Source: Psychrobacter maritimus
GTDB taxonomy: Bacteria; Pseudomonadota; Gammaproteobacteria; Pseudomonadales; Moraxellaceae
Length of the DNA: 64,000 nt
Reading direction: 5' to 3'
Assembly (NCBI RefSeq): GCF_904846345.1
Contig: NZ_CAJHAJ010000002.1
Span: 124,001-188,000, forward strand
Both the position numbers and the translations under genes were made by a program. How positions within the stretch are numbered: the stretch's first letter is position 1; every line of letters begins with the position of its first letter. The notes beneath the pieces are model-generated. The model did no database searches and was not told the origin of the DNA. It saw only the letters and a program-made list of their open reading frames with translations. Shown one piece after another: positions 1-64,000 of the stretch.

Positions 1-422
1 GTATAAAGAGATTGCCAATCCTTGAAAGTCGCTTCACACGCCAATCGGATTGGCTCACTCGTAGAATGCTTTTCTCCAGCAATGGTGCCAATCGGAGAAC
101 CAATCGGATCACCACCATCACCGAATACTTTCGATAATTCATAGACATAAGCTTGCAAGGCCTCGATTAGATTGCCAGTAGCTAGATTAGGAGTACCATC
201 AAAGACCTGCTTAATATCTTCCATCACCAGTTTTTTGGTATTTTCAATCGCGGCAATGGCCAACTGCTCCTTGCCTTCTGGAAAGTAATAATACAGCGAG
301 CCTTTGGGAATCCCGCTCTCTTCAATGATGTCGTTAAGCCCCACGCCGCAGTATCCCCGTACCTTAAAAAGACGTGATGCCGTCTCAATAAGAACGTCCT
401 TTGATTTTACTTTTTTATTCAT
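1..422 (-). CDS. TetR-family regulator, LmrA/YxaF type (partial, C-terminus off window)
   Basis: This is the N-terminal 140 residues of a TetR repressor that runs off the left edge. The helix-turn-helix covers about residues 8-55. It contains SRLFKVRGYCGVGLNDII, then PKGSLYYYFPEGKEQLA, the signature of the LmrA/YxaF/QacR-like branch, which usually controls multidrug efflux or dioxygenase genes. The start is the ATG at 422, which immediately precedes the conserved N-terminus. A match to the B. subtilis LmrA/YxaF operator lies 21 bp upstream, so autoregulation is likely. Its target gene is not visible and may lie to the left of the window. Family assignment is firm; ligand unknown. Confidence 0.85.
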   Translation of the reverse strand, partial: MNKKVKSKDVLIETASRLFKVRGYCGVGLNDIIEESGIPKGSLYYYFPEGKEQLAIAAIENTKKLVMEDIKQVFDGTPNLATGNLIEALQAYVYELSKVFGDGGDPIGSPIGTIAGEKHSTSEPIRLACEATFKDWQSLY

Positions 423-442
423 GACCAAACCCTTTTTTAAAA

Positions 443-460
443 TTATAACAACTGGTCTAT
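443..460 (-). promoter_or_regulatory. LmrA/YxaF-type TetR operator
   Basis: Read on the minus strand this is ATAGACCAGTTGTTATAA. It closely follows the LmrA/YxaF operator known from Bacillus subtilis (ATAGACCAGTCACTATAT). It sits just upstream of the regulator's own start codon, as expected for autorepression. The match is by eye. Confidence 0.5.
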
Positions 461-561
461 TAGTGAGCGTATGGTAGAGATGAAACCAACCTATGTCAAT
501 GTCTTAAAAATATGACAATGGTAAATGTCCTCTGTATTCTGTATACAACAAAAAATACAAA

Positions 562-590
562 AAAAACACCCAACCAAGTTGGGTGTTTTT
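562..590. terminator. Bidirectional intrinsic terminator
   Basis: A perfect 13-bp stem (left arm 562-574, right arm 578-590) closes a CAA loop. The stem has a GC core flanked by A-tract and T-tract, so it can stop transcription from either side. No gene reads into it from the left on the plus strand in this window. Confidence 0.8.
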
Positions 591-803
591 ATCTTAAAAA
601 TAGATATTAATTTGGGAGTATTTCTAAAGAACAAATGACATTGGTCATTTATCATGCTTGGTCACTTTCCATTCTTGGTACTATAAGCGTTCAAAATTAA
701 TATAATGTCATTCTAGTATTTTCTCTATACAATCGTTTTATCAGCGTTCAGTAAACGTACCATGAACACGTTAAATATAAAATTTCCGCTTAAGTCTAAA
801 AAT
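591..803. other. Intergenic region upstream of the terC-like gene
   Basis: No convincing gene. It holds a 7-4-7 inverted repeat (AAATGAC at 633-639, GTCATTT at 644-650), a possible operator. TATAAT at 701-706 could be a -10 element for the downstream terC-like gene, with only a poorly spaced TTGGTA (675-680) as -35. Confidence 0.35.
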
Positions 804-902
804 TCACAACAATCACAACAATCACAACAATCACAACAATCACAACAATCACAACAATCACAACAATCACAACAATCACAACAATCACAACAATCACAAC
901 AA
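804..902. repeat. 9-bp tandem repeat, 11 perfect copies
   Basis: Eleven uninterrupted copies of TCACAACAA occupy 99 bp and end 70 bp before the terC-like start. The unit length is a multiple of three, so reading frames stay open on both strands (Ser-Gln-Gln on plus, Cys-Cys-Asp on minus). Those ORFs have no ribosome binding site and look like by-products of the repeat. Its perfection suggests recent expansion by slippage. It lies between the candidate -10 (701-706) and the gene, so copy number would change the 5' UTR length. Confidence 0.95.
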
Positions 903-972
903 TCACTATTACGCTTCAATCATGAATGTATTAATAGCCCCTAAACCTTTTTAATAGAGAGTATTCAATTAA

Positions 973-2526
973 ATGATAGAGCTTCTAAGCGATCCTTCGA
1001 TATGGCTTGGTTTCTTCACACTGGTTAGTCTTGAGATTATTTTAGGTATTGATAATCTCGTTTTCATTGCCATTCTCGCTAATAAGCTGCCCCCGCATCA
1101 ACGCAGTAAAGCGCGCAATCTGGGTCTTGGTCTTGCATTAATTATGCGCTTAGGCCTGCTGTTTGTGATGTCATGGCTCATAACTTTGACTGAACCTGTG
1201 GTGAGTTATGGCGCGTTTGATTTATCGGTCAGAGATTTGATCTTGATAGTCGGCGGCTTCTTTTTATTACTCAAAGCGACGCTTGAGCTACATGAACGCC
1301 TAGAAGGTAAGCTTGAGACCAATAATAATAGCAAAGTCTACGCAGGCTTTGCCGCGGTCGTTGCGCAAATCGTTATCCTAGATGCCGTGTTCTCGTTTGA
1401 TGCGGTCATCACAGCAGTCGGCATGGTCAAGCATTTAGAAGTGATGATGGCCGCGGTTATTGTGGCGATGGCGGTGATGGTTTTGGCAGCCAAAACCTTA
1501 ACGGAATTTGTCGGTAAGCACCCGACTGTCGTTATCCTCTGCTTAAGCTTCTTACTTATGATCGGCTTTAGCTTGATCGTTGAAGGCTTAGGCTTTCACA
1601 TTCCAAAAGGCTACTTATATGCCGCCATTGGTTTCTCTATTATTATTGAAGCCTTTAATCAATTCATGCAGCGTAACCGTACGAAATATGAGAGCGCCAT
1701 TCCGCTACGCGACCGAACCGCAGATAATATCTTAAGACTGATGGGCGGCAAAACCGCTAATCACGAGGAAGAGTCGCTCACAGAAGACGATACTTCAGTA
1801 CAGACTATCCCTTTTGCAGAAGAAGAGCGCTACATGATTAGTGGGGTGCTGGCGCTTGGCGAACGTGATGTTGAAACCATTATGACGCCGCGCTCAGAGA
1901 TATCTTGGGTGAATATCGAAGGCAGTCTAGACGAGATTCGCGAGCAAGTATTATCCACGCCGCACAGCTTATTGCCTATTTGCCAAGGACAGTTAAACAA
2001 GGTGCTCGGCGTCGTACGGGCCAAAGATATCTTAGCGGCACTCGACAAACAACCTAACGATATCCATCTGGCTCTAACGCCTTTATTCAGCAAGCAGCAG
2101 CCCGTTTTTGTCTCTGACACCATTGATAATTTGCGTCTTATCAATTTACTCAAGAATGCCAAAGGTAACTTGGCCATCGTAGTCGATGAGTATGGGCAAG
2201 TGGCAGGACTGGTGACGCCTTTGGATTTATTTGAAGCGATTGCCGGTGAGTTTCCCGACGAAGATGAGACGTTAGTGATTTTTAAACAAGAAGACCACTG
2301 GATAGCTGAGGGCACTATTAGCTTGGATCAGTTGCGCCTTGAACTAAATGAGCCAAACCTCTTGGCAGATGCCGAGCAACTGACCATCGGTGGCTATATC
2401 AATTTTAAACTCGATGGCATCGCGCAAGTGAATGAACACGTCAGCAGCGAAGGTTATACCTTTACTGTGTTAGAAATGCTGTCTGCAAGAATTCTTTTGG
2501 TAAAAATTGCAAAAGAGATTATTTAA
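973..2526 (+). CDS. TerC-family membrane protein with CBS and CorC/HlyC domains (YoaE/YegH type)
   Basis: A 517-residue inner-membrane protein. Residues 1-235 form the TerC domain with about seven membrane segments and the acidic motifs [13 protein letters not shown] near the N-terminus and [12 protein letters not shown] in the middle. A CBS pair follows (about 300-420, starting [14 protein letters not shown]) and then a CorC/HlyC domain (about 435-515). This is the architecture of E. coli YoaE and YegH. TerC proteins are linked to metal-ion export (manganese in characterised members) and tellurite resistance; the exact substrate here is unknown. The gene stands alone. AGAGAG about 14 bp upstream is a weak ribosome binding site. 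Confidence 0.85.
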
Positions 2527-2593
2527 TAAAATTATTAATAATATCAATTATTTATATAGCTAGTACTAAGCGTGCTAGCTATAACCTTTATCA

Positions 2594-2645
2594 CAGAGGC
2601 TACGGAAAATTCATCCCAGTCGCACTGTATCTGTTTTAAAGTGAA
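2594..2645 (-). repeat. Half copy of the palindromic intergenic repeat
   Basis: Read on the minus strand this segment runs through CTGGGATGAATTTT and AGCCTCTG, matching the left half of the copy at 60534-60678. The other half is absent, so this is probably a decayed or truncated copy. Confidence 0.6.
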
Positions 2646-2771
2646 GCCACTTTATTAGCTCCCGCCAAATATATTGCTAGCCTATAGCAATATCCGCACT
2701 CTAAAAAACATCTAAATAATGCCTTAAAAATTAAGGCTTTCTGCTCATCTTACGTTTTAACACTGCCCATC

Positions 2772-2788
2772 TTTATACTTTCTTTATA
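2772..2788 (+). promoter_or_regulatory. KdpE-type binding site
   Basis: TTTATA-CTTTC-TTTATA is a direct repeat with an 11-bp period. It nearly matches the KdpE site in front of E. coli kdpFABC (TTTATACTTTTTTTACA). It lies about 150 bp before kdpF and 16 bp before a TTGACA. This fits activation of the operon by KdpE-phosphate at low potassium or high osmolarity. Confidence 0.7.
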
Positions 2789-2937
2789 CCCCACCGCGTT
2801 ATCTTGACAACACTTTTATACCTCTCTCGGCATACTGTTGCTATTAAGAAGTAAGCAATAAAGAAGTAATAAAAGATCAGTCTAACCATCGCTGATCTTC
2901 ATTATTCATGGTTCATTGTGCGTTTTTGGAGAGTGTC

Positions 2938-3018
2938 ATGGAAGTTTTTGCAGGGTTTCTAGCCCTCGGTTTATTCATCTATTTGTTATATGTGCTGATT
3001 AAACCGGAGGCATTTTAA
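2938..3018 (+). CDS. kdpF: KdpF, small subunit of the K+-transporting ATPase
   Basis: A 26-residue single-span membrane peptide, [20 protein letters not shown] then IKPEAF. KdpF stabilises the KdpFABC complex in the inner membrane. The sequence has the typical form: a short hydrophobic helix ending in KPE-F. It begins the operon, and its stop codon overlaps the kdpA start (TAATG), so translational coupling is likely. Confidence 0.9.
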
Positions 3019-4730
3019 TGACAATATATGCGCTATCACAGCTGATTATTTATCTAATCGTTCTATTTACTTTAGGATATTTTCTATCAGGTTACCTGCT
3101 GCAAAGGATGCAAGCCCCCGTCTCTCGGCTTGAATCCCGTATTTTTACGACGCTGGGTATGATCGGTCAAGATACCAAAGGCAACCCTGCTTTTGGTATG
3201 AATTGGAAGCAGTACGCTGGCGCCATTGTGCTATTTAACCTCATTGGACTATTGGGGTTATTTGTTTTGCAGTTGGTGCAAGGACACTTGCCGCTAAACC
3301 CTGCCAATATGTCAGGCGTCACGTGGGACTTGGCGATGAATACCGCCATCAGTTTTATTACTAATACCAATTGGCAGGCTTACGGCGGCGAAAGTAGCAT
3401 GAGCTACCTAACCCAAATGATGGGCATGTCGTTGCAAAACTTCTTATCAGCCGCAACCGGTATCGTGGTGGCTTTTGCTCTAATGCGTGGTCTGGTATTT
3501 AAAAAGAGCGCGCATCTGGGTAATGCTTGGATAGATTTATGGCGCTGTAATCTTTATATTTTGCTGCCGATAGCAGCAATTATAGCCGTGCTGTTGATGA
3601 GCCAAGGCGTGATACAAACGCTATCCATGTATACCGATGTGCAGACCTTGCAAGGTGAGTCGCAAACGATTGCTTTGGGTCCTGTTGCCTCGCAAGAAGC
3701 GATTAAAATGCTCGGCACCAACGGCGGTGGCTTTTTTAATGCCAACTCTGCTCACCCGTTTGAGAATCCCACCCCCTTTTCTAACTTTATCCAAATGTTG
3801 GCTATTTTCCTTATCCCAACGTCGCTTTGTTTTTGTCTTGGCAAAATAAGCGGCAACCTCAAACAAGGTATCGCTATCTTAAGTGCTATGACGGTCTTGT
3901 TTATAGCGATGTATTCTTTGACGGTCAGCAGCGAGCTTGCCGGCAACCCTTGGTTGGCGTCACAAGTTCAAGGCCTTACCGATGCCAGTGTGAGCGGCAA
4001 CATGGAGGGCAAAGAAGTGCGTTTCGGCATTGTTGCCACGTCATTGTTTGCCACGATTACCACTGCTGCTTCGTGCGGAGCGGTCAACGCCATGCATGAT
4101 TCATTTACGCCCCTCGGTGGACTGAGCACCATGTTGCAAATGCAATTGGGCGAAGTGGTGTTTGGCGGTGTGGGCGCAGGTCTCTACGGTATGCTGCTAT
4201 TTGCCATCTTGGCGGTATTTATATCGGGGCTGATGATTGGGCGTACTCCCGAATATCTTGGCAAAAAAATCGAACCGTTTGAGATGAAAATGGTGGTCTT
4301 GGGGTTATTGGCCGCGCCAACGATGGTGCTAGTAGGCACCGCTATTAGTGTGATGACGACCAGTGGGCAAGCCGGCATCTTCAATCCGGGTGCTCATGGT
4401 TTTAGTGAAGTGCTCTATGCCTTTAGCTCGGCGGCCAACAATAATGGCTCTGCCTTTGCAGGTTTGGGTGCCAACTCTGTATTTTATAATTCTATGCTTG
4501 GGCTGGCGATGTTGGTTGGTCGCTTTGGGGTGATTATTCCGGTGCTGGCTTTAGCAGGATCGTTGGCCAAGAAACCCAGATTAGAGGTTAATAGCGGCAC
4601 CTTGCCAACCACTACACCATTATTTGTCGGGCTTTTGGTCGGCACAGTGCTGATGATTGGTGCCCTGACCTTTGTCCCTGCTTTAGCGCTCGGACCCATC
4701 ATAGAGCAGATTTGGATGTTGGGAGGCTAG
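3018..4730 (+). CDS. kdpA: KdpA, potassium-binding channel subunit
   Basis: A 570-residue, roughly ten-span inner-membrane protein of the superfamily of K+ transporters, close in length to E. coli KdpA (557). The family signatures are present: [20 protein letters not shown] near residue 233, [18 protein letters not shown], and [18 protein letters not shown], which form selectivity-filter loops. It binds K+ and passes it to KdpB for ATP-driven uptake. AAACCGGAGG at the end of kdpF is its ribosome binding site. A 127-bp gap separates it from kdpB, larger than usual, containing no gene and a short GTTA tandem run. Confidence 0.97.
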
Positions 4731-4857
4731 CCGATTAAGTATAGGCAAGCATTAGACGAGTCGTTATTTAGTTAGTTAGTTAACTTATTACTAATAACAT
4801 GACTCGCTACCCAATAATGAATCGACCCATTTTATGATTACGTGAGGAATACAAAGC

Positions 4858-6996
4858 ATGAGCGTTTTATCAGACCCTAATACACAGGCTGCAAATTTGC
4901 AGTCGCAGCAAGACCCCAATCATTCAAACTTACCCGAAAAACCAGCGCAAGGCCTCCTTGATCCTGCTTTGATCAAGCCCGCCTTAAAAGACGCTTTACT
5001 TAAGCTTGATCCCAGAGTGCAATGGCGCAATCCGGTGATGTTTGTGGTTTATATTGGCTCGCTACTGACCAGCATCTTAGCCATTACGATGTTGATTCAA
5101 GGGCAAGCTGGCATTGTTTTTACCCTATCCATTACCTTTTGGCTATGGTTTACCCTGTTGTTTGCAAACTTTGCAGAAGCGTTAGCCGAAGGACGTAGTA
5201 AAGCCCAAGCGGCCAGTCTAAAACAGGCGCGTCAGGATGTGCAAGCTCGCAGGCTTGCGGGCACTGACAGGCATTCTGTACCTACCATGATTCAGGCAAC
5301 TGAGCTTAAGCAAGACGATATCGTTCTAGTCAATGCAGGCGAGATCATTCCTGCTGACGGCGAAGTCATAGAAGGCTTAGCATCCGTTGACGAATCCGCA
5401 ATCACTGGCGAGTCTGCACCGGTGATTCGTGAAAGTGGTGGCGATTTTAATGCGGTGACGGGTGGCACTAAGGTGTTATCTGACTGGTTAATGATACGTA
5501 TCACCCAAGCTCCTGGACAAGGGTTCTTGGATCGTATGATTGCCTTGGTAGAAGGTGCCAAACGCACTAAAACGCCAAATGAGATAGCGTTGACCATTTT
5601 ATTGGTGGCGCTAACGCTGATATTTTTACTGGTATGTGTGACCTTATTGCCTTTTTCACAGTTTGCCGTGTTGTCTTCGGGCAATGGCGAGCCGATATCC
5701 ATTGTGGTCTTAGTGGCGCTGTTGGTCTGCTTGATACCGACGACCATTGGCGGTCTATTGTCAGCGATTGGCGTGGCGGGCATGAGCCGGATGATGCAGG
5801 CCAATGTCATCGCGACCTCTGGGCGCGCGGTAGAAGCGGCAGGCGACGTTGATGTTTTGCTACTCGATAAGACCGGTACGATTACCTACGGCAATCGACA
5901 AGCGTCACAATTTATACCGGCGCAAGGGGTGACAGAAAGCCAGCTTGCGGAAGTGGCGCTGATCAGCTCATTGACCGATGAGACACCAGAAGGTCGCAGT
6001 ATCGTCAAGCTTGCTCAAAGCCGATTTGATATCGATGAAAACACATGGAAAGCATTGCCGTTTGACACCATCGAATTTACCGCTCAAACCCGTATGAGTG
6101 GCACAGATATCGAGCAGCGCCATATCCGCAAGGGAGCGTTTGATGCCATCGTCAAATGGGTAGAAGCTCAAGGCGGCATCTTACCTACTAATCTACAGCA
6201 ACAAGTAGAGGAAGTGGCTCGCCGTGGTAGTACGCCGCTACTGGTCGCCGATAATCAGCAGTTGCTCGGCGTCATTGAGCTTAAAGATGTGGTCAAATCC
6301 GGCATAAAAGAGCGCTTTGCCGAGCTGCGAAAGATGGGCATTACCACCGTGATGATTACGGGCGACAACCCTTTGACGGCGGCGGCCATTGCTGCTGAAG
6401 CGGGCGTCGACGATTTTATGGCGGAGGCAACCCCAGAGCAAAAGCTTGAGCGAATTCGTAGTTACCAGCGTCAAGGTAAGCTAGTCGCCATGACCGGCGA
6501 TGGCACCAATGATGCACCGGCACTGGCGCAAGCGGATGTGGCTGTTGCTATGAATAGTGGCACTCAAGCAGCTAAAGAAGCGGCCAACATGGTCGACTTG
6601 GACTCAAATCCGACCAAGCTGATTGAAGTGGTGCAAACCGGCAAGCAGATGCTGATGACTCGCGGCGCACTAACGACATTTAGCTTGGCAAATGATATCG
6701 CCAAGTACTTTGCCATTATTCCAGCCGCCTTTGCCAGCACCTACCCTGCGCTTGGGGTATTGGACATTATGCAACTGGGCAGCCCTCAAAGCGCGATTTT
6801 ATCGGCTATTATCTTTAACGCATTGATTATTGTGTTTCTCATTCCACTGGCGCTGCGCGGCGTGACTTACAGACCTGATTCTGCCATCAATCTATTACGG
6901 CGCAACTTGCTGATATACGGCTTGGGCGGGCTGATTCTTCCCTTTGTCGGTATTAAAGCAATCGATATGCTCATTAATGCCTTGCACTTGGTATAA
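4858..6996 (+). CDS. kdpB: KdpB, P-type ATPase subunit
   Basis: The catalytic P-type ATPase of the Kdp complex, 712 residues. The phosphorylation motif DKTGTIT places the catalytic aspartate at residue 337. It also has TGES in the actuator domain, TPEGRSIV in the nucleotide-binding region and [10 protein letters not shown] in the hinge. E. coli KdpB has its aspartate at 307, so this protein carries about 30 extra residues at the N-terminus, rich in Gln, Asn and Pro. The start ATG at 4858 has GTGAGGAA about 12 bp upstream. TGES contains the serine inhibited by phosphorylation in E. coli KdpB. Confidence 0.97.
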
Positions 6997-7008
6997 CCAA
7001 CGATACGG

Positions 7009-7761
7009 ATGACGACTATGCAACCTAATAAATCTATGCCACTTAATAACTCTGTGCAATCTAACAACGTTATACAATCTATTTCTCCTGTTGACTCTAA
7101 ATACCACCAAGCGGATGAAAAAAAGGCGGATGAAAACAACCTTTCTGCATCGGACAATTCTATATTGGACAATAGTACTGCCCGTATGCCCATGCTCAAA
7201 CCTGCGCTATTATTATTTATAGCCTTGGCACTCATTTTAGGTTTATGCTACCCCTTATTGATGACCGGCGTTGCCCAAGTGACCATGGCGGATAAAGCCA
7301 ATGGCAGCTTGGTAGAACACAATGGCAGCTTAGTGGGTTCTGCGCTTATCGGTCAGCGCTTTGATCAGCCAGAGTATTTATGGACGCGCCCCTCAGCAGC
7401 AGGAGACGGTTATGATGCCGCGCAATCTTCGGGGAGTAATTTGGGACCTTTAAATCCTGAATTAGTGACTGGTGTCGATGCGCAAGTACAAAGACTAAAA
7501 GCCGCTGATCCACAAAACACCGCCCCTATCCCTCTTGATTTGGTCACGATGTCAGGCAGTGGTTTAGACCCGCACATCTCACCGGCGGCAGCCGAATGGC
7601 AAGTCAGCAGAGTGGCCCGTATACGTGGCATCAGCGCTGAACAAGTCCAAACAGCCATCGATGAGCATACAGAAGCGCGACAATTCAATCTGTTCGGCGA
7701 ACCGCGCGTGAATGTATTGGCGGTCAACTTAGCCTTAGATGAGATGGCAGTCGTTAAATGA
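7009..7761 (+). CDS. kdpC: KdpC, accessory subunit of the K+-transporting ATPase
   Basis: KdpC of 250 residues, about 60 longer than usual. Residues 1-60 are a polar, Asn/Ser-rich extension. One membrane span follows (about 65-87), then the periplasmic domain with GQRFDQPEYLWTRPSAA, SGSNLGPLNP and SGLDPHISPAAA, all hallmark KdpC motifs. It starts 12 bp after kdpB. An ATG at 7018 is an alternative start; starts that remove the whole extension lack a better ribosome binding site. The extension could be a real lineage-specific tail. Confidence 0.93.
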   Translation: MTTMQPNKSMPLNNSVQSNNVIQSISPVDSKYHQADEKKADENNLSASDNSILDNSTARMPMLKPALLLFIALALILGLCYPLLMTGVAQVTMADKANGSLVEHNGSLVGSALIGQRFDQPEYLWTRPSAAGDGYDAAQSSGSNLGPLNPELVTGVDAQVQRLKAADPQNTAPIPLDLVTMSGSGLDPHISPAAAEWQVSRVARIRGISAEQVQTAIDEHTEARQFNLFGEPRVNVLAVNLALDEMAVVK

Positions 7762-7792
7762 GTCAACCCATTAACCAGCAGTGAGCATCAGC

Positions 7793-10603
7793 ATGAGTGA
7801 GCAGCGCCCCAATCCAGAAGATTTACTGCAGCAAATAAAGCAGCAAGAAAATACGCGCAGCAGAGGTAAACTAAAAATCTTCTTTGGGTCATCGGCAGGC
7901 GTTGGCAAGACTTATGACATGCTCTCTGCCGCCCATCGAGACCAAGCGCATGGGCTGGATGTCTTAGTCGGCATTGTAGAAACTCATGGCCGCAGTGAGA
8001 CAGCAGCATTGTTAGATGGATTGACAATGCTGCCGTTACGTCAGGTTGAGTATCGAGAGCAAACCTTGGTGGAGTTTGATATTGATGGGGCTTTAGCGCG
8101 GCATCCAGATATTTTATTGGTTGATGAGCTGGCGCATAGCAATATCCCAGGCTCCAGACACCCAAAGCGCTGGCATGACGTTGAGGAGTTATTAAAGGCA
8201 GGCATCAGCGTCTATACCACGGTTAATGTTCAGCATTTAGAAAGCCTGAATGATGTGGTCAATCAAATCACCGGGGTCGTGGTACAAGAAACCATCCCCG
8301 ATTGGTTCTTTGATCAGGCCAATGAGGTGGTATTGGTCGACCTGCCAGCCGATGAGCTATTATCGCGACTGCATGACGGTAAGGTCTATATCCCAAGCCA
8401 AGCCAAACATGCGATAGAAAACTTCTTTCGAAAGGGCAATCTAATTGCCCTACGCGAGCTGGCATTGCGTCGAACTGCTGACCTAGTCGATGCCGATATG
8501 CGAGACTATCGCAATCAATCGCGTATTTCATCTATCTGGAATACCACCGATCAGTTATTAGTAGGCATCAGTACGCGCGCGCATAGCGAACGCCTTATTC
8601 GTCACGCCGCCAGACTTGCCAGCAGTTTACACTCGCAGTGGTATGTTATCTATGTCGAGACGCCGCGAAATGCCCATGAGCTGTCCAAAAATAAGCAAAG
8701 CATTTTAGAGGCATTACGCTTAGCAGATGAGTTGGGCGCCAAGACAGAAATCATCAGCGCTATTAGCGTCGCTGAAGGTTTGGTCAGTTATTCCCATCAA
8801 TTTAATATTGGGCGTATTATTATCGGCCAGAATCACTCTAGGTTTTATTATAATCAATCATTGGTCAAACAGATCTCACAGCAGGATATCAATTTAGACT
8901 TGATATTGGTCAATCAAGCTACACAGACAAAAAGCCCCCGTAGCAAACGACAACTGCCTACTTGGGATATGGCCGCCCTAGCCTCTAAAGACAATCGCAT
9001 CGGTTATCTGATGGCTGTTTTAGGTTGTACGCTCGTCACCGTCAGCCTAGTCGCCCTGACGCGCTGGTTTGATTTAGCCAATGTGGTGATGCTATATTTG
9101 CTAGTCATTGTGTTCATCTCGGTTCGCTTTGGGCGCGCCCCTGGTATCTTTGCGGCGCTATTAAGTGTCATCAGCTTTGATTTGTTTTTTGTAGAGCCTA
9201 AGCTTTCTTTTAGTGTTAGCGATGTCCAGTACTTAGTCACCTTTGCGGTGATGATTGTCGTCTCATTGATTATCAATAACTTAGCGGTTGGACTACGATT
9301 TCAGGCGCAAAATGCCCGTAGACGTGAGCAACAAGCGATCTCTATGAGTCATTTGGCACAAAGTCTCAGTGCGGCGCGCAAAAATGAAGAAATCATCAAT
9401 CAAGCTATTATTTGGCTGACCAAGCATATCGCTAGTAAAGCGCTCATAGCGATGCCCAATGCTGACGGTAAATTGACTGTCGTCTCAGAATCGAGCATCC
9501 CCTCAGAGTTTAATTGGAATGTGACGCAATGGGTGTTTGATCATAAAGAAAGCGCGGGTCTAGCGACCCATACGCTGGCCGCCAATCCTATGCACTATCG
9601 GGCGCTTGCGACCTCAAGTCAGGTACTGGCGGTATTGGCACTGATGCCAACCGATACCGATAATTTTAATCAACCGGAACAACAACGTACCCTCGATGTC
9701 GCTATCGCCCAAATTACTTTAGCTTTAGAGCGTGTTTATTACGCCAAAGTTGCACAAAATGCCCTTATCAAAGTGGAGTCAGAACGTCTGCGCGGCTCGC
9801 TCTTATCCGCGTTGTCTCATGATATTCGCACTCCGATTACCGTGCTATCAGGATTGGCCGCTTGTCTTGCCAGCCAAAACCTAGCACCTGCTGCACAAAA
9901 GCAGCTGGCTATCGATATCGAACAGCAAGCCAATGTCATTCAGCGTTTGGTCATCAATATCTTAGATTATGTGGCGCTGCAATCTGGCGGTATGAAACTC
10001 AATAAGCAATGGGTAAGCTTGGAAGAGATTATCGGTAGTAATATACGCCAACTTGAACCGTATCTACAAAATCGGCAAGTCAAAATAGACGTGGCCAGTG
10101 CAGTCGATTTTATTTATACCGATGAATTAATCTTGGCACGGATTTTAAACAACCTGCTGACCAATGCGATTAATTACACCTCAGACAATGCAACTATCAC
10201 CATTCAAGCGACACTCACTAATCAGCCCAACACTCAAAACCTGCAAAACAATAAAACCGTGCAAAGCTACCAAATAACGGTAACCGACAACGGTCAAGGG
10301 CTGCCATTAGGGATGGAAGCGCAAATATTTGAACGTTTTACCCGCGGTGATAGTGAAAGTAATACAACAGGATTGGGATTGGGACTGGCGCTCAGTAGAG
10401 ACTTGGTCCAGCACTTAGGCGGCACACTAAGCGCGAGCAATATACAACCGCACGGTGCGCAATTTGTTATAGTGCTACCGTGGCAGCCTTTAGAAAATCT
10501 AGATATATTTGATGATAAATTTACATCAAATGTGACTCAGATAGAGACAATCATAGATGCAAACATAACTACAAATACAACTACTAGCTCTGAAAGCTTA
10601 TAA
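7793..10603 (+). CDS. kdpD: KdpD, potassium sensor histidine kinase
   Basis: A 936-residue hybrid sensor kinase. In order: KdpD N-terminal domain with Walker A GSSAGVGKT (about 32-40), a universal-stress-protein-like domain (about 250-370), four membrane spans (about 400-500), a GAF-like region and a histidine kinase core with the H-box ALSHDIRTP (His676), an N-box around NNLLTNAINYT, and G-boxes DNGQGLP and [10 protein letters not shown] prefer the ATG at 7793, preceded by GTGAG at 7 bp; an in-frame GTG at 7781 would add four residues. The C-terminal 40 residues after the kinase core are Thr/Asn-rich and probably disordered. It controls KdpE. Confidence 0.95.
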   Translation: MSEQRPNPEDLLQQIKQQENTRSRGKLKIFFGSSAGVGKTYDMLSAAHRDQAHGLDVLVGIVETHGRSETAALLDGLTMLPLRQVEYREQTLVEFDIDGALARHPDILLVDELAHSNIPGSRHPKRWHDVEELLKAGISVYTTVNVQHLESLNDVVNQITGVVVQETIPDWFFDQANEVVLVDLPADELLSRLHDGKVYIPSQAKHAIENFFRKGNLIALRELALRRTADLVDADMRDYRNQSRISSIWNTTDQLLVGISTRAHSERLIRHAARLASSLHSQWYVIYVETPRNAHELSKNKQSILEALRLADELGAKTEIISAISVAEGLVSYSHQFNIGRIIIGQNHSRFYYNQSLVKQISQQDINLDLILVNQATQTKSPRSKRQLPTWDMAALASKDNRIGYLMAVLGCTLVTVSLVALTRWFDLANVVMLYLLVIVFISVRFGRAPGIFAALLSVISFDLFFVEPKLSFSVSDVQYLVTFAVMIVVSLIINNLAVGLRFQAQNARRREQQAISMSHLAQSLSAARKNEEIINQAIIWLTKHIASKALIAMPNADGKLTVVSESSIPSEFNWNVTQWVFDHKESAGLATHTLAANPMHYRALATSSQVLAVLALMPTDTDNFNQPEQQRTLDVAIAQITLALERVYYAKVAQNALIKVESERLRGSLLSALSHDIRTPITVLSGLAACLASQNLAPAAQKQLAIDIEQQANVIQRLVINILDYVALQSGGMKLNKQWVSLEEIIGSNIRQLEPYLQNRQVKIDVASAVDFIYTDELILARILNNLLTNAINYTSDNATITIQATLTNQPNTQNLQNNKTVQSYQITVTDNGQGLPLGMEAQIFERFTRGDSESNTTGLGLGLALSRDLVQHLGGTLSASNIQPHGAQFVIVLPWQPLENLDIFDDKFTSNVTQIETIIDANITTNTTTSSESL

Positions 10604-10710
10604 AATCAGTCTCTCCAACATTGTTAGAAACTTGGGCGCAGTCATTACTTCATTATTTCATTACCTCATTACTGCCTCAAGCTTCCCTTATAAGTAGCAA
10701 ATACCCTACC

Positions 10711-11394
10711 ATGAAAACCATCTTAATCATTGAAGACGAAGCCCATATTGCCCGCTTTATCAAATCAGCGATGGAGCAAGAAGGCTATCAAGTCTACGCT
10801 GCCGATAGCTCGCAACGCGGACTAATTGAAGCGGCCTCTCGCCGCCCAGACTTATTGATATTAGACCTAGGTCTCCCAGATGCGGATGGTTGCGATGTCA
10901 TCTCAGACATTAGGGCGTGGTCATCGCTGCCCATTTTAGTACTGTCGGCGCGCAGTGACGAGCAAGATAAAATCAAAGCTTTAAATTTAGGTGCCGATGA
11001 TTATTTGGTAAAACCCTTTAGCATGGGCGAGCTAATCGCTAGGGTCAACGCCCAGATGCGCCGCTGGCAAGCCGGTTATGAGGCACCGGTTGTATTAGCA
11101 TTAGGCAATGTCAGTATTGATTTGGCACAACGGCACGTTAAGAAAAATGGCGAAGACATTCATTTAACCCCGATTGAATATCGCTTACTGACTGTACTCA
11201 TTAAAAACGCCGAAAAGGTCATGACGCATCAGCAACTGCTAAACGAAGTATGGGGTAAAGGTCACAACCACCAAGAGCACTATGTGCGTATATTTATGTC
11301 AAATTTACGTCAAAAACTAGAGGACAACCCTTCTAGACCTAGTTATTTCTTCACTGAAATTGGCGTTGGTTATAAGCTGCATATTCCCAAATAG
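10711..11394 (+). CDS. kdpE: KdpE, response regulator of the kdp operon
   Basis: A 227-residue OmpR-family regulator. The receiver domain is at 1-115 with acidic pocket EDE at 8-10, phospho-acceptor Asp52 in LILDLGLPDADG and the KPF motif near 100. The winged-helix DNA-binding domain is at about 130-225. The open frame extends upstream to 10621, but the ATG at 10711 gives the usual N-terminus (MKTILIIEDE). It follows kdpD by 107 bp and closes the kdpFABCDE operon. Confidence 0.95.
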   Translation: MKTILIIEDEAHIARFIKSAMEQEGYQVYAADSSQRGLIEAASRRPDLLILDLGLPDADGCDVISDIRAWSSLPILVLSARSDEQDKIKALNLGADDYLVKPFSMGELIARVNAQMRRWQAGYEAPVVLALGNVSIDLAQRHVKKNGEDIHLTPIEYRLLTVLIKNAEKVMTHQQLLNEVWGKGHNHQEHYVRIFMSNLRQKLEDNPSRPSYFFTEIGVGYKLHIPK

Positions 11395-11806
11395 CTATCA
11401 CTATCAAATAGTATTATTATCAAAATTCTCGTTAATTAATGATTTATAAATCACAGTTATCCTTATTTACAGAGTCAATCACTGCTTAAAAATTGCTGTT
11501 ATAGATATTGCCCTACGTCTCGCATCGGGCTAAGCCCTGTTTCTGTTTACCTCTCATCATTTAATATCTCTGCGGTTTCCTCGACCTACCTCAATTTTTA
11601 GGGATTTAGGGGTATTGGTTATATGAAATAGGTGCATTTTACAGTGTTGTATATTCCAATTTGTGGATTGACAGGTTTAATCACAGATGTGTACACTTGT
11701 ATACCTAAAATCATGTACTGTTGATTCACTTTTAACTGTGTAATTAGCCTCCTAATGCTGTAATCGGAAAATACTCCTTAATCCTTTTGAATATAAGAGA
11801 TGCACG
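11395..11806. other. Intergenic region after kdpE
   Basis: No gene seen. It contains a 14-bp perfect palindrome TGATTTATAAATCA (11440-11453) and TTGACA at 11668-11673 without a well-placed -10. No clear intrinsic terminator for the kdp operon was found. Confidence 0.4.
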
Positions 11807-12037
11807 ATGCGTGATGACACGGAACTGTCAGTTTATGAGCTAGGGCTAATTAAAAACTCTCTGAGAGAACGATTAGTCACAATCGAAGAGTTTAGAACTG
11901 ACCTTGTGACCGAAGATGAAGAAGAAGAAATGAACAAGCGCGTGGATGCTTTCGGACTGGAATTAAAGACCATTAGTGACAAAGTTGAAGTAATCATTTT
12001 AAATAAGTTGGATGCAGCTAGCCAACAACCTACCTAG
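11807..12037 (+). CDS. Small hypothetical protein
   Basis: A 76-residue, strongly acidic, predicted all-helical protein with EDEEEE near residue 37 and no signal peptide, membrane span or cysteine. AAGAGA 7-12 bp upstream of the ATG is a reasonable ribosome binding site. I do not recognise the family. It stands alone between kdpE and the TetR-controlled operon. Codon use resembles its neighbours, so it may be real. Confidence 0.5.
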   Translation: MRDDTELSVYELGLIKNSLRERLVTIEEFRTDLVTEDEEEEMNKRVDAFGLELKTISDKVEVIILNKLDAASQQPT

Positions 12038-12161
12038 TAGCAAACATACCGCTTTGGCTATTTACCATACTAATTTTTATGCTGCGGCGCTGCGTTAGCC
12101 TACTAGCAAAGCCATATCTGACGCTCATATGCTATTAGCATCATAAAAACATCATAATAAT

Positions 12162-12177
12162 TTGAACAATCACTCAA
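12162..12177. promoter_or_regulatory. TetR operator, copy 1
   Basis: TTGAACAATCACTCAA, an imperfect 16-bp palindrome of the TTGAG-N6-CTCAA family found seven times between here and 21703. It is probably bound by the TetR protein encoded at 21004-21603. Confidence 0.6.
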
Positions 12178-12229
12178 AAAACATTACAATCCATAAATAC
12201 AATATTTGGTGGGTTTCTTGCACCTATAG

Positions 12230-12245
12230 TTGAGCAATCATTCAA
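12230..12245. promoter_or_regulatory. TetR operator, copy 2
   Basis: TTGAGCAATCATTCAA, same family as copy 1, with a 68-bp centre-to-centre distance. Confidence 0.6.
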
Positions 12246-12471
12246 AATATAGCAAATTTTGGACTCAGTATTAACCTTTCTAAGCTTAGAAAAGCCGCCA
12301 GCTATTCTCAACAATATGGTGTCTATCTATATAACTAAAAAGTAACATATAACCACCCGTAATGAAAAAGTAGATTATAGTAAGACTAATGACATCGCTA
12401 CGTGCTTATAAATAATACTTTTTAGATTCTATCACTGATACCCTTTGCACTCTTATTTAGCCGGACATTTC

Positions 12472-14676
12472 ATGATTAAAAGAATATTTTTAATACTGTT
12501 AATATTGATATTAGCGGCAAGCTTTTTTCATTTTGACCTAAATCAATTATTGACGCTTGACGGCTTAAAAGGGTCGATGGCGCAATTTAACGACTATAAA
12601 GCGCAATCACCGCTATTAGTTATCGGTGGGTTCTTTTTACTTTATGTCGTCGTCACCGCCCTATCCTTACCGGGTGCAGCTATTTTGACCTTAGCAGCTG
12701 GGGCATTATTTGGCTTATGGCAAGGGTTACTGGTCGCCTCATTTGCCTCTAGCATTGGTGCGACACTCGCCTTTTTAACCTCACGTTATTTACTGCGTGA
12801 TACGATTAAGCAGCGTTTTCCTGAACGCTTAGCAGCCATTGATGCTGGCGTTGAAAAAGAAGGCGGGTTTTACTTATTTACCCTGCGCTTGGTGCCGATA
12901 TTTCCGTTCTTTTTGATTAATTTACTCATGGGCGTCACCGCGATTAAAGCGAGGACATTCTACTGGGTAAGCCAAGTTGGTATGCTCGCGGGCACTTTTG
13001 TATTCGTTAATGCCGGTACGCAACTGGCGCAAATTGACAGTTTGTCAGGGATTTTATCGTTTAATTTAATCGTCTCATTTGCGTTGTTAGGTTTCTTCCC
13101 ATTAATGGCAAAAGGGATATTGAATATGCTAAAAAAGCGCCGCGTCTATAAAAACTACAACAAACCTAAAAAATTCGACCGTAATATGATTGTGATTGGC
13201 GCTGGTGCTGGCGGGCTAGTCACCAGCTATATCGCGGCGACCGTCCGAGCAAAAGTGACCTTAATCGAAGCGGGTGAGATGGGTGGAGACTGCTTAAACT
13301 ATGGCTGTGTACCCAGTAAAGCCCTCATTAAAAGCGCAAAAGTCGCAGAACAGATGCGCCATGCTGAGCGTTACGGCTTAGAAAATACACCACCAGAGTT
13401 CTCATTCAAAAACGTCATGACACGCATCCATAAAGTCATCGCTGATATCGCGCCAAACGATAGCGTCGAGCGTTATACGGACTTGGGTGTCGAAGTATTA
13501 AAAGGCTACGCTAAATTTATCGACCCATGGACGGTAGAGATTGCGCTAAACGATGGCGGCACGCAAACACTCACCGCACGTTCCATCGTTATCGCGACTG
13601 GCGCGCGTCCATTTGTACCAGACTTGCCCGGTTTAGAAGAAACCGGCTATGTGACCAGCGACACCATATGGAATAAGTTTACCGAATTAGAAGAAGCACC
13701 GAAAAAACTGGTCGTCCTTGGCGGCGGGCCAATCGGCTCTGAGCTGGCGCAAGCCTTTGCACGCTTAGGCTCAAATGTCACCCAAATCGAAAGAGGCGCG
13801 CGTCTTATGAAAAAAGAAGACGTGGAAGTCTCTGAATTTGCACAGCAAGTACTCGTCGAGAGTGGCGTGAATGTCTTAACCTCGCATCAAGCGATTCGCT
13901 GTGAAGCTCGCGATGGTAAAAAGTTCATTATCGTTCAAGCGCAAGGCGATAATATAGATAAGCAAAGCAGTACCGATAAGCAAGACAGTCAAAACAAACA
14001 AGAAATCGCTATTGAATATGACGAATTGCTTTGTGCCGTTGGACGCAGTGCGCGCTTAAAAGGCTATGGGCTTGAAGATTTGGGCATCGAAACTGAACGT
14101 ACCATCGAGACCGATGACTATCTAGAAACTCTCTACCCCAATATTTACGCTGCTGGTGATGTCGTCGGCCCTTATCAATTTACTCATGTGGCTTCCCATC
14201 AGGCATGGTTCGCCGCCGTAAACGGTTTATTTGGACATCTAAAGAAGTTTAAAGTAGATTACCGTGTGATTCCGTGGACGACTTTTATTGATCCAGAAGT
14301 CGCACGCGTGGGCCTAAATGAGCAAGAGGCTGTTGAAAAAGGCATCGACTTTGAGGTTACCCGCTACGACTTTAAAGACTTAGATCGTGCGGTGACGGAA
14401 AGCGCCAACGCTGGCTTTATCAAAGTCATTACGCCAAAAGGTAAAGATAAAATACTCGGCGTGACCATCGTCGCTGAGCATGCTGGGGATATCATGCCGG
14501 AGTTTATATTAGCGATGAAACATGGCTTAGGGCTAAATAAAATACTCGGCACCATTCATATGTACCCGACATGGGCGGAGGGCAATAAATACGCGGCTGG
14601 TGAATGGAAGCGCAATCATGCGCCTGAAACAGTATTAAACTGGCTTGAGAAATACCATACATGGCGTCGAGGTTAA
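12472..14676 (+). CDS. TVP38/TMEM64 (DedA-like) membrane domain fused to a flavin disulfide reductase
   Basis: A 734-residue two-part protein. Residues 1-235 form a TVP38/TMEM64 (SNARE-associated) membrane domain with about six spans and the GAILTLAAGALFG and LRLVPIFPFFLIN motifs. From residue 239 a pyridine nucleotide-disulfide oxidoreductase follows: FAD Rossmann motif VIGAGAGG, redox pair Cys274/Cys279 in GGDCLNYGCVPSKA, NAD(P)H motif VLGGGPIGSELAQ, and dimerisation domain with IHMYPTWAEG. It resembles mercuric reductase but lacks the N-terminal metal-binding domain and the C-terminal Cys pair, so a mercury role is doubtful. An upstream in-frame TTG (12445) is less likely than the ATG. It heads an operon with ynjBCD and ynjF. 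Confidence 0.85.
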   Translation: MIKRIFLILLILILAASFFHFDLNQLLTLDGLKGSMAQFNDYKAQSPLLVIGGFFLLYVVVTALSLPGAAILTLAAGALFGLWQGLLVASFASSIGATLAFLTSRYLLRDTIKQRFPERLAAIDAGVEKEGGFYLFTLRLVPIFPFFLINLLMGVTAIKARTFYWVSQVGMLAGTFVFVNAGTQLAQIDSLSGILSFNLIVSFALLGFFPLMAKGILNMLKKRRVYKNYNKPKKFDRNMIVIGAGAGGLVTSYIAATVRAKVTLIEAGEMGGDCLNYGCVPSKALIKSAKVAEQMRHAERYGLENTPPEFSFKNVMTRIHKVIADIAPNDSVERYTDLGVEVLKGYAKFIDPWTVEIALNDGGTQTLTARSIVIATGARPFVPDLPGLEETGYVTSDTIWNKFTELEEAPKKLVVLGGGPIGSELAQAFARLGSNVTQIERGARLMKKEDVEVSEFAQQVLVESGVNVLTSHQAIRCEARDGKKFIIVQAQGDNIDKQSSTDKQDSQNKQEIAIEYDELLCAVGRSARLKGYGLEDLGIETERTIETDDYLETLYPNIYAAGDVVGPYQFTHVASHQAWFAAVNGLFGHLKKFKVDYRVIPWTTFIDPEVARVGLNEQEAVEKGIDFEVTRYDFKDLDRAVTESANAGFIKVITPKGKDKILGVTIVAEHAGDIMPEFILAMKHGLGLNKILGTIHMYPTWAEGNKYAAGEWKRNHAPETVLNWLEKYHTWRRG

Positions 14677-14728
14677 GTAGATTTTTTATCAACTGCGCTA
14701 AAAATATGTAATCATAACGGAAACTTAA

Positions 14729-16048
14729 ATGTACGTTATTAAATCTTTACCAGCTTTGCCAACGCTAAAAAATCTAAGCCGCTATAGCGCCTATGCTATG
14801 GCGCTTAGCGTTTGTGCAGTTATTTCTTCAAGCATATCAGCAAGCACTGCCTCACTCACTACCGATGACCTTAATCAAAATTTATCATCTTGGCAGCAGA
14901 TAGAGGTGCAAGGTAAAAACCAAGACGTTTACTTCTATGCATGGGGCGGTGACCCGCAGATCAATGCCTATCTACAGTGGGCAGCTAAGCAAGTAGATGA
15001 TAAATATAATATCAATTTAGTCCATGTGAAATTAAGCGACACCAGTGAAGCCGTCAGTCGCGTACTTGCGGAAAAGTCTGCCAACAATAATGATGAAGGC
15101 AGCGTTGATCTCATCTGGATAAATGGCGCAAACTTTGCCACCATGAGTGAGAACTCATTATTGCTGAAACAATGGGCGAACAAGCTGCCTAACTTTGCCT
15201 TGACCGATCCAGAGAATAATCCTGCCGTTAACTTTGATTTTGGTGTGCCAACCAATGGTATGGAAGCGCCATGGGGTCAAGCCTCACTGACTTTTTATTA
15301 CGACAGTTTATCAACGAATAAGCCACCAACCACTTTAAATGAGCTGGTCAATTGGACGGCGCAAAACCCCGGGCGTTTTAGCTATCCAAAGCCGCCTGAC
15401 TTTTTAGGAATGAGTTTTTTAAAATACGCTTTAGTCATGCTGCATGAAAAGCAGGATACGAACACAGGCGAAAACACAAAAGCACAGCTCAACTTGCCAG
15501 CCACTGAGCAAAATTCAGATATGATATTAGCCCCTTTATGGACGTTTCTCGATGATTTGCATCCCACTCTATGGCGCAAGGGTGAGCAATTTGTGCAAAC
15601 GGGCGCGCACATGCGGCGTTTGGTCGATGATACCGAGCTTAGCTTAGCATTTAGCTTTTCCGCGCCTGAAATTCCTGCGGCCGTGCAGCGTTATGATTTA
15701 CCTCAGAGTATTCGTAGCTATGCCATGAGTGATGGAAGCTTAAGTAACACCCATTTTGTGGCCATTCCTTATAACGCCAGCCATCCGCAAGCGGCGCAGT
15801 TAGTCGCAAATTTCTTGATAAGCCCAGAAGCACAGGCCAAAAAACAAACGCCTTCTATATGGGGTGATAAAACCGTACTCGTCCAATCTACGCTCGACCC
15901 TGAGCAACAAGCGCTATTCAAGACTAACAAACCCCATCCGAGCGCCCTACCGGTTGACGCGATAAAACGTACCGTAAATGAACCACATCCAAGCTGGGTT
16001 GATGCCATTATGCAAGGCTGGCAGGCGCGTTATGGGGTCAGCCCATGA
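14729..16048 (+). CDS. ynjB: ABC transporter substrate-binding protein, YnjB type
   Basis: A 439-residue periplasmic solute-binding protein. Residues 1-43 are a long signal peptide with a hydrophobic core around 21-38 and a cut near ISAST. The mature part belongs to the YnjB branch of the spermidine/thiamine/iron-binding superfamily, with VYFYAWGGDPQINAYLQW and LIWINGANFATM as family signatures. The ligand is unknown. It lies 52 bp after the reductase fusion and overlaps ynjC by 4 bp (ATGA). Confidence 0.85.
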   Translation: MYVIKSLPALPTLKNLSRYSAYAMALSVCAVISSSISASTASLTTDDLNQNLSSWQQIEVQGKNQDVYFYAWGGDPQINAYLQWAAKQVDDKYNINLVHVKLSDTSEAVSRVLAEKSANNNDEGSVDLIWINGANFATMSENSLLLKQWANKLPNFALTDPENNPAVNFDFGVPTNGMEAPWGQASLTFYYDSLSTNKPPTTLNELVNWTAQNPGRFSYPKPPDFLGMSFLKYALVMLHEKQDTNTGENTKAQLNLPATEQNSDMILAPLWTFLDDLHPTLWRKGEQFVQTGAHMRRLVDDTELSLAFSFSAPEIPAAVQRYDLPQSIRSYAMSDGSLSNTHFVAIPYNASHPQAAQLVANFLISPEAQAKKQTPSIWGDKTVLVQSTLDPEQQALFKTNKPHPSALPVDAIKRTVNEPHPSWVDAIMQGWQARYGVSP

Positions 16049-17805
16049 GTAAAGATTCTAATAATAAAACGGCTGATTCAAGCACTAGAACGATAGATCC
16101 TTATAAAACAGACCTATTTACGCGCATTGTATCCTTGAGTCCGAAATTTTTACTGCTACTGCTAATATTACCCGTACTCGGTGGTTTGCTCAGTGTGCTG
16201 TTACCTGCCTTTAGCTGGGTACCTGCACTTGAGCAAACGACTTTTGGTCTACAAGGCTTTAACAATCTTTGGCAGACGCCGGGTCTTACCCAAATGGTAG
16301 CGTTAAGCATCGCTACTGGATTAATCAGCACGTTACTCGCTTTTGTCATGACTTTAATGATATTGGCGGCATTTTTTAATAGCGTTTGGTTGACCCGTAT
16401 TGAGCGCTTGCTGAGTCCAATCTTGGTCATTCCTCATGCAGCGGCAGCCATTGCGGTTAGCTTTTTAATTGCGCCTTCTGGTATGTTTTCACGCCTTATT
16501 TCACCGTGGCTTAGCGGCTGGGAATTGGCGCCAAACGGTATCTTTCCGCATGACCCCTACGGCATCAGTATCATTTTGGGTTTAACCTTAAAAGAGCTGC
16601 CGTTTTTATTATTAATGGCACTAGGCGCTTTGGCACAACCAGAACTTGGTAGAAAGCTGCGTCAGCAGTATAAAATTGCGCTAAATCTCGGCTATTATCC
16701 CATCACTGCCTTTTTTAAAGCCGTACTCCCTATCCTCTATCCTTTTTTACGTTTGCCTATCTTAGCCGTGCTCGCCTATGCCAGTGCCAGCGTAGAGATG
16801 CCATTGATACTCGGTCCAAACACGCCGCCAACGCTCGCGGTTACTATCATGCAATGGTTTAACGATGTGGATTTAAACTTACGTATAAAAGCCTCGGCAG
16901 GCGCATTATTACAGCTGGCGTTGACGGGTAGCTTAATCGCCTTGTGGCTCGGCGCTGAGAGAGCGATAAAAGCTTGCTTTAATGGCACATTGATAAATGG
17001 CAAGCGCAACTATGCCGATGCACTCTGGCAAAAAATTACCGCAGCGTTGACCACTGTGGTGATTGGCTTTATTTTGCTAGCGCTCATTGGTCTGGTCATG
17101 TGGTCAATAGCTGGTTTTTGGCGCTTTCCAGCCGTATTGCCAGAGCAGTTGGTGTTATTACATTTTCAAAGTGCCTTTACGCAAATGAGCACGCCATTAT
17201 TTAATACTCTTGCTATCGGTATCGTGAGTACCGTATTTGCCATTGTGCTGACATTGTTATGTTTGGAAGCTGAGCAATTAAGTAAAAAATCTCTTTCAAC
17301 ATTTACCAGTTTTATTATCTATTTGCCGCTGTTAGTGCCCAGTATTGCCTTTTTATTTGGGTTGGTGTGGTTGCAACAATTGGTGAATAACCAAACGGCG
17401 TTTTTTAATGTGGCGTTTACCCATCTGCTTTTTGTACTGCCTTATGTGTTTTTATCGCTTGCCAGTAGCTACAGGCGTCTAGACCCGCGCTTTGCTCATG
17501 TAGCCGCAAGCCTTGGGGCGACCCCAGCAAAAGTATTTTTGCAGGTGAAATTGCCACAATTATTTGCGCCGCTGTTAATTGCTATCGCCCTTGGTTTGGC
17601 TATTAGCTTTGGTCAATACTTGCCGACGTTGTTAGCAGGTGGTGGACGTATCGCCACCATCACTACCGAAGCTGTGACTCTCGCAAATGGTGCCAGTAGG
17701 CGCACCAGTGCGGTGTATGCCATCATCCAAATGGCACTGCCGTTAATTGGCTTTATATTGGCGTGGGTATTGCCGAAGTATTTCTTTAAAAGTGGCACTC
17801 GTTAG
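16045..17805 (+). CDS. ynjC: ABC transporter permease, YnjC type (two fused permease domains)
   Basis: A 586-residue inner-membrane protein with about twelve spans in two halves (about 60-300 and 330-580), each a binding-protein-dependent transport permease domain. The second half carries an EAA-like loop, HVAASLGATPAKVFLQVKLP. This is the duplicated ThiP/FbpB-like architecture of E. coli YnjC. The start overlaps ynjB, indicating coupled translation. It works with YnjB and YnjD. Confidence 0.88.
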   Translation: MSKDSNNKTADSSTRTIDPYKTDLFTRIVSLSPKFLLLLLILPVLGGLLSVLLPAFSWVPALEQTTFGLQGFNNLWQTPGLTQMVALSIATGLISTLLAFVMTLMILAAFFNSVWLTRIERLLSPILVIPHAAAAIAVSFLIAPSGMFSRLISPWLSGWELAPNGIFPHDPYGISIILGLTLKELPFLLLMALGALAQPELGRKLRQQYKIALNLGYYPITAFFKAVLPILYPFLRLPILAVLAYASASVEMPLILGPNTPPTLAVTIMQWFNDVDLNLRIKASAGALLQLALTGSLIALWLGAERAIKACFNGTLINGKRNYADALWQKITAALTTVVIGFILLALIGLVMWSIAGFWRFPAVLPEQLVLLHFQSAFTQMSTPLFNTLAIGIVSTVFAIVLTLLCLEAEQLSKKSLSTFTSFIIYLPLLVPSIAFLFGLVWLQQLVNNQTAFFNVAFTHLLFVLPYVFLSLASSYRRLDPRFAHVAASLGATPAKVFLQVKLPQLFAPLLIAIALGLAISFGQYLPTLLAGGGRIATITTEAVTLANGASRRTSAVYAIIQMALPLIGFILAWVLPKYFFKSGTR

Positions 17806-17851
17806 AAATAACATCTATCAACTTATTTTAAAAGTAACTAAAGGGTCCTTG

Positions 17852-18496
17852 ATGCAATCCTCTTTACAGATAAAAGACTTACAGTTATATCGACAAGACA
17901 CGCTACTCCTCAGCCTAGATGAGCAGATTTCTGGTGGTGAAATATTGACTGTCATGGGGCCATCTGGTAGTGGCAAATCAAGCTTATTGAACTGGCTAAC
18001 AGGTACTTTACCAAACGGTTTTACCGCTACTGGTGAGGTCTGGTTAAATGATAAAAACGTAAGCCATCTGCCGACGCACCTGCGTCATATTGGGGTACTG
18101 TATCAAGACGCCCTACTGTTTTCGCATTTATCAGTAGCGGGTAATATTGCTTTTGCGATGCCTAAAAGCAATAAGACAGGAGATAGAAAACAGCGTAGTG
18201 AAAAAATAGAACAGGCGCTGGCACAAGTGGGATTAGCCGGCATGGGAAGTCGCCATCCTGACAATTTATCGGGCGGACAACAAGCACGAGTGGCGCTACT
18301 GCGCACCTTGCTCAGCGAGCCAAAAGCGATCCTACTAGACGAGCCTTTTAGCAAGCTCGATACCCAGCTAAGAGTAGATACACGCCAACTAGTATTTGAG
18401 CAAATTCGCACTCATAAGCTCCCTGCTATCATGGTCACGCACGATCATAGCGATGCTGAGGCCGCAAAGGGTAAAGTTATTCATTTAGACCTGTAG
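17852..18496 (+). CDS. ynjD: ABC transporter ATP-binding protein, YnjD type
   Basis: A 214-residue ABC ATPase, matching E. coli YnjD in length. Walker A is GPSGSGKSS, the signature is LSGGQQARVALLRTL, Walker B is AILLDEPFSKLD, and the switch is VTHDHSDAEA. The frame is open upstream into ynjC, but the ATG at 17852 preceded by AAGGG gives the conserved N-terminus. Confidence 0.92.
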   Translation: MQSSLQIKDLQLYRQDTLLLSLDEQISGGEILTVMGPSGSGKSSLLNWLTGTLPNGFTATGEVWLNDKNVSHLPTHLRHIGVLYQDALLFSHLSVAGNIAFAMPKSNKTGDRKQRSEKIEQALAQVGLAGMGSRHPDNLSGGQQARVALLRTLLSEPKAILLDEPFSKLDTQLRVDTRQLVFEQIRTHKLPAIMVTHDHSDAEAAKGKVIHLDL

Positions 18497-18546
18497 TTCT
18501 AGAACTCTAATCTGAAACACCAAAGCGAAATATAAAAGGCAAGCGC

Positions 18547-19188
18547 ATGCTAGACAAATTTCTTACGCCCATGATTAAGCCGATACTAGCCCCTGTGGTA
18601 ATTGTATTGCACAAACGCGGCATTACGGCTGATCAACTCACGGTAGCGGGCTTTTTAATCGGCATGTTAGCCTTACCATTACTTGCGTTTGAGCTTTGGT
18701 ATGGCGCACTGGCAGCGATTGCGCTGAATCGTATTTTTGACGGTCTTGATGGCGCGCTAGCTCGCCATGCACAGCAAAGCTCAAGCGCAGGCGGCTACTT
18801 AGATATTACGCTTGATTTTCTCTTTTATGCAGCAGTGCCGCTGGGTTTTATCTTGGCAAATCCTGAACAGAACGCCATTGCAGGTGCGTTATTACTTGCT
18901 ACCTTTATCGGCACAGGCTCTAGCTTTTTGGCGTTTGCCATTGCTGCCGAAAAGTTTAAACTGGATAAACCACAGTTCAAATATAAAAGCTTTTATTATT
19001 TAAACGGTTTGACGGAAGGTACTGAGACTATTGCGCTGTTTGTTGCCTTTTGCCTTTGGCCGCAGCACTTTGTACTACTCGCTGGCATTTTTGCAACGGC
19101 CTGCGCGATTACGATTTTTACCCGTATCCATGGTGGCTATCATACCCTCAAGCAGCTAGAGACTGATGCCATAGTCGGTTCAAAATAA
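18547..19188 (+). CDS. ynjF: CDP-alcohol phosphatidyltransferase, YnjF type
   Basis: A 213-residue membrane enzyme. The CDP-alcohol phosphotransferase motif appears as DGLDGALAR followed by GGYLDITLDF. This family swaps CMP on a CDP-alcohol for a second alcohol to make phospholipid headgroups or related lipids. YnjF's substrate is not established. It lies 50 bp after ynjD, as in the E. coli ynj cluster, though ynjE is missing here. Confidence 0.85.
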   Translation: MLDKFLTPMIKPILAPVVIVLHKRGITADQLTVAGFLIGMLALPLLAFELWYGALAAIALNRIFDGLDGALARHAQQSSSAGGYLDITLDFLFYAAVPLGFILANPEQNAIAGALLLATFIGTGSSFLAFAIAAEKFKLDKPQFKYKSFYYLNGLTEGTETIALFVAFCLWPQHFVLLAGIFATACAITIFTRIHGGYHTLKQLETDAIVGSK

Positions 19189-19238
19189 AAAAATATGGTC
19201 ACAATATCCTGCTGGTGTGAACCCTCAAGAGGTAAGTA

Positions 19239-20045
19239 ATGACTAACGAAGTATGGTGGCGTCTTGGGTTCTTTTTGAGCATTTTAGTGATTATGATGCT
19301 GATTGAGTGGCGCATGCCTGCACGTAAAGCGCCGATCAAAAGCAGTAAACGCTGGTTCGCTAACTTTGGTTTGGTGTTTGCGTCATCCGTTATTGCTCGT
19401 CTAGCCGTGCCTGTCGGTCTAACGGCTGTGGCACTTTATAATCAGCAGCATAAAATTGGCTTATTCAATATTATCGATTTGCCAAGCATTGTTGTCATCA
19501 TATTAAGCTTAATATTGCTCGACATCATCATTTACTGGCAACATCGATTATTCCACCGCGTGCCTATTCTGTGGCGTTTGCATAAAGTTCATCACGCTGA
19601 TGCACATGTTGATGCCAGTACAGGGCTTAGGTTTCATCCTATTGAAATTGTTTTAAGCATTTTAGTGAAGCTCGTTGCCGTCAGCTTGTTGGGCGTCCCT
19701 GCCATCGCGGTACTGATTTTTGAGATTGCCCTAAATGGCTTAGCGATGTTTAACCATGCCAATATTCGCTTGCCACCTGCGATCGAAAAACCTGCGCGCT
19801 TAATATTAATGACGCAGATTTTGCACCGTATCCACCACAGCCAACGCGTCAGTGAAACCAACTCAAACTATGGTTTTAGCGTTATTTGGTGGGATTGGAT
19901 TTTTGGTAGTTATAAAGGCGCTGCGCAGAAGCCTGATAACGAGCTAGATATTGGCTTAAAAGAATATCCCTCACCTAAACAGAATGCTTCACTTTGGGGA
20001 TTGCTCGTAATGCCGTTTAAAGGCCATTCATTTAAACGCAAATAA
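19239..20045 (+). CDS. Sterol desaturase/fatty acid hydroxylase family protein
   Basis: A 268-residue membrane di-iron enzyme of the fatty acid hydroxylase superfamily. The histidine boxes are HRLFH, HKVHHAD, and HRIHHSQ. About four membrane spans. In bacteria these enzymes hydroxylate or desaturate lipid chains or carotenoids; the substrate cannot be read from sequence. It sits 50 bp after ynjF with its own ribosome binding site (AAGAGGTAAG), so it is likely the last gene of the operon. The pairing with a phospholipid headgroup enzyme suggests envelope lipid modification. Confidence 0.85.
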   Translation: MTNEVWWRLGFFLSILVIMMLIEWRMPARKAPIKSSKRWFANFGLVFASSVIARLAVPVGLTAVALYNQQHKIGLFNIIDLPSIVVIILSLILLDIIIYWQHRLFHRVPILWRLHKVHHADAHVDASTGLRFHPIEIVLSILVKLVAVSLLGVPAIAVLIFEIALNGLAMFNHANIRLPPAIEKPARLILMTQILHRIHHSQRVSETNSNYGFSVIWWDWIFGSYKGAAQKPDNELDIGLKEYPSPKQNASLWGLLVMPFKGHSFKRK

Positions 20046-20096
20046 AGTTTTGCGTTCATCTACTCATCCTTGAATGTAAATCACACTTACAAATAA

Positions 20097-20112
20097 ATGA
20101 GCGTTCATTCAA
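20097..20112. promoter_or_regulatory. TetR operator, copy 3
   Basis: ATGAGCGTTCATTCAA, a degenerate member of the operator family, first of three in front of the YnjA-like gene. Confidence 0.55.
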
Positions 20113-20119
20113 TTATAAT

Positions 20120-20135
20120 TTGAGCGTTTGCTCAA
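20120..20135. promoter_or_regulatory. TetR operator, copy 4
   Basis: TTGAGCGTTTGCTCAA has perfect 6-bp arms. It lies 23 bp (about two helical turns) from copy 3, so dimers could bind on the same face. Confidence 0.65.
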
Positions 20136-20191
20136 AATGATTTATAGTGGTCGCAGTTGTCGAGCTACTTAATAAAATCCTATCTATCAAA

Positions 20192-20207
20192 TTGAGCGTT
20201 CACTCAA
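20192..20207. promoter_or_regulatory. TetR operator, copy 5
   Basis: TTGAGCGTTCACTCAA, with 5-bp perfect outer arms, 81 bp before the start of the YnjA-like gene. Confidence 0.65.
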
Positions 20208-20288
20208 ATATATATGGTTTATTTTCTAGTACCTCACTTCATATGATTACTAAAACCATTCATTAATTACTATTAGAAGGACTTTTAT

Positions 20289-20843
20289 ATGACTGAATTT
20301 ACCCTACACGACAAAAACACCGCTCCAGCAGAAAGCAAAGACTTGCTTGATGTATCTATCAAGGCATTTGGCATGGTACCTAATCTACATGCCGTCATGG
20401 CTGAAGCGCCTGGCTTGCTCGAAGGCTATCAGCGCCTGCATCAGTTGTTTTTAGACAGCAGTTTTGATGATGAAGAAATCACGGTCGTTTGGCAAACCAT
20501 CAACGTCGAGCATGAGTGCCATTACTGCGTCCCTGCCCATACAGGCATTGCCAAAAGCATGAAAGTAGACGACGCAATCACCGAAGCCTTGCGTAACGAG
20601 ACGCCATTAGCAACTGAAAAACTAGAAGCATTACGCGACTTTACGCTATCGGTCGTTCGTGATCGTGGTAACGTCAATGACGAGGCGGTACAAGCGTTCT
20701 TGGATGCAGGCTTTACCAAACGTCATATTTTAGAAGTGGTACTTGCAGCGGCGCAAAAAGTCATGAGCAACTACACCAACCATTTGGCCAACACGCCAAT
20801 CGACAAGCCTTTCCAAAAGTTTGAATGGCATAAAGTAAGCTAG
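20289..20843 (+). CDS. Carboxymuconolactone decarboxylase/AhpD-fold protein, YnjA-like
   Basis: A 184-residue AhpD-fold protein with the redox motif EHECHYCVPAHTG (Cys77, Cys80, His84), the arrangement used by alkylhydroperoxidase AhpD-type proteins. Length and family match E. coli YnjA, which lies beside ynjBCDEF; I infer correspondence but not orthology. The ATG is preceded by AGAAGGAC. Three TetR operators in its promoter suggest tight control. It is likely monocistronic: a hairpin follows at 20931-20963. Confidence 0.85.
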   Translation: MTEFTLHDKNTAPAESKDLLDVSIKAFGMVPNLHAVMAEAPGLLEGYQRLHQLFLDSSFDDEEITVVWQTINVEHECHYCVPAHTGIAKSMKVDDAITEALRNETPLATEKLEALRDFTLSVVRDRGNVNDEAVQAFLDAGFTKRHILEVVLAAAQKVMSNYTNHLANTPIDKPFQKFEWHKVS

Positions 20844-20930
20844 TAAAAGATTGGTTAAAGGATAGCTAAGCTAAGGATTTCGCTTAGTCTTAGGATTTGG
20901 CTTCAGCTCTGTAATAGTAATAGCATTTAC

Positions 20931-20963
20931 GGCTGTATGGTAATCATCATACAGCCCTTTTAT
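20931..20963. terminator. Intrinsic terminator between convergent genes
   Basis: GGCTGTATG (20931-20939) pairs perfectly with CATACAGCC (20948-20956) across an 8-nt loop and is followed by CTTTTATT. It ends the YnjA-like transcript and may also serve the convergent tetR gene. Confidence 0.75.
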
Positions 20964-21003
20964 TAGGATAAAGAACTATACCTTGGTATGTTATTGTCTT
21001 AGC

Positions 21004-21603
21004 TTAGCCATCAAGGCGCAGCGCTTCTATAGACAATGCCATATCTTCAGCCAATGCATGTACTGCCTCGCTATCGACATCACGCTGGGCAAAGGCGCGT
21101 AGCCCCATGACTTCAGCCTGTAAGCGTCGCCCTAGTCTGGTCGCATCCAGCGTACTATACAGCTCACCAAGTTGCTGCGCGGCACTAAAGCAATCGATAA
21201 AGCGCGTCTCCATGCCTGCCAGCAGCATTTCAACTTTTTGTAGCGCTGCTTGTTCACGAGCGCCAAGCTCGAGCAAGCTTTTGACCAACATACAGGCCTG
21301 ACTTGGCAGCTCCTTGTCCCGTATGCCGCCGAGCTGACGCACATAAGCGGCCAACCCGAGCAAAGGCGATTCGTGATGGCTTAATATACGCTCAAGCTCC
21401 GTCAGACCCAATCGAGCATAATAATCCAATGCTTCTTGAAACAGTCCATCTTTACTGCCAAATGCAGCATAAATGCTACCTGGACGCATATCGAGTGCTT
21501 CTTCAATATCTTTTAAAGATGTGGCATGAAAGCCTTTTTGCCAAAAAAGCTTTAGCGCTCGCTCTAAAGCTTCCTGACGGTTATACAGTGCGGTACGTGA
21601 CAT
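21004..21603 (-). CDS. TetR-family regulator, probable controller of the ynj-like block
   Basis: A 199-residue TetR repressor. The helix-turn-helix is at about residues 10-55, with LKLFWQKGFHATSLKDI and MRPGSIYAAFGSKDGLF; the remainder is the helical ligand-binding domain, containing cysteines in QACML and FIDCF. It lies convergent to the YnjA-like gene and divergent from the HAD gene. Two operators (21665-21703) sit upstream of its start, one a perfect palindrome, consistent with autoregulation. Five copies of the same motif lie at the two ynj-type promoters. Ligand unknown. Confidence 0.88.
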   Translation of the reverse strand: MSRTALYNRQEALERALKLFWQKGFHATSLKDIEEALDMRPGSIYAAFGSKDGLFQEALDYYARLGLTELERILSHHESPLLGLAAYVRQLGGIRDKELPSQACMLVKSLLELGAREQAALQKVEMLLAGMETRFIDCFSAAQQLGELYSTLDATRLGRRLQAEVMGLRAFAQRDVDSEAVHALAEDMALSIEALRLDG

Positions 21604-21664
21604 AATATATTCCCATGTTTAAAAACCATGACCTCAAATGATGAAATAAGCACGGCTGTACTAT

Positions 21665-21680
21665 TTGAGTAATTACTCAA
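21665..21680. promoter_or_regulatory. TetR operator, copy 6 (perfect palindrome)
   Basis: TTGAGTAATTACTCAA is an exact 16-bp palindrome, the best of the seven sites, placed in the tetR/HAD divergent promoter. Confidence 0.75.
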
Positions 21681-21687
21681 TTTTATC

Positions 21688-21703
21688 TTGAATGATTACT
21701 CAA
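21688..21703. promoter_or_regulatory. TetR operator, copy 7
   Basis: TTGAATGATTACTCAA, 23 bp centre-to-centre from copy 6, repeating the spacing of copies 3 and 4. This supports cooperative binding of two dimers. Confidence 0.65.
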
Positions 21704-21813
21704 GTCCAGTTAAAGTAAATTGAACCAATTCTGCAATGTTACCCGCAGTCAGAACCATCCCCCCCTAACTATAAAGCTGCGGACAGCATCTATCACGATA
21801 TATAGGAGCCTTT

Positions 21814-22512
21814 ATGCCGTCTAATCCATCACCCTCAGTCATCGTATTCGACGTTAATGAGACGCTGCTCGATATCGATAGCCTCGCGCCTTTATTTGCT
21901 CGACTATTTGGTGATGATAGAATATTAAGGGAATGGTTTGCCCAATTGGTGCTTTATTCGCAAACCATGACATTGTCGAATCTTTACACTCCTTTTGGCG
22001 AGCTTGGTGTTGGTGCATTACAGATGACAGCCGATATACATAGCGTTACGCTGACAGATAGCGATATTAATGAATTTAAGCAGCGTATGAATGAGATGCC
22101 AGCGCATCCTGATGCTGCACCAGCCTTAACCAAACTACGTGACGCAGGGTTTAGGCTAGTAACCTTGACCAATTCAGCCACTAGGGCCTCGCCTACGCCA
22201 CTTGAACAGGCAGGATTAAGTGAGTTTTTTGAGCAGTCTTTTAGCGTTGAGACAGTAGAAAAATTCAAGCCTGCACCTGAAACTTATCAGATGGTGGCAA
22301 ATATATTATCTGTAGAGATGGCAGACCTTTGCCTTGTTGCCTGTCATCTTTGGGATACGATTGGCGCGCAAGCGGCGGGCTGTCAGGCAGCATTTGTCAC
22401 GCGATCTTATAATGCCTTACTGCCCGCCGCCAAAGTACCAACGCCGGACTTTATAGCGGCAGACCTTATTAGCATTGCTGAACAAATCATTGCTCAAAGT
22501 CAAATATCGTAA
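21814..22512 (+). CDS. Haloacid dehalogenase type II
   Basis: A 232-residue HAD-superfamily hydrolase of the L-2-haloacid dehalogenase type. The nucleophile is Asp13 in IVFDVNETLLD, where Asn and Glu stand in place of the second Asp of phosphatases, as in dehalogenases. Motif II is TLTNS and the conserved Lys lies in EKFKPAPETY. The closing acidic motif is altered to HLWDTIGAQAAG. Real haloacid activity is not proven for most members. GGAGCC lies upstream of the ATG. It shares the operator region with divergent tetR. Confidence 0.85.
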   Translation: MPSNPSPSVIVFDVNETLLDIDSLAPLFARLFGDDRILREWFAQLVLYSQTMTLSNLYTPFGELGVGALQMTADIHSVTLTDSDINEFKQRMNEMPAHPDAAPALTKLRDAGFRLVTLTNSATRASPTPLEQAGLSEFFEQSFSVETVEKFKPAPETYQMVANILSVEMADLCLVACHLWDTIGAQAAGCQAAFVTRSYNALLPAAKVPTPDFIAADLISIAEQIIAQSQIS

Positions 22513-22559
22513 AAGATTTATGCCAAGCCCATTAATATAAAACGTCAAAGGATAACACC

Positions 22560-23096
22560 ATGCAATCAGATAACAGCCAAAAACTTCGCGCCGGCACTCC
22601 ATTTCCTGATATACAGGTACAAATGCTAGATGGTGAGATAAAATCATTAGGCAAGCCTGAAAATGGTCATGATTGGAAACTGGTAGTGGTTTACCGCGGT
22701 AAGCATTGTCCCATTTGTACCAAGTACCTCAATCAGTTAGAGACGATAAAAAGCGCATTTTTTGATACTGGTGTCGATATCATTGCCATATCAGGAGATA
22801 GTAAACAGCAGTTAGAGGAGCATTTAGAAAAACTAACTATCAGCTTTCCGATAGCTTATGGTTTGACGATTGAGCAGATGCAGACGCTAGGTCTGTACAT
22901 CTCTGACCCACGCTCAGAGAAGGAAACCGATCATCCCTTTGCCGAGCCTGGGGTGTTCGTGATTAATGCTGAAGGGGAAATTCAAATCATAGACATCTCG
23001 AACGCTCCGTTTGTCAGACCTGAGCTTGAAGCCCTTGCAAACGGCTTGTCTCTTATTCGAGAAAACGATTATCCTATTCGTGGCACACATGAGTAA
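22560..23096 (+). CDS. Peroxiredoxin-like (AhpC/TSA, redoxin family) protein
   Basis: A 178-residue thioredoxin-fold protein with GTPFPDIQV near the N-terminus and the CPIC centre (Cys50, Cys53) in YRGKHCPICTKYL. It lacks the classic peroxiredoxin TxxC spacing and resembles the alkyl-hydroperoxide-reductase-like group found beside oxidoreductases. It follows the HAD gene by 47 bp, so both probably share the TetR-controlled promoter. No signal peptide. Confidence 0.8.
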   Translation: MQSDNSQKLRAGTPFPDIQVQMLDGEIKSLGKPENGHDWKLVVVYRGKHCPICTKYLNQLETIKSAFFDTGVDIIAISGDSKQQLEEHLEKLTISFPIAYGLTIEQMQTLGLYISDPRSEKETDHPFAEPGVFVINAEGEIQIIDISNAPFVRPELEALANGLSLIRENDYPIRGTHE

Positions 23097-23174
23097 TGAT
23101 AGGCGTAAAAACTTAGCGAACGCTATGTTTAATTAGCTTGGTAAATCTTATAGCTTGGATTAACGTTTTAACAA

Positions 23175-23217
23175 AAAGGTTGCTAGCACTATATCCTATC
23201 CAGTGTTAGCAACCTTT
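23175..23217. terminator. Bidirectional terminator between convergent genes
   Basis: A 16-bp stem (23175-23190 and 23202-23217, one G-U pair) with an 11-nt loop lies between the peroxiredoxin-like gene and the convergent porin gene. It starts with AAA and ends with TTT. Confidence 0.75.
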
Positions 23218-23220
23218 AGC

Positions 23221-24252
23221 TTAGAAATTATATTTGGCCATTATTTCAACTTGCTGACCTTCTTTTACTGATGATAAGGTCTTATCACTGCGATCTCTCC
23301 ATTCAATACCAAAATCCAGATCGGGTAAATAATTATAGATAAGGTTGATGCTTTTCACATTTACAGAGGTATCAGACGCATCATCGACATTAATCTCACC
23401 ATAACGCAGGTTACTAAAAAGCTTCTCGGTAAATTTGTGTCTATAGCCTACCGTAAAGCCAGTTTGCGATATAAGCTTGCCGTCTTCTGCGTCACAATCT
23501 GAAGCGCCGGTCGCCCCAAGGACTTTTCCGACACATACTGTAGAATAAGCTCCCATCCCTTTACCGTTATATACGCTCGCATGTAATGAGTCATTACCCA
23601 GTTTGAGTTTACCCGCCAAAGAAGCACCGACGCCTACATCTGAATCGTTTCCATTTTTAGCCTCACGTGCCGTGACTGCTAAGTTATAGCTCAGATCAGA
23701 TATGTTATTTTTATAGCTGACCACCATATCAGGCAGGTTGGCTTCATCATAAACAGGGTCTTGAGCTGTAAAACGAAGCCCCTTATGAGTGTAATGTACA
23801 GTTAAATCTGGACGAATATCAGCGCCACCACCAGAGATGGTGCCCAGTCCCGTACCTTTAAAGTCGAGCTGCTCAGTCAAAAGTGGGTAAACCGCTAAGA
23901 ACTGACCATTCCATGTCTTACCTACAGTCAAATCATCGAGCTGAACATACGCATGGCGCAGCCGCAAGTCTGAACCACCATTTGCAGCATTACCATAAAA
24001 ATCACCTTCAATAAAACCCGTTAGTTTTTTATCCTCTACGTTCTTCGTGGTTTTGAGATTAATCCGAGTTTGCCGTGCATTTCCTTTGAACTCAGACTCG
24101 CCTTCATCTGGAGAATAAAAGATACCTTCGGCTTTAACATAACCACCGATACTTAAAGTGGTGTCCCCATTTGTGACAAGCTCTATGGCTTGTGCCTGTA
24201 CGCATACCCCAAGGACAACCAAACCAAAAGACAAATTTTTGATATAAAGCAT
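23221..24252 (-). CDS. Outer-membrane porin, DcaP-like
   Basis: A 343-residue outer-membrane protein. The signal peptide is about residues 1-22, ending AQAIE. A beta-barrel follows with alternating hydrophobic strands and a terminal phenylalanine (AKYNF). SIGGYVKAEGIFY and GNARQTRINLKT near the N-terminus match the DcaP group, which in Acinetobacter passes dicarboxylates. It lacks the N-terminal coiled-coil of full DcaP. As the neighbour of the acyl-CoA catabolic genes, it probably admits their substrate. Confidence 0.75.
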   Translation of the reverse strand: MLYIKNLSFGLVVLGVCVQAQAIELVTNGDTTLSIGGYVKAEGIFYSPDEGESEFKGNARQTRINLKTTKNVEDKKLTGFIEGDFYGNAANGGSDLRLRHAYVQLDDLTVGKTWNGQFLAVYPLLTEQLDFKGTGLGTISGGGADIRPDLTVHYTHKGLRFTAQDPVYDEANLPDMVVSYKNNISDLSYNLAVTAREAKNGNDSDVGVGASLAGKLKLGNDSLHASVYNGKGMGAYSTVCVGKVLGATGASDCDAEDGKLISQTGFTVGYRHKFTEKLFSNLRYGEINVDDASDTSVNVKSINLIYNYLPDLDFGIEWRDRSDKTLSSVKEGQQVEIMAKYNF

Positions 24253-24377
24253 GATCTATACATTCCTTGTTTTGTTTTAAAATCCATTTCAATCCTTTTA
24301 AATCTCTACTGCTACCGCATTTTTTAGTCTTATAAATACCAGCACCATATCCTTATATAAAAAACTTGCCTCCTGAT

Positions 24378-24848
24378 TTAATTAAAACTTTCAAAAGCAT
24401 TAATCGCGGCTTTTTTTGTTTCATCGATATTTTTCTTTTGTCCGCTGGCTTTATCAAGATATACCAACACGGACTCAGCCTTAGCAACGATGGTATTTAA
24501 CACCGTACTATAATAGGTATATTCATGAATCAAGCTGGCATTGCCAATTTTCTTCACTCGAACCCCAATCCACAAAGTATCGGGATAAGTCACCGGTTTA
24601 AAATACTGACAGGATGATGCTGCCATGACTGAAAAGGTATTTTCATTAAATAGATTTAATTGACTGTTATAGTAAATACGAGCGTTTTGGGCATAAGTGT
24701 AATAGACCACATTATTAACATGACCAAAGGAATCCATATCGCCCCACTCTACTTGTTGAGAATAGATAACCGCAAAGCCATGCATGGGATGGTGTTTGTC
24801 TTTATTCAGTGTCTCTTGTATTTCCGGTAATATAGCTAAAGCCTTCAT
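24378..24848 (-). CDS. Acyl-CoA thioesterase (4HBT hotdog fold)
   Basis: A 156-residue hotdog-fold thioesterase. The catalytic motif VEWGDMDSFGHVNNVVYY is characteristic of the 4-hydroxybenzoyl-CoA thioesterase family. It could release CoA from dead-end intermediates of the neighbouring pathway. An internal ATG at about residue 22 (MHGFAVIYSQ) gives a more usual N-terminus and could be the true start. It is the last enzyme gene before the porin. Confidence 0.8.
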   Translation of the reverse strand: MKALAILPEIQETLNKDKHHPMHGFAVIYSQQVEWGDMDSFGHVNNVVYYTYAQNARIYYNSQLNLFNENTFSVMAASSCQYFKPVTYPDTLWIGVRVKKIGNASLIHEYTYYSTVLNTIVAKAESVLVYLDKASGQKKNIDETKKAAINAFESFN

Positions 24849-24957
24849 AGTTTTCTCGTCTCGTCATACCAATAAACATACATGTTATTAATACACACGT
24901 TAAAATTATCAGTAAGCTTGAATGATTGTTTTAAAGTCATTGAAAGACCTTTTTGAA

Positions 24958-26679
24958 TTAAATCAGTTTTTCTGCGCACATCATGCGCATTTTTTTCTTA
25001 TCAAGCTTACCCACACTGGTTTTTGGCATTTCCACTAAAAACTTGATTTCACTTGGCACGCCATACTTTGGTAAATGGCCTTTTTCTACGGCTTGATGGC
25101 CTAAGGCTAAAATGTCATCCGCTTTGGTGTCTACATATTCAGGCTTTAAAACCACTAATGCTAAAGGTCGTTCGCCCCATCTTTCATCTGGCACTCCAAT
25201 CACGGCAACATCAGCGACACTCGGGTGAAAGGATAAAATGGTCTCAACTTCAAGCGAGGATACCCACTCACCACCAGACTTAATCACATCTTTTAATCGA
25301 TCCGTAATGCTTAGAGTACCGTCAGAGGAGATAGAGGCGATATCTTGAGTATGCATCCAGCCACCGCGCCATAGCTCATTACCAGCATCTGAGTTTTTGA
25401 AATAGCTTTGAGTAAGCCATGGTGCTCGAATCACAAGTTCCCCTGTCGACTCACCATCCATTGGTAAAGCTTTGCCGTTTTCATCCCAAATTTCCATTGA
25501 GACGAGCATAATCGGTGAGCCAGACAGACAACGATAATTAAGCTGCTCTTTCATTTCCATCGAGTCCGTTTTATCATCAAATACCGCTCTAGATAGCACA
25601 GGACACGATTCTGACATGCCAAATCCAGACATAAACTCAATACCGCTTTCAATGGCCGCTTTAGCCAAACCTTCATTCAGCTTTGAGCCACCGAGTAACA
25701 ACTTCAGACCATCAAACTTACGTCCTCGTGCGGCCATCTCTTTTAATAGCATTTGTAAAATCGCAGGAACACCATGTGAAAGCGTAACTTTGTGCTGCTC
25801 GATTAAGTCCACCAACATTGGGGCTAGATAGCGCCCCGGATATACTTGCTTAAGCCCTATCATGGTTGCCCCATACGGCCAGCACCAAGCATGCACATGG
25901 AATAATGGCGTCATTGGCATGTAAACATCATTGTAGCGCGCGCCTTGACCTTCAGCGTTTAGCGCGGATGCTAGCGTACTTGCCAGCGTCTGTAATACGA
26001 TCTGTCGATGGGTAAAGAAAACCCCTTTTGGGTCACCCGTCGTGCCACTGGTATAAAATGTGGTGGCGATGGTATTTTCATCGAAATCTGGAAAGTCGAA
26101 CGCATCGCTGGCAGCTGCTAGCATGGCTTCATACTCACCTTCGACATAATCTGGCATGCTAACTTGCTCAGTTTTTGTACCGTTTTTTGTATCGTCTTCG
26201 CCATACTCAGCATCATCAAAGCCAGTATCATCGAGCCAAACAATCTTCTCAATAGAAGGCGCTTCATGACGGTAATTTTTCGCCATTGGCTCAAATTCAG
26301 CATTTAAGAGCAAGACTTTGGGTTTGGCGTGGTTGATGGTATACAGCACTTTATCTTCGGCCAAGCGTACATTGACCGTTTGTAAAATCATGCCAGACAT
26401 CGGCACGGCAAAATACGCTTCAAGGTAACGATGACTGTCCCAGTCCATAACCGCAACCACGTCACCTGCTTGCAACCCCATGTTTTTAAGGACGTTTGCC
26501 AAGCGATTAACCCGCTTAAAAAATTCAGCATAGGTATAAGTGACCTTGTCGGCATAACTAATGGTTTGATCAGTAGAGGCAATTTTTGCACGATTTAGCA
26601 GCTGTTTGATAATCAAAGGAAAACCATACGCTTCTTGAGCTTGCTGGTAGTCCTCATGTTGGTTAAGTATAGAAGTCAT
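24958..26679 (-). CDS. AMP-forming acyl-CoA synthetase (fatty-acid-CoA ligase type)
   Basis: A 573-residue adenylate-forming enzyme. The P-loop FYTSGTTGDPKGV spans about 208-220, the adenine-binding motif is SGFGMSESCPV, and the C-terminal part has ITDRLKDVIKSGGEW and the catalytic Lys in SVGKLDKKK. It converts a carboxylic acid, ATP and CoA into acyl-CoA, AMP and PPi. The frame is open upstream into the thiolase gene, but the ATG at 26679 has AAGGACG in front and a normal N-terminus. In Acinetobacter dca a CoA-transferase does this step; here a ligase would replace it. Confidence 0.9.
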   Translation of the reverse strand: MTSILNQHEDYQQAQEAYGFPLIIKQLLNRAKIASTDQTISYADKVTYTYAEFFKRVNRLANVLKNMGLQAGDVVAVMDWDSHRYLEAYFAVPMSGMILQTVNVRLAEDKVLYTINHAKPKVLLLNAEFEPMAKNYRHEAPSIEKIVWLDDTGFDDAEYGEDDTKNGTKTEQVSMPDYVEGEYEAMLAAASDAFDFPDFDENTIATTFYTSGTTGDPKGVFFTHRQIVLQTLASTLASALNAEGQGARYNDVYMPMTPLFHVHAWCWPYGATMIGLKQVYPGRYLAPMLVDLIEQHKVTLSHGVPAILQMLLKEMAARGRKFDGLKLLLGGSKLNEGLAKAAIESGIEFMSGFGMSESCPVLSRAVFDDKTDSMEMKEQLNYRCLSGSPIMLVSMEIWDENGKALPMDGESTGELVIRAPWLTQSYFKNSDAGNELWRGGWMHTQDIASISSDGTLSITDRLKDVIKSGGEWVSSLEVETILSFHPSVADVAVIGVPDERWGERPLALVVLKPEYVDTKADDILALGHQAVEKGHLPKYGVPSEIKFLVEMPKTSVGKLDKKKMRMMCAEKLI

Positions 26680-26744
26680 TATTGTCGTCCTTGATAATAA
26701 AATAGTATGGCGAGGGCAGTAATAGTAAAGGTAGCTTAAAATGC

Positions 26745-27947
26745 TTAGACTCGTTCTATCACCATGGCAAGCCCTTGCCCAATGCCAATACACAAACTGA
26801 CCACGGCGTATTTTTCGCCCGTACGCTGTAGCTCACGCGCCGTACTTAACGCAAGTCTTGCCCCTGATGCACCCAGCGGATGCCCGACAGCAATCGCCCC
26901 ACCATTAGGGTTGACACGCCTGTCATCAAAATCAATGTCTAAACCTTTTAGACAGCCGAGTACTTGCGAGGCAAATGCTTCATTAATCTCAATGATGGAC
27001 ATATCATCAAGGGTCAAATCAGCACGTTTCAATGCCAGTTTAATGGCTTCAACAGGTCCTACGCCCATAATATTAGGCTCAACACCCATGGCACCAGATG
27101 AAAGAATCTTGGCAATAGGCTTAAAGCCCAACTTTTCTTCTGCCTGCTTTGAGCCAATAATCAGCGCAGCTGCGCCATCATTAATACCTGACGCATTGCC
27201 TGCTGTGACGACACCTTCGTTGTTTAAAGGCTTAAGTTTTTGTAACGCCTCAACAGTAGAGCTGGCGCGAGGATGCTCATCATCCAATATCGCTTTTTCT
27301 GGCAGCTTTTTACCTTGCGATACCATAATTGGCGTTATTTCATCGTCGAAAAACCCAGCTTGTTTGGCTGCTTGGTACTTAGCTTGTGAGGCTGCTGCGA
27401 ATTTGTCTGCTTCTTCACGAGTAATACCGTATTTGCGAGCGACATTATCGCCCGTTTGCGGCATGCTATCGCTACCAAACTGTTTTTCGATGATAGGATT
27501 GGGGAATCGGCTGCCAATGGTCGTATCAAATACTTTAAATTCACGACTAAAAGGCGTTTCGGTCTTAGCAAAAACAAAGGGTGCGCGGGTCATTGACTCA
27601 ACGCCACCTGCTAAAAATATATCCCCCTCATGACAAGTAATACTACGAGCGGCATCGATAATGGTCGATAGTCCTGAAGCGCATAAGCGATTGACGGTTT
27701 GACCGGGTGTTTTGACATCTAACCCTGCTAGCAGCGCAGCATTACGGGCGATATTGCGTGAGTCCTCACCGGCTTGATTGGTATTACCAATCAATACTTC
27801 ATCAAAGATATCGTTAGGCAGTTGGTGCTTTTCGATTAAATTCTTCATCACTGTAGCGATCAAATCATCAGGACGTACGGTGGCTAATGCCCCTGCGTGG
27901 CGACCAAAAGGACTTCTTAATCCATCATAAATATAGGCGTCTAACAT
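26745..27947 (-). CDS. Thiolase, 3-oxoadipyl-CoA/acetyl-CoA acyltransferase type
   Basis: A 400-residue thiolase. The nucleophile is Cys89 in NRLCASGLS; the other motifs are INEAFASQ, GHPLGASGAR and CIGIGQGLA. NTNQAGEDSRNIARNAALLAGL and GGVESMTRAPFV are typical of the PcaF/PaaJ 3-oxoadipyl-CoA thiolase group. It would cleave a 3-oxoacyl-CoA to a shortened acyl-CoA plus acetyl-CoA. Its similarity to PcaF supports a dicarboxylyl-CoA substrate, by inference. Confidence 0.9.
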   Translation of the reverse strand: MLDAYIYDGLRSPFGRHAGALATVRPDDLIATVMKNLIEKHQLPNDIFDEVLIGNTNQAGEDSRNIARNAALLAGLDVKTPGQTVNRLCASGLSTIIDAARSITCHEGDIFLAGGVESMTRAPFVFAKTETPFSREFKVFDTTIGSRFPNPIIEKQFGSDSMPQTGDNVARKYGITREEADKFAAASQAKYQAAKQAGFFDDEITPIMVSQGKKLPEKAILDDEHPRASSTVEALQKLKPLNNEGVVTAGNASGINDGAAALIIGSKQAEEKLGFKPIAKILSSGAMGVEPNIMGVGPVEAIKLALKRADLTLDDMSIIEINEAFASQVLGCLKGLDIDFDDRRVNPNGGAIAVGHPLGASGARLALSTARELQRTGEKYAVVSLCIGIGQGLAMVIERV

Positions 27948-28039
27948 AACTGTTCCTTGTTGTGTTTTGAGAGTTTTTCTGAATAAAATATAGGGCTTAG
28001 CAACTGTACACCTGGGCGCGCTAAGTCATTAATACGCCA

Positions 28040-29632
28040 TTAACCTGAATAATTATTTTGCTGAGCAAACAGTGAAACACCTAGGGTGGCACGGCGTTGC
28101 AGCCATGGGCTAGGACGATAACGTGGATCACCCGTTAACCCATGAATACGTTGTAAAATTAGTAAAATACGCGAGGCACCAAGCTCGTCCCCCCATGAGA
28201 TAGGACCATAGGGATAACCCAATCCAATCTTGACGGCATTGTCGATATCTTTTGGTGTGGCAATACCTTGCATCGCAATATCACAACCTAGATTAATCAC
28301 CATGGCAATAACTCGCTGCGCCACAAAACCCGTGCTTTCGGTAATTAGTGTGGCATCGACAGCAACATTTGAGCCCTCATCCGAGCTTTTATCGAATTTA
28401 TTACTTCTACCAAATAGGGCATAAGCTTGCGCTATAAAGTTATCTTGCGTGACGATACTTGGCATGAGAGTACGATGCTTGGATAAGTCAGTCAGCATAT
28501 CGATGGCAACCGCTTGTTTAGGATTAACCTGATAGCGGATAGCCGCATTGGTGGTATCGTCACCATAAATAGCCAGTAATATCAAACTGTCAGAGTTTGG
28601 CTTATCGTTATCGTCGATAGTGATGTCGTTAGCGCTTAGATAATCAACCAACTGTTTTTTATCTTCTGCTAAATCCGCCCCAATCCAAACTGAGAGGTTT
28701 GAGATATCGAAATCTGTCTTAAAAGGTAATTGTTTGGAAGGATCTACTGTTACTTTTTGACCATCTTGTTTTTTATTTTCTGTGTAGTGATAAAAACCTT
28801 CACCAACTTTACGACCAAGCTTTTTTCCTATTAGCATTTGACGGGTTAAGGGATGCGGACGATAGCGAGGCTCAGAATAATACTGGTTATAAACAGACTC
28901 CATAACTGGATGCGATACGTCGATACCGGTGAGATCAAGCAGCTCAAACGGTCCCATCCGAAAGCCAGCCCCTTCACGTAAAATAAGATCTATATCCTCA
29001 AAACTAGCGACTCCCTCGCCTAGTATTTTTAAGGCCTCCGTACCATAAGCTCTGCCGCCATGATTGACAATAAACCCTGGGGTATCTTTTGCCACTACCC
29101 CTAAATGCCCCATGCGTTTAGCTAAAGCCGTAAGCGTCTCGACCACTGACGGTTTGGTAGAGATACCCGGAATCACTTCAACGATTTTCATTAAAGGTAC
29201 TGGATTAAAAAAGTGAAATCCTGCTACGCGCTCTGGGCGCTCACAATCGGAGGCAATCGCGGTCACTGCTAGTGATGAAGTATTGGTTGCCAAAATCGTT
29301 TCAGCAGGAACAATGCTTTCTAGTTGTTTAAAAAGCTGTTGTTTTATTTCTAAATTTTCGATAATCGCTTCGATTACGACATCTACCTCGGCAATTTTAG
29401 CTATCTCTTCAATCACGGTCAGATTGGCTAAAGTAGACTGTAGCTGCTCATCGGTAAATTTGCCTTTAGCCGATAGTTTTTCGAGTGTCGCTTGAAGAGA
29501 TTGGCGTCCTTGCTCAGCAGCTCCTGCCTTGGCATCAAATAAAAGTACTTGAATGCCCGCTTGCGCTGCGATTTGGGCGATACCCATACCCATAATGCCT
29601 GTACCAATAATGGCCAATGTGTTCACGGTCAT
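28040..29632 (-). CDS. 3-hydroxyacyl-CoA dehydrogenase, PaaH/DcaH-like
   Basis: A 530-residue NAD-dependent dehydrogenase. The Rossmann motif IGTGIMGMGIAQ is at residues 9-20, with ATNTSSL and GFHFFNPVPLMKIVEV for catalysis. Two C-terminal 3-hydroxyacyl-CoA domains (about 185-290 and 430-525) give the double-domain form typical of the phenylacetate (PaaH) and dicarboxylate enzymes. It oxidises a 3-hydroxyacyl-CoA for the thiolase, and lies 92 bp upstream of that gene in the same direction. Confidence 0.9.
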   Translation of the reverse strand: MTVNTLAIIGTGIMGMGIAQIAAQAGIQVLLFDAKAGAAEQGRQSLQATLEKLSAKGKFTDEQLQSTLANLTVIEEIAKIAEVDVVIEAIIENLEIKQQLFKQLESIVPAETILATNTSSLAVTAIASDCERPERVAGFHFFNPVPLMKIVEVIPGISTKPSVVETLTALAKRMGHLGVVAKDTPGFIVNHGGRAYGTEALKILGEGVASFEDIDLILREGAGFRMGPFELLDLTGIDVSHPVMESVYNQYYSEPRYRPHPLTRQMLIGKKLGRKVGEGFYHYTENKKQDGQKVTVDPSKQLPFKTDFDISNLSVWIGADLAEDKKQLVDYLSANDITIDDNDKPNSDSLILLAIYGDDTTNAAIRYQVNPKQAVAIDMLTDLSKHRTLMPSIVTQDNFIAQAYALFGRSNKFDKSSDEGSNVAVDATLITESTGFVAQRVIAMVINLGCDIAMQGIATPKDIDNAVKIGLGYPYGPISWGDELGASRILLILQRIHGLTGDPRYRPSPWLQRRATLGVSLFAQQNNYSG

Positions 29633-29697
29633 AATAATCCTTTATATGCTCTCGTTTTGAAAATTGATTTAGCTATGCCTATGTTTGTCTCAACAAG

Positions 29698-30474
29698 CTA
29701 CTGTCCTTTGTATTCAGCACTACGTTTTTCTAAAAAAGCTTTCGCCCCTTCTTTTTGATCTTCTGTATCAAATAAAATCTGAAAGGCTTTACGCTCTAGA
29801 GCCAATGCGGCTTGTAGCGGCATGTCCACCCCGAGATTGGCAACTTCTTTGATTTGGGTTAACGCAATCGGTGAATACCCTGCGAGTTGTTCAGCGATTT
29901 CAATAGCACGTTTGATAGTCTCTTCATCTTCGACCACTTCAGAAACCAATCCCATTTGATCCGCTGCATCAGCACTTATCATGTCGCCCGTTAATATCAG
30001 CTTCATGGCTTTATGTTTGCCAATCACGCGAAACAGCCGCTGCGTGCCCCCTGCTCCTGGCATCAATCCAATTTTGATTTCTGGTTGTCCAAACTTAGCC
30101 GACTTACCAGCGACGATGATGTCGGCATGCATAGCAAGCTCACAGCCGCCGCCAAGGGCATAACCATTGACCGCTGCAATAATCGGCTTACGGCAATTGG
30201 TGATGGCATCCCAATAACGTTCGCTATGACGGAGATACACATCAACCGTTTTTGCGGTTAAAAAGTCATTAATATCAGCGCCCGCGGCGAACACTTTGTC
30301 ACCGCCCGTCAGCACAATAGCTTTAATCTGAGGGTCATCGTTTAATTGGATAAAAATATCTGCCAGTTTCTGACGTAATTCGGTATTTAAAGCATTTCGA
30401 ACTTTAGGACGATTAAGCCTTATCACGCAAATGCCATTTACTTGCTGCTCAATTAAAATTATTTGCTCTTCCAT
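29698..30474 (-). CDS. Enoyl-CoA hydratase
   Basis: A 258-residue crotonase-fold enzyme. VFAAGADINDF forms the oxyanion hole, ALGGGCELAMHADI and GLMPGAGGTQRL carry the catalytic glutamate region, and the C-terminus is EGAKAFLEKRSAEYKG. It hydrates 2-enoyl-CoA to 3-hydroxyacyl-CoA. First gene of the leftward operon; 335 bp of divergent promoter separate it from the acyl-CoA dehydrogenase. Confidence 0.92.
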   Translation of the reverse strand: MEEQIILIEQQVNGICVIRLNRPKVRNALNTELRQKLADIFIQLNDDPQIKAIVLTGGDKVFAAGADINDFLTAKTVDVYLRHSERYWDAITNCRKPIIAAVNGYALGGGCELAMHADIIVAGKSAKFGQPEIKIGLMPGAGGTQRLFRVIGKHKAMKLILTGDMISADAADQMGLVSEVVEDEETIKRAIEIAEQLAGYSPIALTQIKEVANLGVDMPLQAALALERKAFQILFDTEDQKEGAKAFLEKRSAEYKGQ

Positions 30475-30568
30475 GATGCCATCCTTTAAATAGTGTCCTT
30501 TAATTTAAACAGTGCCCTTAAGCAAAATACTGCAATCCTTAAAACACCTTAAAATTGTGATAATTAAT

Positions 30569-30581
30569 ACCGCATAGCGAT
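30569..30581. promoter_or_regulatory. Putative IclR operator, copy 1
   Basis: ACCGCATAGCGAT, a degraded palindrome of the ACCGCA-N-TGCGGT type, in the divergent region between the hydratase and acyl-CoA dehydrogenase genes. Confidence 0.5.
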
Positions 30582-30682
30582 ATCCAGTTCCAATATATAC
30601 TGTTTATTTCCATTTGTGAAGAGAAAAACCCAGTTAAATTTAGAAATAAACCCTAAATCAAAGATATTCACCCTTAATAAAT

Positions 30683-30695
30683 ACCGCATTGCGGT
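30683..30695. promoter_or_regulatory. Putative IclR operator, copy 2 (perfect)
   Basis: ACCGCATTGCGGT has perfect 6-bp arms around one base. It is the strongest of the three copies and lies 127 bp before the acyl-CoA dehydrogenase start. Probable target of the IclR protein at 33581-34426. Confidence 0.6.
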
Positions 30696-30809
30696 TTTTT
30701 AAACCAAAAGTATTGTAATTTAATAAACTATCCATTATGCTGTTTGTTCGAATTAACCATAAAGTCCCTATTAGCAATATTAGATATTATTTCAACAAGG
30801 AAGAACTAC

Positions 30810-31964
30810 ATGATTAGAGACAAGGAAGTACTCGACCATATCGTCCAAACTGTTCGTCAGTTTGTAAACAATCAATTGATACCGAAAGAAGATTGGGTAG
30901 CAGAAAACGACCGTCTGCCAGAAGAGATCTTCAGCCAGATGCGTGAATTAGGGCTGTTTGGACTGACCATTCCCGAAGAGTACGGCGGGCTTGGCGTTAC
31001 TATGGAAGAAGAAGTCACACTGGCATTTGAATTAGGACGCACCTCACCCGCTTTTCGCTCATTAATAGGGACAAATAACGGTATCGGCTCCTCTGGTCTT
31101 GTGATTGATGGCACCGAAGAACAAAAACAAAAATATCTGCCAAGACTTGCCAGTGGTGAAATCATCGGCTCTTTTTGCTTGACCGAACCAGAGTCAGGCT
31201 CAGATGCTGCCTCACTCCGAACCACAGCCATTAAAGATGGCGACAACTATGTACTTAATGGCACCAAGCGTTATATCACCAATGCCCCTCAAGCCGGTAT
31301 ATTTACCGTCATGGCACGCACTGACCCTGACAATAAAAGGTCTGGCGGTATTTCAGCATTTATCGTTGAGAGCGATACCCCTGGTATTACGCTTGGCAAA
31401 ATTGACAAAAAAATGGGGCAAAAAGGCGCTCATACTTGTGATGTGATTTTTGATAACTGCGTCGTTCCTGCTAGTGCTTTGATAGGTGGTGTCGAAGGTG
31501 TAGGTTTCAAAACTGCCATGAAAGTCCTTGATAAAGGGCGCTTACATATCGCCGCCGCAAGTACCGGAGCAGCTACTCGAATGCTAGATGATGCGCTACG
31601 TTATGCGGTGGAACGTAAGCAATTTGGGCAACCGATTGCCAACTTCCAACTTATTCAAGCGATGCTTGCTGATTCAAAAGCGGAGATTTATGCGGCCAAA
31701 TCTATGGTATTAGATGCTTCACGCCTGCGCGATGAAGGTAAAGACGTCGTTACCGAGTCGTCATGTGCCAAGATGTTTGCCACTGAAATGTGCGGCCGCG
31801 TCGCTGATAGAGCGGTGCAAATTCATGGCGGTGCTGGTTATATCGCCGACTATGGTATTGAGCGTTTTTATCGTGATGTGCGCTTATATCGTTTATATGA
31901 AGGGACTACTCAGATTCAGCAAATCATCATTGCTCGCAATATGATTAAAGAGGTGAGCGAGTAG
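30810..31964 (+). CDS. Acyl-CoA dehydrogenase
   Basis: A 384-residue FAD-dependent acyl-CoA dehydrogenase. Signatures are GSFCLTEPESGSDAASLRT, ERKQFGQPIANFQ and the C-terminal YEGTTQIQQIIIARN, which carries the catalytic glutamate in the usual place (YEGT). It makes 2-enoyl-CoA, the step before the hydratase. The frame opens at 30744, but the ATG at 30810 follows AAGGAAG and gives the normal N-terminus. It corresponds to DcaA in the Acinetobacter model. Confidence 0.92.
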   Translation: MIRDKEVLDHIVQTVRQFVNNQLIPKEDWVAENDRLPEEIFSQMRELGLFGLTIPEEYGGLGVTMEEEVTLAFELGRTSPAFRSLIGTNNGIGSSGLVIDGTEEQKQKYLPRLASGEIIGSFCLTEPESGSDAASLRTTAIKDGDNYVLNGTKRYITNAPQAGIFTVMARTDPDNKRSGGISAFIVESDTPGITLGKIDKKMGQKGAHTCDVIFDNCVVPASALIGGVEGVGFKTAMKVLDKGRLHIAAASTGAATRMLDDALRYAVERKQFGQPIANFQLIQAMLADSKAEIYAAKSMVLDASRLRDEGKDVVTESSCAKMFATEMCGRVADRAVQIHGGAGYIADYGIERFYRDVRLYRLYEGTTQIQQIIIARNMIKEVSE

Positions 31965-32119
31965 TTTTCACTTATTTAAATGCTAGTTATTTGATTAGTA
32001 ACAAGTATTTACATTATTAAAGCGTATTGAGGTATTTGCTGGGATGCAGATACCTGAGTAACGTCACTATACCCATATGCTCATAGTCTTTTACTCTCAC
32101 AACAATAAGGATATAAATT

Positions 32120-33385
32120 GTGAAAAGTGCCGCTATAATTTCAAATCCGAGCTTAATTCCTGTGCAAAAACAGCCTTGGAAATTGGCCTTCTTTTTTTGT
32201 TTTCTAGTTTTATTATGTGATGGAGCCGATATTGGTATTCTCGCCTTTACACTTTCAAGTATAAAGCTAGAATTTGGGTTGACCAATGTACAAGCGGGTG
32301 CTTTAGGCAGTTGGTCCTTATTTGGCATGGCCATCGGTGGGTTTTTTGGTGGTTGGGCCTGTGACCGTTTTGGACGAGTGCGTGTGATCGTGCTTGCGAC
32401 AGCGCTCTTCTCCCTTCTGTCTGGCTTTAGTGGATTTGTGCAAAGCTATGAGCAGTTTGTAGCATTAAGATTCACCGCTTGTTTGGGTCTTGGCAGCTTA
32501 TATATTGCTACCAATACCTTGATGTCTGAGATGGTACCTACCAAACATCGAACGACGGTACTTGCTGCATTGATGACAGGCTTTACCTTAGGGTCTTTGG
32601 TTATCACCAGCATCTCAGCTTGGATTATTCCAAGTTATGGTTGGCGCACACTATACCTGTTAACGTTTTTACCTATTATTCTATCGATAGCCATGTACTT
32701 TCTTATACCTGAACCAAATTCTTGGAAAGCGGCACGTGCTCTTAAACTCAGCGGTGCAAAAGATTCGCTACAAAAACCTGAAAATCCTTATAAAGCCATA
32801 TTTGAAAATCCCAAACATCGCATCATGTTCATCTTATGGTCAATGAGTTCAGGTCTTTTACTATTTGGCTATTTCGGAGTCAGCAACTGGCTACCTTCTT
32901 ATCTAGAAACTGAATTGGGCATCAAATTTAAAGAGATGGCGCTATATATGGCGGGCACTTATCTGACCATGATGTTTGCTAAAGTCGTGGCAGGTCTAGT
33001 AGCTGATAAAATTGGGCGTAAAATAGTCTTTGCATTCGGTACTATGGGTACGGCGCTCTTTATTCCAGTATTGGTATATTTCCATACCCCCGAAAACATC
33101 GGTTGGCTCATGTTAACCTTTGGTTTCTTATATGGCATCCCTTATGCTATCAATGCCACCTATTTAACAGAAAGCTTTCCTACTGCTATTCGAGGTACTG
33201 CTATTGGCGGGGCATTCAATATCGGACGCTTGGGCTCGGTTATTGCGCCCGTCGCCATTGGTTATATGGCCATGCAAAACTCTATCGGCGCAGGTTTGTT
33301 GCTGATGGCAGGCGCGTACTTCTTATGTGGTCTTATCCCAACCTTGTTCATTAAAGAACAACAGTACGACCCACAAAAGGCGTAA
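32120..33385 (+). CDS. MFS transporter, aromatic acid:H+ symporter (AAHS) family
   Basis: A 421-residue, twelve-span major facilitator. LCDGADIGILAFTLSSI in the first span has the acidic motif of AAHS carriers (PcaK, BenK, DcaK, MucK). GGWACDRFGRVRVI is the loop 2-3 signature, repeated as ADKIGRKIV in the second half. It probably imports the organic acid used by the cluster. The start is a GTG preceded by ATAAGGAT. Same direction as the acyl-CoA dehydrogenase, 155 bp after it. Confidence 0.88.
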   Translation: MKSAAIISNPSLIPVQKQPWKLAFFFCFLVLLCDGADIGILAFTLSSIKLEFGLTNVQAGALGSWSLFGMAIGGFFGGWACDRFGRVRVIVLATALFSLLSGFSGFVQSYEQFVALRFTACLGLGSLYIATNTLMSEMVPTKHRTTVLAALMTGFTLGSLVITSISAWIIPSYGWRTLYLLTFLPIILSIAMYFLIPEPNSWKAARALKLSGAKDSLQKPENPYKAIFENPKHRIMFILWSMSSGLLLFGYFGVSNWLPSYLETELGIKFKEMALYMAGTYLTMMFAKVVAGLVADKIGRKIVFAFGTMGTALFIPVLVYFHTPENIGWLMLTFGFLYGIPYAINATYLTESFPTAIRGTAIGGAFNIGRLGSVIAPVAIGYMAMQNSIGAGLLLMAGAYFLCGLIPTLFIKEQQYDPQKA

Positions 33386-33402
33386 TATTACTCAATATAT
33401 AT

Positions 33403-33415
33403 ACCGCATAGCGAA
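33403..33415. promoter_or_regulatory. Putative IclR operator, copy 3
   Basis: ACCGCATAGCGAA, the same core as copy 1, between the transporter and the iclR-type gene. Suggests autoregulation. Confidence 0.5.
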
Positions 33416-33447
33416 ATAGCTTATAATAACTGTGTTAAGAATTTAAT

Positions 33448-33479
33448 GGCATCTTTAATATAGTATGATTAAAGATGCC
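33448..33479. other. Perfect stem-loop between transporter and iclR genes
   Basis: GGCATCTTTAAT (33448-33459) pairs perfectly with ATTAAAGATGCC (33468-33479) across 8 nt. There is no T-run, so it is either a weak terminator for the transporter transcript or an operator. Confidence 0.5.
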
Positions 33480-33580
33480 GACTACTATTAGCCTAGAATC
33501 CTTTTTTTGATTATAAAGTACGGTAAATAGTGCGTTTACTATCATATTTATATTAACTTGATTGAGATTAAAAATAATAT

Positions 33581-34426
33581 ATGACAACTAAAAACCTTAT
33601 GGATGAAGGCACTAACAATACAACGCATATTGAATTGCTAGAGCCCATTGCAGAGATGAGAGATCAAAATGACAGGCAATTTGTCACCGCTTTGGCTCGA
33701 GGACTTGAGCTGCTGCGTTGTTTTACCCCGCAGCGTCCTTATCTTGGCAACCAAGACTTAAGCCAATTAACAGGGCTTCCGAAAGGCACAATCACGCGTC
33801 TCACTTATACCTTAGTCAAGTTAGGATATTTAAAGCAATCGACGAACAGTAGTAAATATCAACTCTCTGTAGGTGTGTTGGGATTTGGCTATACAATGAT
33901 GGCGAATATCTCTATCAATAATTTGGTCACGCCGTACATGGAAGAGCTGGCAGATTATGCTAACAGTGCCGTTGCTATGGCAACTCGTGATCGCCTGACG
34001 ATGGTATATCTCAATGTCGTACAAGGCTCAAGCACCACTACGATGCGGCGCAATGTCGGCTCGTACTTACCTATTCATTTAAGCTCAATGGGAAGAGCCT
34101 GTTTGGCCAGTATGCCGCAAGCGGAGCAAGAGTTTATTCTTGATGCTATTCGTACTAAGCATAAAGATGATTGGCTAAAAATTAGGCGAGGACTGGACAA
34201 AGCCTTTAAAGATTATGATGATTATGGGTACTGTTTTTCGATTAGCGAATGGCAAAAAGACGTCAATGCAGTTGCCACGGCATTGATGCATCCGACTGAA
34301 GGTCTACTGACCTTTAATTGCGGCGCACCAAACTTTGTCCTTAGCCGTGACAAACTAGAGGAAGATATCGCCCCACGTCTGTTGCATATGAAAAACAGTA
34401 TTGAAGACAACCTTTATATCAGCTAA
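33581..34426 (+). CDS. IclR-family regulator, PcaU/PobR-like
   Basis: A 281-residue IclR regulator. The winged helix is at about residues 40-95 (ALARGLELLRCFTPQRPYLG and LPKGTITRLTYTLVKLGYL), followed by the effector-binding domain. The N-terminal motif is typical of the PcaU/PobR/PcaR group, which responds to aromatic or dicarboxylic acids. It closes the catabolic block; ACCGCA-type palindromes at the block's promoters are its likely sites. Whether it activates or represses cannot be told. Confidence 0.88.
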   Translation: MTTKNLMDEGTNNTTHIELLEPIAEMRDQNDRQFVTALARGLELLRCFTPQRPYLGNQDLSQLTGLPKGTITRLTYTLVKLGYLKQSTNSSKYQLSVGVLGFGYTMMANISINNLVTPYMEELADYANSAVAMATRDRLTMVYLNVVQGSSTTTMRRNVGSYLPIHLSSMGRACLASMPQAEQEFILDAIRTKHKDDWLKIRRGLDKAFKDYDDYGYCFSISEWQKDVNAVATALMHPTEGLLTFNCGAPNFVLSRDKLEEDIAPRLLHMKNSIEDNLYIS

Positions 34427-34451
34427 GACGGCACTATTGGTTGTTAATTGG

Positions 34452-34481
34452 CTATGGATTCAGTGACTATGGATTCAGTGA
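34452..34481. repeat. 15-bp direct tandem duplication
   Basis: CTATGGATTCAGTGA occurs twice in tandem, with a 6-base third start (CTATGG, 34482-34487). It lies just after the iclR gene in a convergent gap; no function apparent. Confidence 0.8.
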
Positions 34482-34543
34482 CTATGGTCGCGTATATTTA
34501 ATATCCCTATTCAATTTTCAATAAATATGCAAGCCACTTTATA

Positions 34544-35908
34544 TCAATCATGCCCTGCTTTCCATGCACCCATAGAGCCGAGATAAATATCAAGATTATC
34601 GAACCCTCGGCTTGCTAGCCACCCAGCGGCTACCGTCGCCCGCGCGCCACTGGCACACATCAGAGTATAGTGATGACTTTTATCAAGTTCGTGCCAGCGC
34701 TCGTTCAGTTGACCGACATAAATATGCTGTGACCCTTCAATCGCTGTAGCAGCTCGCTCGTCAGCGTCGCGGACGTCAAGCAGTGTCCAGCTATTGTCCT
34801 CTTTGCCTTTATTATTCATCAAACGTGCTTCAACCTCAGCGGTATCTATCATAGGGGTTCGTTGCATCTCCTGACCCTGAGCCGCTGCCGGTACTACGCC
34901 AACATAACCACCCATAATGTTATCAAAGGCGATTCTTACCAGATGCGCCATTGCCGTGGCAAGCTGCTCTTCATCTGAGGCAATCAGCACCATACTTTCC
35001 CCTTCACGAATGAACCAGCCAGCAAAAGCAGATATCATGCCGACAGGCAAACTCATTGACCGCGGAAAATGACCAGCAGCATACGCCATCGGCTCGCGAA
35101 TATCGATCAGATGGTCAGCCGTGCAGCTTTGAAGTTGCTTTAGCGACAGATGACGCGGGCGCATCACCGGCGGTGGCGCATCACCACCTTCCATGTTGAG
35201 CCGCTCCATCAGCCTAAAATACGGCGGCTGATAATGGTTTTCACTGACTTTAAATCGAATAAAGGCCTCACGATCCGTCATCTGTAAACGTGGGTTATTC
35301 ACTCTCTCGTGGCCAACAGTAGAAAACTCGCGTTCTGCCATGCCAGAGCCGCACACAGATCCCGCACCATGAGCGGGATATATAATCGCCTGATCCCCCA
35401 GCGCCAGTATTTTTTGTAGTGAATCATACAGCAGACCCGCGACTTCCTCGCGCCGTTCAGGATAAAAGTCAGTTCGACCAACATCTCCCACAAATAAAGC
35501 ATCACCTGTAAAAACACCCACCGCCTTGTCTGGATAAGCAGTATCGAATAGCGCGTAGGCAAGGTGATCATCGGTATGGCCGGGCGTTTCTAGCACTTGG
35601 ATTTTAAGCTGACCAATGGTGAAGCAATCACCATCACGTACTGTTTGAGCATAGACTATGGGCTGTTCAGGATTAGGCCCATGCAATACGGTCGCCCCTG
35701 TCATGTTTGCTAAAATGGGGGCGCCAGAAACCAAATCTTCATTGCGATGGGTTTCAAATATATGGGTAATTTCAAGACCTGCTGCGCGAGCTTTCTCCAC
35801 ATAAATCGCGCAATCACGACGTGGATCTATCACCGCCGCTTGCCCACCTGATCCCACTAAATAAGACAGATGAGCAAGACCAGGTGTTTTTATTTTTTCG
35901 AGCAGCAT
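34544..35908 (-). CDS. Persulfide dioxygenase-like metallo-beta-lactamase fold protein with two rhodanese domains
   Basis: A 454-residue fusion. Residues 1-245 form a metallo-beta-lactamase fold of the ETHE1/CstB type; the usual HxHxDH motif is changed to THRNED. The iron ligands known for ETHE1 have counterparts at His54, His111 (PGHT) and Asp136 (TGDALF), so persulfide dioxygenase activity remains possible. Two rhodanese domains follow (about 265-350 and 365-450); the last carries LMCASGARATVAA with the sulfur-accepting cysteine. The start at 35908 is preceded by AAGGAGG; the longer frame to 35974 is unlikely. Role inferred: sulfide or persulfide detoxification. Confidence 0.85.
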   Translation of the reverse strand: MLLEKIKTPGLAHLSYLVGSGGQAAVIDPRRDCAIYVEKARAAGLEITHIFETHRNEDLVSGAPILANMTGATVLHGPNPEQPIVYAQTVRDGDCFTIGQLKIQVLETPGHTDDHLAYALFDTAYPDKAVGVFTGDALFVGDVGRTDFYPERREEVAGLLYDSLQKILALGDQAIIYPAHGAGSVCGSGMAEREFSTVGHERVNNPRLQMTDREAFIRFKVSENHYQPPYFRLMERLNMEGGDAPPPVMRPRHLSLKQLQSCTADHLIDIREPMAYAAGHFPRSMSLPVGMISAFAGWFIREGESMVLIASDEEQLATAMAHLVRIAFDNIMGGYVGVVPAAAQGQEMQRTPMIDTAEVEARLMNNKGKEDNSWTLLDVRDADERAATAIEGSQHIYVGQLNERWHELDKSHHYTLMCASGARATVAAGWLASRGFDNLDIYLGSMGAWKAGHD

Positions 35909-36421
35909 AGCTGCCTCCTTGTTTGAGGTAGACCAATTTTCAACCGCAGATTGCATTTGATTTTGCGCAAACAAATTATTTTAAATAATCAATTTAAAAT
36001 AAAGCGGTTTTTATTGGAAAACCTCAAATACGATAAATGATTAGCTGTTTTTAAAGCTAGCACGAATAATTGTCATATATCAATATACAACAACACATAT
36101 TAACAATTCGCCTTTCATAATTTCTCTTTCGTAGTTGCTCTTTCGTATCTATAGCCAAGGCTAACGACTTGCGGAAATTTAGAATTATTACGATATTCTC
36201 AGCGAAGACATGTCTATCAAAAATGGCGTCTTTTACGCTTTCTTATATTTTTATAGCATTCTCATTAAACTATCTTAACGCTTTCTTAATAACATCCAGC
36301 CTATACTCTTATTCAACTGCTAACTCCTAACCCTCTTCTAGACTAGACTGGCTAAAAGCATCGATTACGCTCGTCATTTATGGATGAATACTTACGGCTA
36401 AATACTAAAAGGAAGCTGGCG
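35909..36421. other. Promoter region of the YceI-cytochrome operon
   Basis: A 513-bp AT-rich divergent gap. The only clear signal is the triple box at 36263-36290. No small gene is evident. Confidence 0.5.
36263..36290 (+). promoter_or_regulatory. Triple 11-bp-period OmpR-family box (PmrA/QseB-like)
   Basis: CATTAA (36263), CTTAAC (36274) and CTTAAT (36285) start exactly 11 bp apart. The last two form CTTAAC-N5-CTTAAT, fitting the PmrA-type consensus of paired YTTAAK half-sites. It lies about 130 bp before the YceI start. A closely similar box precedes eptA at 63526-63542. Confidence 0.6.
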
Positions 36422-37036
36422 ATGAGCACTATATTAAGGAATAAAAAATTAGAGATTAAACAAAGCCGCTACTTATCGATGTTCTTAATATTATTAATTA
36501 TGGTGAACACCATAGGTAGTAGTTATGCGGCCAGTTATATCATTAATCCGAATAACACAAAGGTAAGCTTTGCTATTAAACGTTTTAAAAGTCCTGCTAT
36601 GACCGGCGGCTTCTATCAGGTCAAAGGACAATTGCAATACGATGCAATTTTAAAAGCAGGTGATATCTCATTAATTATACCTATTAACTCTTTGGATACG
36701 GGCAGTAAGATTTTTAGCAAAAGTTTAAAAGGGGTCGATTTTTTCGATATAGAGCGCTTTCCCTCTGCTCACTTTCAATCCACCAGCTGGCACTTTAATA
36801 AAAGTAAGGTGACGCGTGTCGATGGCAATTTAACCTTACATGGTGTGACCCATCCTATCAGTCTCACTGCCAATGCATTCGACTGTTATCTAAGCGCTAC
36901 TGCCAAAAATGAGGTTTGTATTGGGGCGTTTTCCACCACGATAGACCGAACCAATTGGAATATAAATAAATATTCATGGTTTGGTCTCAGCAAAAATCTT
37001 GATTTAAACGTTGAGGTTGAAGCGATGAAACAGTAG
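36422..37036 (+). CDS. YceI-family periplasmic protein
   Basis: A 204-residue secreted lipocalin-like protein. The signal peptide is about residues 1-37, with a hydrophobic stretch and a cut after SSYAA. The YceI domain shows NNTKVSFAIKRF, VKGQLQYD, FPSAHFQS and GNLTLHGVTHPISL. YceI proteins bind isoprenoid or amide lipids and often neighbour cytochromes. The ATG at 36422 is preceded by AAGGAAG; an earlier ATG (36380) would spoil the signal peptide. First gene of the cytochrome operon. Confidence 0.88.
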   Translation: MSTILRNKKLEIKQSRYLSMFLILLIMVNTIGSSYAASYIINPNNTKVSFAIKRFKSPAMTGGFYQVKGQLQYDAILKAGDISLIIPINSLDTGSKIFSKSLKGVDFFDIERFPSAHFQSTSWHFNKSKVTRVDGNLTLHGVTHPISLTANAFDCYLSATAKNEVCIGAFSTTIDRTNWNINKYSWFGLSKNLDLNVEVEAMKQ

Positions 37037-37120
37037 CTATTACGGGCAAATAGTTTTATTTTAGTAAGAGCAATCAAGGATGATTGACAGGCATTATTTG
37101 CTTAGGGTTATAAGGATATT

Positions 37121-38521
37121 ATGAAGCCACTTTCTATCACGATGTCAGCATTGGCATTTAGCTTGATTCTTAGCGCGACCTACAGCCCTGATTCGAGCGC
37201 TGCTATGGCTAAAGATATAGACCCTTCTATAACTGACTTGCCTGCTAGAATTAGCTTGCCTAATGTCAGCCCTAGTAACAGCGATTTAGCCAATCGCGGC
37301 GCTTATGTGGCGCGAACTGCTGACTGTATGGCGTGCCACCGCGAGGATTACAGCGGCGGCGTGGCCATCGAAACGCCTATCGGCGATATTTATTCGACCA
37401 ATATCACGCCGTCCAAGCGCTATGGCATTGGCAACTATACCGAAACTAACCTTAAGAAAGCACTACGCAAAGGTCGCTCTCCTAACCATCATCTGTATCC
37501 CGCTATGCCCTATCCGTCTTATCACGGCATGAGCGATGCTGATATCAGTGCCTTATTTGCTTATTTTCAGACTGTTCCTATCGTCGACAAACCGCCTGAA
37601 AAAACAACTCATCTACCTTTCCCTTTAAACATTCGCAGCTTAATGCTGGCTTGGAATCTTATCAATGTGCCCGCTACCGAGAATCGTGATGATCTGACGC
37701 CAATTCAGCAGCGCGGCGAGTATCTGGTTAATAACCTAGAGCACTGCGGTACCTGCCATACGCCGCGCAATCTCACCCAAGGTCTTGATAACGCTCGCTA
37801 TCTCTCTGGTGCACCACTCGGTAAATGGTTCGCGCCTAACATCACTCCTGATAATGAGACTGGTATTGGGCGTTGGAGTGAGCGCGACATCGTCATCTAT
37901 TTGCGTACTGGCAAGCTTGATAAACGTGCCTACGCGGGCGGGCCTATGGCGGAAGCGGTTGCTCATAGTATGCGTTATCTTACAGATGCAGATTTGAGCG
38001 CAATGGCCAATTATCTAAAAGTCGTACCCGCCATTAAGACGGATGATTATTTGATACCCGTCAACGTTGCAAAGCTGCCAAATCCTATCAGCCCTTCTAT
38101 TACTTATAACTTACTTGAGCAAAAAGACCATCTGGCCGAGGCAAAAGCCAATGCGACCCTTGCTACTAGTAGCGTAAGCACCAGCTCTATTAATAGTAGC
38201 GATTCGCCAAAATCTTTATATCTCACTCACTGCGCTAGTTGTCATGGCGTTGACGGTTATGCGCAGCCTGATGCCCGTTATGCATCCATCGTTGGCTTAA
38301 GTAGCATTCGCCGTGCTAAGCCTGACGCGCTTATTGGCGTGATTGCTTTTGGCGCAAAAGGTGCTTTTAACACGGCGCCCAAAATGCCCGGTTTTAAGAA
38401 AGACTTAAGCCATACACAGATAGCCAGTATTGCCAATTATGTACGCGTCAATTTCGGCGGTTTGCCTAGTAGCGAAGTCACTGCTGCAGAGGTTAAACGT
38501 GTAATCAAAGAGAAACGCTAA
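37121..38521 (+). CDS. Triheme c-type cytochrome (alcohol/gluconate dehydrogenase cytochrome subunit-like)
   Basis: A 466-residue periplasmic cytochrome. The signal peptide is about residues 1-28. Three heme c sites are present: CMACH (69-73), CGTCH (209-213) and CASCH (371-375), each followed by a cytochrome c domain with an axial Met candidate. The layout matches the cytochrome subunit of membrane dehydrogenases, which pass electrons to quinone or oxidase. Between the flavoenzyme and YceI genes, it is the likely electron acceptor of the flavin enzyme. No C-terminal membrane anchor visible. Confidence 0.88.
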   Translation: MKPLSITMSALAFSLILSATYSPDSSAAMAKDIDPSITDLPARISLPNVSPSNSDLANRGAYVARTADCMACHREDYSGGVAIETPIGDIYSTNITPSKRYGIGNYTETNLKKALRKGRSPNHHLYPAMPYPSYHGMSDADISALFAYFQTVPIVDKPPEKTTHLPFPLNIRSLMLAWNLINVPATENRDDLTPIQQRGEYLVNNLEHCGTCHTPRNLTQGLDNARYLSGAPLGKWFAPNITPDNETGIGRWSERDIVIYLRTGKLDKRAYAGGPMAEAVAHSMRYLTDADLSAMANYLKVVPAIKTDDYLIPVNVAKLPNPISPSITYNLLEQKDHLAEAKANATLATSSVSTSSINSSDSPKSLYLTHCASCHGVDGYAQPDARYASIVGLSSIRRAKPDALIGVIAFGAKGAFNTAPKMPGFKKDLSHTQIASIANYVRVNFGGLPSSEVTAAEVKRVIKEKR

Positions 38522-38594
38522 ACCTATAGAAACCCAAACCTCCCGACTTTCTCATTGCGTTACTACTTATGATAAGCCCGATAAGGATGATTAA

Positions 38595-40211
38595 ATGAAA
38601 GACTTGCTGTCCTCCCCGACACGGCGACAACTGCTCGCAATGATAGGTAAAACCGCTGGCGCAACCGCTATGTATCAAGCGATGACTGCATTAGGTTTCG
38701 CCTCCGAGTCGAGCTTTAAACAAGAGATAGAGCTGAAAGGCGCACCTGCTGGCGCTAGCATCGTTATCCTTGGTGCAGGATTGGGCGGGCTTACAGCAGC
38801 TTACGAGTTACGTAAAGCAGGTTATAAAGTAACGGTACTTGAATACCAAAATCGTGGTGGCGGACGCAGCTGGACGCTAAATAGCGGCGATAAATATACC
38901 GAGCTTGGCGGCGAAGAAGTCACTTGCGACTTTAAAAAAGGCAATTACTTCAACGGTGGACCTTGGCGATTGCCCGTGCATCACTATGCGGTGTTTCATT
39001 ATTGCAAAAAGTTTAATGTCGCCCTGCAACCATTTATCCAAACCAATGACCGCGCCTATTTGCACCGTACCAATCATTTTAATGGCGCACCGCAGCGCTT
39101 GGGTGAAGTGCAAAGCGATATTCGTGGCTATGTCTCTGAGCTATTATCCAAAGCCGTCAATAAAGGCCGCCTAGATGATACCGTTACTCAAGAGGATAAA
39201 GAAAAACTATTAAAAGGTCTTAAAGGTTGGGGTGTGCTGGATAATAATTATCGTTATGTCAAAAGCGCCGAGACCAGTAAACATCGCGGCTATAGCGTTT
39301 ATCCCGGTGGCGGACTCATGCCTGCTGCCAAGCCTTCAACACCGATACCGATGCATAAACTATTAGATTCAGGCATGTGGGCAGATCTCTACACCAACTA
39401 TACCGTTTACGTGCATCAACCCGCGATGTTCCAGCCTGTTGGCGGTATGGGGAAAATTGGCGATGCTTTCACCCGCGTGTGTCGCGATATGATTACGTTT
39501 AATGCCAAAGTTACTAAGATCCATCAAGATGAAAGCGGCGTTACCGTTGATTATGTCGATACAGCTAACGCTAAAAGCAGTAATTCTGAAGGTAGCACTA
39601 AAAGCATTCGCGCCGATTGGTGTATTTGCAATATTCCGCTGTCAGTATTGACGCAAATTGATATCAATGTCTCAGAGCCGATGAAGCAAGCGATGGCGGC
39701 TGTCCCTTACGATAGCTCCTTTAAAGTCGGGCTTGAGTTTAAACGGCGCTTTTGGGAGGAGGACGAATGGATTTATGGCGGTATCACTTATACTGATCTG
39801 CCGATTACCCAAATCTCTTATCCTTCACAAGATTTATTTACCTCAGGATCGGGCGTGTTACTTGGCGCTTATGGCTTTGGCGAAGCGTCTTATAAGTTTA
39901 ACTCCTTAACGCCAAAAGAGCGCATCAACGCGGCATTAGAATATGGCAAACGCATTCATCCGCAATATACCAAAGAGTTTCGCTCGGGTACTTCAGTCGC
40001 TTGGCATCGTATCCCTTGGTCACTTGGCTGCTATGGGCTTTGGAGTGAGTCAAGCCGCGAGCAATACTACGATACGTTATGTGCCATCGACCACCGAATT
40101 GTATTAGCAGGCGAACACTGCTCGCACATTCCTGCTTGGCAAGAAGGCGCCATACTCTCGGGTCTAGATGCCGCCAAACGCTTACATCAAAAAGCCAAAA
40201 AACTAGGCTAG
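38595..40211 (+). CDS. Tat-exported flavin amine oxidase family protein
   Basis: A 538-residue FAD enzyme of the flavin monoamine oxidase/L-amino-acid oxidase family. The N-terminus has a twin-arginine motif, SPTRRQLLAMIG (Arg10-Arg11), so it is probably exported folded. The FAD motif VILGAGLGGLTAAYELRKAG starts near residue 59, followed by GGRSWT. The C-terminal FAD contact is around LAGEHCSHIPAWQEGAILSG. Co-directional with two cytochromes, it may be a dehydrogenase using cytochrome c, as shown for nicotine oxidoreductase NicA2. Substrate unknown. Confidence 0.85.
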   Translation: MKDLLSSPTRRQLLAMIGKTAGATAMYQAMTALGFASESSFKQEIELKGAPAGASIVILGAGLGGLTAAYELRKAGYKVTVLEYQNRGGGRSWTLNSGDKYTELGGEEVTCDFKKGNYFNGGPWRLPVHHYAVFHYCKKFNVALQPFIQTNDRAYLHRTNHFNGAPQRLGEVQSDIRGYVSELLSKAVNKGRLDDTVTQEDKEKLLKGLKGWGVLDNNYRYVKSAETSKHRGYSVYPGGGLMPAAKPSTPIPMHKLLDSGMWADLYTNYTVYVHQPAMFQPVGGMGKIGDAFTRVCRDMITFNAKVTKIHQDESGVTVDYVDTANAKSSNSEGSTKSIRADWCICNIPLSVLTQIDINVSEPMKQAMAAVPYDSSFKVGLEFKRRFWEEDEWIYGGITYTDLPITQISYPSQDLFTSGSGVLLGAYGFGEASYKFNSLTPKERINAALEYGKRIHPQYTKEFRSGTSVAWHRIPWSLGCYGLWSESSREQYYDTLCAIDHRIVLAGEHCSHIPAWQEGAILSGLDAAKRLHQKAKKLG

Positions 40212-40283
40212 TTTAATAAACAACTTTTAGAATCATTGGTTAGCAGACAGTATTTAGTCAGTATAAAATTAAGGTAAGCAGGC

Positions 40284-40955
40284 ATGATAATAGTAAAATC
40301 AAAGCATTTAAACTTATATAAGTCATCTCACTTGCCGGTTATATTAATAATAAGTGGCACGGCTTTTATATCAGGCTGTAGTCAACATACTAAAAGCAGC
40401 GCTCCTACCATTGCTAGCCTGCAAGCAACGGCGATGGTCTTGGATGACAGTTTTGACAATCAGGCCAGCCGTAATAATGGCGCTTGGGGCGCGGTTTATA
40501 TGTCCAAAGAAGAACTTACGCGCCCGCCCATGAATATTGTCGATGTCAGCTCGATAGCAAAGATGAGTGATGATACAAATTTGCAAAAGTGGCTGACCAA
40601 ATTTGAAGGCAGCGCACAAGGTAAAACGGGGTTTTTTAGTAATGATGGCAAAAAACTTTACGACGACTCTTGCGCAGGCTGTCATATGTCTAAAGGCGAA
40701 GGCGCACAAGGAGCGGGTTACTATCCGCCACTCGCGAACAACAGCAAGATGCAGTCTAAATACTACATTATTAGCGTCGTCATCAATGGCTTGCGCGGTA
40801 TGCCCGCCTTTCATAGCATGATGAATGATGAGCAAATTGCAGCGGTCACTCAATATGTACACAGTGATTTAAATGGTTTTACAGATAAAGTGACTGCTGC
40901 CAATGTCGCGCAGCTACGTCATGACTTCCCGCCGGGTGCAGACCCTAGTGAATAG
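40284..40955 (+). CDS. Monoheme c-type cytochrome lipoprotein
   Basis: A 223-residue cytochrome c. A signal sequence ends in the lipobox FISGC, making Cys32 the probable lipidation site. The heme site CAGCH lies in LYDDSCAGCHMSKGEGAQGAGYY; a Met ligand candidate follows in LRGMPAF. It lies 72 bp after the flavoenzyme gene. Probably membrane-tethered in the periplasm and an electron carrier for the flavoenzyme. Confidence 0.85.
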   Translation: MIIVKSKHLNLYKSSHLPVILIISGTAFISGCSQHTKSSAPTIASLQATAMVLDDSFDNQASRNNGAWGAVYMSKEELTRPPMNIVDVSSIAKMSDDTNLQKWLTKFEGSAQGKTGFFSNDGKKLYDDSCAGCHMSKGEGAQGAGYYPPLANNSKMQSKYYIISVVINGLRGMPAFHSMMNDEQIAAVTQYVHSDLNGFTDKVTAANVAQLRHDFPPGADPSE

Positions 40956-41011
40956 TTTTATTATAAAAAATGGTTTTATTGTAAAAACAGCTTCATTAAA
41001 GGAATATAGCG

Positions 41012-41736
41012 ATGAAAGGGAATATGGCGATGAATAAAAAAAGTGGCGTTTATCACTGTATTGTCTGTGGGCAAAATTATCCTATAAAAGCCCTTACCCC
41101 TATAGGCACCATACGACAGGCAATTACAGAAGACATTTTGCAGGACTTCCCTGAATGCTTACCTACAGATTATATTTGCCAAAATGATTTAAGTAAGTAT
41201 CGAATGCAGTATGTGCACTCATCGCTAACGTCTGAAAAAGGCGAGGTGACCGTTCTTGAATCTGAATTGATTAAAAGCATGCAACAGCATGAACTCATCA
41301 CCAAAAATATTGATAAGACTCTAGAGCAAAAATGGACTTTCGGTGAACGATTGGCAGATAAAATTGCAACCTTTGGTGGTAGTTGGTCATTTCTCATCTG
41401 TTTTGCTATTTTTCTAGCCATTTGGATCATCGTCAATACTGTGGTGATGGTCGCCCGTCCTGCTGATCCCTACCCGTTTATTCTATTGAATTGAATTTAA
41501 TATTATCCTGTATCGCTGCCATTCAAGCACCTGTGATTATGATGAGCCAAAACAGGCAAGAAACCAAAGACCGGTTACGTTCAGAAAATGACTATCAAAT
41601 TAACTTAAAAGCTGAGCTTGAAATCCAACACTTGCATGAAAAATTGGATCATCTTTTAATGCATCAATGGGATAGACTCGCTGAGATACAAGAAATACAA
41701 CTCGACTTATTATCTGAAATGAGCAAAAAGCAATAG
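41012..41736 (+). pseudogene. DUF1003 membrane protein, frameshifted by a 5-bp tandem duplication
   Basis: The gene is split into a 160-codon first part (stop at 41492-41494) and an 81-codon second part. The protein reads DPYPFILLN, stops, then continues in another frame as LILSCIAAIQAPVIMMSQNRQ, a continuous DUF1003 domain in intact relatives. The cause is TTGAA present twice in tandem (41486-41495); removing one copy restores the frame. DUF1003 proteins have two membrane spans and a coiled C-terminus; function unknown. The N-terminus has CIVCGQNY, a possible metal-binding knuckle. The start region is itself duplicated: two ribosome-binding-site/ATG units 18 bp apart (41012 and 41030). Could be a sequencing error. 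Confidence 0.8.
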
Positions 41737-41753
41737 GACAACCTCAATAAAAA

Positions 41754-42518
41754 CTATAACTCTCCCGAGAACTGATAACGATCGCCTGCATGCCACATCT
41801 TCACAAAGGTTAATACTTGACCAGCCGAATAAGTCTGACGACACAATACTAACGTCGGTGACTGCGGGGCAATCTGTAGTGCATCAGCAATCTCATCAGG
41901 CGCTGCTAATGCTCGAATGGTATAGCTACCACGCTCAAGTGGACTCTTAGCAATGAGATAATCACTGGTATTGACCACACTAAAGTCTTGCTCAATAAAT
42001 TCTGGCACTTTTGTCGCATCGACCCAACGCTCTTCAAACTGTATCGGCTGACCATCCGCAAAGTGGATGATTTTTACTTCATATAAAATAGCCGCTTCAG
42101 TACTATCAACTTCATGTGCATCAATATCAAATTTACGGCGCATTTCATCATCTAACATGCTCGCGGTAATAGCGCGTTTGCTCACCACTTGTGCCTGATA
42201 GTCGCGATTGGCCGACTTTAGATCTTGAGCGATATTGCGCACTTCTACAAAGGTATGATTGAACTGCTGCTGTGCGACAAATGTCCCCGACCCTTGCCGA
42301 CGCTCTAATACCCACTCCTCGCTTAGTTCTTTTAAGGCGCGATTCACTGTCATCCGCGATACCCCAAACTCTTCTGCCAAGGCCATTTCGGTAGAGATAG
42401 CTGCGCCCGCCTGCCATTTTCCAGAATGGATATTATCTAAAATTGCGTTTTTAATCCGCTGATATGCTGGGACTGCTTTTGTCATGTCACGTTTCACCTT
42501 TGTCATGCTCGTCTTCAA
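41754..42518 (-). CDS. hutC: HutC, GntR-family repressor of histidine utilisation
   Basis: A 254-residue GntR/HutC-family regulator. The winged helix is at residues 15-85, with AYQRIKNAILDNIHSGKW and FGVSRMTVNRALKELSEEWVLERRQGSGTFVA. The UTRA effector-binding domain fills the C-terminal 150 residues and is expected to bind urocanate. It is transcribed away from hutUHGI; the operator at 42682-42693 lies between them. The exact start among three in-frame ATGs is uncertain. Confidence 0.92.
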   Translation of the reverse strand: MKTSMTKVKRDMTKAVPAYQRIKNAILDNIHSGKWQAGAAISTEMALAEEFGVSRMTVNRALKELSEEWVLERRQGSGTFVAQQQFNHTFVEVRNIAQDLKSANRDYQAQVVSKRAITASMLDDEMRRKFDIDAHEVDSTEAAILYEVKIIHFADGQPIQFEERWVDATKVPEFIEQDFSVVNTSDYLIAKSPLERGSYTIRALAAPDEIADALQIAPQSPTLVLCRQTYSAGQVLTFVKMWHAGDRYQFSGEL

Positions 42519-42681
42519 CCGTCGTCTTCGATTGTGTAACCATACAGCTGTAAAAGTGCCAACATAATATCATGACAATTATCATAATCACCATGAGAAC
42601 AACCTATCGAACGAAGTAATCTTATAAATAATTCAACTATTTATAAAAAAATGCTTGCATGAGAAAATAATCTTTGATAAT

Positions 42682-42693
42682 TTGTATATACAA
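42682..42693. promoter_or_regulatory. HutC operator
   Basis: TTGTATATACAA is a perfect 12-bp palindrome identical to the core HutC site of other proteobacteria. It overlaps the likely -35 region; a TATACT at 42703-42708 is a plausible hutU -10. Repression would be relieved by urocanate. Confidence 0.75.
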
Positions 42694-42769
42694 CTTATTC
42701 ATTATACTTAATAATGCTACTACTACAATGTCACCAGCAAACTGTATAAACAATCACAAGGATTTGAAT

Positions 42770-44503
42770 ATGATTACCGATAATGGATTGAGCAGAAACG
42801 CCACAAGCAACAATAATAAATTCACCCGCCGTGACGAGAGTCGCAATATCGCTGCACCTACTGGCAGTACATTAAACTGCAAAAGTTGGCTGACCGAAGC
42901 GCCTTATCGCATGCTGCAAAATAACCTACACCCTGATGTGGCCGAAAACCCAAAAAGCTTGGTCGTGTATGGCGGTATCGGACGCGCAGCCCGTAACTGG
43001 GAAAGCTATGATCAAATACTCGCGTCACTCAAAGAATTAGAAGACGATGAGACACTATTGGTGCAATCAGGCAAACCGGTTGGCGTCTTTCAAACTCATG
43101 AAAATGCGCCGCGCGTATTAATTGCCAACTCCAACCTTGTCCCGCGCTGGGCAACGTGGGAGCATTTTAATGAGCTTGATCGTAAAGACTTATTTATGTA
43201 TGGCCAGATGACCGCTGGTAGCTGGATATATATCGGCACGCAAGGCATCGTGCAAGGTACGTATGAGACCTTTGTCGAAGCTGGTCGTCAGCATTATGAT
43301 GGCAGCTGGGCAGGACGTTGGATTTTGACCGCTGGTCTTGGTGGTATGGGCGGCGCGCAACCACTAGCCGCGACCTTTGCTGGTGCGACGTCTCTAAACA
43401 TCGAGTGCCAGCAGTCTAGTATTGATTTCCGTTTGCGTACGGGTTACGTCGATAAGCAAGCCGACAATCTTGACCATGCTTATGAGCTTATTAAACAACA
43501 TACGGACGCGGGTGAAGCCGTCTCAATCGCGCTACTTGGTAATGCTGCAGACATCTTGCCTGAGATGGTCAAACGCGCCAATGCAGGCGAGATAAAACCT
43601 GACTTGGTCACTGACCAAACCTCCGCTCATGACTTAATCAACGGCTATCTGCCAAGTGGCTGGACAGTTGAACAATGGAAAGCGGCACAAGAAAATCCAG
43701 ACCAACACGCCACCTTAACTAAAGATGCCGCCGCGTCTTGTGCCGTACACGTACAGGCGATGCTAGACTTGCAAGCAATGGACATTCCAACGACTGATTA
43801 TGGTAATAACATTCGTCAGGTGGCATTTGATGAAGGGGTAAAAAATGCCTTTAATTTTCCGGGTTTTGTTCCTGCTTATATTCGTCCGCTGTTTTGCCAA
43901 GGCAAAGGGCCATTCCGCTGGGTCGCATTATCAGGTGATCCAGAAGATATCTACAAAACCGATCAAAAAATCAAAGAGTTGTTCCCAGAAAACCAACATA
44001 TTCATCGCTGGCTTGATATGGCGAGAGAACGCATTCAATTTCAAGGCTTGCCAGCACGTATCTGCTGGTTAGGTCTTGGTGAACGTGATAAAGCAGGCTT
44101 AGCTTTTAATGAGATGGTTAAAAATGGTGAGCTAAAAGGTCCTATCGTTATCGGTCGTGACCATTTAGATACTGGCTCTGTTGCCAGCCCAAACCGCGAA
44201 ACAGAAAGCATGAAAGATGGCTCAGATGCGGTATCTGACTGGGCACTATTAAACGGCATGCTCAATGTCGCAGGCGGCGCCACCTGGGTGTCATTGCACC
44301 ATGGCGGCGGTGTTGGTATGGGTTACTCGCAGCACTCTGGCATGGTCATCGTCGCTGACGGCACAGATGCGGCTGCCAAGCGCTTGGCGCGAGTACTGGT
44401 CAATGATTGCGGCTCAGGTGTGATGCGTCATGCGGATGCAGGTTATGAGCTGGCTATCAAAACAGCGAAAGACTATGGCTTAAATCTACCGATGATTAAA
44501 TAG
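42770..44503 (+). CDS. hutU: Urocanate hydratase
   Basis: Urocanase, 577 residues, second step of histidine degradation (urocanate to imidazolonepropionate) using tightly bound NAD. Signatures include [50 protein letters not shown] and [17 protein letters not shown]. The frame is open from 42674, but the ATG at 42770 follows CAAGGAT and gives the usual N-terminus shortly before FTRRDESR. First gene of the hutUHGI run; 55 bp to hutH. Confidence 0.97.
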
Positions 44504-44558
44504 AACAAACCACTTTTACACTATAAAAATAAATAATTATATAACTAGGATAACTCGT

Positions 44559-46121
44559 ATGACCACTATCAAAAAACTAACCCTACACCCACGCCAATTA
44601 AGCTTCGAGATGTTGCGCGATATTTATGAGCGACCTGTCATATTGACACTACCTGAAAGCGCTTATGAAGCGATAGATGCCTCGCATGAAGATGTACGCA
44701 CCATCATTGCGCGTGATAAGAGCGCTTATGGTATCAATACCGGTTTTGGCCTATTAGCAAAAACCCGTATCAGTGATGATCAGCTTGAGCTACTCCAGCG
44801 TAACCTTATCGTTTCTCACTCAGTGGGTACGGGTGAGGCGCTACCAGACAACGTGGTTAGACTGATTATGGTGATGAAAGTTGCAAGCCTCGCGCAAGGC
44901 GTTTCTGGCGTCCGCCGCGTCGTGGTCGATAGCCTACTCGGCTTAATTAATAATCAAATTACGCCAAATATTCCGGCTAAAGGCTCCGTTGGTGCATCTG
45001 GTGACTTAGCACCTTTATCGCATATGACGCTGGCCATGATGGGCGAAGGCGACGTCTATGTTGACGGCAAAAAAGTACCCGCTGCTGATGCGTTAGCGCA
45101 GCATGGTCTTGAGCCCATTACCTTAGCGGCAAAAGAAGGTCTTGCTCTTATCAACGGTACGCAAGTCTCAACGGCACTGGCATTACGGGGTTATTTCTTA
45201 GCACGAGATTTACTCGAAACAGCCACCATCGTCGGCTCCATGTCTATTGATGCCGCCAAAGGCTCAGATGCCCCATTTGACGCACGTATTCATGAAGTGC
45301 GTGGTCATCATGGTCAAATAGAAATCGCTAAAGCGCATCGCCAGCTGATTAAAGGCAGTGCTATCCGCGCATCGCATGATGGCGAGCAAGACGATAGAGT
45401 ACAAGACCCTTATTGCTTGCGTTGCCAACCACAAGTCATGGGCGCTTGCCTTGATATCATTAACCAAGCAGGAAAGACTTTATTAATTGAATCTAACGCA
45501 GTAACTGATAACCCACTTATTTTTAACAACGATGATGGCCCTGTTGCTATCTCAGGTGGTAACTTCCATGCTGAGCCAGTTGCCTTTGCCGCAGATATTT
45601 TAGCCTTGGCGATTGCTGAGATTGGTTCTATGTCTGAGCGCCGTGTGGCTTTATTGATTGACGCAACCTTGTCAGGCGGCTTACCGCCATTCTTAGTTGA
45701 CAATGCTGGGGTGAACTCAGGCTTTATGATTGCTCATGTGACGGCAGCGGCTCTGGCTTCAGAAAACAAGTCTATCGCCCATCCAGGCAGTGTCGATAGT
45801 ATTCCAACCTCTGCCAACCAAGAAGATCATGTATCGATGGCAACCTATTGCGCGCGCCGCCTATATGAGATGGCGCAAAATACCGCCACCATTATCGGCA
45901 TTGAGCTATTGGCTGCTGGTCAAGGTATCGACTTCCATCGTGGACTAGATACCTCAGAGCCGTTACAGACAGCGCATCAGAAACTACGCGAGCAAGTCAC
46001 TTTTTATGATAAAGACCGCTACCTAGCGCCTGATATTGAAGCAGCAAAGCAACTAGTACTAGATGGCACGCTCACCGAATATTGGCAATCACTGCGTAGC
46101 GATTGGTACGAGTCTAAATAG
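44559..46121 (+). CDS. hutH: Histidine ammonia-lyase
   Basis: A 520-residue lyase that deaminates histidine to urocanate. The MIO cofactor forms from Ala146-Ser147-Gly148 in [14 protein letters not shown]. Other conserved stretches are YGINTGFG, SNPxxF-like [11 protein letters not shown], and [23 protein letters not shown] precedes the ATG. Normal length; no anomalies. Confidence 0.97.
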
Positions 46122-46224
46122 GAAAGTTTTATATATTTAAAACCCACTCTCAATTATCTAATTTTATTGGTGTAGACCATACTAAATTGAGATTCAGGTT
46201 TTATATTATGAAAGGAGGTCTACA

Positions 46225-47328
46225 ATGACAATAGCCGTTAGCCACACTGCAGCTGATATGAGTCGGTGGACAGGACGTGCAGAGCCGTTTGAGTCTGCGC
46301 GCGCCTGCTACTGGTATCAAATAGCGCAGCCTTATGCCTTTGATAGCACCAGTCAGCAAAACGGCCAGCACATTGGGTTGGTCGGGTTCGCTTGTGACCA
46401 AGGCGTCAGACGTAATCAAGGACGCGTGGGTGCACGAGCTGCGCCGCCGTTGATTCGTCAGGCATTTGCGGCGCTGCCGGTCATCGCTGAGTTACAACAA
46501 CGCTATGAGGGTCAATTACCAACCCTGCTGGGTGATGCTGGCGATATCCATTGTCATGATAATGATGATTTTGCCGAGCGTACCCTTGAACAAGCCCAAG
46601 TAAAATATGCCGATAAGATAAGTGATATTATCCAGCAAGGCGGTCTACCTATCGGGCTTGGTGGTGGTCATGCCATTGCTTATGGCAGCTTTTTAGGATT
46701 GTGGCAAGCGCTGTCATCAGAAACCTATAAGTCTACTAATGACGTTAGCAATATCGAAAATCATGTCAAAAGCAATGTTGAAAATGATGCAAGCACAATG
46801 TCTACCATCGGGGTGATTAACTTTGATGCGCATCTAGATATTCGTCAATCTGATGTCGCCACGTCTGGTACGCCATTTCGCCAGATTTCCGAGCACCTTG
46901 ATGAACAGGGTCAGCCATTTAACTATTGCTGTATCGGCGTCAGTCGGTTTTCCAACACTGCCGCGCTCTTCGACCGTGCTGAGCAGTTAGGCGTACACAT
47001 TATCAGTGATGAAGATTGCACCAATAAAAAATGGAAAAAAATTGCGGCTCAAATAGAGGATTTTATCAATGAAGTTGATGTGGTCTACTTAACTATTGAT
47101 ATGGATTGCTTACCATCGAGCGTCGTTCCTGGGGTCAGTGCGCCCGCCGCCTATGGTATCGAGCTCAGTTTCGTTGAGCGCGCGGTCAAACGTATCATGG
47201 CATCAGGCAAAGTAAAGATGGCTGATATTGCCGAGATTAACCCGACCTTTGATGTTGATGGACGCAGCTGTAAAGTTGCGGCAAGACTATTAGCGACTAT
47301 TATCGAGCAGCATCTACTATTAACATAG
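46225..47328 (+). CDS. hutG: Formimidoylglutamase
   Basis: A 367-residue arginase/ureohydrolase-fold enzyme that splits N-formimino-L-glutamate into glutamate and formamide. The Mn-binding motifs are GGGHAIAYGS, NFDAHLDIR and TIDMDCLPSSVVPG. It is longer than typical (about 310-320) partly because of an Asn/Ser-rich insertion around residues 170-190, just before the second metal motif. An unusually strong Shine-Dalgarno (AAAGGAGG) sits 8 bp upstream. Confidence 0.95.
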   Translation: MTIAVSHTAADMSRWTGRAEPFESARACYWYQIAQPYAFDSTSQQNGQHIGLVGFACDQGVRRNQGRVGARAAPPLIRQAFAALPVIAELQQRYEGQLPTLLGDAGDIHCHDNDDFAERTLEQAQVKYADKISDIIQQGGLPIGLGGGHAIAYGSFLGLWQALSSETYKSTNDVSNIENHVKSNVENDASTMSTIGVINFDAHLDIRQSDVATSGTPFRQISEHLDEQGQPFNYCCIGVSRFSNTAALFDRAEQLGVHIISDEDCTNKKWKKIAAQIEDFINEVDVVYLTIDMDCLPSSVVPGVSAPAAYGIELSFVERAVKRIMASGKVKMADIAEINPTFDVDGRSCKVAARLLATIIEQHLLLT

Positions 47329-47334
47329 ACGAAA

Positions 47335-47478
47335 TACAGTCAGTTCATTATAAACAAGTTACAGTGCTACTAGAGTACATTTTTCGCAGCCTCTGTTTGC
47401 GTAGGCACAGCAAGCAAGGAAAATTTACTCTAGTAGCACGTTATAGTAGTTATAACGCTATTATTTGAACTGACTGTA
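47335..47478. repeat. Palindromic intergenic repeat (MITE-like), full copy
   Basis: A 144-bp element. Outer arms TACAGTCAGTTCA (47335-47347) and TGAACTGACTGTA (47466-47478) are perfect inverted repeats. Inner arms GTGCTACTAGAGTA (47364-47377) and its exact complement (47426-47439) bracket a core with GCCTCTG and GCACAGCAAGC. The same core and similar arms recur at 60534-60678. It sits inside the hut run between hutG and hutI and would form a strong hairpin in the message. Confidence 0.85.
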
Positions 47479-47529
47479 GCTTCTTACTCAAAATTGCTAG
47501 CTCTAAACTAAAATAAGCAGGAGCACATC

Positions 47530-48864
47530 ATGACTAATACTACAAATCCTACAGACCAAACGCCTATAAACAATTCCACCCTGACATCATTTGACCACAT
47601 CATCATCAATGCCAATCTCGCCACCTTTTCAGCGCTATACGGGTTTGATATTTATAGCGCCAATCAAAGCAGTGATCAAAACAACAATCAGAATGAAAGC
47701 ACACCTTATGGTCAATTAGGAAACGCTGCTATCGGTATCAAAGACGGCAAAATTGCATGGGTTGGTACGCATGAGCAAATAAAGCCGCATCTTACTCATT
47801 ATAAAAGCGATCAAATCAAAGACGTTGATGGCAACTGGGTCATGCCCGGACTCATCGATTGCCATACCCATATCGTTTATGGCGGTAACCGCAGCAACGA
47901 GTTCGAAGCGCGATTGCAAGGTGCCAGTTATCAAGATATCGCGGCACAAGGTGGCGGCATTGTCTCAACCGTTAGCGCCACCCGCGCATCGAACGAAGAA
48001 GAATTGTTTGCGCAAAGTGAAAAACGTCTGCTCGCGCTCATCAAAGAAGGCGTGACCAGTGTCGAAATCAAATCTGGCTATGGACTGGACCTAGAAACTG
48101 AACGCAAAATGCTAAAAGTCGCCCGCGCACTCGGTGATAAACACAACATTCATGTTAGCACCACTTATTTGGCCGCCCATGCCCTACCGCCTGAATATAA
48201 GGACCGCGCGGATGATTATATCGAACAAGTTTGCCAGTGGTTGCCAATCCTGCATAGCGAGGGTTTGGTCGATGCGGTCGATGGATTCTGCGAAAACATC
48301 GCCTTTACTGCTGAGCAGATTAAGCGCGTCTTTGAAGTCGCTCGTTCATTAGACTTACCAGTTAAGTTGCATTCCGAGCAGCTCTCAAACATAGGCGCTA
48401 GTGCTTTGGTAGCAGCATACCAAGGGCTATCAAGCGACCATCTTGAACATTTAGTAGAAAACGATATTAAAAAAATGGCAGCAAGCAACACAGTTGCCGT
48501 GCTATTACCGGGCGCTTTTTATACGCTGCGTGATATTAAGTTGCCACCGATTGAAGAATTGCGTAAACACCAAGTTCCGATTGCCGTTTCAACAGATTGC
48601 AACCCCGGCACTTCGCCACTCACCTCGCTGTTATTAGCGATGAATATGGGCTGTACACTATTTTACTTAACCCCTGAAGAAGTGTTGGCAGGCGCAACCG
48701 TTCATGCGGCACAAGCGTTAGGTCTAGCCAAAAAAGGCAAAATAGAAGTGGGTTACGACGCTGATTTGGTATTATGGGATATCGCGCGCCCTGCTGACCT
48801 AGCTTATCAAATGGGGCTAAATCCTATTGCAGGTGTTATGGTTCAAGGTCAGTGGCATACCTAA
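47530..48864 (+). CDS. hutI: Imidazolonepropionase
   Basis: A 444-residue amidohydrolase that converts imidazolonepropionate to N-formiminoglutamate. The metal motif is [15 protein letters not shown], with [19 protein letters not shown] and [10 protein letters not shown] further on. Residues 1-55 include an Asn/Gln-rich insertion ([13 protein letters not shown]) in an early loop. It is separated from hutG by the repeat element, so it may be partly uncoupled from the upstream genes. No hut transporter or hutD seen here. Confidence 0.96.
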
Positions 48865-48921
48865 TCGAAGTAATAACTGAACGCATAATATATTCTTAAA
48901 ACCGTCGTTTAAAAACACAAC

Positions 48922-48987
48922 AACCAATATACTTGCATCCTTATTCTCTATAAACGGATAAAAGAATATCAAGCATATTGGTTTTTT
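48922..48987. terminator. Intrinsic terminator after hutI
   Basis: AACCAATATACTTG pairs with CAAGCATATTGGTT (one mismatch) around a partly structured loop, followed by a T-run. It lies between hutI and the convergent phoX-type gene. Confidence 0.65.
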
Positions 48988-49024
48988 TGTTGAAGATTAA
49001 GAGGATTCTTAAGTGCTACTGGTT

Positions 49025-51244
49025 TTAAGTGGTTGCGGTATCAAATGACTCAGCCAATATCACATCGTCATCTTCACGCGTAATCATGACCGTCGCTGAG
49101 CGCGGGGTACTGCCACCCGCGACGGCGCCCCAGCTATTGCCTGGATGTTGAATATTAATAAAGAGGGTTTTAAAGTCTGGTGTCATAGTGATACCAGTCA
49201 CTTCGCAGCCCTCAGGACCGACGAAAAAGCGTTTGATATTGTCATTACTGGCAGGCATGCCGACTCGGGTTTGCTGCCCTGCTGAAGTGGTCATAAGCGA
49301 ACCATCGCTGACTTTGCCCGGTAGTGCCGCGAGCAACATACAACTGCTGGTATCCGTATAAGCGCCATCATCTGTCTGAATCCATAACACCCCGCGCGGA
49401 TCAAAATACAGCCCGTCTGGCGATGATAAATCGTTGTTGTCATTTAGCTGTGATAAGTTCTCCGCTGACAAATCACTTGGCGAAGCAAACAAATAAATAT
49501 CCCACTCAAAATTTGTTGCCGCATGATCGCCACCTGCTTCTGCCCAGCGAATGATATGACCATTGTCATTACCGCGCACTTTGCCGCCAACTTGATAGCT
49601 GCGTGGATTCGACGCTGAGAGCGGTTGATCATCACTTACGCCGCGATATTTATTATTGGTCAAGGTCACATATACCTCACCCGTTATCGGGCTGACCGAT
49701 ACCCATTCAGGTCGATCCATCTTAGTCGCCCCAACGACATCAGCAGCGGCACGGGCAAAGACCAACACCTCATCCTGTCCATGGAACGGCAAGACAGTAT
49801 TAGAGGCATCCAGTCCATTTTGACCATGGACAAGTGCTTTCCACGCCCCGCTGCCATCTTCATTAAAAATAGCAACATATAGCGTGCCATCGTCCAAATA
49901 TTTATTGCCCGCTTTTAAGCCGCCGCCGATATCAGCATTTGACCACATTGACTTGGAGACGAACTTATAAATATATTCGCCACGGGCATCGTCGCCCATA
50001 TAAAAGACCACGGGTTTACCTTGTTCAACAGGCGCATAGGCACAGTTTTCATGAGCAAAACGACCCAATGCCGTGCGTTTTTGCGGTATAGAATGTTGGT
50101 CAAAAGGGTCAATCTCGGTGATATAACCAAAGGTATTGAATGCATGACGGTAGTCATCGGCAGCGCTGGCACCGACGGCGGTCATATCCCAACGTGAAAA
50201 CTCGTCAGGGATAGCAGCATCTTTGGCATCAGGCGTATGCCACAGATATTCCCAACCGGGGAAATCCTCTGTCGCCCCGTAGCGCTCACGACCGTAGTTG
50301 TGTCCAGCGCTCAATTGATTGGCATCTTGCCCGCGGGCAAATACGCCTAAAAAGTTCTCTTCTGTGGTCAGATAAGTGCCCCAAGGTGAGAGACCTGCAC
50401 CGCAGTTATTATTAATACCGCGAGTCTGAAAGCCTGTCGGATCAAACTTGGTCTTAACCAAATCAGATCCCGCAACAGGACCTGTTAATTGGGCAGTCGT
50501 ACTACTGGTAATGCGGCGATTGTATTTCGAATTGGGTACCATCTCATAACCCATACCATCAGCGCGGCGGCGCATCTCAACCACAGCGACCCCATGACAG
50601 TTGACCTCACGGCGCACGTCGCTTGCGAGGCGACGGTTTTGAAAAATTGCCGCAGCATTATTATCTTGGATGACATGATAACCAAACGGGCTCAGCTCAC
50701 TACTGTTTACATATTCATGGTTCATGACTAGCAAACCGTTCTCTGACGCTTTGGCGTCGTATGCATTGCCGTTTTTACCAAAAAACCACATGCCATCATG
50801 GTTGTCACCCATACGCCACTCAAACGACTCAGCGGACTGCTCACGATTGTCTTTCCAATCATCGATACCAGATATCAGCGGCATGCCTAGTGGTAATATC
50901 ATCTCGGCTTTATAACCTGCTGCCACGCTCATCGTGTCAGCTTTTGAATGCGGTACGGCTGTAAACTTCAAAGTCTCAGGACGTTTTAAGTCACCTTGCG
51001 CAGGAATAGCGGCACTGTTATCGTCGCTGGGTTTAACAGGTAAATTGCTATCATCATCGTCGCTACAGCCGACCAAAGGTAGGGCCCCAAAAAACGCCGC
51101 CGCCGTCAACCCTGTGCCACCTTTTAGGATACTGCGGCGATTCATACGGCGATTAATAATGGTTTGAAAGTCGATATTATCAGTCGGGTTAGAGTCTTCA
51201 ACAACTTCGTGCGCAAGCGTTTGCTTGTTATTCAATGAGGTCAT
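49025..51244 (-). CDS. phoX: PhoX-family alkaline phosphatase
   Basis: A 739-residue PhoX/DUF839 phosphatase, a calcium- and iron-dependent phosphomonoesterase group. The Tat motif is MNRRSILKGG (Arg36-Arg37), and ALPLVGC puts a lipobox-like Cys at residue 60, so it may be a Tat-exported lipoprotein. Family motifs include NHEYVN, NNCGAGLSPWGTYLTTEEN and FDPRGVLWIQTDDG. A Pho box lies 114 bp upstream, so it is probably induced by phosphate starvation through PhoB. Confidence 0.92.
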   Translation of the reverse strand: MTSLNNKQTLAHEVVEDSNPTDNIDFQTIINRRMNRRSILKGGTGLTAAAFFGALPLVGCSDDDDSNLPVKPSDDNSAAIPAQGDLKRPETLKFTAVPHSKADTMSVAAGYKAEMILPLGMPLISGIDDWKDNREQSAESFEWRMGDNHDGMWFFGKNGNAYDAKASENGLLVMNHEYVNSSELSPFGYHVIQDNNAAAIFQNRRLASDVRREVNCHGVAVVEMRRRADGMGYEMVPNSKYNRRITSSTTAQLTGPVAGSDLVKTKFDPTGFQTRGINNNCGAGLSPWGTYLTTEENFLGVFARGQDANQLSAGHNYGRERYGATEDFPGWEYLWHTPDAKDAAIPDEFSRWDMTAVGASAADDYRHAFNTFGYITEIDPFDQHSIPQKRTALGRFAHENCAYAPVEQGKPVVFYMGDDARGEYIYKFVSKSMWSNADIGGGLKAGNKYLDDGTLYVAIFNEDGSGAWKALVHGQNGLDASNTVLPFHGQDEVLVFARAAADVVGATKMDRPEWVSVSPITGEVYVTLTNNKYRGVSDDQPLSASNPRSYQVGGKVRGNDNGHIIRWAEAGGDHAATNFEWDIYLFASPSDLSAENLSQLNDNNDLSSPDGLYFDPRGVLWIQTDDGAYTDTSSCMLLAALPGKVSDGSLMTTSAGQQTRVGMPASNDNIKRFFVGPEGCEVTGITMTPDFKTLFINIQHPGNSWGAVAGGSTPRSATVMITREDDDVILAESFDTATT

Positions 51245-51357
51245 GTTCAGTCACCTTGTTAGGCTAGATTTAGTAGGCTGATTTGGCATAAAAAATATCG
51301 CGGCGTTATCGTTGTAACGACCAAAATACGATTTATGTTTGAGTCTACTGAAACTCC

Positions 51358-51375
51358 ATGACAACTTGATGACAA
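51358..51375 (-). promoter_or_regulatory. Pho box of phoX
   Basis: On the minus strand TTGTCAT-CAAG-TTGTCAT: two direct 7-bp repeats with an 11-bp period, 12 of 14 positions matching the CTGTCAT half-site consensus, correctly oriented toward phoX. Confidence 0.7.
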
Positions 51376-51463
51376 ATTTTTAGATAATAATCTATAACAA
51401 ACCATGCTGTTTTTGATATGTTAATCTAAGTATATAAAGCGCTACGTTGTTTATATTTACGCC

Positions 51464-52351
51464 TTAAGAGCAACCTTCGACCAAATAGATAGCATCTGGT
51501 AACCCAATATCAATACTTTCGACCTCTCCCTTTAATAAACTTTGCTTGTCTGCCGTCCACTCTGTTGAGTTAATTCTATAATCATTCAGCTTTTGACCGC
51601 CCTTGATATGATATTCAATCTGTATGGGCAACTTGTCTTCTTCATTATTCAGCTTGATGTTTTCGGCTTTTAACAACTCTCCGAGTTGTGGCTCTTTTAG
51701 CACCTCGAAGTTAACGTTAGCAATCAGGCTATAGTAGTCACCATCAACCGCATACTTATCGACTTCATAATTCAGCTCGTTATTATGCGCTTTCATCACC
51801 TCTGTCACTGAATCACCAACATGGATGTCTGTATAAAAGGGTATGTTTGGATCCTGAATAGCAATAAGAGCAACTTTGTTATCGATGATTTGATAGAGCA
51901 CAGAGGCACGTTTACCGTACTCTTTATCCACATAGCTTAGGGCTGGATTACTGACGTAATAGCATTGCTCGTTGTCAGTTTTTTCTTTGCTCAGTCCTAG
52001 CTCATTTAGTAATTCAGGAGTAATAATCTGCCCAAAGCTTAGCTTTTGGTAGCCTGATGGATTGACGGTTTTATCATTAGATAACTTTTCTGCTTCGTTA
52101 TTCTGTGCTTTATCCACATTAGCAGGACTTATAGGCGCAGGACTTATAGAACTAGAATTGATGGACGCCTTATCTTTCTCAGCCGTATTTTTATCTATAT
52201 TATCCGTTTGCGACGGGGCATTATCATTTTTATTTGAATTTGCAGGCTGCGAGTCACAGCCTGCCAGCAGTTGCGCCGTACCGAGCAATACAGTAGTAAA
52301 TAGTACTGTTTTAATAGTTGCTAAAGATGAGCCTTGGGTAAAATCTAACAT
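51464..52351 (-). CDS. Hypothetical lipoprotein
   Basis: A 295-residue secreted protein. The signal sequence ends with LLAGC, so Cys32 is the probable lipid anchor. Residues 35-95 are a low-complexity Asn/Asp/Ser-rich linker; the C-terminal 200 residues form a compact domain with one cysteine near the middle and one near the C-terminus. I do not recognise the family. It lies in the same direction as a DUF3124 lipoprotein and ktrAB. Confidence 0.75.
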   Translation of the reverse strand: MLDFTQGSSLATIKTVLFTTVLLGTAQLLAGCDSQPANSNKNDNAPSQTDNIDKNTAEKDKASINSSSISPAPISPANVDKAQNNEAEKLSNDKTVNPSGYQKLSFGQIITPELLNELGLSKEKTDNEQCYYVSNPALSYVDKEYGKRASVLYQIIDNKVALIAIQDPNIPFYTDIHVGDSVTEVMKAHNNELNYEVDKYAVDGDYYSLIANVNFEVLKEPQLGELLKAENIKLNNEEDKLPIQIEYHIKGGQKLNDYRINSTEWTADKQSLLKGEVESIDIGLPDAIYLVEGCS

Positions 52352-52405
52352 GGCAACTCTCCTAAATTTGGATTATCCATATTAATAAAGCATAAACAAC
52401 CATCA

Positions 52406-52948
52406 CTACAAAACCGGCGTACCCTGCGTGCTAAAAGCAAAGCCTTTATTGCTAAAATTACCAATCATTACCGCCTCGATGACGGGCTTGACGGTTTCAT
52501 CCATGCCTTCAACTTCAATGATAAACTTTGCCCCAGAACCCCCTTTATCCTCTTCTTTTTCGACGATATAATTTAACGTCGCCATAGCGGGCAGCTCGAT
52601 AGGTTCTTTTAAATACGACTTTACAAGGTCGCCATCGGTACTGTAATAATCTATCTTATTAATATAGAGTGATTTTTTTAAGGTGGTATTGCGTACGCTC
52701 AAAGTTGCTGATAGTAAAACCTTACGATTATCCCTATCGGTATAAATATCTGAGTAAATCGGCACATAAAAGGTTTGTTTATAGCCAAACTGGCTGTGAT
52801 CGACTTTTTTAGACCGCTTCTCAAGCTCTTGAATGGGGTCTTGATGCTTCTCTGAAAACATCACATTTGGGTTTTGTTTCGACTCATCACAGCCGCTGAA
52901 CAGCATGAGACTGGTAAGACATAGCACGGATATGCAGCACTTATTCAT
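52406..52948 (-). CDS. DUF3124 lipoprotein
   Basis: A 180-residue lipoprotein with lipobox LFSGC (Cys20). The domain matches DUF3124 by eye: YVPIYSDIYTD, LSVRNTTLKKSLYI, YYSTDGDLVKSYL, and GGSGAKFIIEVEG. Function unknown. It lies 17 bp downstream of ktrA, which suggests a shared transcript. Confidence 0.75.
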   Translation of the reverse strand: MNKCCISVLCLTSLMLFSGCDESKQNPNVMFSEKHQDPIQELEKRSKKVDHSQFGYKQTFYVPIYSDIYTDRDNRKVLLSATLSVRNTTLKKSLYINKIDYYSTDGDLVKSYLKEPIELPAMATLNYIVEKEEDKGGSGAKFIIEVEGMDETVKPVIEAVMIGNFSNKGFAFSTQGTPVL

Positions 52949-52965
52949 AACGTTATCCCTAGCGA

Positions 52966-53667
52966 TTAGTGTACTTTAACCCCTACACTACGTAAAAAAG
53001 TATTGATATGTTTGTTAGCGCCATATACCACTAGCACATCATTTTCTTGTAGCACTTGCTCTGGTGTGGCCAATCCCTGAATACTGGGTTTGCTTCGCTG
53101 ACGGCCAAAGCTGTCTTCATAATGCTCATAGCGCATGGTACTCAATAGCTTGATATTAAACTTATTTTCTAGCTGTAATGTCGCTATTTGTTTGCCAATC
53201 AAAGGAGCAGGAATAGCAATCTCGACAATACTAAAGTTGTCAGTCAATTCAAAAGAATCAACGAAATAGCGCAATGACAGCCGTTTTGCCCAGCGCATCG
53301 CCGATTCTTTTTCAGGATGAAAAATATCGTCAACCCCAATCGCTTGCAGTACTTTTTCATGTAAGGGGTTGATACTACGACTGATTAAGCGCTTGGCTTT
53401 TAAAGTTTTAAACAACGCCGTTGCCATAATGTTGGCCCCTTCGTTTTCCCCAATCGCCACCACCACTATATCGGTATCCATAATAGGCAAGCCATTGACC
53501 GTATATTCGTCGGTGGCATCCATGCAGATAGTATGAGTGATGGCTTCTTTATACGCTTCAACTTTTTGCATGCTGCTATCAATGGCGATGACTTCATGAC
53601 CTTGGCTCGTCAGCGCTATGCCTAACGAAGAACCAAAACTGCCCAAACCTGCAATGATATATTTCAT
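52966..53667 (-). CDS. ktrA: KtrA-type potassium uptake regulator (RCK protein)
   Basis: A 233-residue cytosolic RCK protein. The nucleotide-binding Rossmann motif GLGSFGSSLG is at residues 7-16, followed by a TrkA-C domain (about 150-230). It gates the KtrB channel in response to nucleotides. The start at 53667 follows AAGGAAT; a longer frame adds five residues. It lies 112 bp downstream of ktrB. Confidence 0.88.
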   Translation of the reverse strand: MKYIIAGLGSFGSSLGIALTSQGHEVIAIDSSMQKVEAYKEAITHTICMDATDEYTVNGLPIMDTDIVVVAIGENEGANIMATALFKTLKAKRLISRSINPLHEKVLQAIGVDDIFHPEKESAMRWAKRLSLRYFVDSFELTDNFSIVEIAIPAPLIGKQIATLQLENKFNIKLLSTMRYEHYEDSFGRQRSKPSIQGLATPEQVLQENDVLVVYGANKHINTFLRSVGVKVH

Positions 53668-53779
53668 AATATTCCTTGTCACTCATGCCATTCGAAAAGA
53701 GCAATTGCGACGTATTTAGTTAATGCCTAATGAGTTATAAGTTATTATTTTTAATTAACATTTTTTAATTAACATTAAG

Positions 53780-55540
53780 TTAATTGATAGTAATCTCTTC
53801 AGTCGGATAACGATAGTTACGCTGATATCTGTTTTTAAGTAAGGCAATAAATATCGTCAACATCCCCACCCGCCCAACAAACATAATCACCGAAACGACA
53901 AGTTTGTTAAAGGTCGATAGCTCGGTGGTTAAATTTAAGCTCAAACCAACCGTGCTATAGGCAGAAAAGCATTCGAAAATGACTTTAATCAAATCAAGCT
54001 CGGGCTGATCGTAGCTGATAAGGGTGACCCCCATGCCAATCACAAATAAAGACAGCCACATAATGGAAAACGCCCGGCGGATAGAGATGTCAGCAATCTC
54101 GCGCTGAAACACTTCAACCTTGGTCTGACCACGGGCTAAGCTCAAGGTATTTAACACCGCAATGGCAAAGGTGCTGGTTTTTATACCACCGCCGGTAGAA
54201 TTTGGTGAAGCACCAATCCACATCAAAAAAATCGTCAGCATAATAGTCGGAAACGCAAGCGCATCCATATCGGCAATATTAAAACCTGCGGTACGCGGAG
54301 TTGCCGCCGTAAATAGCCCTGTGATTAGCTTAGCGTAAAAACTCTGATGCTCAGCAAGGATGCCGTTATATTCAAACAGCATGACCCCGACCACACCAAT
54401 TAACAATAAAGCGCCAGAGGTAATTAACGTAATACGGCTATTGATACTCAGTAGCCACGGCTGATAGCCGTAACGTGGATCATTTTGGAAAATCGCCCTT
54501 TGGGCACGGTGACGCAGAAAGCGCAATAGATTGACGACAATGATAAAACCCATGCCGCCAAATAAGAAAGTGGTACTAATGATAAGCTGTAAAGGATAGT
54601 TAAAGCGCAGTGACTCATCGTATAAGCCGGCGCTAAAGGTCGAGAACCCTGCATTACAAAAAGCAGAGATGGCATGGAATATCGCGAAAAACAGTCTTTC
54701 TGCAAAGCTCATCCCGGGTAAATCATAGATACTAATATAAATCAAAATCGCAGCCAGTGCCTCAACCCCAAAAGTCACATATAAAATGGACTTAAGGGTG
54801 GTGACCATATCGCCCATCCTTCGTGAAACGTTCATTTCACTGATACTAAGCTGCGTCTCATAACTGACGCCGCCCTTAAAAAAGTAACTAAAGTAGGTCA
54901 CAAAGGTCAGAATACCCAAACCGCCAATTTGAATCAGCCCGATGATAATCAGCTGCCCAAACGTGGTAAAACGGGTCGCCGTATCCACCACAATCAGCCC
55001 TGTCACACAGACTGCACTGGTGGCCGTAAATAGCGCATCGACAAAGGATATCGGCTCAGTGGTGGCATTGGGCATCATCAGCAGCAATGCTCCGACCAAT
55101 ACCACGGACAAAAAACTTAAGATAAAAAATTGACCTGGGTTTAAAAAAGCCCGATTAAGGCTAAAGTTATTGTCCGATATCTCACGGATAAAAGTGACAA
55201 AAACAGCAATCTTAATCGCAATAAAACCATCTACCGGCATCGATAATCCGGAGCGCGCCAGCTCAAAGAAATGCACCGCCAATAGCACAACAATAGCGAT
55301 ACTGGTTAGTAAATCGAAAACCGCGACTTTATTGACCGACAATCGTGACTTTGAGCGCATATAGCGCCCTACCGTGGCCACAAAACCCAATAAAATAATC
55401 GTTAAATAAAAAATATGAAAAATATGCTGTAGCCATGTCGTGAGCGTAAAACCACTATCGACTAAGGCAATTCCAACGCCAATGGCGCCAATAACAATCG
55501 TGAACTTATTCAACAGCCGATACGGTAGGGCTGGATGCAT
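53780..55540 (-). CDS. ktrB: KtrB/TrkH-family potassium transporter
   Basis: A 586-residue inner-membrane K+ transporter with about ten spans and four pore-loop repeats, the third around FCNAGFSTFSAGLYD and the last around AYSTVGLSLN. NSTGGGIKTSTFA is a hallmark of Trk/Ktr/HKT channels. With KtrA it forms a constitutive-type K+ system that complements the inducible Kdp pump. Confidence 0.9.
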   Translation of the reverse strand: MHPALPYRLLNKFTIVIGAIGVGIALVDSGFTLTTWLQHIFHIFYLTIILLGFVATVGRYMRSKSRLSVNKVAVFDLLTSIAIVVLLAVHFFELARSGLSMPVDGFIAIKIAVFVTFIREISDNNFSLNRAFLNPGQFFILSFLSVVLVGALLLMMPNATTEPISFVDALFTATSAVCVTGLIVVDTATRFTTFGQLIIIGLIQIGGLGILTFVTYFSYFFKGGVSYETQLSISEMNVSRRMGDMVTTLKSILYVTFGVEALAAILIYISIYDLPGMSFAERLFFAIFHAISAFCNAGFSTFSAGLYDESLRFNYPLQLIISTTFLFGGMGFIIVVNLLRFLRHRAQRAIFQNDPRYGYQPWLLSINSRITLITSGALLLIGVVGVMLFEYNGILAEHQSFYAKLITGLFTAATPRTAGFNIADMDALAFPTIMLTIFLMWIGASPNSTGGGIKTSTFAIAVLNTLSLARGQTKVEVFQREIADISIRRAFSIMWLSLFVIGMGVTLISYDQPELDLIKVIFECFSAYSTVGLSLNLTTELSTFNKLVVSVIMFVGRVGMLTIFIALLKNRYQRNYRYPTEEITIN

Positions 55541-55930
55541 AGCCTAATTCCATGAAAGGAGTAACGATAATACTTATACGCCTTTTTTTCGCCATCCACT
55601 AAGACTGTTTTTAAAGAATCGTAACCAGTTATGACATCTTTTATGCTTGTCTTTTGTTCAATATCTAACCTCGCAGCCTTTATTGTGAATACAATTATTC
55701 TGCACCGATAGGCAATCTATATTTTTTGAATAAAATGACTAGGATTTCAAAATCGATACCAAGCACAGGCGTCATATACAGACTTGCTTAACCTTAAAGC
55801 AAAAAAGCTTTCAAGCTATAAGATATATAGCTTGAAAGCTTTTTTAGCACTTATTTACAGCACTTATTTACACCGATTTTTTATAACAGTTATTAATATC
55901 AGACATAACCTAAATTATTGTTAGCTCGAC
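55541..55930. other. Intergenic region between ktrB and the PACE gene
   Basis: No gene. It holds the perfect hairpin at 55801-55845 and a 13-bp tandem repeat (AGCACTTATTTAC) just after it. Confidence 0.5.
55801..55845. terminator. Strong bidirectional hairpin terminator
   Basis: A perfect 20-bp stem with a 5-nt loop (AGATA) begins with AAAAAA and ends with TTTTTT. It sits downstream of the leftward PACE gene and upstream of ktrB, where it would end the PACE transcript and insulate ktrB. Confidence 0.85.
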
Positions 55931-56377
55931 TTATATAGAAACCGCGCTATTTTTTACATATTTAAAATACTGTATCGGGAAAATCTTGTCATAAGCCCAG
56001 TTATAAGAAAAGGTATAAGCCAAATAAAATCCAACCAATGACGCATCCATAATAAAGGCTTGCCATAAACTAATGCCAAGATACCATGAGACCATGGGCA
56101 GATATAGAAGCAGCAGACCACCCTCAAATAGCAGTACATGAAGCACTCGAATCGCTGGGGTCTTAAATGTGCTGCGTTTAAACTTTACCATGCCTTTATC
56201 AAAGACAATATTGAAACCATAGTTCCATATAGTCGCTATGATAGAGCCTACGATGGCAATAACACCGATATCTTTTATGTCAAAATCAAAAAAGAAGTTC
56301 ATAATGGGAATGGATAGTATTAATGCAATTATTTCAAATCCAACAGCGTGACGTATACGATCTCTATGAGTTCGCAT
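55931..56377 (-). CDS. PACE-family multidrug efflux protein (AceI-like)
   Basis: A 148-residue membrane protein with four spans arranged as two bacterial-transmembrane-pair repeats. RDRIRHAVGFEIIAL, IWNYGFNIVFDK, RVLHVLLFEGGLLLLYLP and FSYNWAYDKIFP are hallmark motifs. Glu15 in the first helix matches the conserved functional Glu of AceI, the chlorhexidine/spermidine exporter of Acinetobacter. Divergent from a LysR regulator, exactly as aceI from aceR. Confidence 0.92.
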   Translation of the reverse strand: MRTHRDRIRHAVGFEIIALILSIPIMNFFFDFDIKDIGVIAIVGSIIATIWNYGFNIVFDKGMVKFKRSTFKTPAIRVLHVLLFEGGLLLLYLPMVSWYLGISLWQAFIMDASLVGFYLAYTFSYNWAYDKIFPIQYFKYVKNSAVSI

Positions 56378-56410
56378 AATTAATCCTTATAGAATATACA
56401 TTCATAGTAC

Positions 56411-56441
56411 TTAGTTGACTCTATTGTATCTGTTAAACTAA
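56411..56441. promoter_or_regulatory. Possible LysR binding site in the PACE/LysR promoter
   Basis: TTAGTT (56411-56416) and AACTAA (56436-56441) form an inverted repeat with a 19-bp gap, placed between the divergent genes. LysR sites are often dyads like this. Weak evidence. Confidence 0.3.
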
Positions 56442-56477
56442 TAGATCAAAGTTACTGTCTATAGGAAAAACCGATAC

Positions 56478-57362
56478 ATGAACTTTTCTTTAGAGCAACT
56501 ACAAGCATTTGTGGCAACGGTAGAGACGGGCTCGTTTTCGGCAGCAGGACGGCGGCTTGGCAAAGCACAATCATCGGTTAGTGCGGCGGTGGCAAATTTA
56601 GAAATCGACTTGGACAATGTGTTATTTACTCGAAATAGTCGCTATCCTGAATTGACTGAGGAAGGTAAACGGCTGTTAGCTGAAGCTTATTTAATACTGG
56701 AGCGCTGCGAGCATTTCTTCGGGGTGGCCAAAAGCTTAAGTGAAGGTGTCGAAAGCCGTTTGGTGCTGGCAGTCGATGATCTCTATCCATCAGAGTGGCT
56801 GGCGCGATTGCTCGATGAGTTTGATAACTTGTTTCCTACTGTGGAGTTAGAATTGCTGCTGCCCATCATGGAAGATGTCAGTCGTTTGATTTTAGAAAAG
56901 CGCGCGGATTTGGGTATTATGTGGAGCCAAGAGGATTTGCCATCGGCTATTAGTTTTCATACCTTAGGCTGGATTCCGCTTAAGATGGTTTGTGCGCCTG
57001 AACATGATATAGCAAACCGAGTGGTCAGCTGGGAGGACTTAAAAAGATACCGTCAGCTCATTGTTGCAACGCGCAACGAGAGTAAAGAAAAATCACGCCT
57101 ACGGGTTGCCGCCGATGTATGGTGGGTTGAGAGTCAGTGGGTGATTATTGAGCTGGTGCAACGTAACCTTGGTTGGGCGTTGGTGCCTGAGCATATTATC
57201 GTTGATGCGTTAAAGGATGGCTCTTTGGTGTCGCCAAAACTGGATTTTGATAAGCACAGTTGGCCCGTTGCGGTTGAGCTGATTTGGCATAAAGAAAAGC
57301 CGTTAGGTAAGGCTGGCACGTGGTTAAAGCAGGCGGTTATTACCTTAGACCAGCAAGCATAA
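56478..57362 (+). CDS. LysR-family regulator, AceR-like
   Basis: A 294-residue LysR regulator. The helix-turn-helix is at residues 1-60 (LEQLQAFVATVETGSFSAAGRRLGKAQSSVSAAV); the C-terminal part is the substrate-binding domain. Its divergent pairing with the PACE gene makes it the likely activator of efflux in response to a diamine or biocide, by analogy with Acinetobacter AceR. Confidence 0.88.
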   Translation: MNFSLEQLQAFVATVETGSFSAAGRRLGKAQSSVSAAVANLEIDLDNVLFTRNSRYPELTEEGKRLLAEAYLILERCEHFFGVAKSLSEGVESRLVLAVDDLYPSEWLARLLDEFDNLFPTVELELLLPIMEDVSRLILEKRADLGIMWSQEDLPSAISFHTLGWIPLKMVCAPEHDIANRVVSWEDLKRYRQLIVATRNESKEKSRLRVAADVWWVESQWVIIELVQRNLGWALVPEHIIVDALKDGSLVSPKLDFDKHSWPVAVELIWHKEKPLGKAGTWLKQAVITLDQQA

Positions 57363-57511
57363 TAGCCTTTCTTTATAGCTATCAATCAAGGGCTGATACC
57401 CTATCAATTATTCATTCGTTAAAATGGTGAAAAGCCCTCTTCGCTATTTTTACATAACGTAGAAGGCTTTCAGCAGAGTATTACTTTATAGACTTGCCTT
57501 ATAGATTGTTT

Positions 57512-58246
57512 TTAAATCAACTGAGCCAGATCAGTCAATTTATCCAATACTATATCTGGCAAGGACTTTTCAAGCTGTGCTTTGGTCTGCGCGCCAGTCA
57601 ATACGCCTATACATAAGCCACAATTGGCATTTTTCCCTTCTTCAATATCGATGCCACTATCCCCTGCTTTTAACACCTGCTGTGAATCCTCAATACCAAA
57701 CTTATCCATCGCGAGCGTAATCATATCTGGCGCAGGGCGACCATTCACCACATCATCAGCTGTAATTAGTGCATCAATCTCGCGACCTACTGACCACCCT
57801 AAAATAGTTAATATCTTATTGGCAGTCTTTGCGTCATAGCCCGTATTTAAAACCACTGTTCTACCACTGGCTTTTAGCTTATTAAACAGCTCCAGCATGC
57901 CATCAAAGGTAGCCAAAGTATCTGCTGTATAAGCCTCTGCCAAACTGGTTTTAAAGATTATAAAGGCTGCGTCTGTAAGTGGTTCAACCTCATCCTCAGC
58001 GATGTCCAATTCATTCAGTATGTCATTGATCGCTTGGCGTTTTTCCTTGCCAGCACCAAATTCTAAGCAGATATCTAAATCAACTTCTTTATCCACTTTA
58101 TCGTCATCGCTAAGCGCTTGATTGATCGCATCACGTACCGTTTTATAGACGAGATTGTCTTCACTGACAGTAGTGCCCGCCATATCGAAAATACATAGTT
58201 TGATATGATCGAATTGTTCTTTAATACTATTAATATCTGTACTCAT
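57512..58246 (-). CDS. Phosphonatase-like HAD hydrolase (PhnX-like)
   Basis: A 244-residue HAD enzyme. The nucleophile is Asp21 in IFDMAGTTV, the signature of phosphonoacetaldehyde hydrolases. Lys67 in LEFGAGKEKR lies where PhnX has its Schiff-base lysine. GDSGIDIEEGKNANC gives the final acidic motif. It probably splits phosphonoacetaldehyde into acetaldehyde and phosphate, the last step of aminoethylphosphonate use. Its start codon overlaps the preceding gene's stop. Confidence 0.85.
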   Translation of the reverse strand: MSTDINSIKEQFDHIKLCIFDMAGTTVSEDNLVYKTVRDAINQALSDDDKVDKEVDLDICLEFGAGKEKRQAINDILNELDIAEDEVEPLTDAAFIIFKTSLAEAYTADTLATFDGMLELFNKLKASGRTVVLNTGYDAKTANKILTILGWSVGREIDALITADDVVNGRPAPDMITLAMDKFGIEDSQQVLKAGDSGIDIEEGKNANCGLCIGVLTGAQTKAQLEKSLPDIVLDKLTDLAQLI

Positions 58247-59388
58247 TATTTTGACTCCAATACGAAATGAATTAACTCTTCACCAAATGCAAAGCCTGTC
58301 GATGCGCCAGTGCCGCTAGTGACAGAGCCGACAACCACGCCTTTTTCTGGTGAGGCTTTAAAAACTACGTTATCACCGCTGGGATAAACACCTAACCAAT
58401 GCTGCACGATATCAATCTCGCCAACATCCATGACTTGATGGAACTCGTTAATGACTAAATCATCAACTCGCACATCTCTAAATGGCAACTCCTTATCGCT
58501 ATAATCATGGCTATCACCAATGATGAGAGAGCCATCGGCGGATTGCACCACGATTAGATGAACGCCTGCTTTGCGCTCAGCTGACTGAATATTATCCAGC
58601 AATGAGATTAACCTTTGGGCTTCAGGTAATTGGGCAAATCCATCATAACGAGCAAAGCTTAAATCCGACATTACCGCTGCATTTAGCTTAAATGCTTTTT
58701 TTGGCATGACACGCATCATATTAAGCGTGCAAAGTTTGGCCTTAGCCTGCGCTAAAGTCTCTGGATATAAGCTATGCAAATCTATACCGGGACAGACGAC
58801 ACAATGCTCTGCTTGCAGCGTACCACGACTGGTATGAACCATAGGTAGCTCGATGGAATGCACAGTGGTTTTATTATAAAAATCTACGCCATGCGCTCGA
58901 CTTAGCCAATTCGCCAGTTTGCCAATGGCAGTTTTTGATTCGACTCTGAGCTCATGAGGACTATATAACACACCTAAACTGTCTTTAAGATAAGGGGTAT
59001 TTTCTGCTATTTCAGCTTGCGTCAGCAATCGACAAGATCCGCCCATCTCTGTTTGTAAAAAAGCTTCAGCGACATCCATCGCTTCTGGGCGCTGAATAAG
59101 CATATGCAGACCACTATGCTCGACGTCGATGCCTACCTTGGGGGCAATATCTGCCCAGATATTACGCGTATGCATGGCTCGCTGCCAATGCTCGCCACTT
59201 TGCTGCCCACTCACGGTGACAAAACCAAAGTTACGTACTGAGGCATCTTTATTTTGTGACTCACGCTCGACCAGTGCGACACTCAGTCCTTTTTTAACCG
59301 CGGCATAAGCGCTGGCAAGGCCGACAATGCCACCACCGACTACCACTACATCGTATTTTTTTTCAGACAATTTGCTTGTTAACTGCAC
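58246..59388 (-). CDS. FAD-dependent oxidoreductase of phosphonate clusters (TIGR03364/HpnW type)
   Basis: A 380-residue DAO-type flavoenzyme. The FAD motif VVVVGGGIVGLASAYAAVKKG is near residues 13-33 and NKDASVRNFGF nearby is a family mark. GVVVGSVTSGTGASTGFAFGE closes the FAD site. Members of this family cluster with aminoethylphosphonate transport and phosphonatase genes and are thought to oxidise the amine to phosphonoacetaldehyde in place of the aminotransferase PhnW. No phnW is present here, supporting that role by inference. Confidence 0.85.
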   Translation of the reverse strand: MQLTSKLSEKKYDVVVVGGGIVGLASAYAAVKKGLSVALVERESQNKDASVRNFGFVTVSGQQSGEHWQRAMHTRNIWADIAPKVGIDVEHSGLHMLIQRPEAMDVAEAFLQTEMGGSCRLLTQAEIAENTPYLKDSLGVLYSPHELRVESKTAIGKLANWLSRAHGVDFYNKTTVHSIELPMVHTSRGTLQAEHCVVCPGIDLHSLYPETLAQAKAKLCTLNMMRVMPKKAFKLNAAVMSDLSFARYDGFAQLPEAQRLISLLDNIQSAERKAGVHLIVVQSADGSLIIGDSHDYSDKELPFRDVRVDDLVINEFHQVMDVGEIDIVQHWLGVYPSGDNVVFKASPEKGVVVGSVTSGTGASTGFAFGEELIHFVLESK

Positions 59389-59461
59389 TTTGATGTTCCT
59401 TATTCTTAGAATGTAAAATTAGAACTTATATCTCAAATTTAGCTCGCACTGGTTGCAACGC

Positions 59462-60454
59462 TTATAGCTTTTGACCGTGGAAAAATGCCCTGTGCTTATC
59501 TAATAACTCAGCGGTAAGCGGCTCAGCATAGGTTTTTACATTTTTGATTTGGTTCTCAGATGCAACAGTTTCACCGTCATAGATGATATTTGGGTATATT
59601 TCTAACAGCTGTGGTCGCGCATTTTTGACGATGATTTCGGCCATTTTCATTGCATTCGGATTGGTTTTATCTCTTTTATCGATGACAGCCACCGACTCAC
59701 TCAGCGTATAGTTACCTTCGCTAGGATCGATGTAATCAATAGGCAATCCTTCTGCTTTATTAACAACTGCTTGATGACGCATGCCAAAGCCAATAGGCAC
59801 TTCACCTGCCATTACTTTCTTTAATGGACCTGAACCTGATAATTCTAAATTTGGTCCGGCGTTTTCACGAATACGATTCATGATGGTTTGCCCCTCGGCA
59901 TCCATGCCATACGTAGCAGTAATATTCTGCACAAACAACCAACCGGTCGATGAGCCATTGGGATCAACCATCGCAATTTTGTTTTTATAGATGGGTTTTG
60001 CCAAATCTTTGGCACTGGTTGGTCTAGGCAAATTTTGCGCAGCCATCTCTTTGGTATTTAAAATAATCGCCCCAGTAAAGCTTAGAATGGGTGCATAGTA
60101 ACTAGGAACCGCTACTTGGGGATTAACCTCAAAGCTGACATCCTTAAACATCGAATGTTTTGCTTGCGCGCTCTCTAAATAAAATGAGCTCATGGTGACC
60201 AAATCTGCCTCTATGTTCTTACCTTCAGCCAATAAACGCCCGCCAAGCTCACCGGTGCCAAAGGATTGAAAAATATATTGCCCTTCATACCCTGCTTCGT
60301 TTAACACTTCTTGGATGACTTCTACCGCTTCTTCGTCGGCATTGCTATAGATGATGACCTCCTCTGCGCTATTTCCCTCTGAAGAAGCTGAACTACAACC
60401 GGTCAAAATCATTCCGCACGTGAGACCTATCATTAACGTTTTTAATGAAAACAT
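59462..60454 (-). CDS. Aminoethylphosphonate-type ABC transporter substrate-binding lipoprotein
   Basis: A 330-residue binding protein with lipobox ILTGC (Cys20). VIIYSNADEEAVEVIQEVLNEAG, FQSFGTGELGGRLLAEG and GSSTGWLFVQNI match the 2-aminoethylphosphonate-binding (PhnS2-like) branch of the iron/thiamine-binding superfamily. It probably captures aminoethylphosphonate at the outer face of the inner membrane. A palindromic repeat separates it from the permease gene. Confidence 0.8.
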   Translation of the reverse strand: MFSLKTLMIGLTCGMILTGCSSASSEGNSAEEVIIYSNADEEAVEVIQEVLNEAGYEGQYIFQSFGTGELGGRLLAEGKNIEADLVTMSSFYLESAQAKHSMFKDVSFEVNPQVAVPSYYAPILSFTGAIILNTKEMAAQNLPRPTSAKDLAKPIYKNKIAMVDPNGSSTGWLFVQNITATYGMDAEGQTIMNRIRENAGPNLELSGSGPLKKVMAGEVPIGFGMRHQAVVNKAEGLPIDYIDPSEGNYTLSESVAVIDKRDKTNPNAMKMAEIIVKNARPQLLEIYPNIIYDGETVASENQIKNVKTYAEPLTAELLDKHRAFFHGQKL

Positions 60455-60533
60455 TTTTTATCCTATAGATTTTATTGAGTTTTAATGATTAGAGTTTGTT
60501 TATATGTTCGATAGCGATTGGCTATTAATTGCC

Positions 60534-60678
60534 ATAGTCATTTCAATTTAAAAAGAACACAGTACTGCTGGGATGAATTTTTTGAAGCCTCTGAGGTGTA
60601 AAGCGCACAGCAAGCGAGAAAAATTTATACCAGCTGAACGCAATTTTTAACGTATCCCTTTTATTTTGAACTGCCTAT
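60534..60678. repeat. Palindromic intergenic repeat (MITE-like), full copy
   Basis: A 145-bp element with outer arms ATAGTCATTTCAA (60534-60546) and TTGAACTGCCTAT (60666-60678), complementary except two positions. The core has GCCTCTG (60587) and GCACAGCAAGC (60605), both shared with 47335-47478. It lies inside the phosphonate operon, between permease and binding-protein genes. Confidence 0.8.
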
Positions 60679-60686
60679 AACTATGT

Positions 60687-62369
60687 TTAAGCCGTCGTTG
60701 GCGCAACAAGCGTTTCGTCCGTTGCTTTCGGTGTCCCGTAGAGTCGTCGGCTATGTATATGACGAATGATGGCAAACAGTATCAAGGCGCAGATATTGGT
60801 CAGTAATATCATGAGCGATAAGATAAAAATCTCATCAAAGCGTGCAAAATGCTGTAGCTCTACGATTTTGGTGGTGAGCACCATGGTTTTGGCACCAGAG
60901 ATAAAGATAACCGCGCTAATCGTTACCATGGCACTGATAAAATAAAACGAGGCCACTTCAATTAAGGTAAAAAATGAATTGGGAATCACAATGCGCCGCA
61001 GGGTCGTAAACCATGAATCACCCAATAAACTCGCCGTCGTCTCCCAGCCTAAGTTCATTTTAGCCAGTGCGTTTTTACTCATCAGATAAGGGGTGGCGAA
61101 GTAGTGAATGATGTTGCTTATCACGATAATAAAAATAGTATTGGCAATTGCTGAGCCTGAAAACATCATAAGATAGGCAATTCCCACGACCATCCCTGGT
61201 ACGGTGTTGGTGACCAAAGCTGAACTCTGGATACTGAATTTACCAATTCTGAATAAACCTGAGCGCTCGCATAATAACGCTGAAAAGTAAGTGATTAAGG
61301 TACCGAAGATAGCCGTCAATACCGCTACGATGAGTGAGTTTTTATAGACGCGCATTAGATTGGCAGATTCTAAAACCTTGCTGACGGTTTCCGTGCTGAA
61401 TTGCATTTGATAAGGCCATGTCTTTATCCATGGAATGATAAATATCACCGCAAAGACCATCAGTAAGCAAAACAAGATAACGCTCGATAATACGGCTAAT
61501 ACTCGGTCTTTGATTTTCGAAGAAGGCAAGTCGATATTTTCAACCGAATCGTAGCGGATATTAAAGCGCGCGACATACCAGAGTATGGCAATACTCAATA
61601 CCGATGGAATGAGCATAAACAGTGCGACCACCGCCCCTTTTTCAAACGAAGGAGACGCGCCTAATATTTGTGTATAAAGCTCAATGGCGATGACTTTATA
61701 TTGCCCACCAATGGACGCTGGGATACCAAAATCCGTAAAGGCTAAAAAGAAACATTGAATCATTGCCGCCGCAAAAGTACCAATCAACGGGCGAATAACC
61801 GTCATATCAAACTGGCGCAGAGACGAGTCACCCATTAATTCTGAGACGATCACGAATTTTTTGTCTAAATACTGAAAGGTGTTATTGAGTAATAAAAAGG
61901 CGATGGGTAAGGTATAAATGGTATAGCCAAGCCACATTCCTTGAAAGCCGTATATATTTTCAAACAGCTGAAAGCCGAGTATTTGCGTCAGCAAACCTTG
62001 CTTGCCAAAGGTATAAATAATGGCAAAGCCATAGGTCACCGTTGGCAATAACATGGGCAATAAGGCGGCAACTTTAATAACCTTTTTAAAGCCCTTCGGT
62101 AAATTAGTCCAATGCACGGTATAAGCTAAGATGAAAGCGAGCATGGTGGCGCTCAGAGCACTTACCGTCGCCACAAAAAAACTATTAAACATCACCTGCT
62201 TAAAGCTATCACTACTTGCGATACTTTTATAGTTATCTAAGCCAATGCCATCGCCGACATTTAATGATAACGCCAGCACTTTACCTAAGGGTACAAACAG
62301 AAAAGCGATGAATAAAATCGTCACAAATAGCCAAATGGCTTTTGCTTGGGGTGGATTACTAAGCTTCAT
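60687..62369 (-). CDS. ABC transporter permease of the aminoethylphosphonate type (fused domains)
   Basis: A 560-residue inner-membrane protein with about twelve spans and two permease halves (about 60-265 and 335-550). SELMGDSSLRQFDMTVIRPLIG and TASLLGDSWFTTLRRIVIPN are the two EAA loops. The organisation matches the PhnU/PhnV-like fused permease. The ATG at 62369 is preferred over a TTG at 62384. It follows the ATPase gene by 96 bp. Confidence 0.85.
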   Translation of the reverse strand: MKLSNPPQAKAIWLFVTILFIAFLFVPLGKVLALSLNVGDGIGLDNYKSIASSDSFKQVMFNSFFVATVSALSATMLAFILAYTVHWTNLPKGFKKVIKVAALLPMLLPTVTYGFAIIYTFGKQGLLTQILGFQLFENIYGFQGMWLGYTIYTLPIAFLLLNNTFQYLDKKFVIVSELMGDSSLRQFDMTVIRPLIGTFAAAMIQCFFLAFTDFGIPASIGGQYKVIAIELYTQILGASPSFEKGAVVALFMLIPSVLSIAILWYVARFNIRYDSVENIDLPSSKIKDRVLAVLSSVILFCLLMVFAVIFIIPWIKTWPYQMQFSTETVSKVLESANLMRVYKNSLIVAVLTAIFGTLITYFSALLCERSGLFRIGKFSIQSSALVTNTVPGMVVGIAYLMMFSGSAIANTIFIIVISNIIHYFATPYLMSKNALAKMNLGWETTASLLGDSWFTTLRRIVIPNSFFTLIEVASFYFISAMVTISAVIFISGAKTMVLTTKIVELQHFARFDEIFILSLMILLTNICALILFAIIRHIHSRRLYGTPKATDETLVAPTTA

Positions 62370-62465
62370 AAACGTCCAAAACAATCAAATGGTCAGGTTT
62401 TTACTGAATGACAGCTATAGTCAGTCTCTCAGTTGCCGATTCAGTCACTGCAAGCTGTTACAAAA

Positions 62466-63353
62466 TCAGCCTTTCACCGTATCTTTTGACTTTTGCTTAT
62501 CATGGACAGTGATAACTTTAGAATCAGTATGACGAGGGCTAATATCAGCCTCATATTGTCCATAGTTTTGGGTTTGAGTGTATTTACTTAGCGGATCAGC
62601 TTCAGATATACCGTTGGCAAATAAGCTTAAGATATTGCGACGTTTGATATTGAGCTGATTGAGAATGAAGTTGGTGACAAAATCATTGGCAGGATTGTGT
62701 ATGATTTCAGCGGGTTCAGCGAATTGCGCCACTTTGCCATCTGATAGCAGTAGGATGCGATCAGATAACGTCATCGCCTCTTCTGGGTCATGGGTGACAA
62801 TTAAAGTAGTCAGCTGATAGCGCACGGCAATCTCACGAATGCGCTCTTTGACGGTTTCCTTAATTACCCCATCTAATGCCGATAAAGGCTCATCTAACAA
62901 TAATATTTTGGGTTTCATGACCAGCGTACGAGCCAGCGCAACACGTTGCTTTTGACCGCCTGATAGCTGATGAATACGCTTACTTAGGTGCGCCTTAATA
63001 TCGAGTAAATCGATCAGTTCATCGACTTCTTGTTGTCTACTGACACTAGGATTGTTACGCAGACCGTATTCGATGTTTTGTTTGACATTGAGATTGGGAA
63101 ATAACGCATAATCCTGAAAGACGATATTAAAGCCTCTTTGTCTCATAGAGACGCGGGTAATATCTTCGCCGTTATAGGCAATACGGCCGCCGCTAATGTC
63201 AGTTAAGCCCAAAATCATATGCAGTAAAGTAGTCTTGCCACAGCCGGATGGCCCTAAGATTGAAACTATCTCACCCGTGTTAATTTTGAGTGAAAGATCC
63301 TCGAATATCACCTTATCATCATATCTCTTTGTAACGTGTCTTAGCTCTAACAT
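62466..63353 (-). CDS. ABC transporter ATP-binding protein of the aminoethylphosphonate type
   Basis: A 295-residue ABC ATPase. Walker A is GPSGCGKTT, the signature is LSGGQKQRVALARTL, Walker B is ILLLDEPLSALD, and the switch is VTHDPEEAM. The last 55 residues after the ATPase domain are a polar tail of unknown role. The ATG at 63353 follows GGTGAGTGG; a GTG at 63359 is possible. First gene of the leftward operon. Confidence 0.88.
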   Translation of the reverse strand: MLELRHVTKRYDDKVIFEDLSLKINTGEIVSILGPSGCGKTTLLHMILGLTDISGGRIAYNGEDITRVSMRQRGFNIVFQDYALFPNLNVKQNIEYGLRNNPSVSRQQEVDELIDLLDIKAHLSKRIHQLSGGQKQRVALARTLVMKPKILLLDEPLSALDGVIKETVKERIREIAVRYQLTTLIVTHDPEEAMTLSDRILLLSDGKVAQFAEPAEIIHNPANDFVTNFILNQLNIKRRNILSLFANGISEADPLSKYTQTQNYGQYEADISPRHTDSKVITVHDKQKSKDTVKG

Positions 63354-63428
63354 ATCCACTCACCTAATCGCTTATGATTAAAAATTTAATTATTTATCTT
63401 GGATAGGTCAGCAGTGTATCTAGCAGAT

Positions 63429-63446
63429 ATGACACTTCGATGAAAA
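63429..63446 (-). promoter_or_regulatory. Possible Pho box of the phosphonate operon
   Basis: On the minus strand TTTTCAT-CGAA-GTGTCAT: 11 of 14 positions match two CTGTCAT half-sites with an 11-bp period. It lies 76 bp before the ATPase gene in the right orientation. Weaker than the phoX box. Confidence 0.45.
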
Positions 63447-63525
63447 AAATGATAAAAAATCGCGTAAAAGGTTTTGGCATTTTTTGTTTTCTTAATATCA
63501 ACAACCCATTATTTGACCCCGTCAC

Positions 63526-63542
63526 CTTAACGTCTTCTTAAC
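63526..63542 (+). promoter_or_regulatory. PmrA-type box of eptA
   Basis: CTTAAC-GTCTT-CTTAAC, two identical half-sites in the PmrA consensus layout (YTTAAK-N5-YTTAAK, apart from the last base). It sits 60 bp before the eptA start. Polymyxin-responsive control by a PmrAB-type system is the expected reading. Confidence 0.65.
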
Positions 63543-63601
63543 AAGCTAGTTGTTAATGTAAGGAATATATATTCCCTATAACTCTGTTGAGAAGTCTGTG
63601 T

Positions 63602-64000
63602 ATGTTGACACTTCAAGCACTTAGCACCAATGCCACTAAAGCTGATACCAAAAAAAGCATCATTAGCAGATACTTTAATCGTGAAATTCATCTTAATTAT
63701 CTTATTGTTATCGTTGCGCTATATTTGGTGGCTACTGCCAATATGAGCTTTTTTGAGCAAGTGTTAAATATTTATCCTTTTAGCAGTAATATTGGCTTTA
63801 TGATTTCTATCACAGGCTTACTGTTTGGATTGATATGGCTAGTGCTGCAACTATTGTGTTATCGGCCAATCGCAAAGTTAGTGCTGATTGCGATGGTATT
63901 AATAGCGGCAGTATGTGGTTATTTTACCGATGGCTATGGAACGATATTTGATCATAATATGCTGGTCAATAGCATGCAGACCGACCAAGCAGAAGCGATG
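63602..64000 (+). CDS. eptA: EptA-type lipid A phosphoethanolamine transferase (partial, N-terminal part)
   Basis: The first 133 codons of a phosphoethanolamine transferase that runs off the right edge. A cytosolic N-terminus of about 30 residues is followed by the N-terminal membrane segments, around LIVIVALYLVATANMSFFEQ, and the loop YGTIFDHNMLVNSMQTDQAEAM, the typical EptA/MCR sequence (DxxMxxNxxQTDxxEA). Such enzymes add phosphoethanolamine to lipid A and raise polymyxin resistance. The catalytic Thr and metal ligands lie beyond the window. Confidence 0.88.
   Translation, partial: MLTLQALSTNATKADTKKSIISRYFNREIHLNYLIVIVALYLVATANMSFFEQVLNIYPFSSNIGFMISITGLLFGLIWLVLQLLCYRPIAKLVLIAMVLIAAVCGYFTDGYGTIFDHNMLVNSMQTDQAEAM

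Follow-up and report, generated by a model that had tools for sequence, protein, structure and literature searches.

A predicted TetR regulon in Psychrobacter, marked by a conserved inverted-repeat operator and a candidate sensor cysteine

The window analysed here is a 64,000-nucleotide stretch of Psychrobacter maritimus DNA, in which a block at 12162-23096 comprises a tetR gene, an AhpD-like gene, a reductase operon, a HAD/peroxiredoxin gene pair and seven predicted operators. Its features are listed below, operators being given without strand.

12162..12177: predicted operator 1; left half TTGAAC is the -35 element of the promoter-like TTGAAC-17-TACAAT
12230..12245: predicted operator 2, 68 bp from operator 1
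12472..14676, forward strand: fusion of a VTT (DedA/TVP38) domain to a MerA/lipoamide dehydrogenase-like FAD disulfide reductase, with a CLNYGC redox motif and a Tyr at the position of the catalytic His of glutathione reductase
14729..16048, forward strand: YnjB-family substrate-binding protein (SBP), above the NF008633 cut-off, 40% identical to E. coli YnjB
16045..17805, forward strand: YnjC-like ABC permease, 29% identical to E. coli YnjC
17852..18496, forward strand: YnjD-like ABC ATPase, 46% identical to E. coli YnjD
18547..19188, forward strand: YnjF-like CDP-alcohol phosphatidyltransferase (PF01066), 60% identical to YnjF
19239..20045, forward strand: fatty acid hydroxylase/sterol desaturase-type membrane enzyme (PF04116), below the cut-off of the OlsE model
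20097..20112: predicted operator 3, differing from the refined motif at one position
20120..20135: predicted operator 4; left half is the -35 element of TTGAGC-17-TATAGT, kept in relatives
20192..20207: predicted operator 5
20289..20843, forward strand: AhpD-fold/carboxymuconolactone decarboxylase-family protein with an ECHYCVPAH motif, of the altE kind and not YnjA
21004..21603, reverse strand: TetR-family repressor (PF00440), Cys104 invariant in relatives
21665..21680: predicted operator 6, a perfect palindrome that adjoins the tetR -10 element (TAAAAT)
21688..21703: predicted operator 7; left half is the -35 element of the conserved TTGAAT-17-TAAAGT before the HAD gene (identified by visual inspection of the alignment; the promoter scan did not report it)
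21814..22512, forward strand: haloacid dehalogenase type II (HAD), above the TIGR01428 cut-off
22560..23096, forward strand: AhpC/TSA (peroxiredoxin-like) protein with a CPIC motif, 47 bp past the HAD gene

Domain and family models agreed with the kinds of gene named in the initial annotation, apart from the protein labelled 'YnjA-like': this AhpD-like protein gave no blastp match to E. coli YnjA at E 1e-3 and was therefore rejected as its orthologue. Identification of the DedA-reductase as a mercuric reductase was also rejected, though among solved structures a MerA matches its sequence best. Its scores against the models for MerA, RclA and HOSCN reductase were all below cut-off. MerA carries a C-terminal cysteine pair, which is absent from the translated C-terminus of the DedA-reductase. 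In relatives, a 134-aa gene lies between operator and reductase; it resembles DoxX/MauE, at scores below cut-off only.

All seven sites previously proposed to fit TTGAG-N6-CTCAA were found at 12162, 12230, 20097, 20120, 20192, 21665 and 21688, with 1, 1, 2, 0, 0, 0 and 1 mismatches, respectively. The perfect palindrome at 21665 was confirmed over 8 + 8 bases, as was the 23-bp spacing shared by the pairs 20097/20120 and 21665/21688, and the sites do fall at three promoter regions: one serves the DedA-reductase operon, one the AhpD-like gene, and the third is shared by the divergent tetR and HAD genes. An operator pair 68-70 bp apart was found again in many relatives. The refined motif, TTGARYRNNYRYTCAA, has six exact copies in the 3.18-Mb genome and its reversed control none. 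Six exact copies lie in the block, the seventh site, 20097, being one mismatch off; the genome-wide scan returned a count without positions, and this count thus leaves no copy for the rest of the genome. Within its genome the refined motif is therefore specific for this block. The loose motif matched 48 times in the window at two mismatches (30.7 expected) and 138 times in the genome at one mismatch, against 57 for the reversed control; because it is so common genome-wide, we rejected it as sole proof of a regulon. TTGARYRNNYRYTCAA was partly derived from the seven sites themselves, and its independent test, conservation in relatives, was passed.

The scan of related genomes proposed in the initial annotation was carried out together with an analysis of gene co-occurrence. 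We took the regions ahead of tetR, the AhpD-like gene, HAD or the reductase operon as target DNA. In loci from 40 Psychrobacter genomes these regions total 111.6 kb and hold 178 exact sites, versus 4 in 677 kb of other DNA; the reversed motif matched in neither. These four also fall at regulon promoters, namely an FrnE promoter (L083) and, at a contig end, the promoter region of AhpD (L160). An exact site was present within 1 kb upstream of tetR in 34 of 35 genomes (G030, the exception, has a 1-mismatch site), of AhpD in 34/35 (the miss being cut by a contig end), of the operon in 29/36 and of HAD in 10/10. The operon carried a site in 29 of the 32 genomes having TetR (not in G002, G018 and G032, where an exact one is missing) versus none of the 3 without it (Fisher p = 0.003, one contig-cut genome dropped), and 33 of 60 genomes had both TetR and AhpD, 2 TetR only, 2 AhpD only and 23 neither (p = 3e-12); both p values overstate the association, since the genomes are related. 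An altE-kind CMD (AhpD-like) protein is thus found in 33 of the 35 TetR genomes, the window's included. Sites travel with genes that became unlinked: the operon retains its site at 1.2-1.3 Mb from tetR (G021 and G061) or on a different contig (G062), and through the motif the reductase and HAD were located elsewhere in relatives. Conserved, specific and retained in this way, the sites uphold the original proposal of one TetR regulon in one block.

In Psychrobacter, the gene after AhpD is FrnE at 34 of 35 AhpD loci. The locus in the window is the one that lacks it, and the FrnE of its genome lies elsewhere. The core of the regulon is tetR, the AhpD-like gene and, in Psychrobacter but not in the window, the FrnE/DsbA gene. 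Sites persist where no TetR orthologue was found, as two exact copies at AhpD in G072, three at AhpD in the fragmented assembly G031 and one 1-mismatch copy at the operon in G004, and one of 35 tetR copies (G079) contains two in-frame stops. Twelve regions with extra exact sites outside the block were read (L261 being from G019); convincing promoters among them were those of a reductase, a HAD, a DUF6789 gene and perhaps nemA, the remaining sites lying within genes or at unclear places. The product of nemA is the classic electrophile reductase. An exact site at this gene in G075 did not generalise: of 59 genomes with nemA, 30 loci were tested and a single one had such a site, so the gene was rejected as a genus-wide member.

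The regulon occurs in gamma- and alphaproteobacteria. In other genera, 45 of 52 TetR loci have an exact site (control 0), and in 43 the AhpD-like gene lies within the flanks, 38 times as the adjacent, divergent neighbour. At these 52 loci, flanks of up to 4 kb contained HAD in 9 cases, an SBP in 1, and a hydroxylase or CDP-alcohol transferase above 45% identity in none. A parallel module on enterobacterial plasmids, mostly of cattle or milk origin, has the same operator pair. There was no sign of horizontal tetR transfer between Psychrobacter and other genera, the 12 Psychrobacter rows of a 38-row tree forming one clade (98/98).

The repressor has a TetR fold with an N-terminal HTH (PF00440), and its predicted model (pLDDT 89) is closest in fold to CifR (Z 21.3), with NemR at Z 19.0. 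Cys104, at the position of NemR Cys106, is invariant in 67/67 aligned TetR rows (one short row dropped; AltR itself is not among the rows aligned) and likewise in the 26 rows of a second alignment, A2. NemR Cys106 senses reactive chlorine (PMC7464077) and AltR Cys100 is needed for the thiosulfinate response (PMC13178969). Since AltR answers thiosulfinates but not NEM, diamide or H2O2, a shared cysteine does not fix the ligand. With the exact inverted repeat within 1 kb in tetR's own promoter in 34/35 genomes, the protein is best read, from its sequence, as a putative autoregulated repressor of the NemR/AltR/CifR type, which thiol-reactive oxidants or electrophiles may release via Cys104.

Sites, promoter overlap, specificity, conservation, co-occurrence, the invariant cysteine and gene families can be read directly from the DNA and its relatives; to these we add a mechanism in which TetR binding, the cysteine switch, the ligand class and the roles of the importer and lipid enzymes are inferred. 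TetR dimers on the 16-bp palindromes, covering -35 or -10 elements, would keep three promoter regions (four transcription units) off until a thiol-reactive compound modifies Cys104 in the ligand domain and TetR leaves the DNA. Candidate agents are thiosulfinate-like oxidised sulfur, hypohalous or hypothiocyanous acid or a product thereof, or another soft electrophile. Derepression would supply the AhpD-like CxxC protein; the membrane-tethered FAD disulfide reductase with the YnjBCD ABC importer, the CDP-alcohol transferase and the lipid-type hydroxylase; and the HAD hydrolase with the peroxiredoxin-like protein. Their combined effect might be to reduce the agent and its mixed disulfides or render them harmless, and to restore the membrane. 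The gene set most probably responds to compounds that react with the sulfur groups of proteins, and the whole model of autorepression, thiol-reactive release and a detoxification/repair gene set seems to us reasonably probable. Several observations count against it: thiol repair offers no obvious role for the ABC importer, the CDP-alcohol transferase or the hydroxylase; nemA has its exact site in just 1/30 loci; and the missing FrnE beside AhpD in the window, the operon and tetR promoters that lack an exact site, the sites in genomes without a TetR orthologue, the interrupted tetR of G079 and the ligand range of AltR point the same way. The initial annotation had inferred an envelope or redox response with an imported small molecule; the redox theme was supported, while our tests gave no support to an imported molecule as signal.

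TetR might instead bind a small molecule non-covalently, such as a halogenated organic acid or xenobiotic imported by YnjBCD, the block then serving uptake and detoxification with the HAD as a dehalogenase. A HAD above the haloacid dehalogenase type II cut-off, an SBP-dependent importer within the regulon and a haloalkane dehalogenase near a TetR paralogue in relatives are consistent with this, yet across genera TetR is most commonly accompanied by the AhpD-like CxxC protein, and often neither importer nor HAD is nearby (43, 9 and 1 of 52 for AhpD, HAD and SBP), and the single invariant cysteine lies at the NemR/CifR position, so that we regard such binding as rather unlikely. The cross-genus loci also bear on the idea of an envelope/phospholipid remodelling regulon, in which the VTT protein, CDP-alcohol transferase and hydroxylase would alter the membrane, the redox genes would be accessory and the signal would be a lipid or fatty acid. 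In other genera, tetR and AhpD persist in the absence of the lipid genes (0/52 loci, flanks up to 4 kb, >45% identity), which makes remodelling quite improbable, even though three genes of the main operon are of a membrane or lipid type and, according to an excerpt of PMC2731931, E. coli ynjABCD rises weakly upon BaeR overproduction.

It is very improbable, in our view, that another TetR, for example the 35-40% paralogue of many Psychrobacter genomes, shares the sites or is their main reader: the window genome has the sites yet no paralogue (E 1e-15), and the orthologue's own promoter has its exact site in all but one of 35 genomes. What favours the paralogue is its location near AhpD at L158, L159, L167-L171 and L173-L177, a recognition region mostly common to both proteins, the recurrence near it of ATGAACGGTCGTTCAA, one mismatch from the refined motif, the adjacency of its closest other-genus relatives to AhpD with exact motif copies (L231, L233, L371), and the sites without a TetR orthologue in G031, G072 and G004.

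The preferred reading, control by a thiol-responsive TetR, would unite seemingly unrelated genes in a single regulon that is open to testing, its operator and regulator being defined and a sensor cysteine proposed. It would tie the YnjBCD/YnjF and DedA-reductase proteins, for which we found no tested function in the literature, to thiol-stress-type control, with a parallel version of the module on plasmids of farm-animal bacteria. A tentative and rather unlikely extension is that the DedA-disulfide reductase and YnjBCD/YnjF act together in the membrane to detoxify oxidised sulfur or hypohalous/hypothiocyanous species, the separately assembled version with the same operator pair being a transposon-borne tolerance module on cattle/milk enterobacterial plasmids, perhaps under selection from the oxidants of lactoperoxidase in milk or from dairy sanitisers. 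If true, this would give the orphan ydj-ynj genes their first function.

A literature search, judged by listings, found no description of this regulon. The parallel previously drawn with E. coli ydjXYZ-ynjABCDEF holds for the joint presence of YnjB, C, D and F relatives, at the identities listed above, and a VTT-domain protein (30-32% to YdjX/YdjZ); it fails for YnjA, and no block protein matched ydjY or ynjE (blastp, E 1e-3). The E. coli cluster lacks the TetR and the operator, with no site at 0-1 mismatches in the stretch scanned, whereas the Psychrobacter block adds the reductase, hydroxylase, HAD and peroxiredoxin. The excerpt of PMC12096828 names neither ynj nor ydjX. The domain fusion of the block's reductase is that of the COG0398 DedA + pyridine nucleotide-disulfide oxidoreductase proteins in an excerpt of PMC10127716, which links the subfamily to aerobic metabolism and names no function or regulator for the fusion.

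Better parallels are the alt-type thiosulfinate-tolerance cluster and repressors that, like NemR, work by a thiol switch. In E. coli, the NemR regulon (nemR-nemA-gloA) shares the TetR fold, the sensor cysteine at the same aligned position (Cys106) and autorepression, but NemR is 16% identical and the block lacks nemA and gloA. Pseudomonas aeruginosa CifR, whose matching structure was solved with operator DNA, is the best fold and second-best sequence match (27-28% identity, cysteine aligned); it controls an epoxide hydrolase locus, a gene set unrelated to the Psychrobacter block. Clusters for alt (allicin/thiosulfinate tolerance) with AltR are described in Pantoea, Pseudomonas and Burkholderia (PMC13178969, PMC12306174, PMC7119367, PMC8417944). 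The AltR box is CAATCTAC-N6-GTAGATTG, whereas the block promoters carry TTGARYRNNYRYTCAA; the window block has no alkene reductase, SDR, thioredoxin or altC-kind DsbA/FrnE protein, and the Psychrobacter block adds the DedA-reductase, YnjBCDF and HAD. Given the differing operator and the lack of an altC in the window block, we rejected its membership of the alt clusters. What they have in common is a TetR repressor with a conserved sensor cysteine and autoregulation via an inverted repeat, a disulfide reductase with thiol-redox genes, a carboxymuconolactone decarboxylase-family protein of the altE kind (compared by family, not by AltE/AltR sequence) and, in Psychrobacter relatives, a DsbA/FrnE partner of the altC kind; ahpD and a dsbA/frnE-like gene from PfAR-1 each gave allicin resistance (PMC7119367).

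The seven operators reported in the initial annotation were all recovered at their positions by a motif scan of the window. The loose consensus used to describe them, TTGAG-N6-CTCAA, was found to be frequent throughout this genome, and the motif was therefore refined to TTGARYRNNYRYTCAA, drawn from the window sites and their relatives. The genome contains six exact copies of the refined motif (reversed control, 0) and the block also contains six, so that no exact copy lies outside the block; the site at 20097 carries one mismatch. We then counted sites in 55 loci from 40 genomes, a set which included the window stretch and omitted the loci of the paralogue (L085, L183-L186) and one locus from another genus (L084). 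Exact sites numbered 178 in 111.6 kb of target DNA versus 4 in 677 kb of other DNA, with none for the reversed control, whereas the loose motif at one mismatch gave 173 in target DNA and 49 elsewhere (control, 0 and 22). The proposed specificity for regulon promoters thus holds for the refined motif and fails for the loose one. The four exact sites outside target DNA were located upstream of FrnE (L083) and, next to a contig end, in the promoter region of AhpD (L160).

Among named genomes, the closest relatives of the window TetR come from Psychrobacter. A TetR orthologue (at least 65% identity) was found in 35 of 60 Psychrobacter genomes, including a copy with two in-frame stops in G079; the AhpD-like gene was present in 35 of 60 and the YnjB-family substrate-binding protein (SBP) in 36 of 60. 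An exact TTGARYRNNYRYTCAA site lay within 1 kb upstream of tetR in 34 of 35 genomes (the exception being G030), of the AhpD-like gene in 34 of 35 (the exception being G001, whose locus is cut by a contig end), of the reductase operon in 29 of 36 and, in the loci analysed, of the HAD gene in 10 of 10. Operons lacking such a site came from G002, G018 and G032, where TetR is present, and from G004, G011, G031 (cut by a contig end) and G070, where TetR was not found. The reductase-YnjBCD operon persists at L165 and L164, from two genomes in which no TetR orthologue was detected; one of these loci has no site and the other a single one-mismatch site, so the operon can be under other control.

The operon also keeps a site where some 1.2 Mb (in G021) or 1.3 Mb (in G061) separate it from tetR, and where it is on a different contig, in G062. 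A motif search of seven genomes, in which 12 extra site-bearing places were examined, revealed a pair of exact sites spaced by 69 bp at an unlinked reductase gene (L256), a pair spaced by 22 bp, one of them mismatched, at an unlinked HAD gene (L258), two exact sites at the gene for a DUF6789 membrane protein (Pfam; L255) and, in G075, one site at an N-ethylmaleimide reductase gene (L265). nemA was not counted as a general regulon member because only 1 of the 30 nemA loci tested had an exact site. TetR very probably governs the block genes through the operator sites. Genes for a large sensor kinase and a response regulator, KdpD/KdpE-like by eye, lie directly upstream at 7781-11394 and are not part of the block.

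In a promoter scan, the left ends of operators 1 (12162) and 4 (20120) coincided with the -35 elements of sigma-70-like promoters having 17 bp between -35 and -10; overall the scan returned 29 promoter-like sites against 23.6 expected, and individual matches carry little weight. In the upstream regions of relatives, TATAGT before the AhpD-like gene and TAAAGT before the HAD gene keep a constant distance to the operator in almost every row, and the -10 of tetR (TAAAAT) directly abuts it. Admitting sites with up to two mismatches, close operator pairs were spaced by 23 bp in 30 of 32 cases at AhpD (22 bp in the other two), in all 5 at HAD and in all 6 at tetR, the HAD and tetR pairs being largely the same DNA.

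A genome-contig scan gave at least 593 matching stretches, from which the best 80 loci were taken: 28 from Psychrobacter and 52 from other genera, including Halomonas, Marinobacter, Cobetia, Thioclava and Celeribacter. Among these best 80, an exact site was found within 400 bp upstream of tetR in 28 of 28 Psychrobacter and 45 of 52 other loci (reversed control, 0/80). Flanks of up to 4 kb in the same 52 loci contained an AhpD-like gene (>45% identity) in 43 cases, divergent from and adjoining tetR in 38. HAD was present in 9 of the 52, YghU in 5, FrnE in 2 and SBP in 1, and none had a reductase, hydroxylase or CDP-alcohol transferase gene at the set identity limits. From these partner counts, the regulon core is tetR plus the AhpD-like gene.

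A parallel module is shared by 24 plasmid records (a Citrobacter plasmid and 23 others at ≥99% identity), 21 of which span 80% or more of the query. It consists of tetR, HAD and CMD (carboxymuconolactone decarboxylase-family) genes with a TVP38-reductase, a second FAD enzyme, SBP, permease, ATPase and CDP-alcohol transferase, and a Tn3 transposase adjoins it in both records examined. In its tetR-HAD gap an exact site lies 23 bp from a second site that carries a mismatch. Sources, stated for 21 records, were bovine, veal or milk (14), human isolates (6) and stool (1); the copies are near-identical, some from one study, and are thus not independent. The module occurred in 3 of 5,426 complete E. 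coli genomes (veal, veal and chicken). Protein identities to Psychrobacter were 61% for CMD, 53% for the reductase, 38% for TetR, 34% for HAD and 39% for SBP, versus 67% between the plasmid SBP and E. coli YnjB, so the history of the transporter part differs. A Klebsiella plasmid record from milk additionally encodes a bufferin-like set (DoxX, DUF2063, an MbnB-type enzyme, DUF2282 and DUF6789); bufferins have been linked to copper (PMC12452194). In this record (L379:14099-27832) the Tn3-flanked TetR/HAD/CMD/reductase/YnjBCDF set and the DUF2282-MbnB-DUF2063-DoxX cluster are accompanied by an ECF-type sigma factor, SulP and a universal stress protein.

The predicted TetR model (pLDDT 89) matched CifR best, and NemR was a good match. 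The window protein has two cysteines. All 67 aligned sequences (including a few same-genome sequences, three paralogues and NemR, with one short row dropped) share Cys104, which corresponds to NemR Cys106, while Cys138 is not conserved. NemR Cys106 is assigned to reactive-chlorine sensing and Cys21 and Cys116 to electrophile sensing (review PMC7464077), so Cys106 is not the sole NemR sensor. AltR, the regulator of thiosulfinate-tolerance (alt) clusters, requires Cys100 for release by thiosulfinates and is not released by NEM, diamide, H2O2 or disulfides (PMC13178969). Many Psychrobacter genomes also encode a TetR paralogue (35-40% identity; L167:1703-2281, L168:4168-4746, L184:2090-2656) near a GST, in some with an ABM/YgiN-like protein and a haloalkane dehalogenase as neighbours. 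A variant palindrome, ATGAACGGTCGTTCAA, recurs near this paralogue, and a half site resembling it lies upstream of nemA in G061, G062 and G001.

The best solved sequence relative of the block's reductase is a mercuric reductase. The motif GGDCLNYGCVPSK of the block-type reductase occurred 34 times, and the C-terminal active-site stretch YPTWAEG 26 times, in the Psychrobacter loci examined. In 24 of the 34 reductase loci, a 134-aa DoxX/MauE-like protein (models below cut-off; e.g. L066:3473-3874) is encoded immediately before the reductase gene; it had no match in the window. AhpD is followed, at most 450 bp away, by a co-directional FrnE/DsbA gene in 34 of 35 Psychrobacter loci, counting broken copies in G018 and G079. 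The window is the sole AhpD locus of the 35 without it; the corresponding gap (20844-21003) contains a terminator-like hairpin at 20931-20956. In several Psychrobacter genomes, genes for YghU (a glutathione-dependent disulfide-bond oxidoreductase, above cut-off) and a peroxiredoxin-like protein come next.

This AhpD/FrnE gene content parallels altE/altC and the ahpD and dsbA genes of PfAR-1, and by this analogy we favour thiol-reactive stress as the regulon signal, somewhat more probable than not. Each of the two PfAR-1 genes has been reported to confer allicin resistance (PMC7119367), and altC/altE pairs of several genera to raise thiosulfinate tolerance (PMC12306174). Where alt clusters combine altE, of the carboxymuconolactone decarboxylase family, with altC, of the DsbA family (PMC8417944), Psychrobacter combines AhpD-like and FrnE/DsbA genes.
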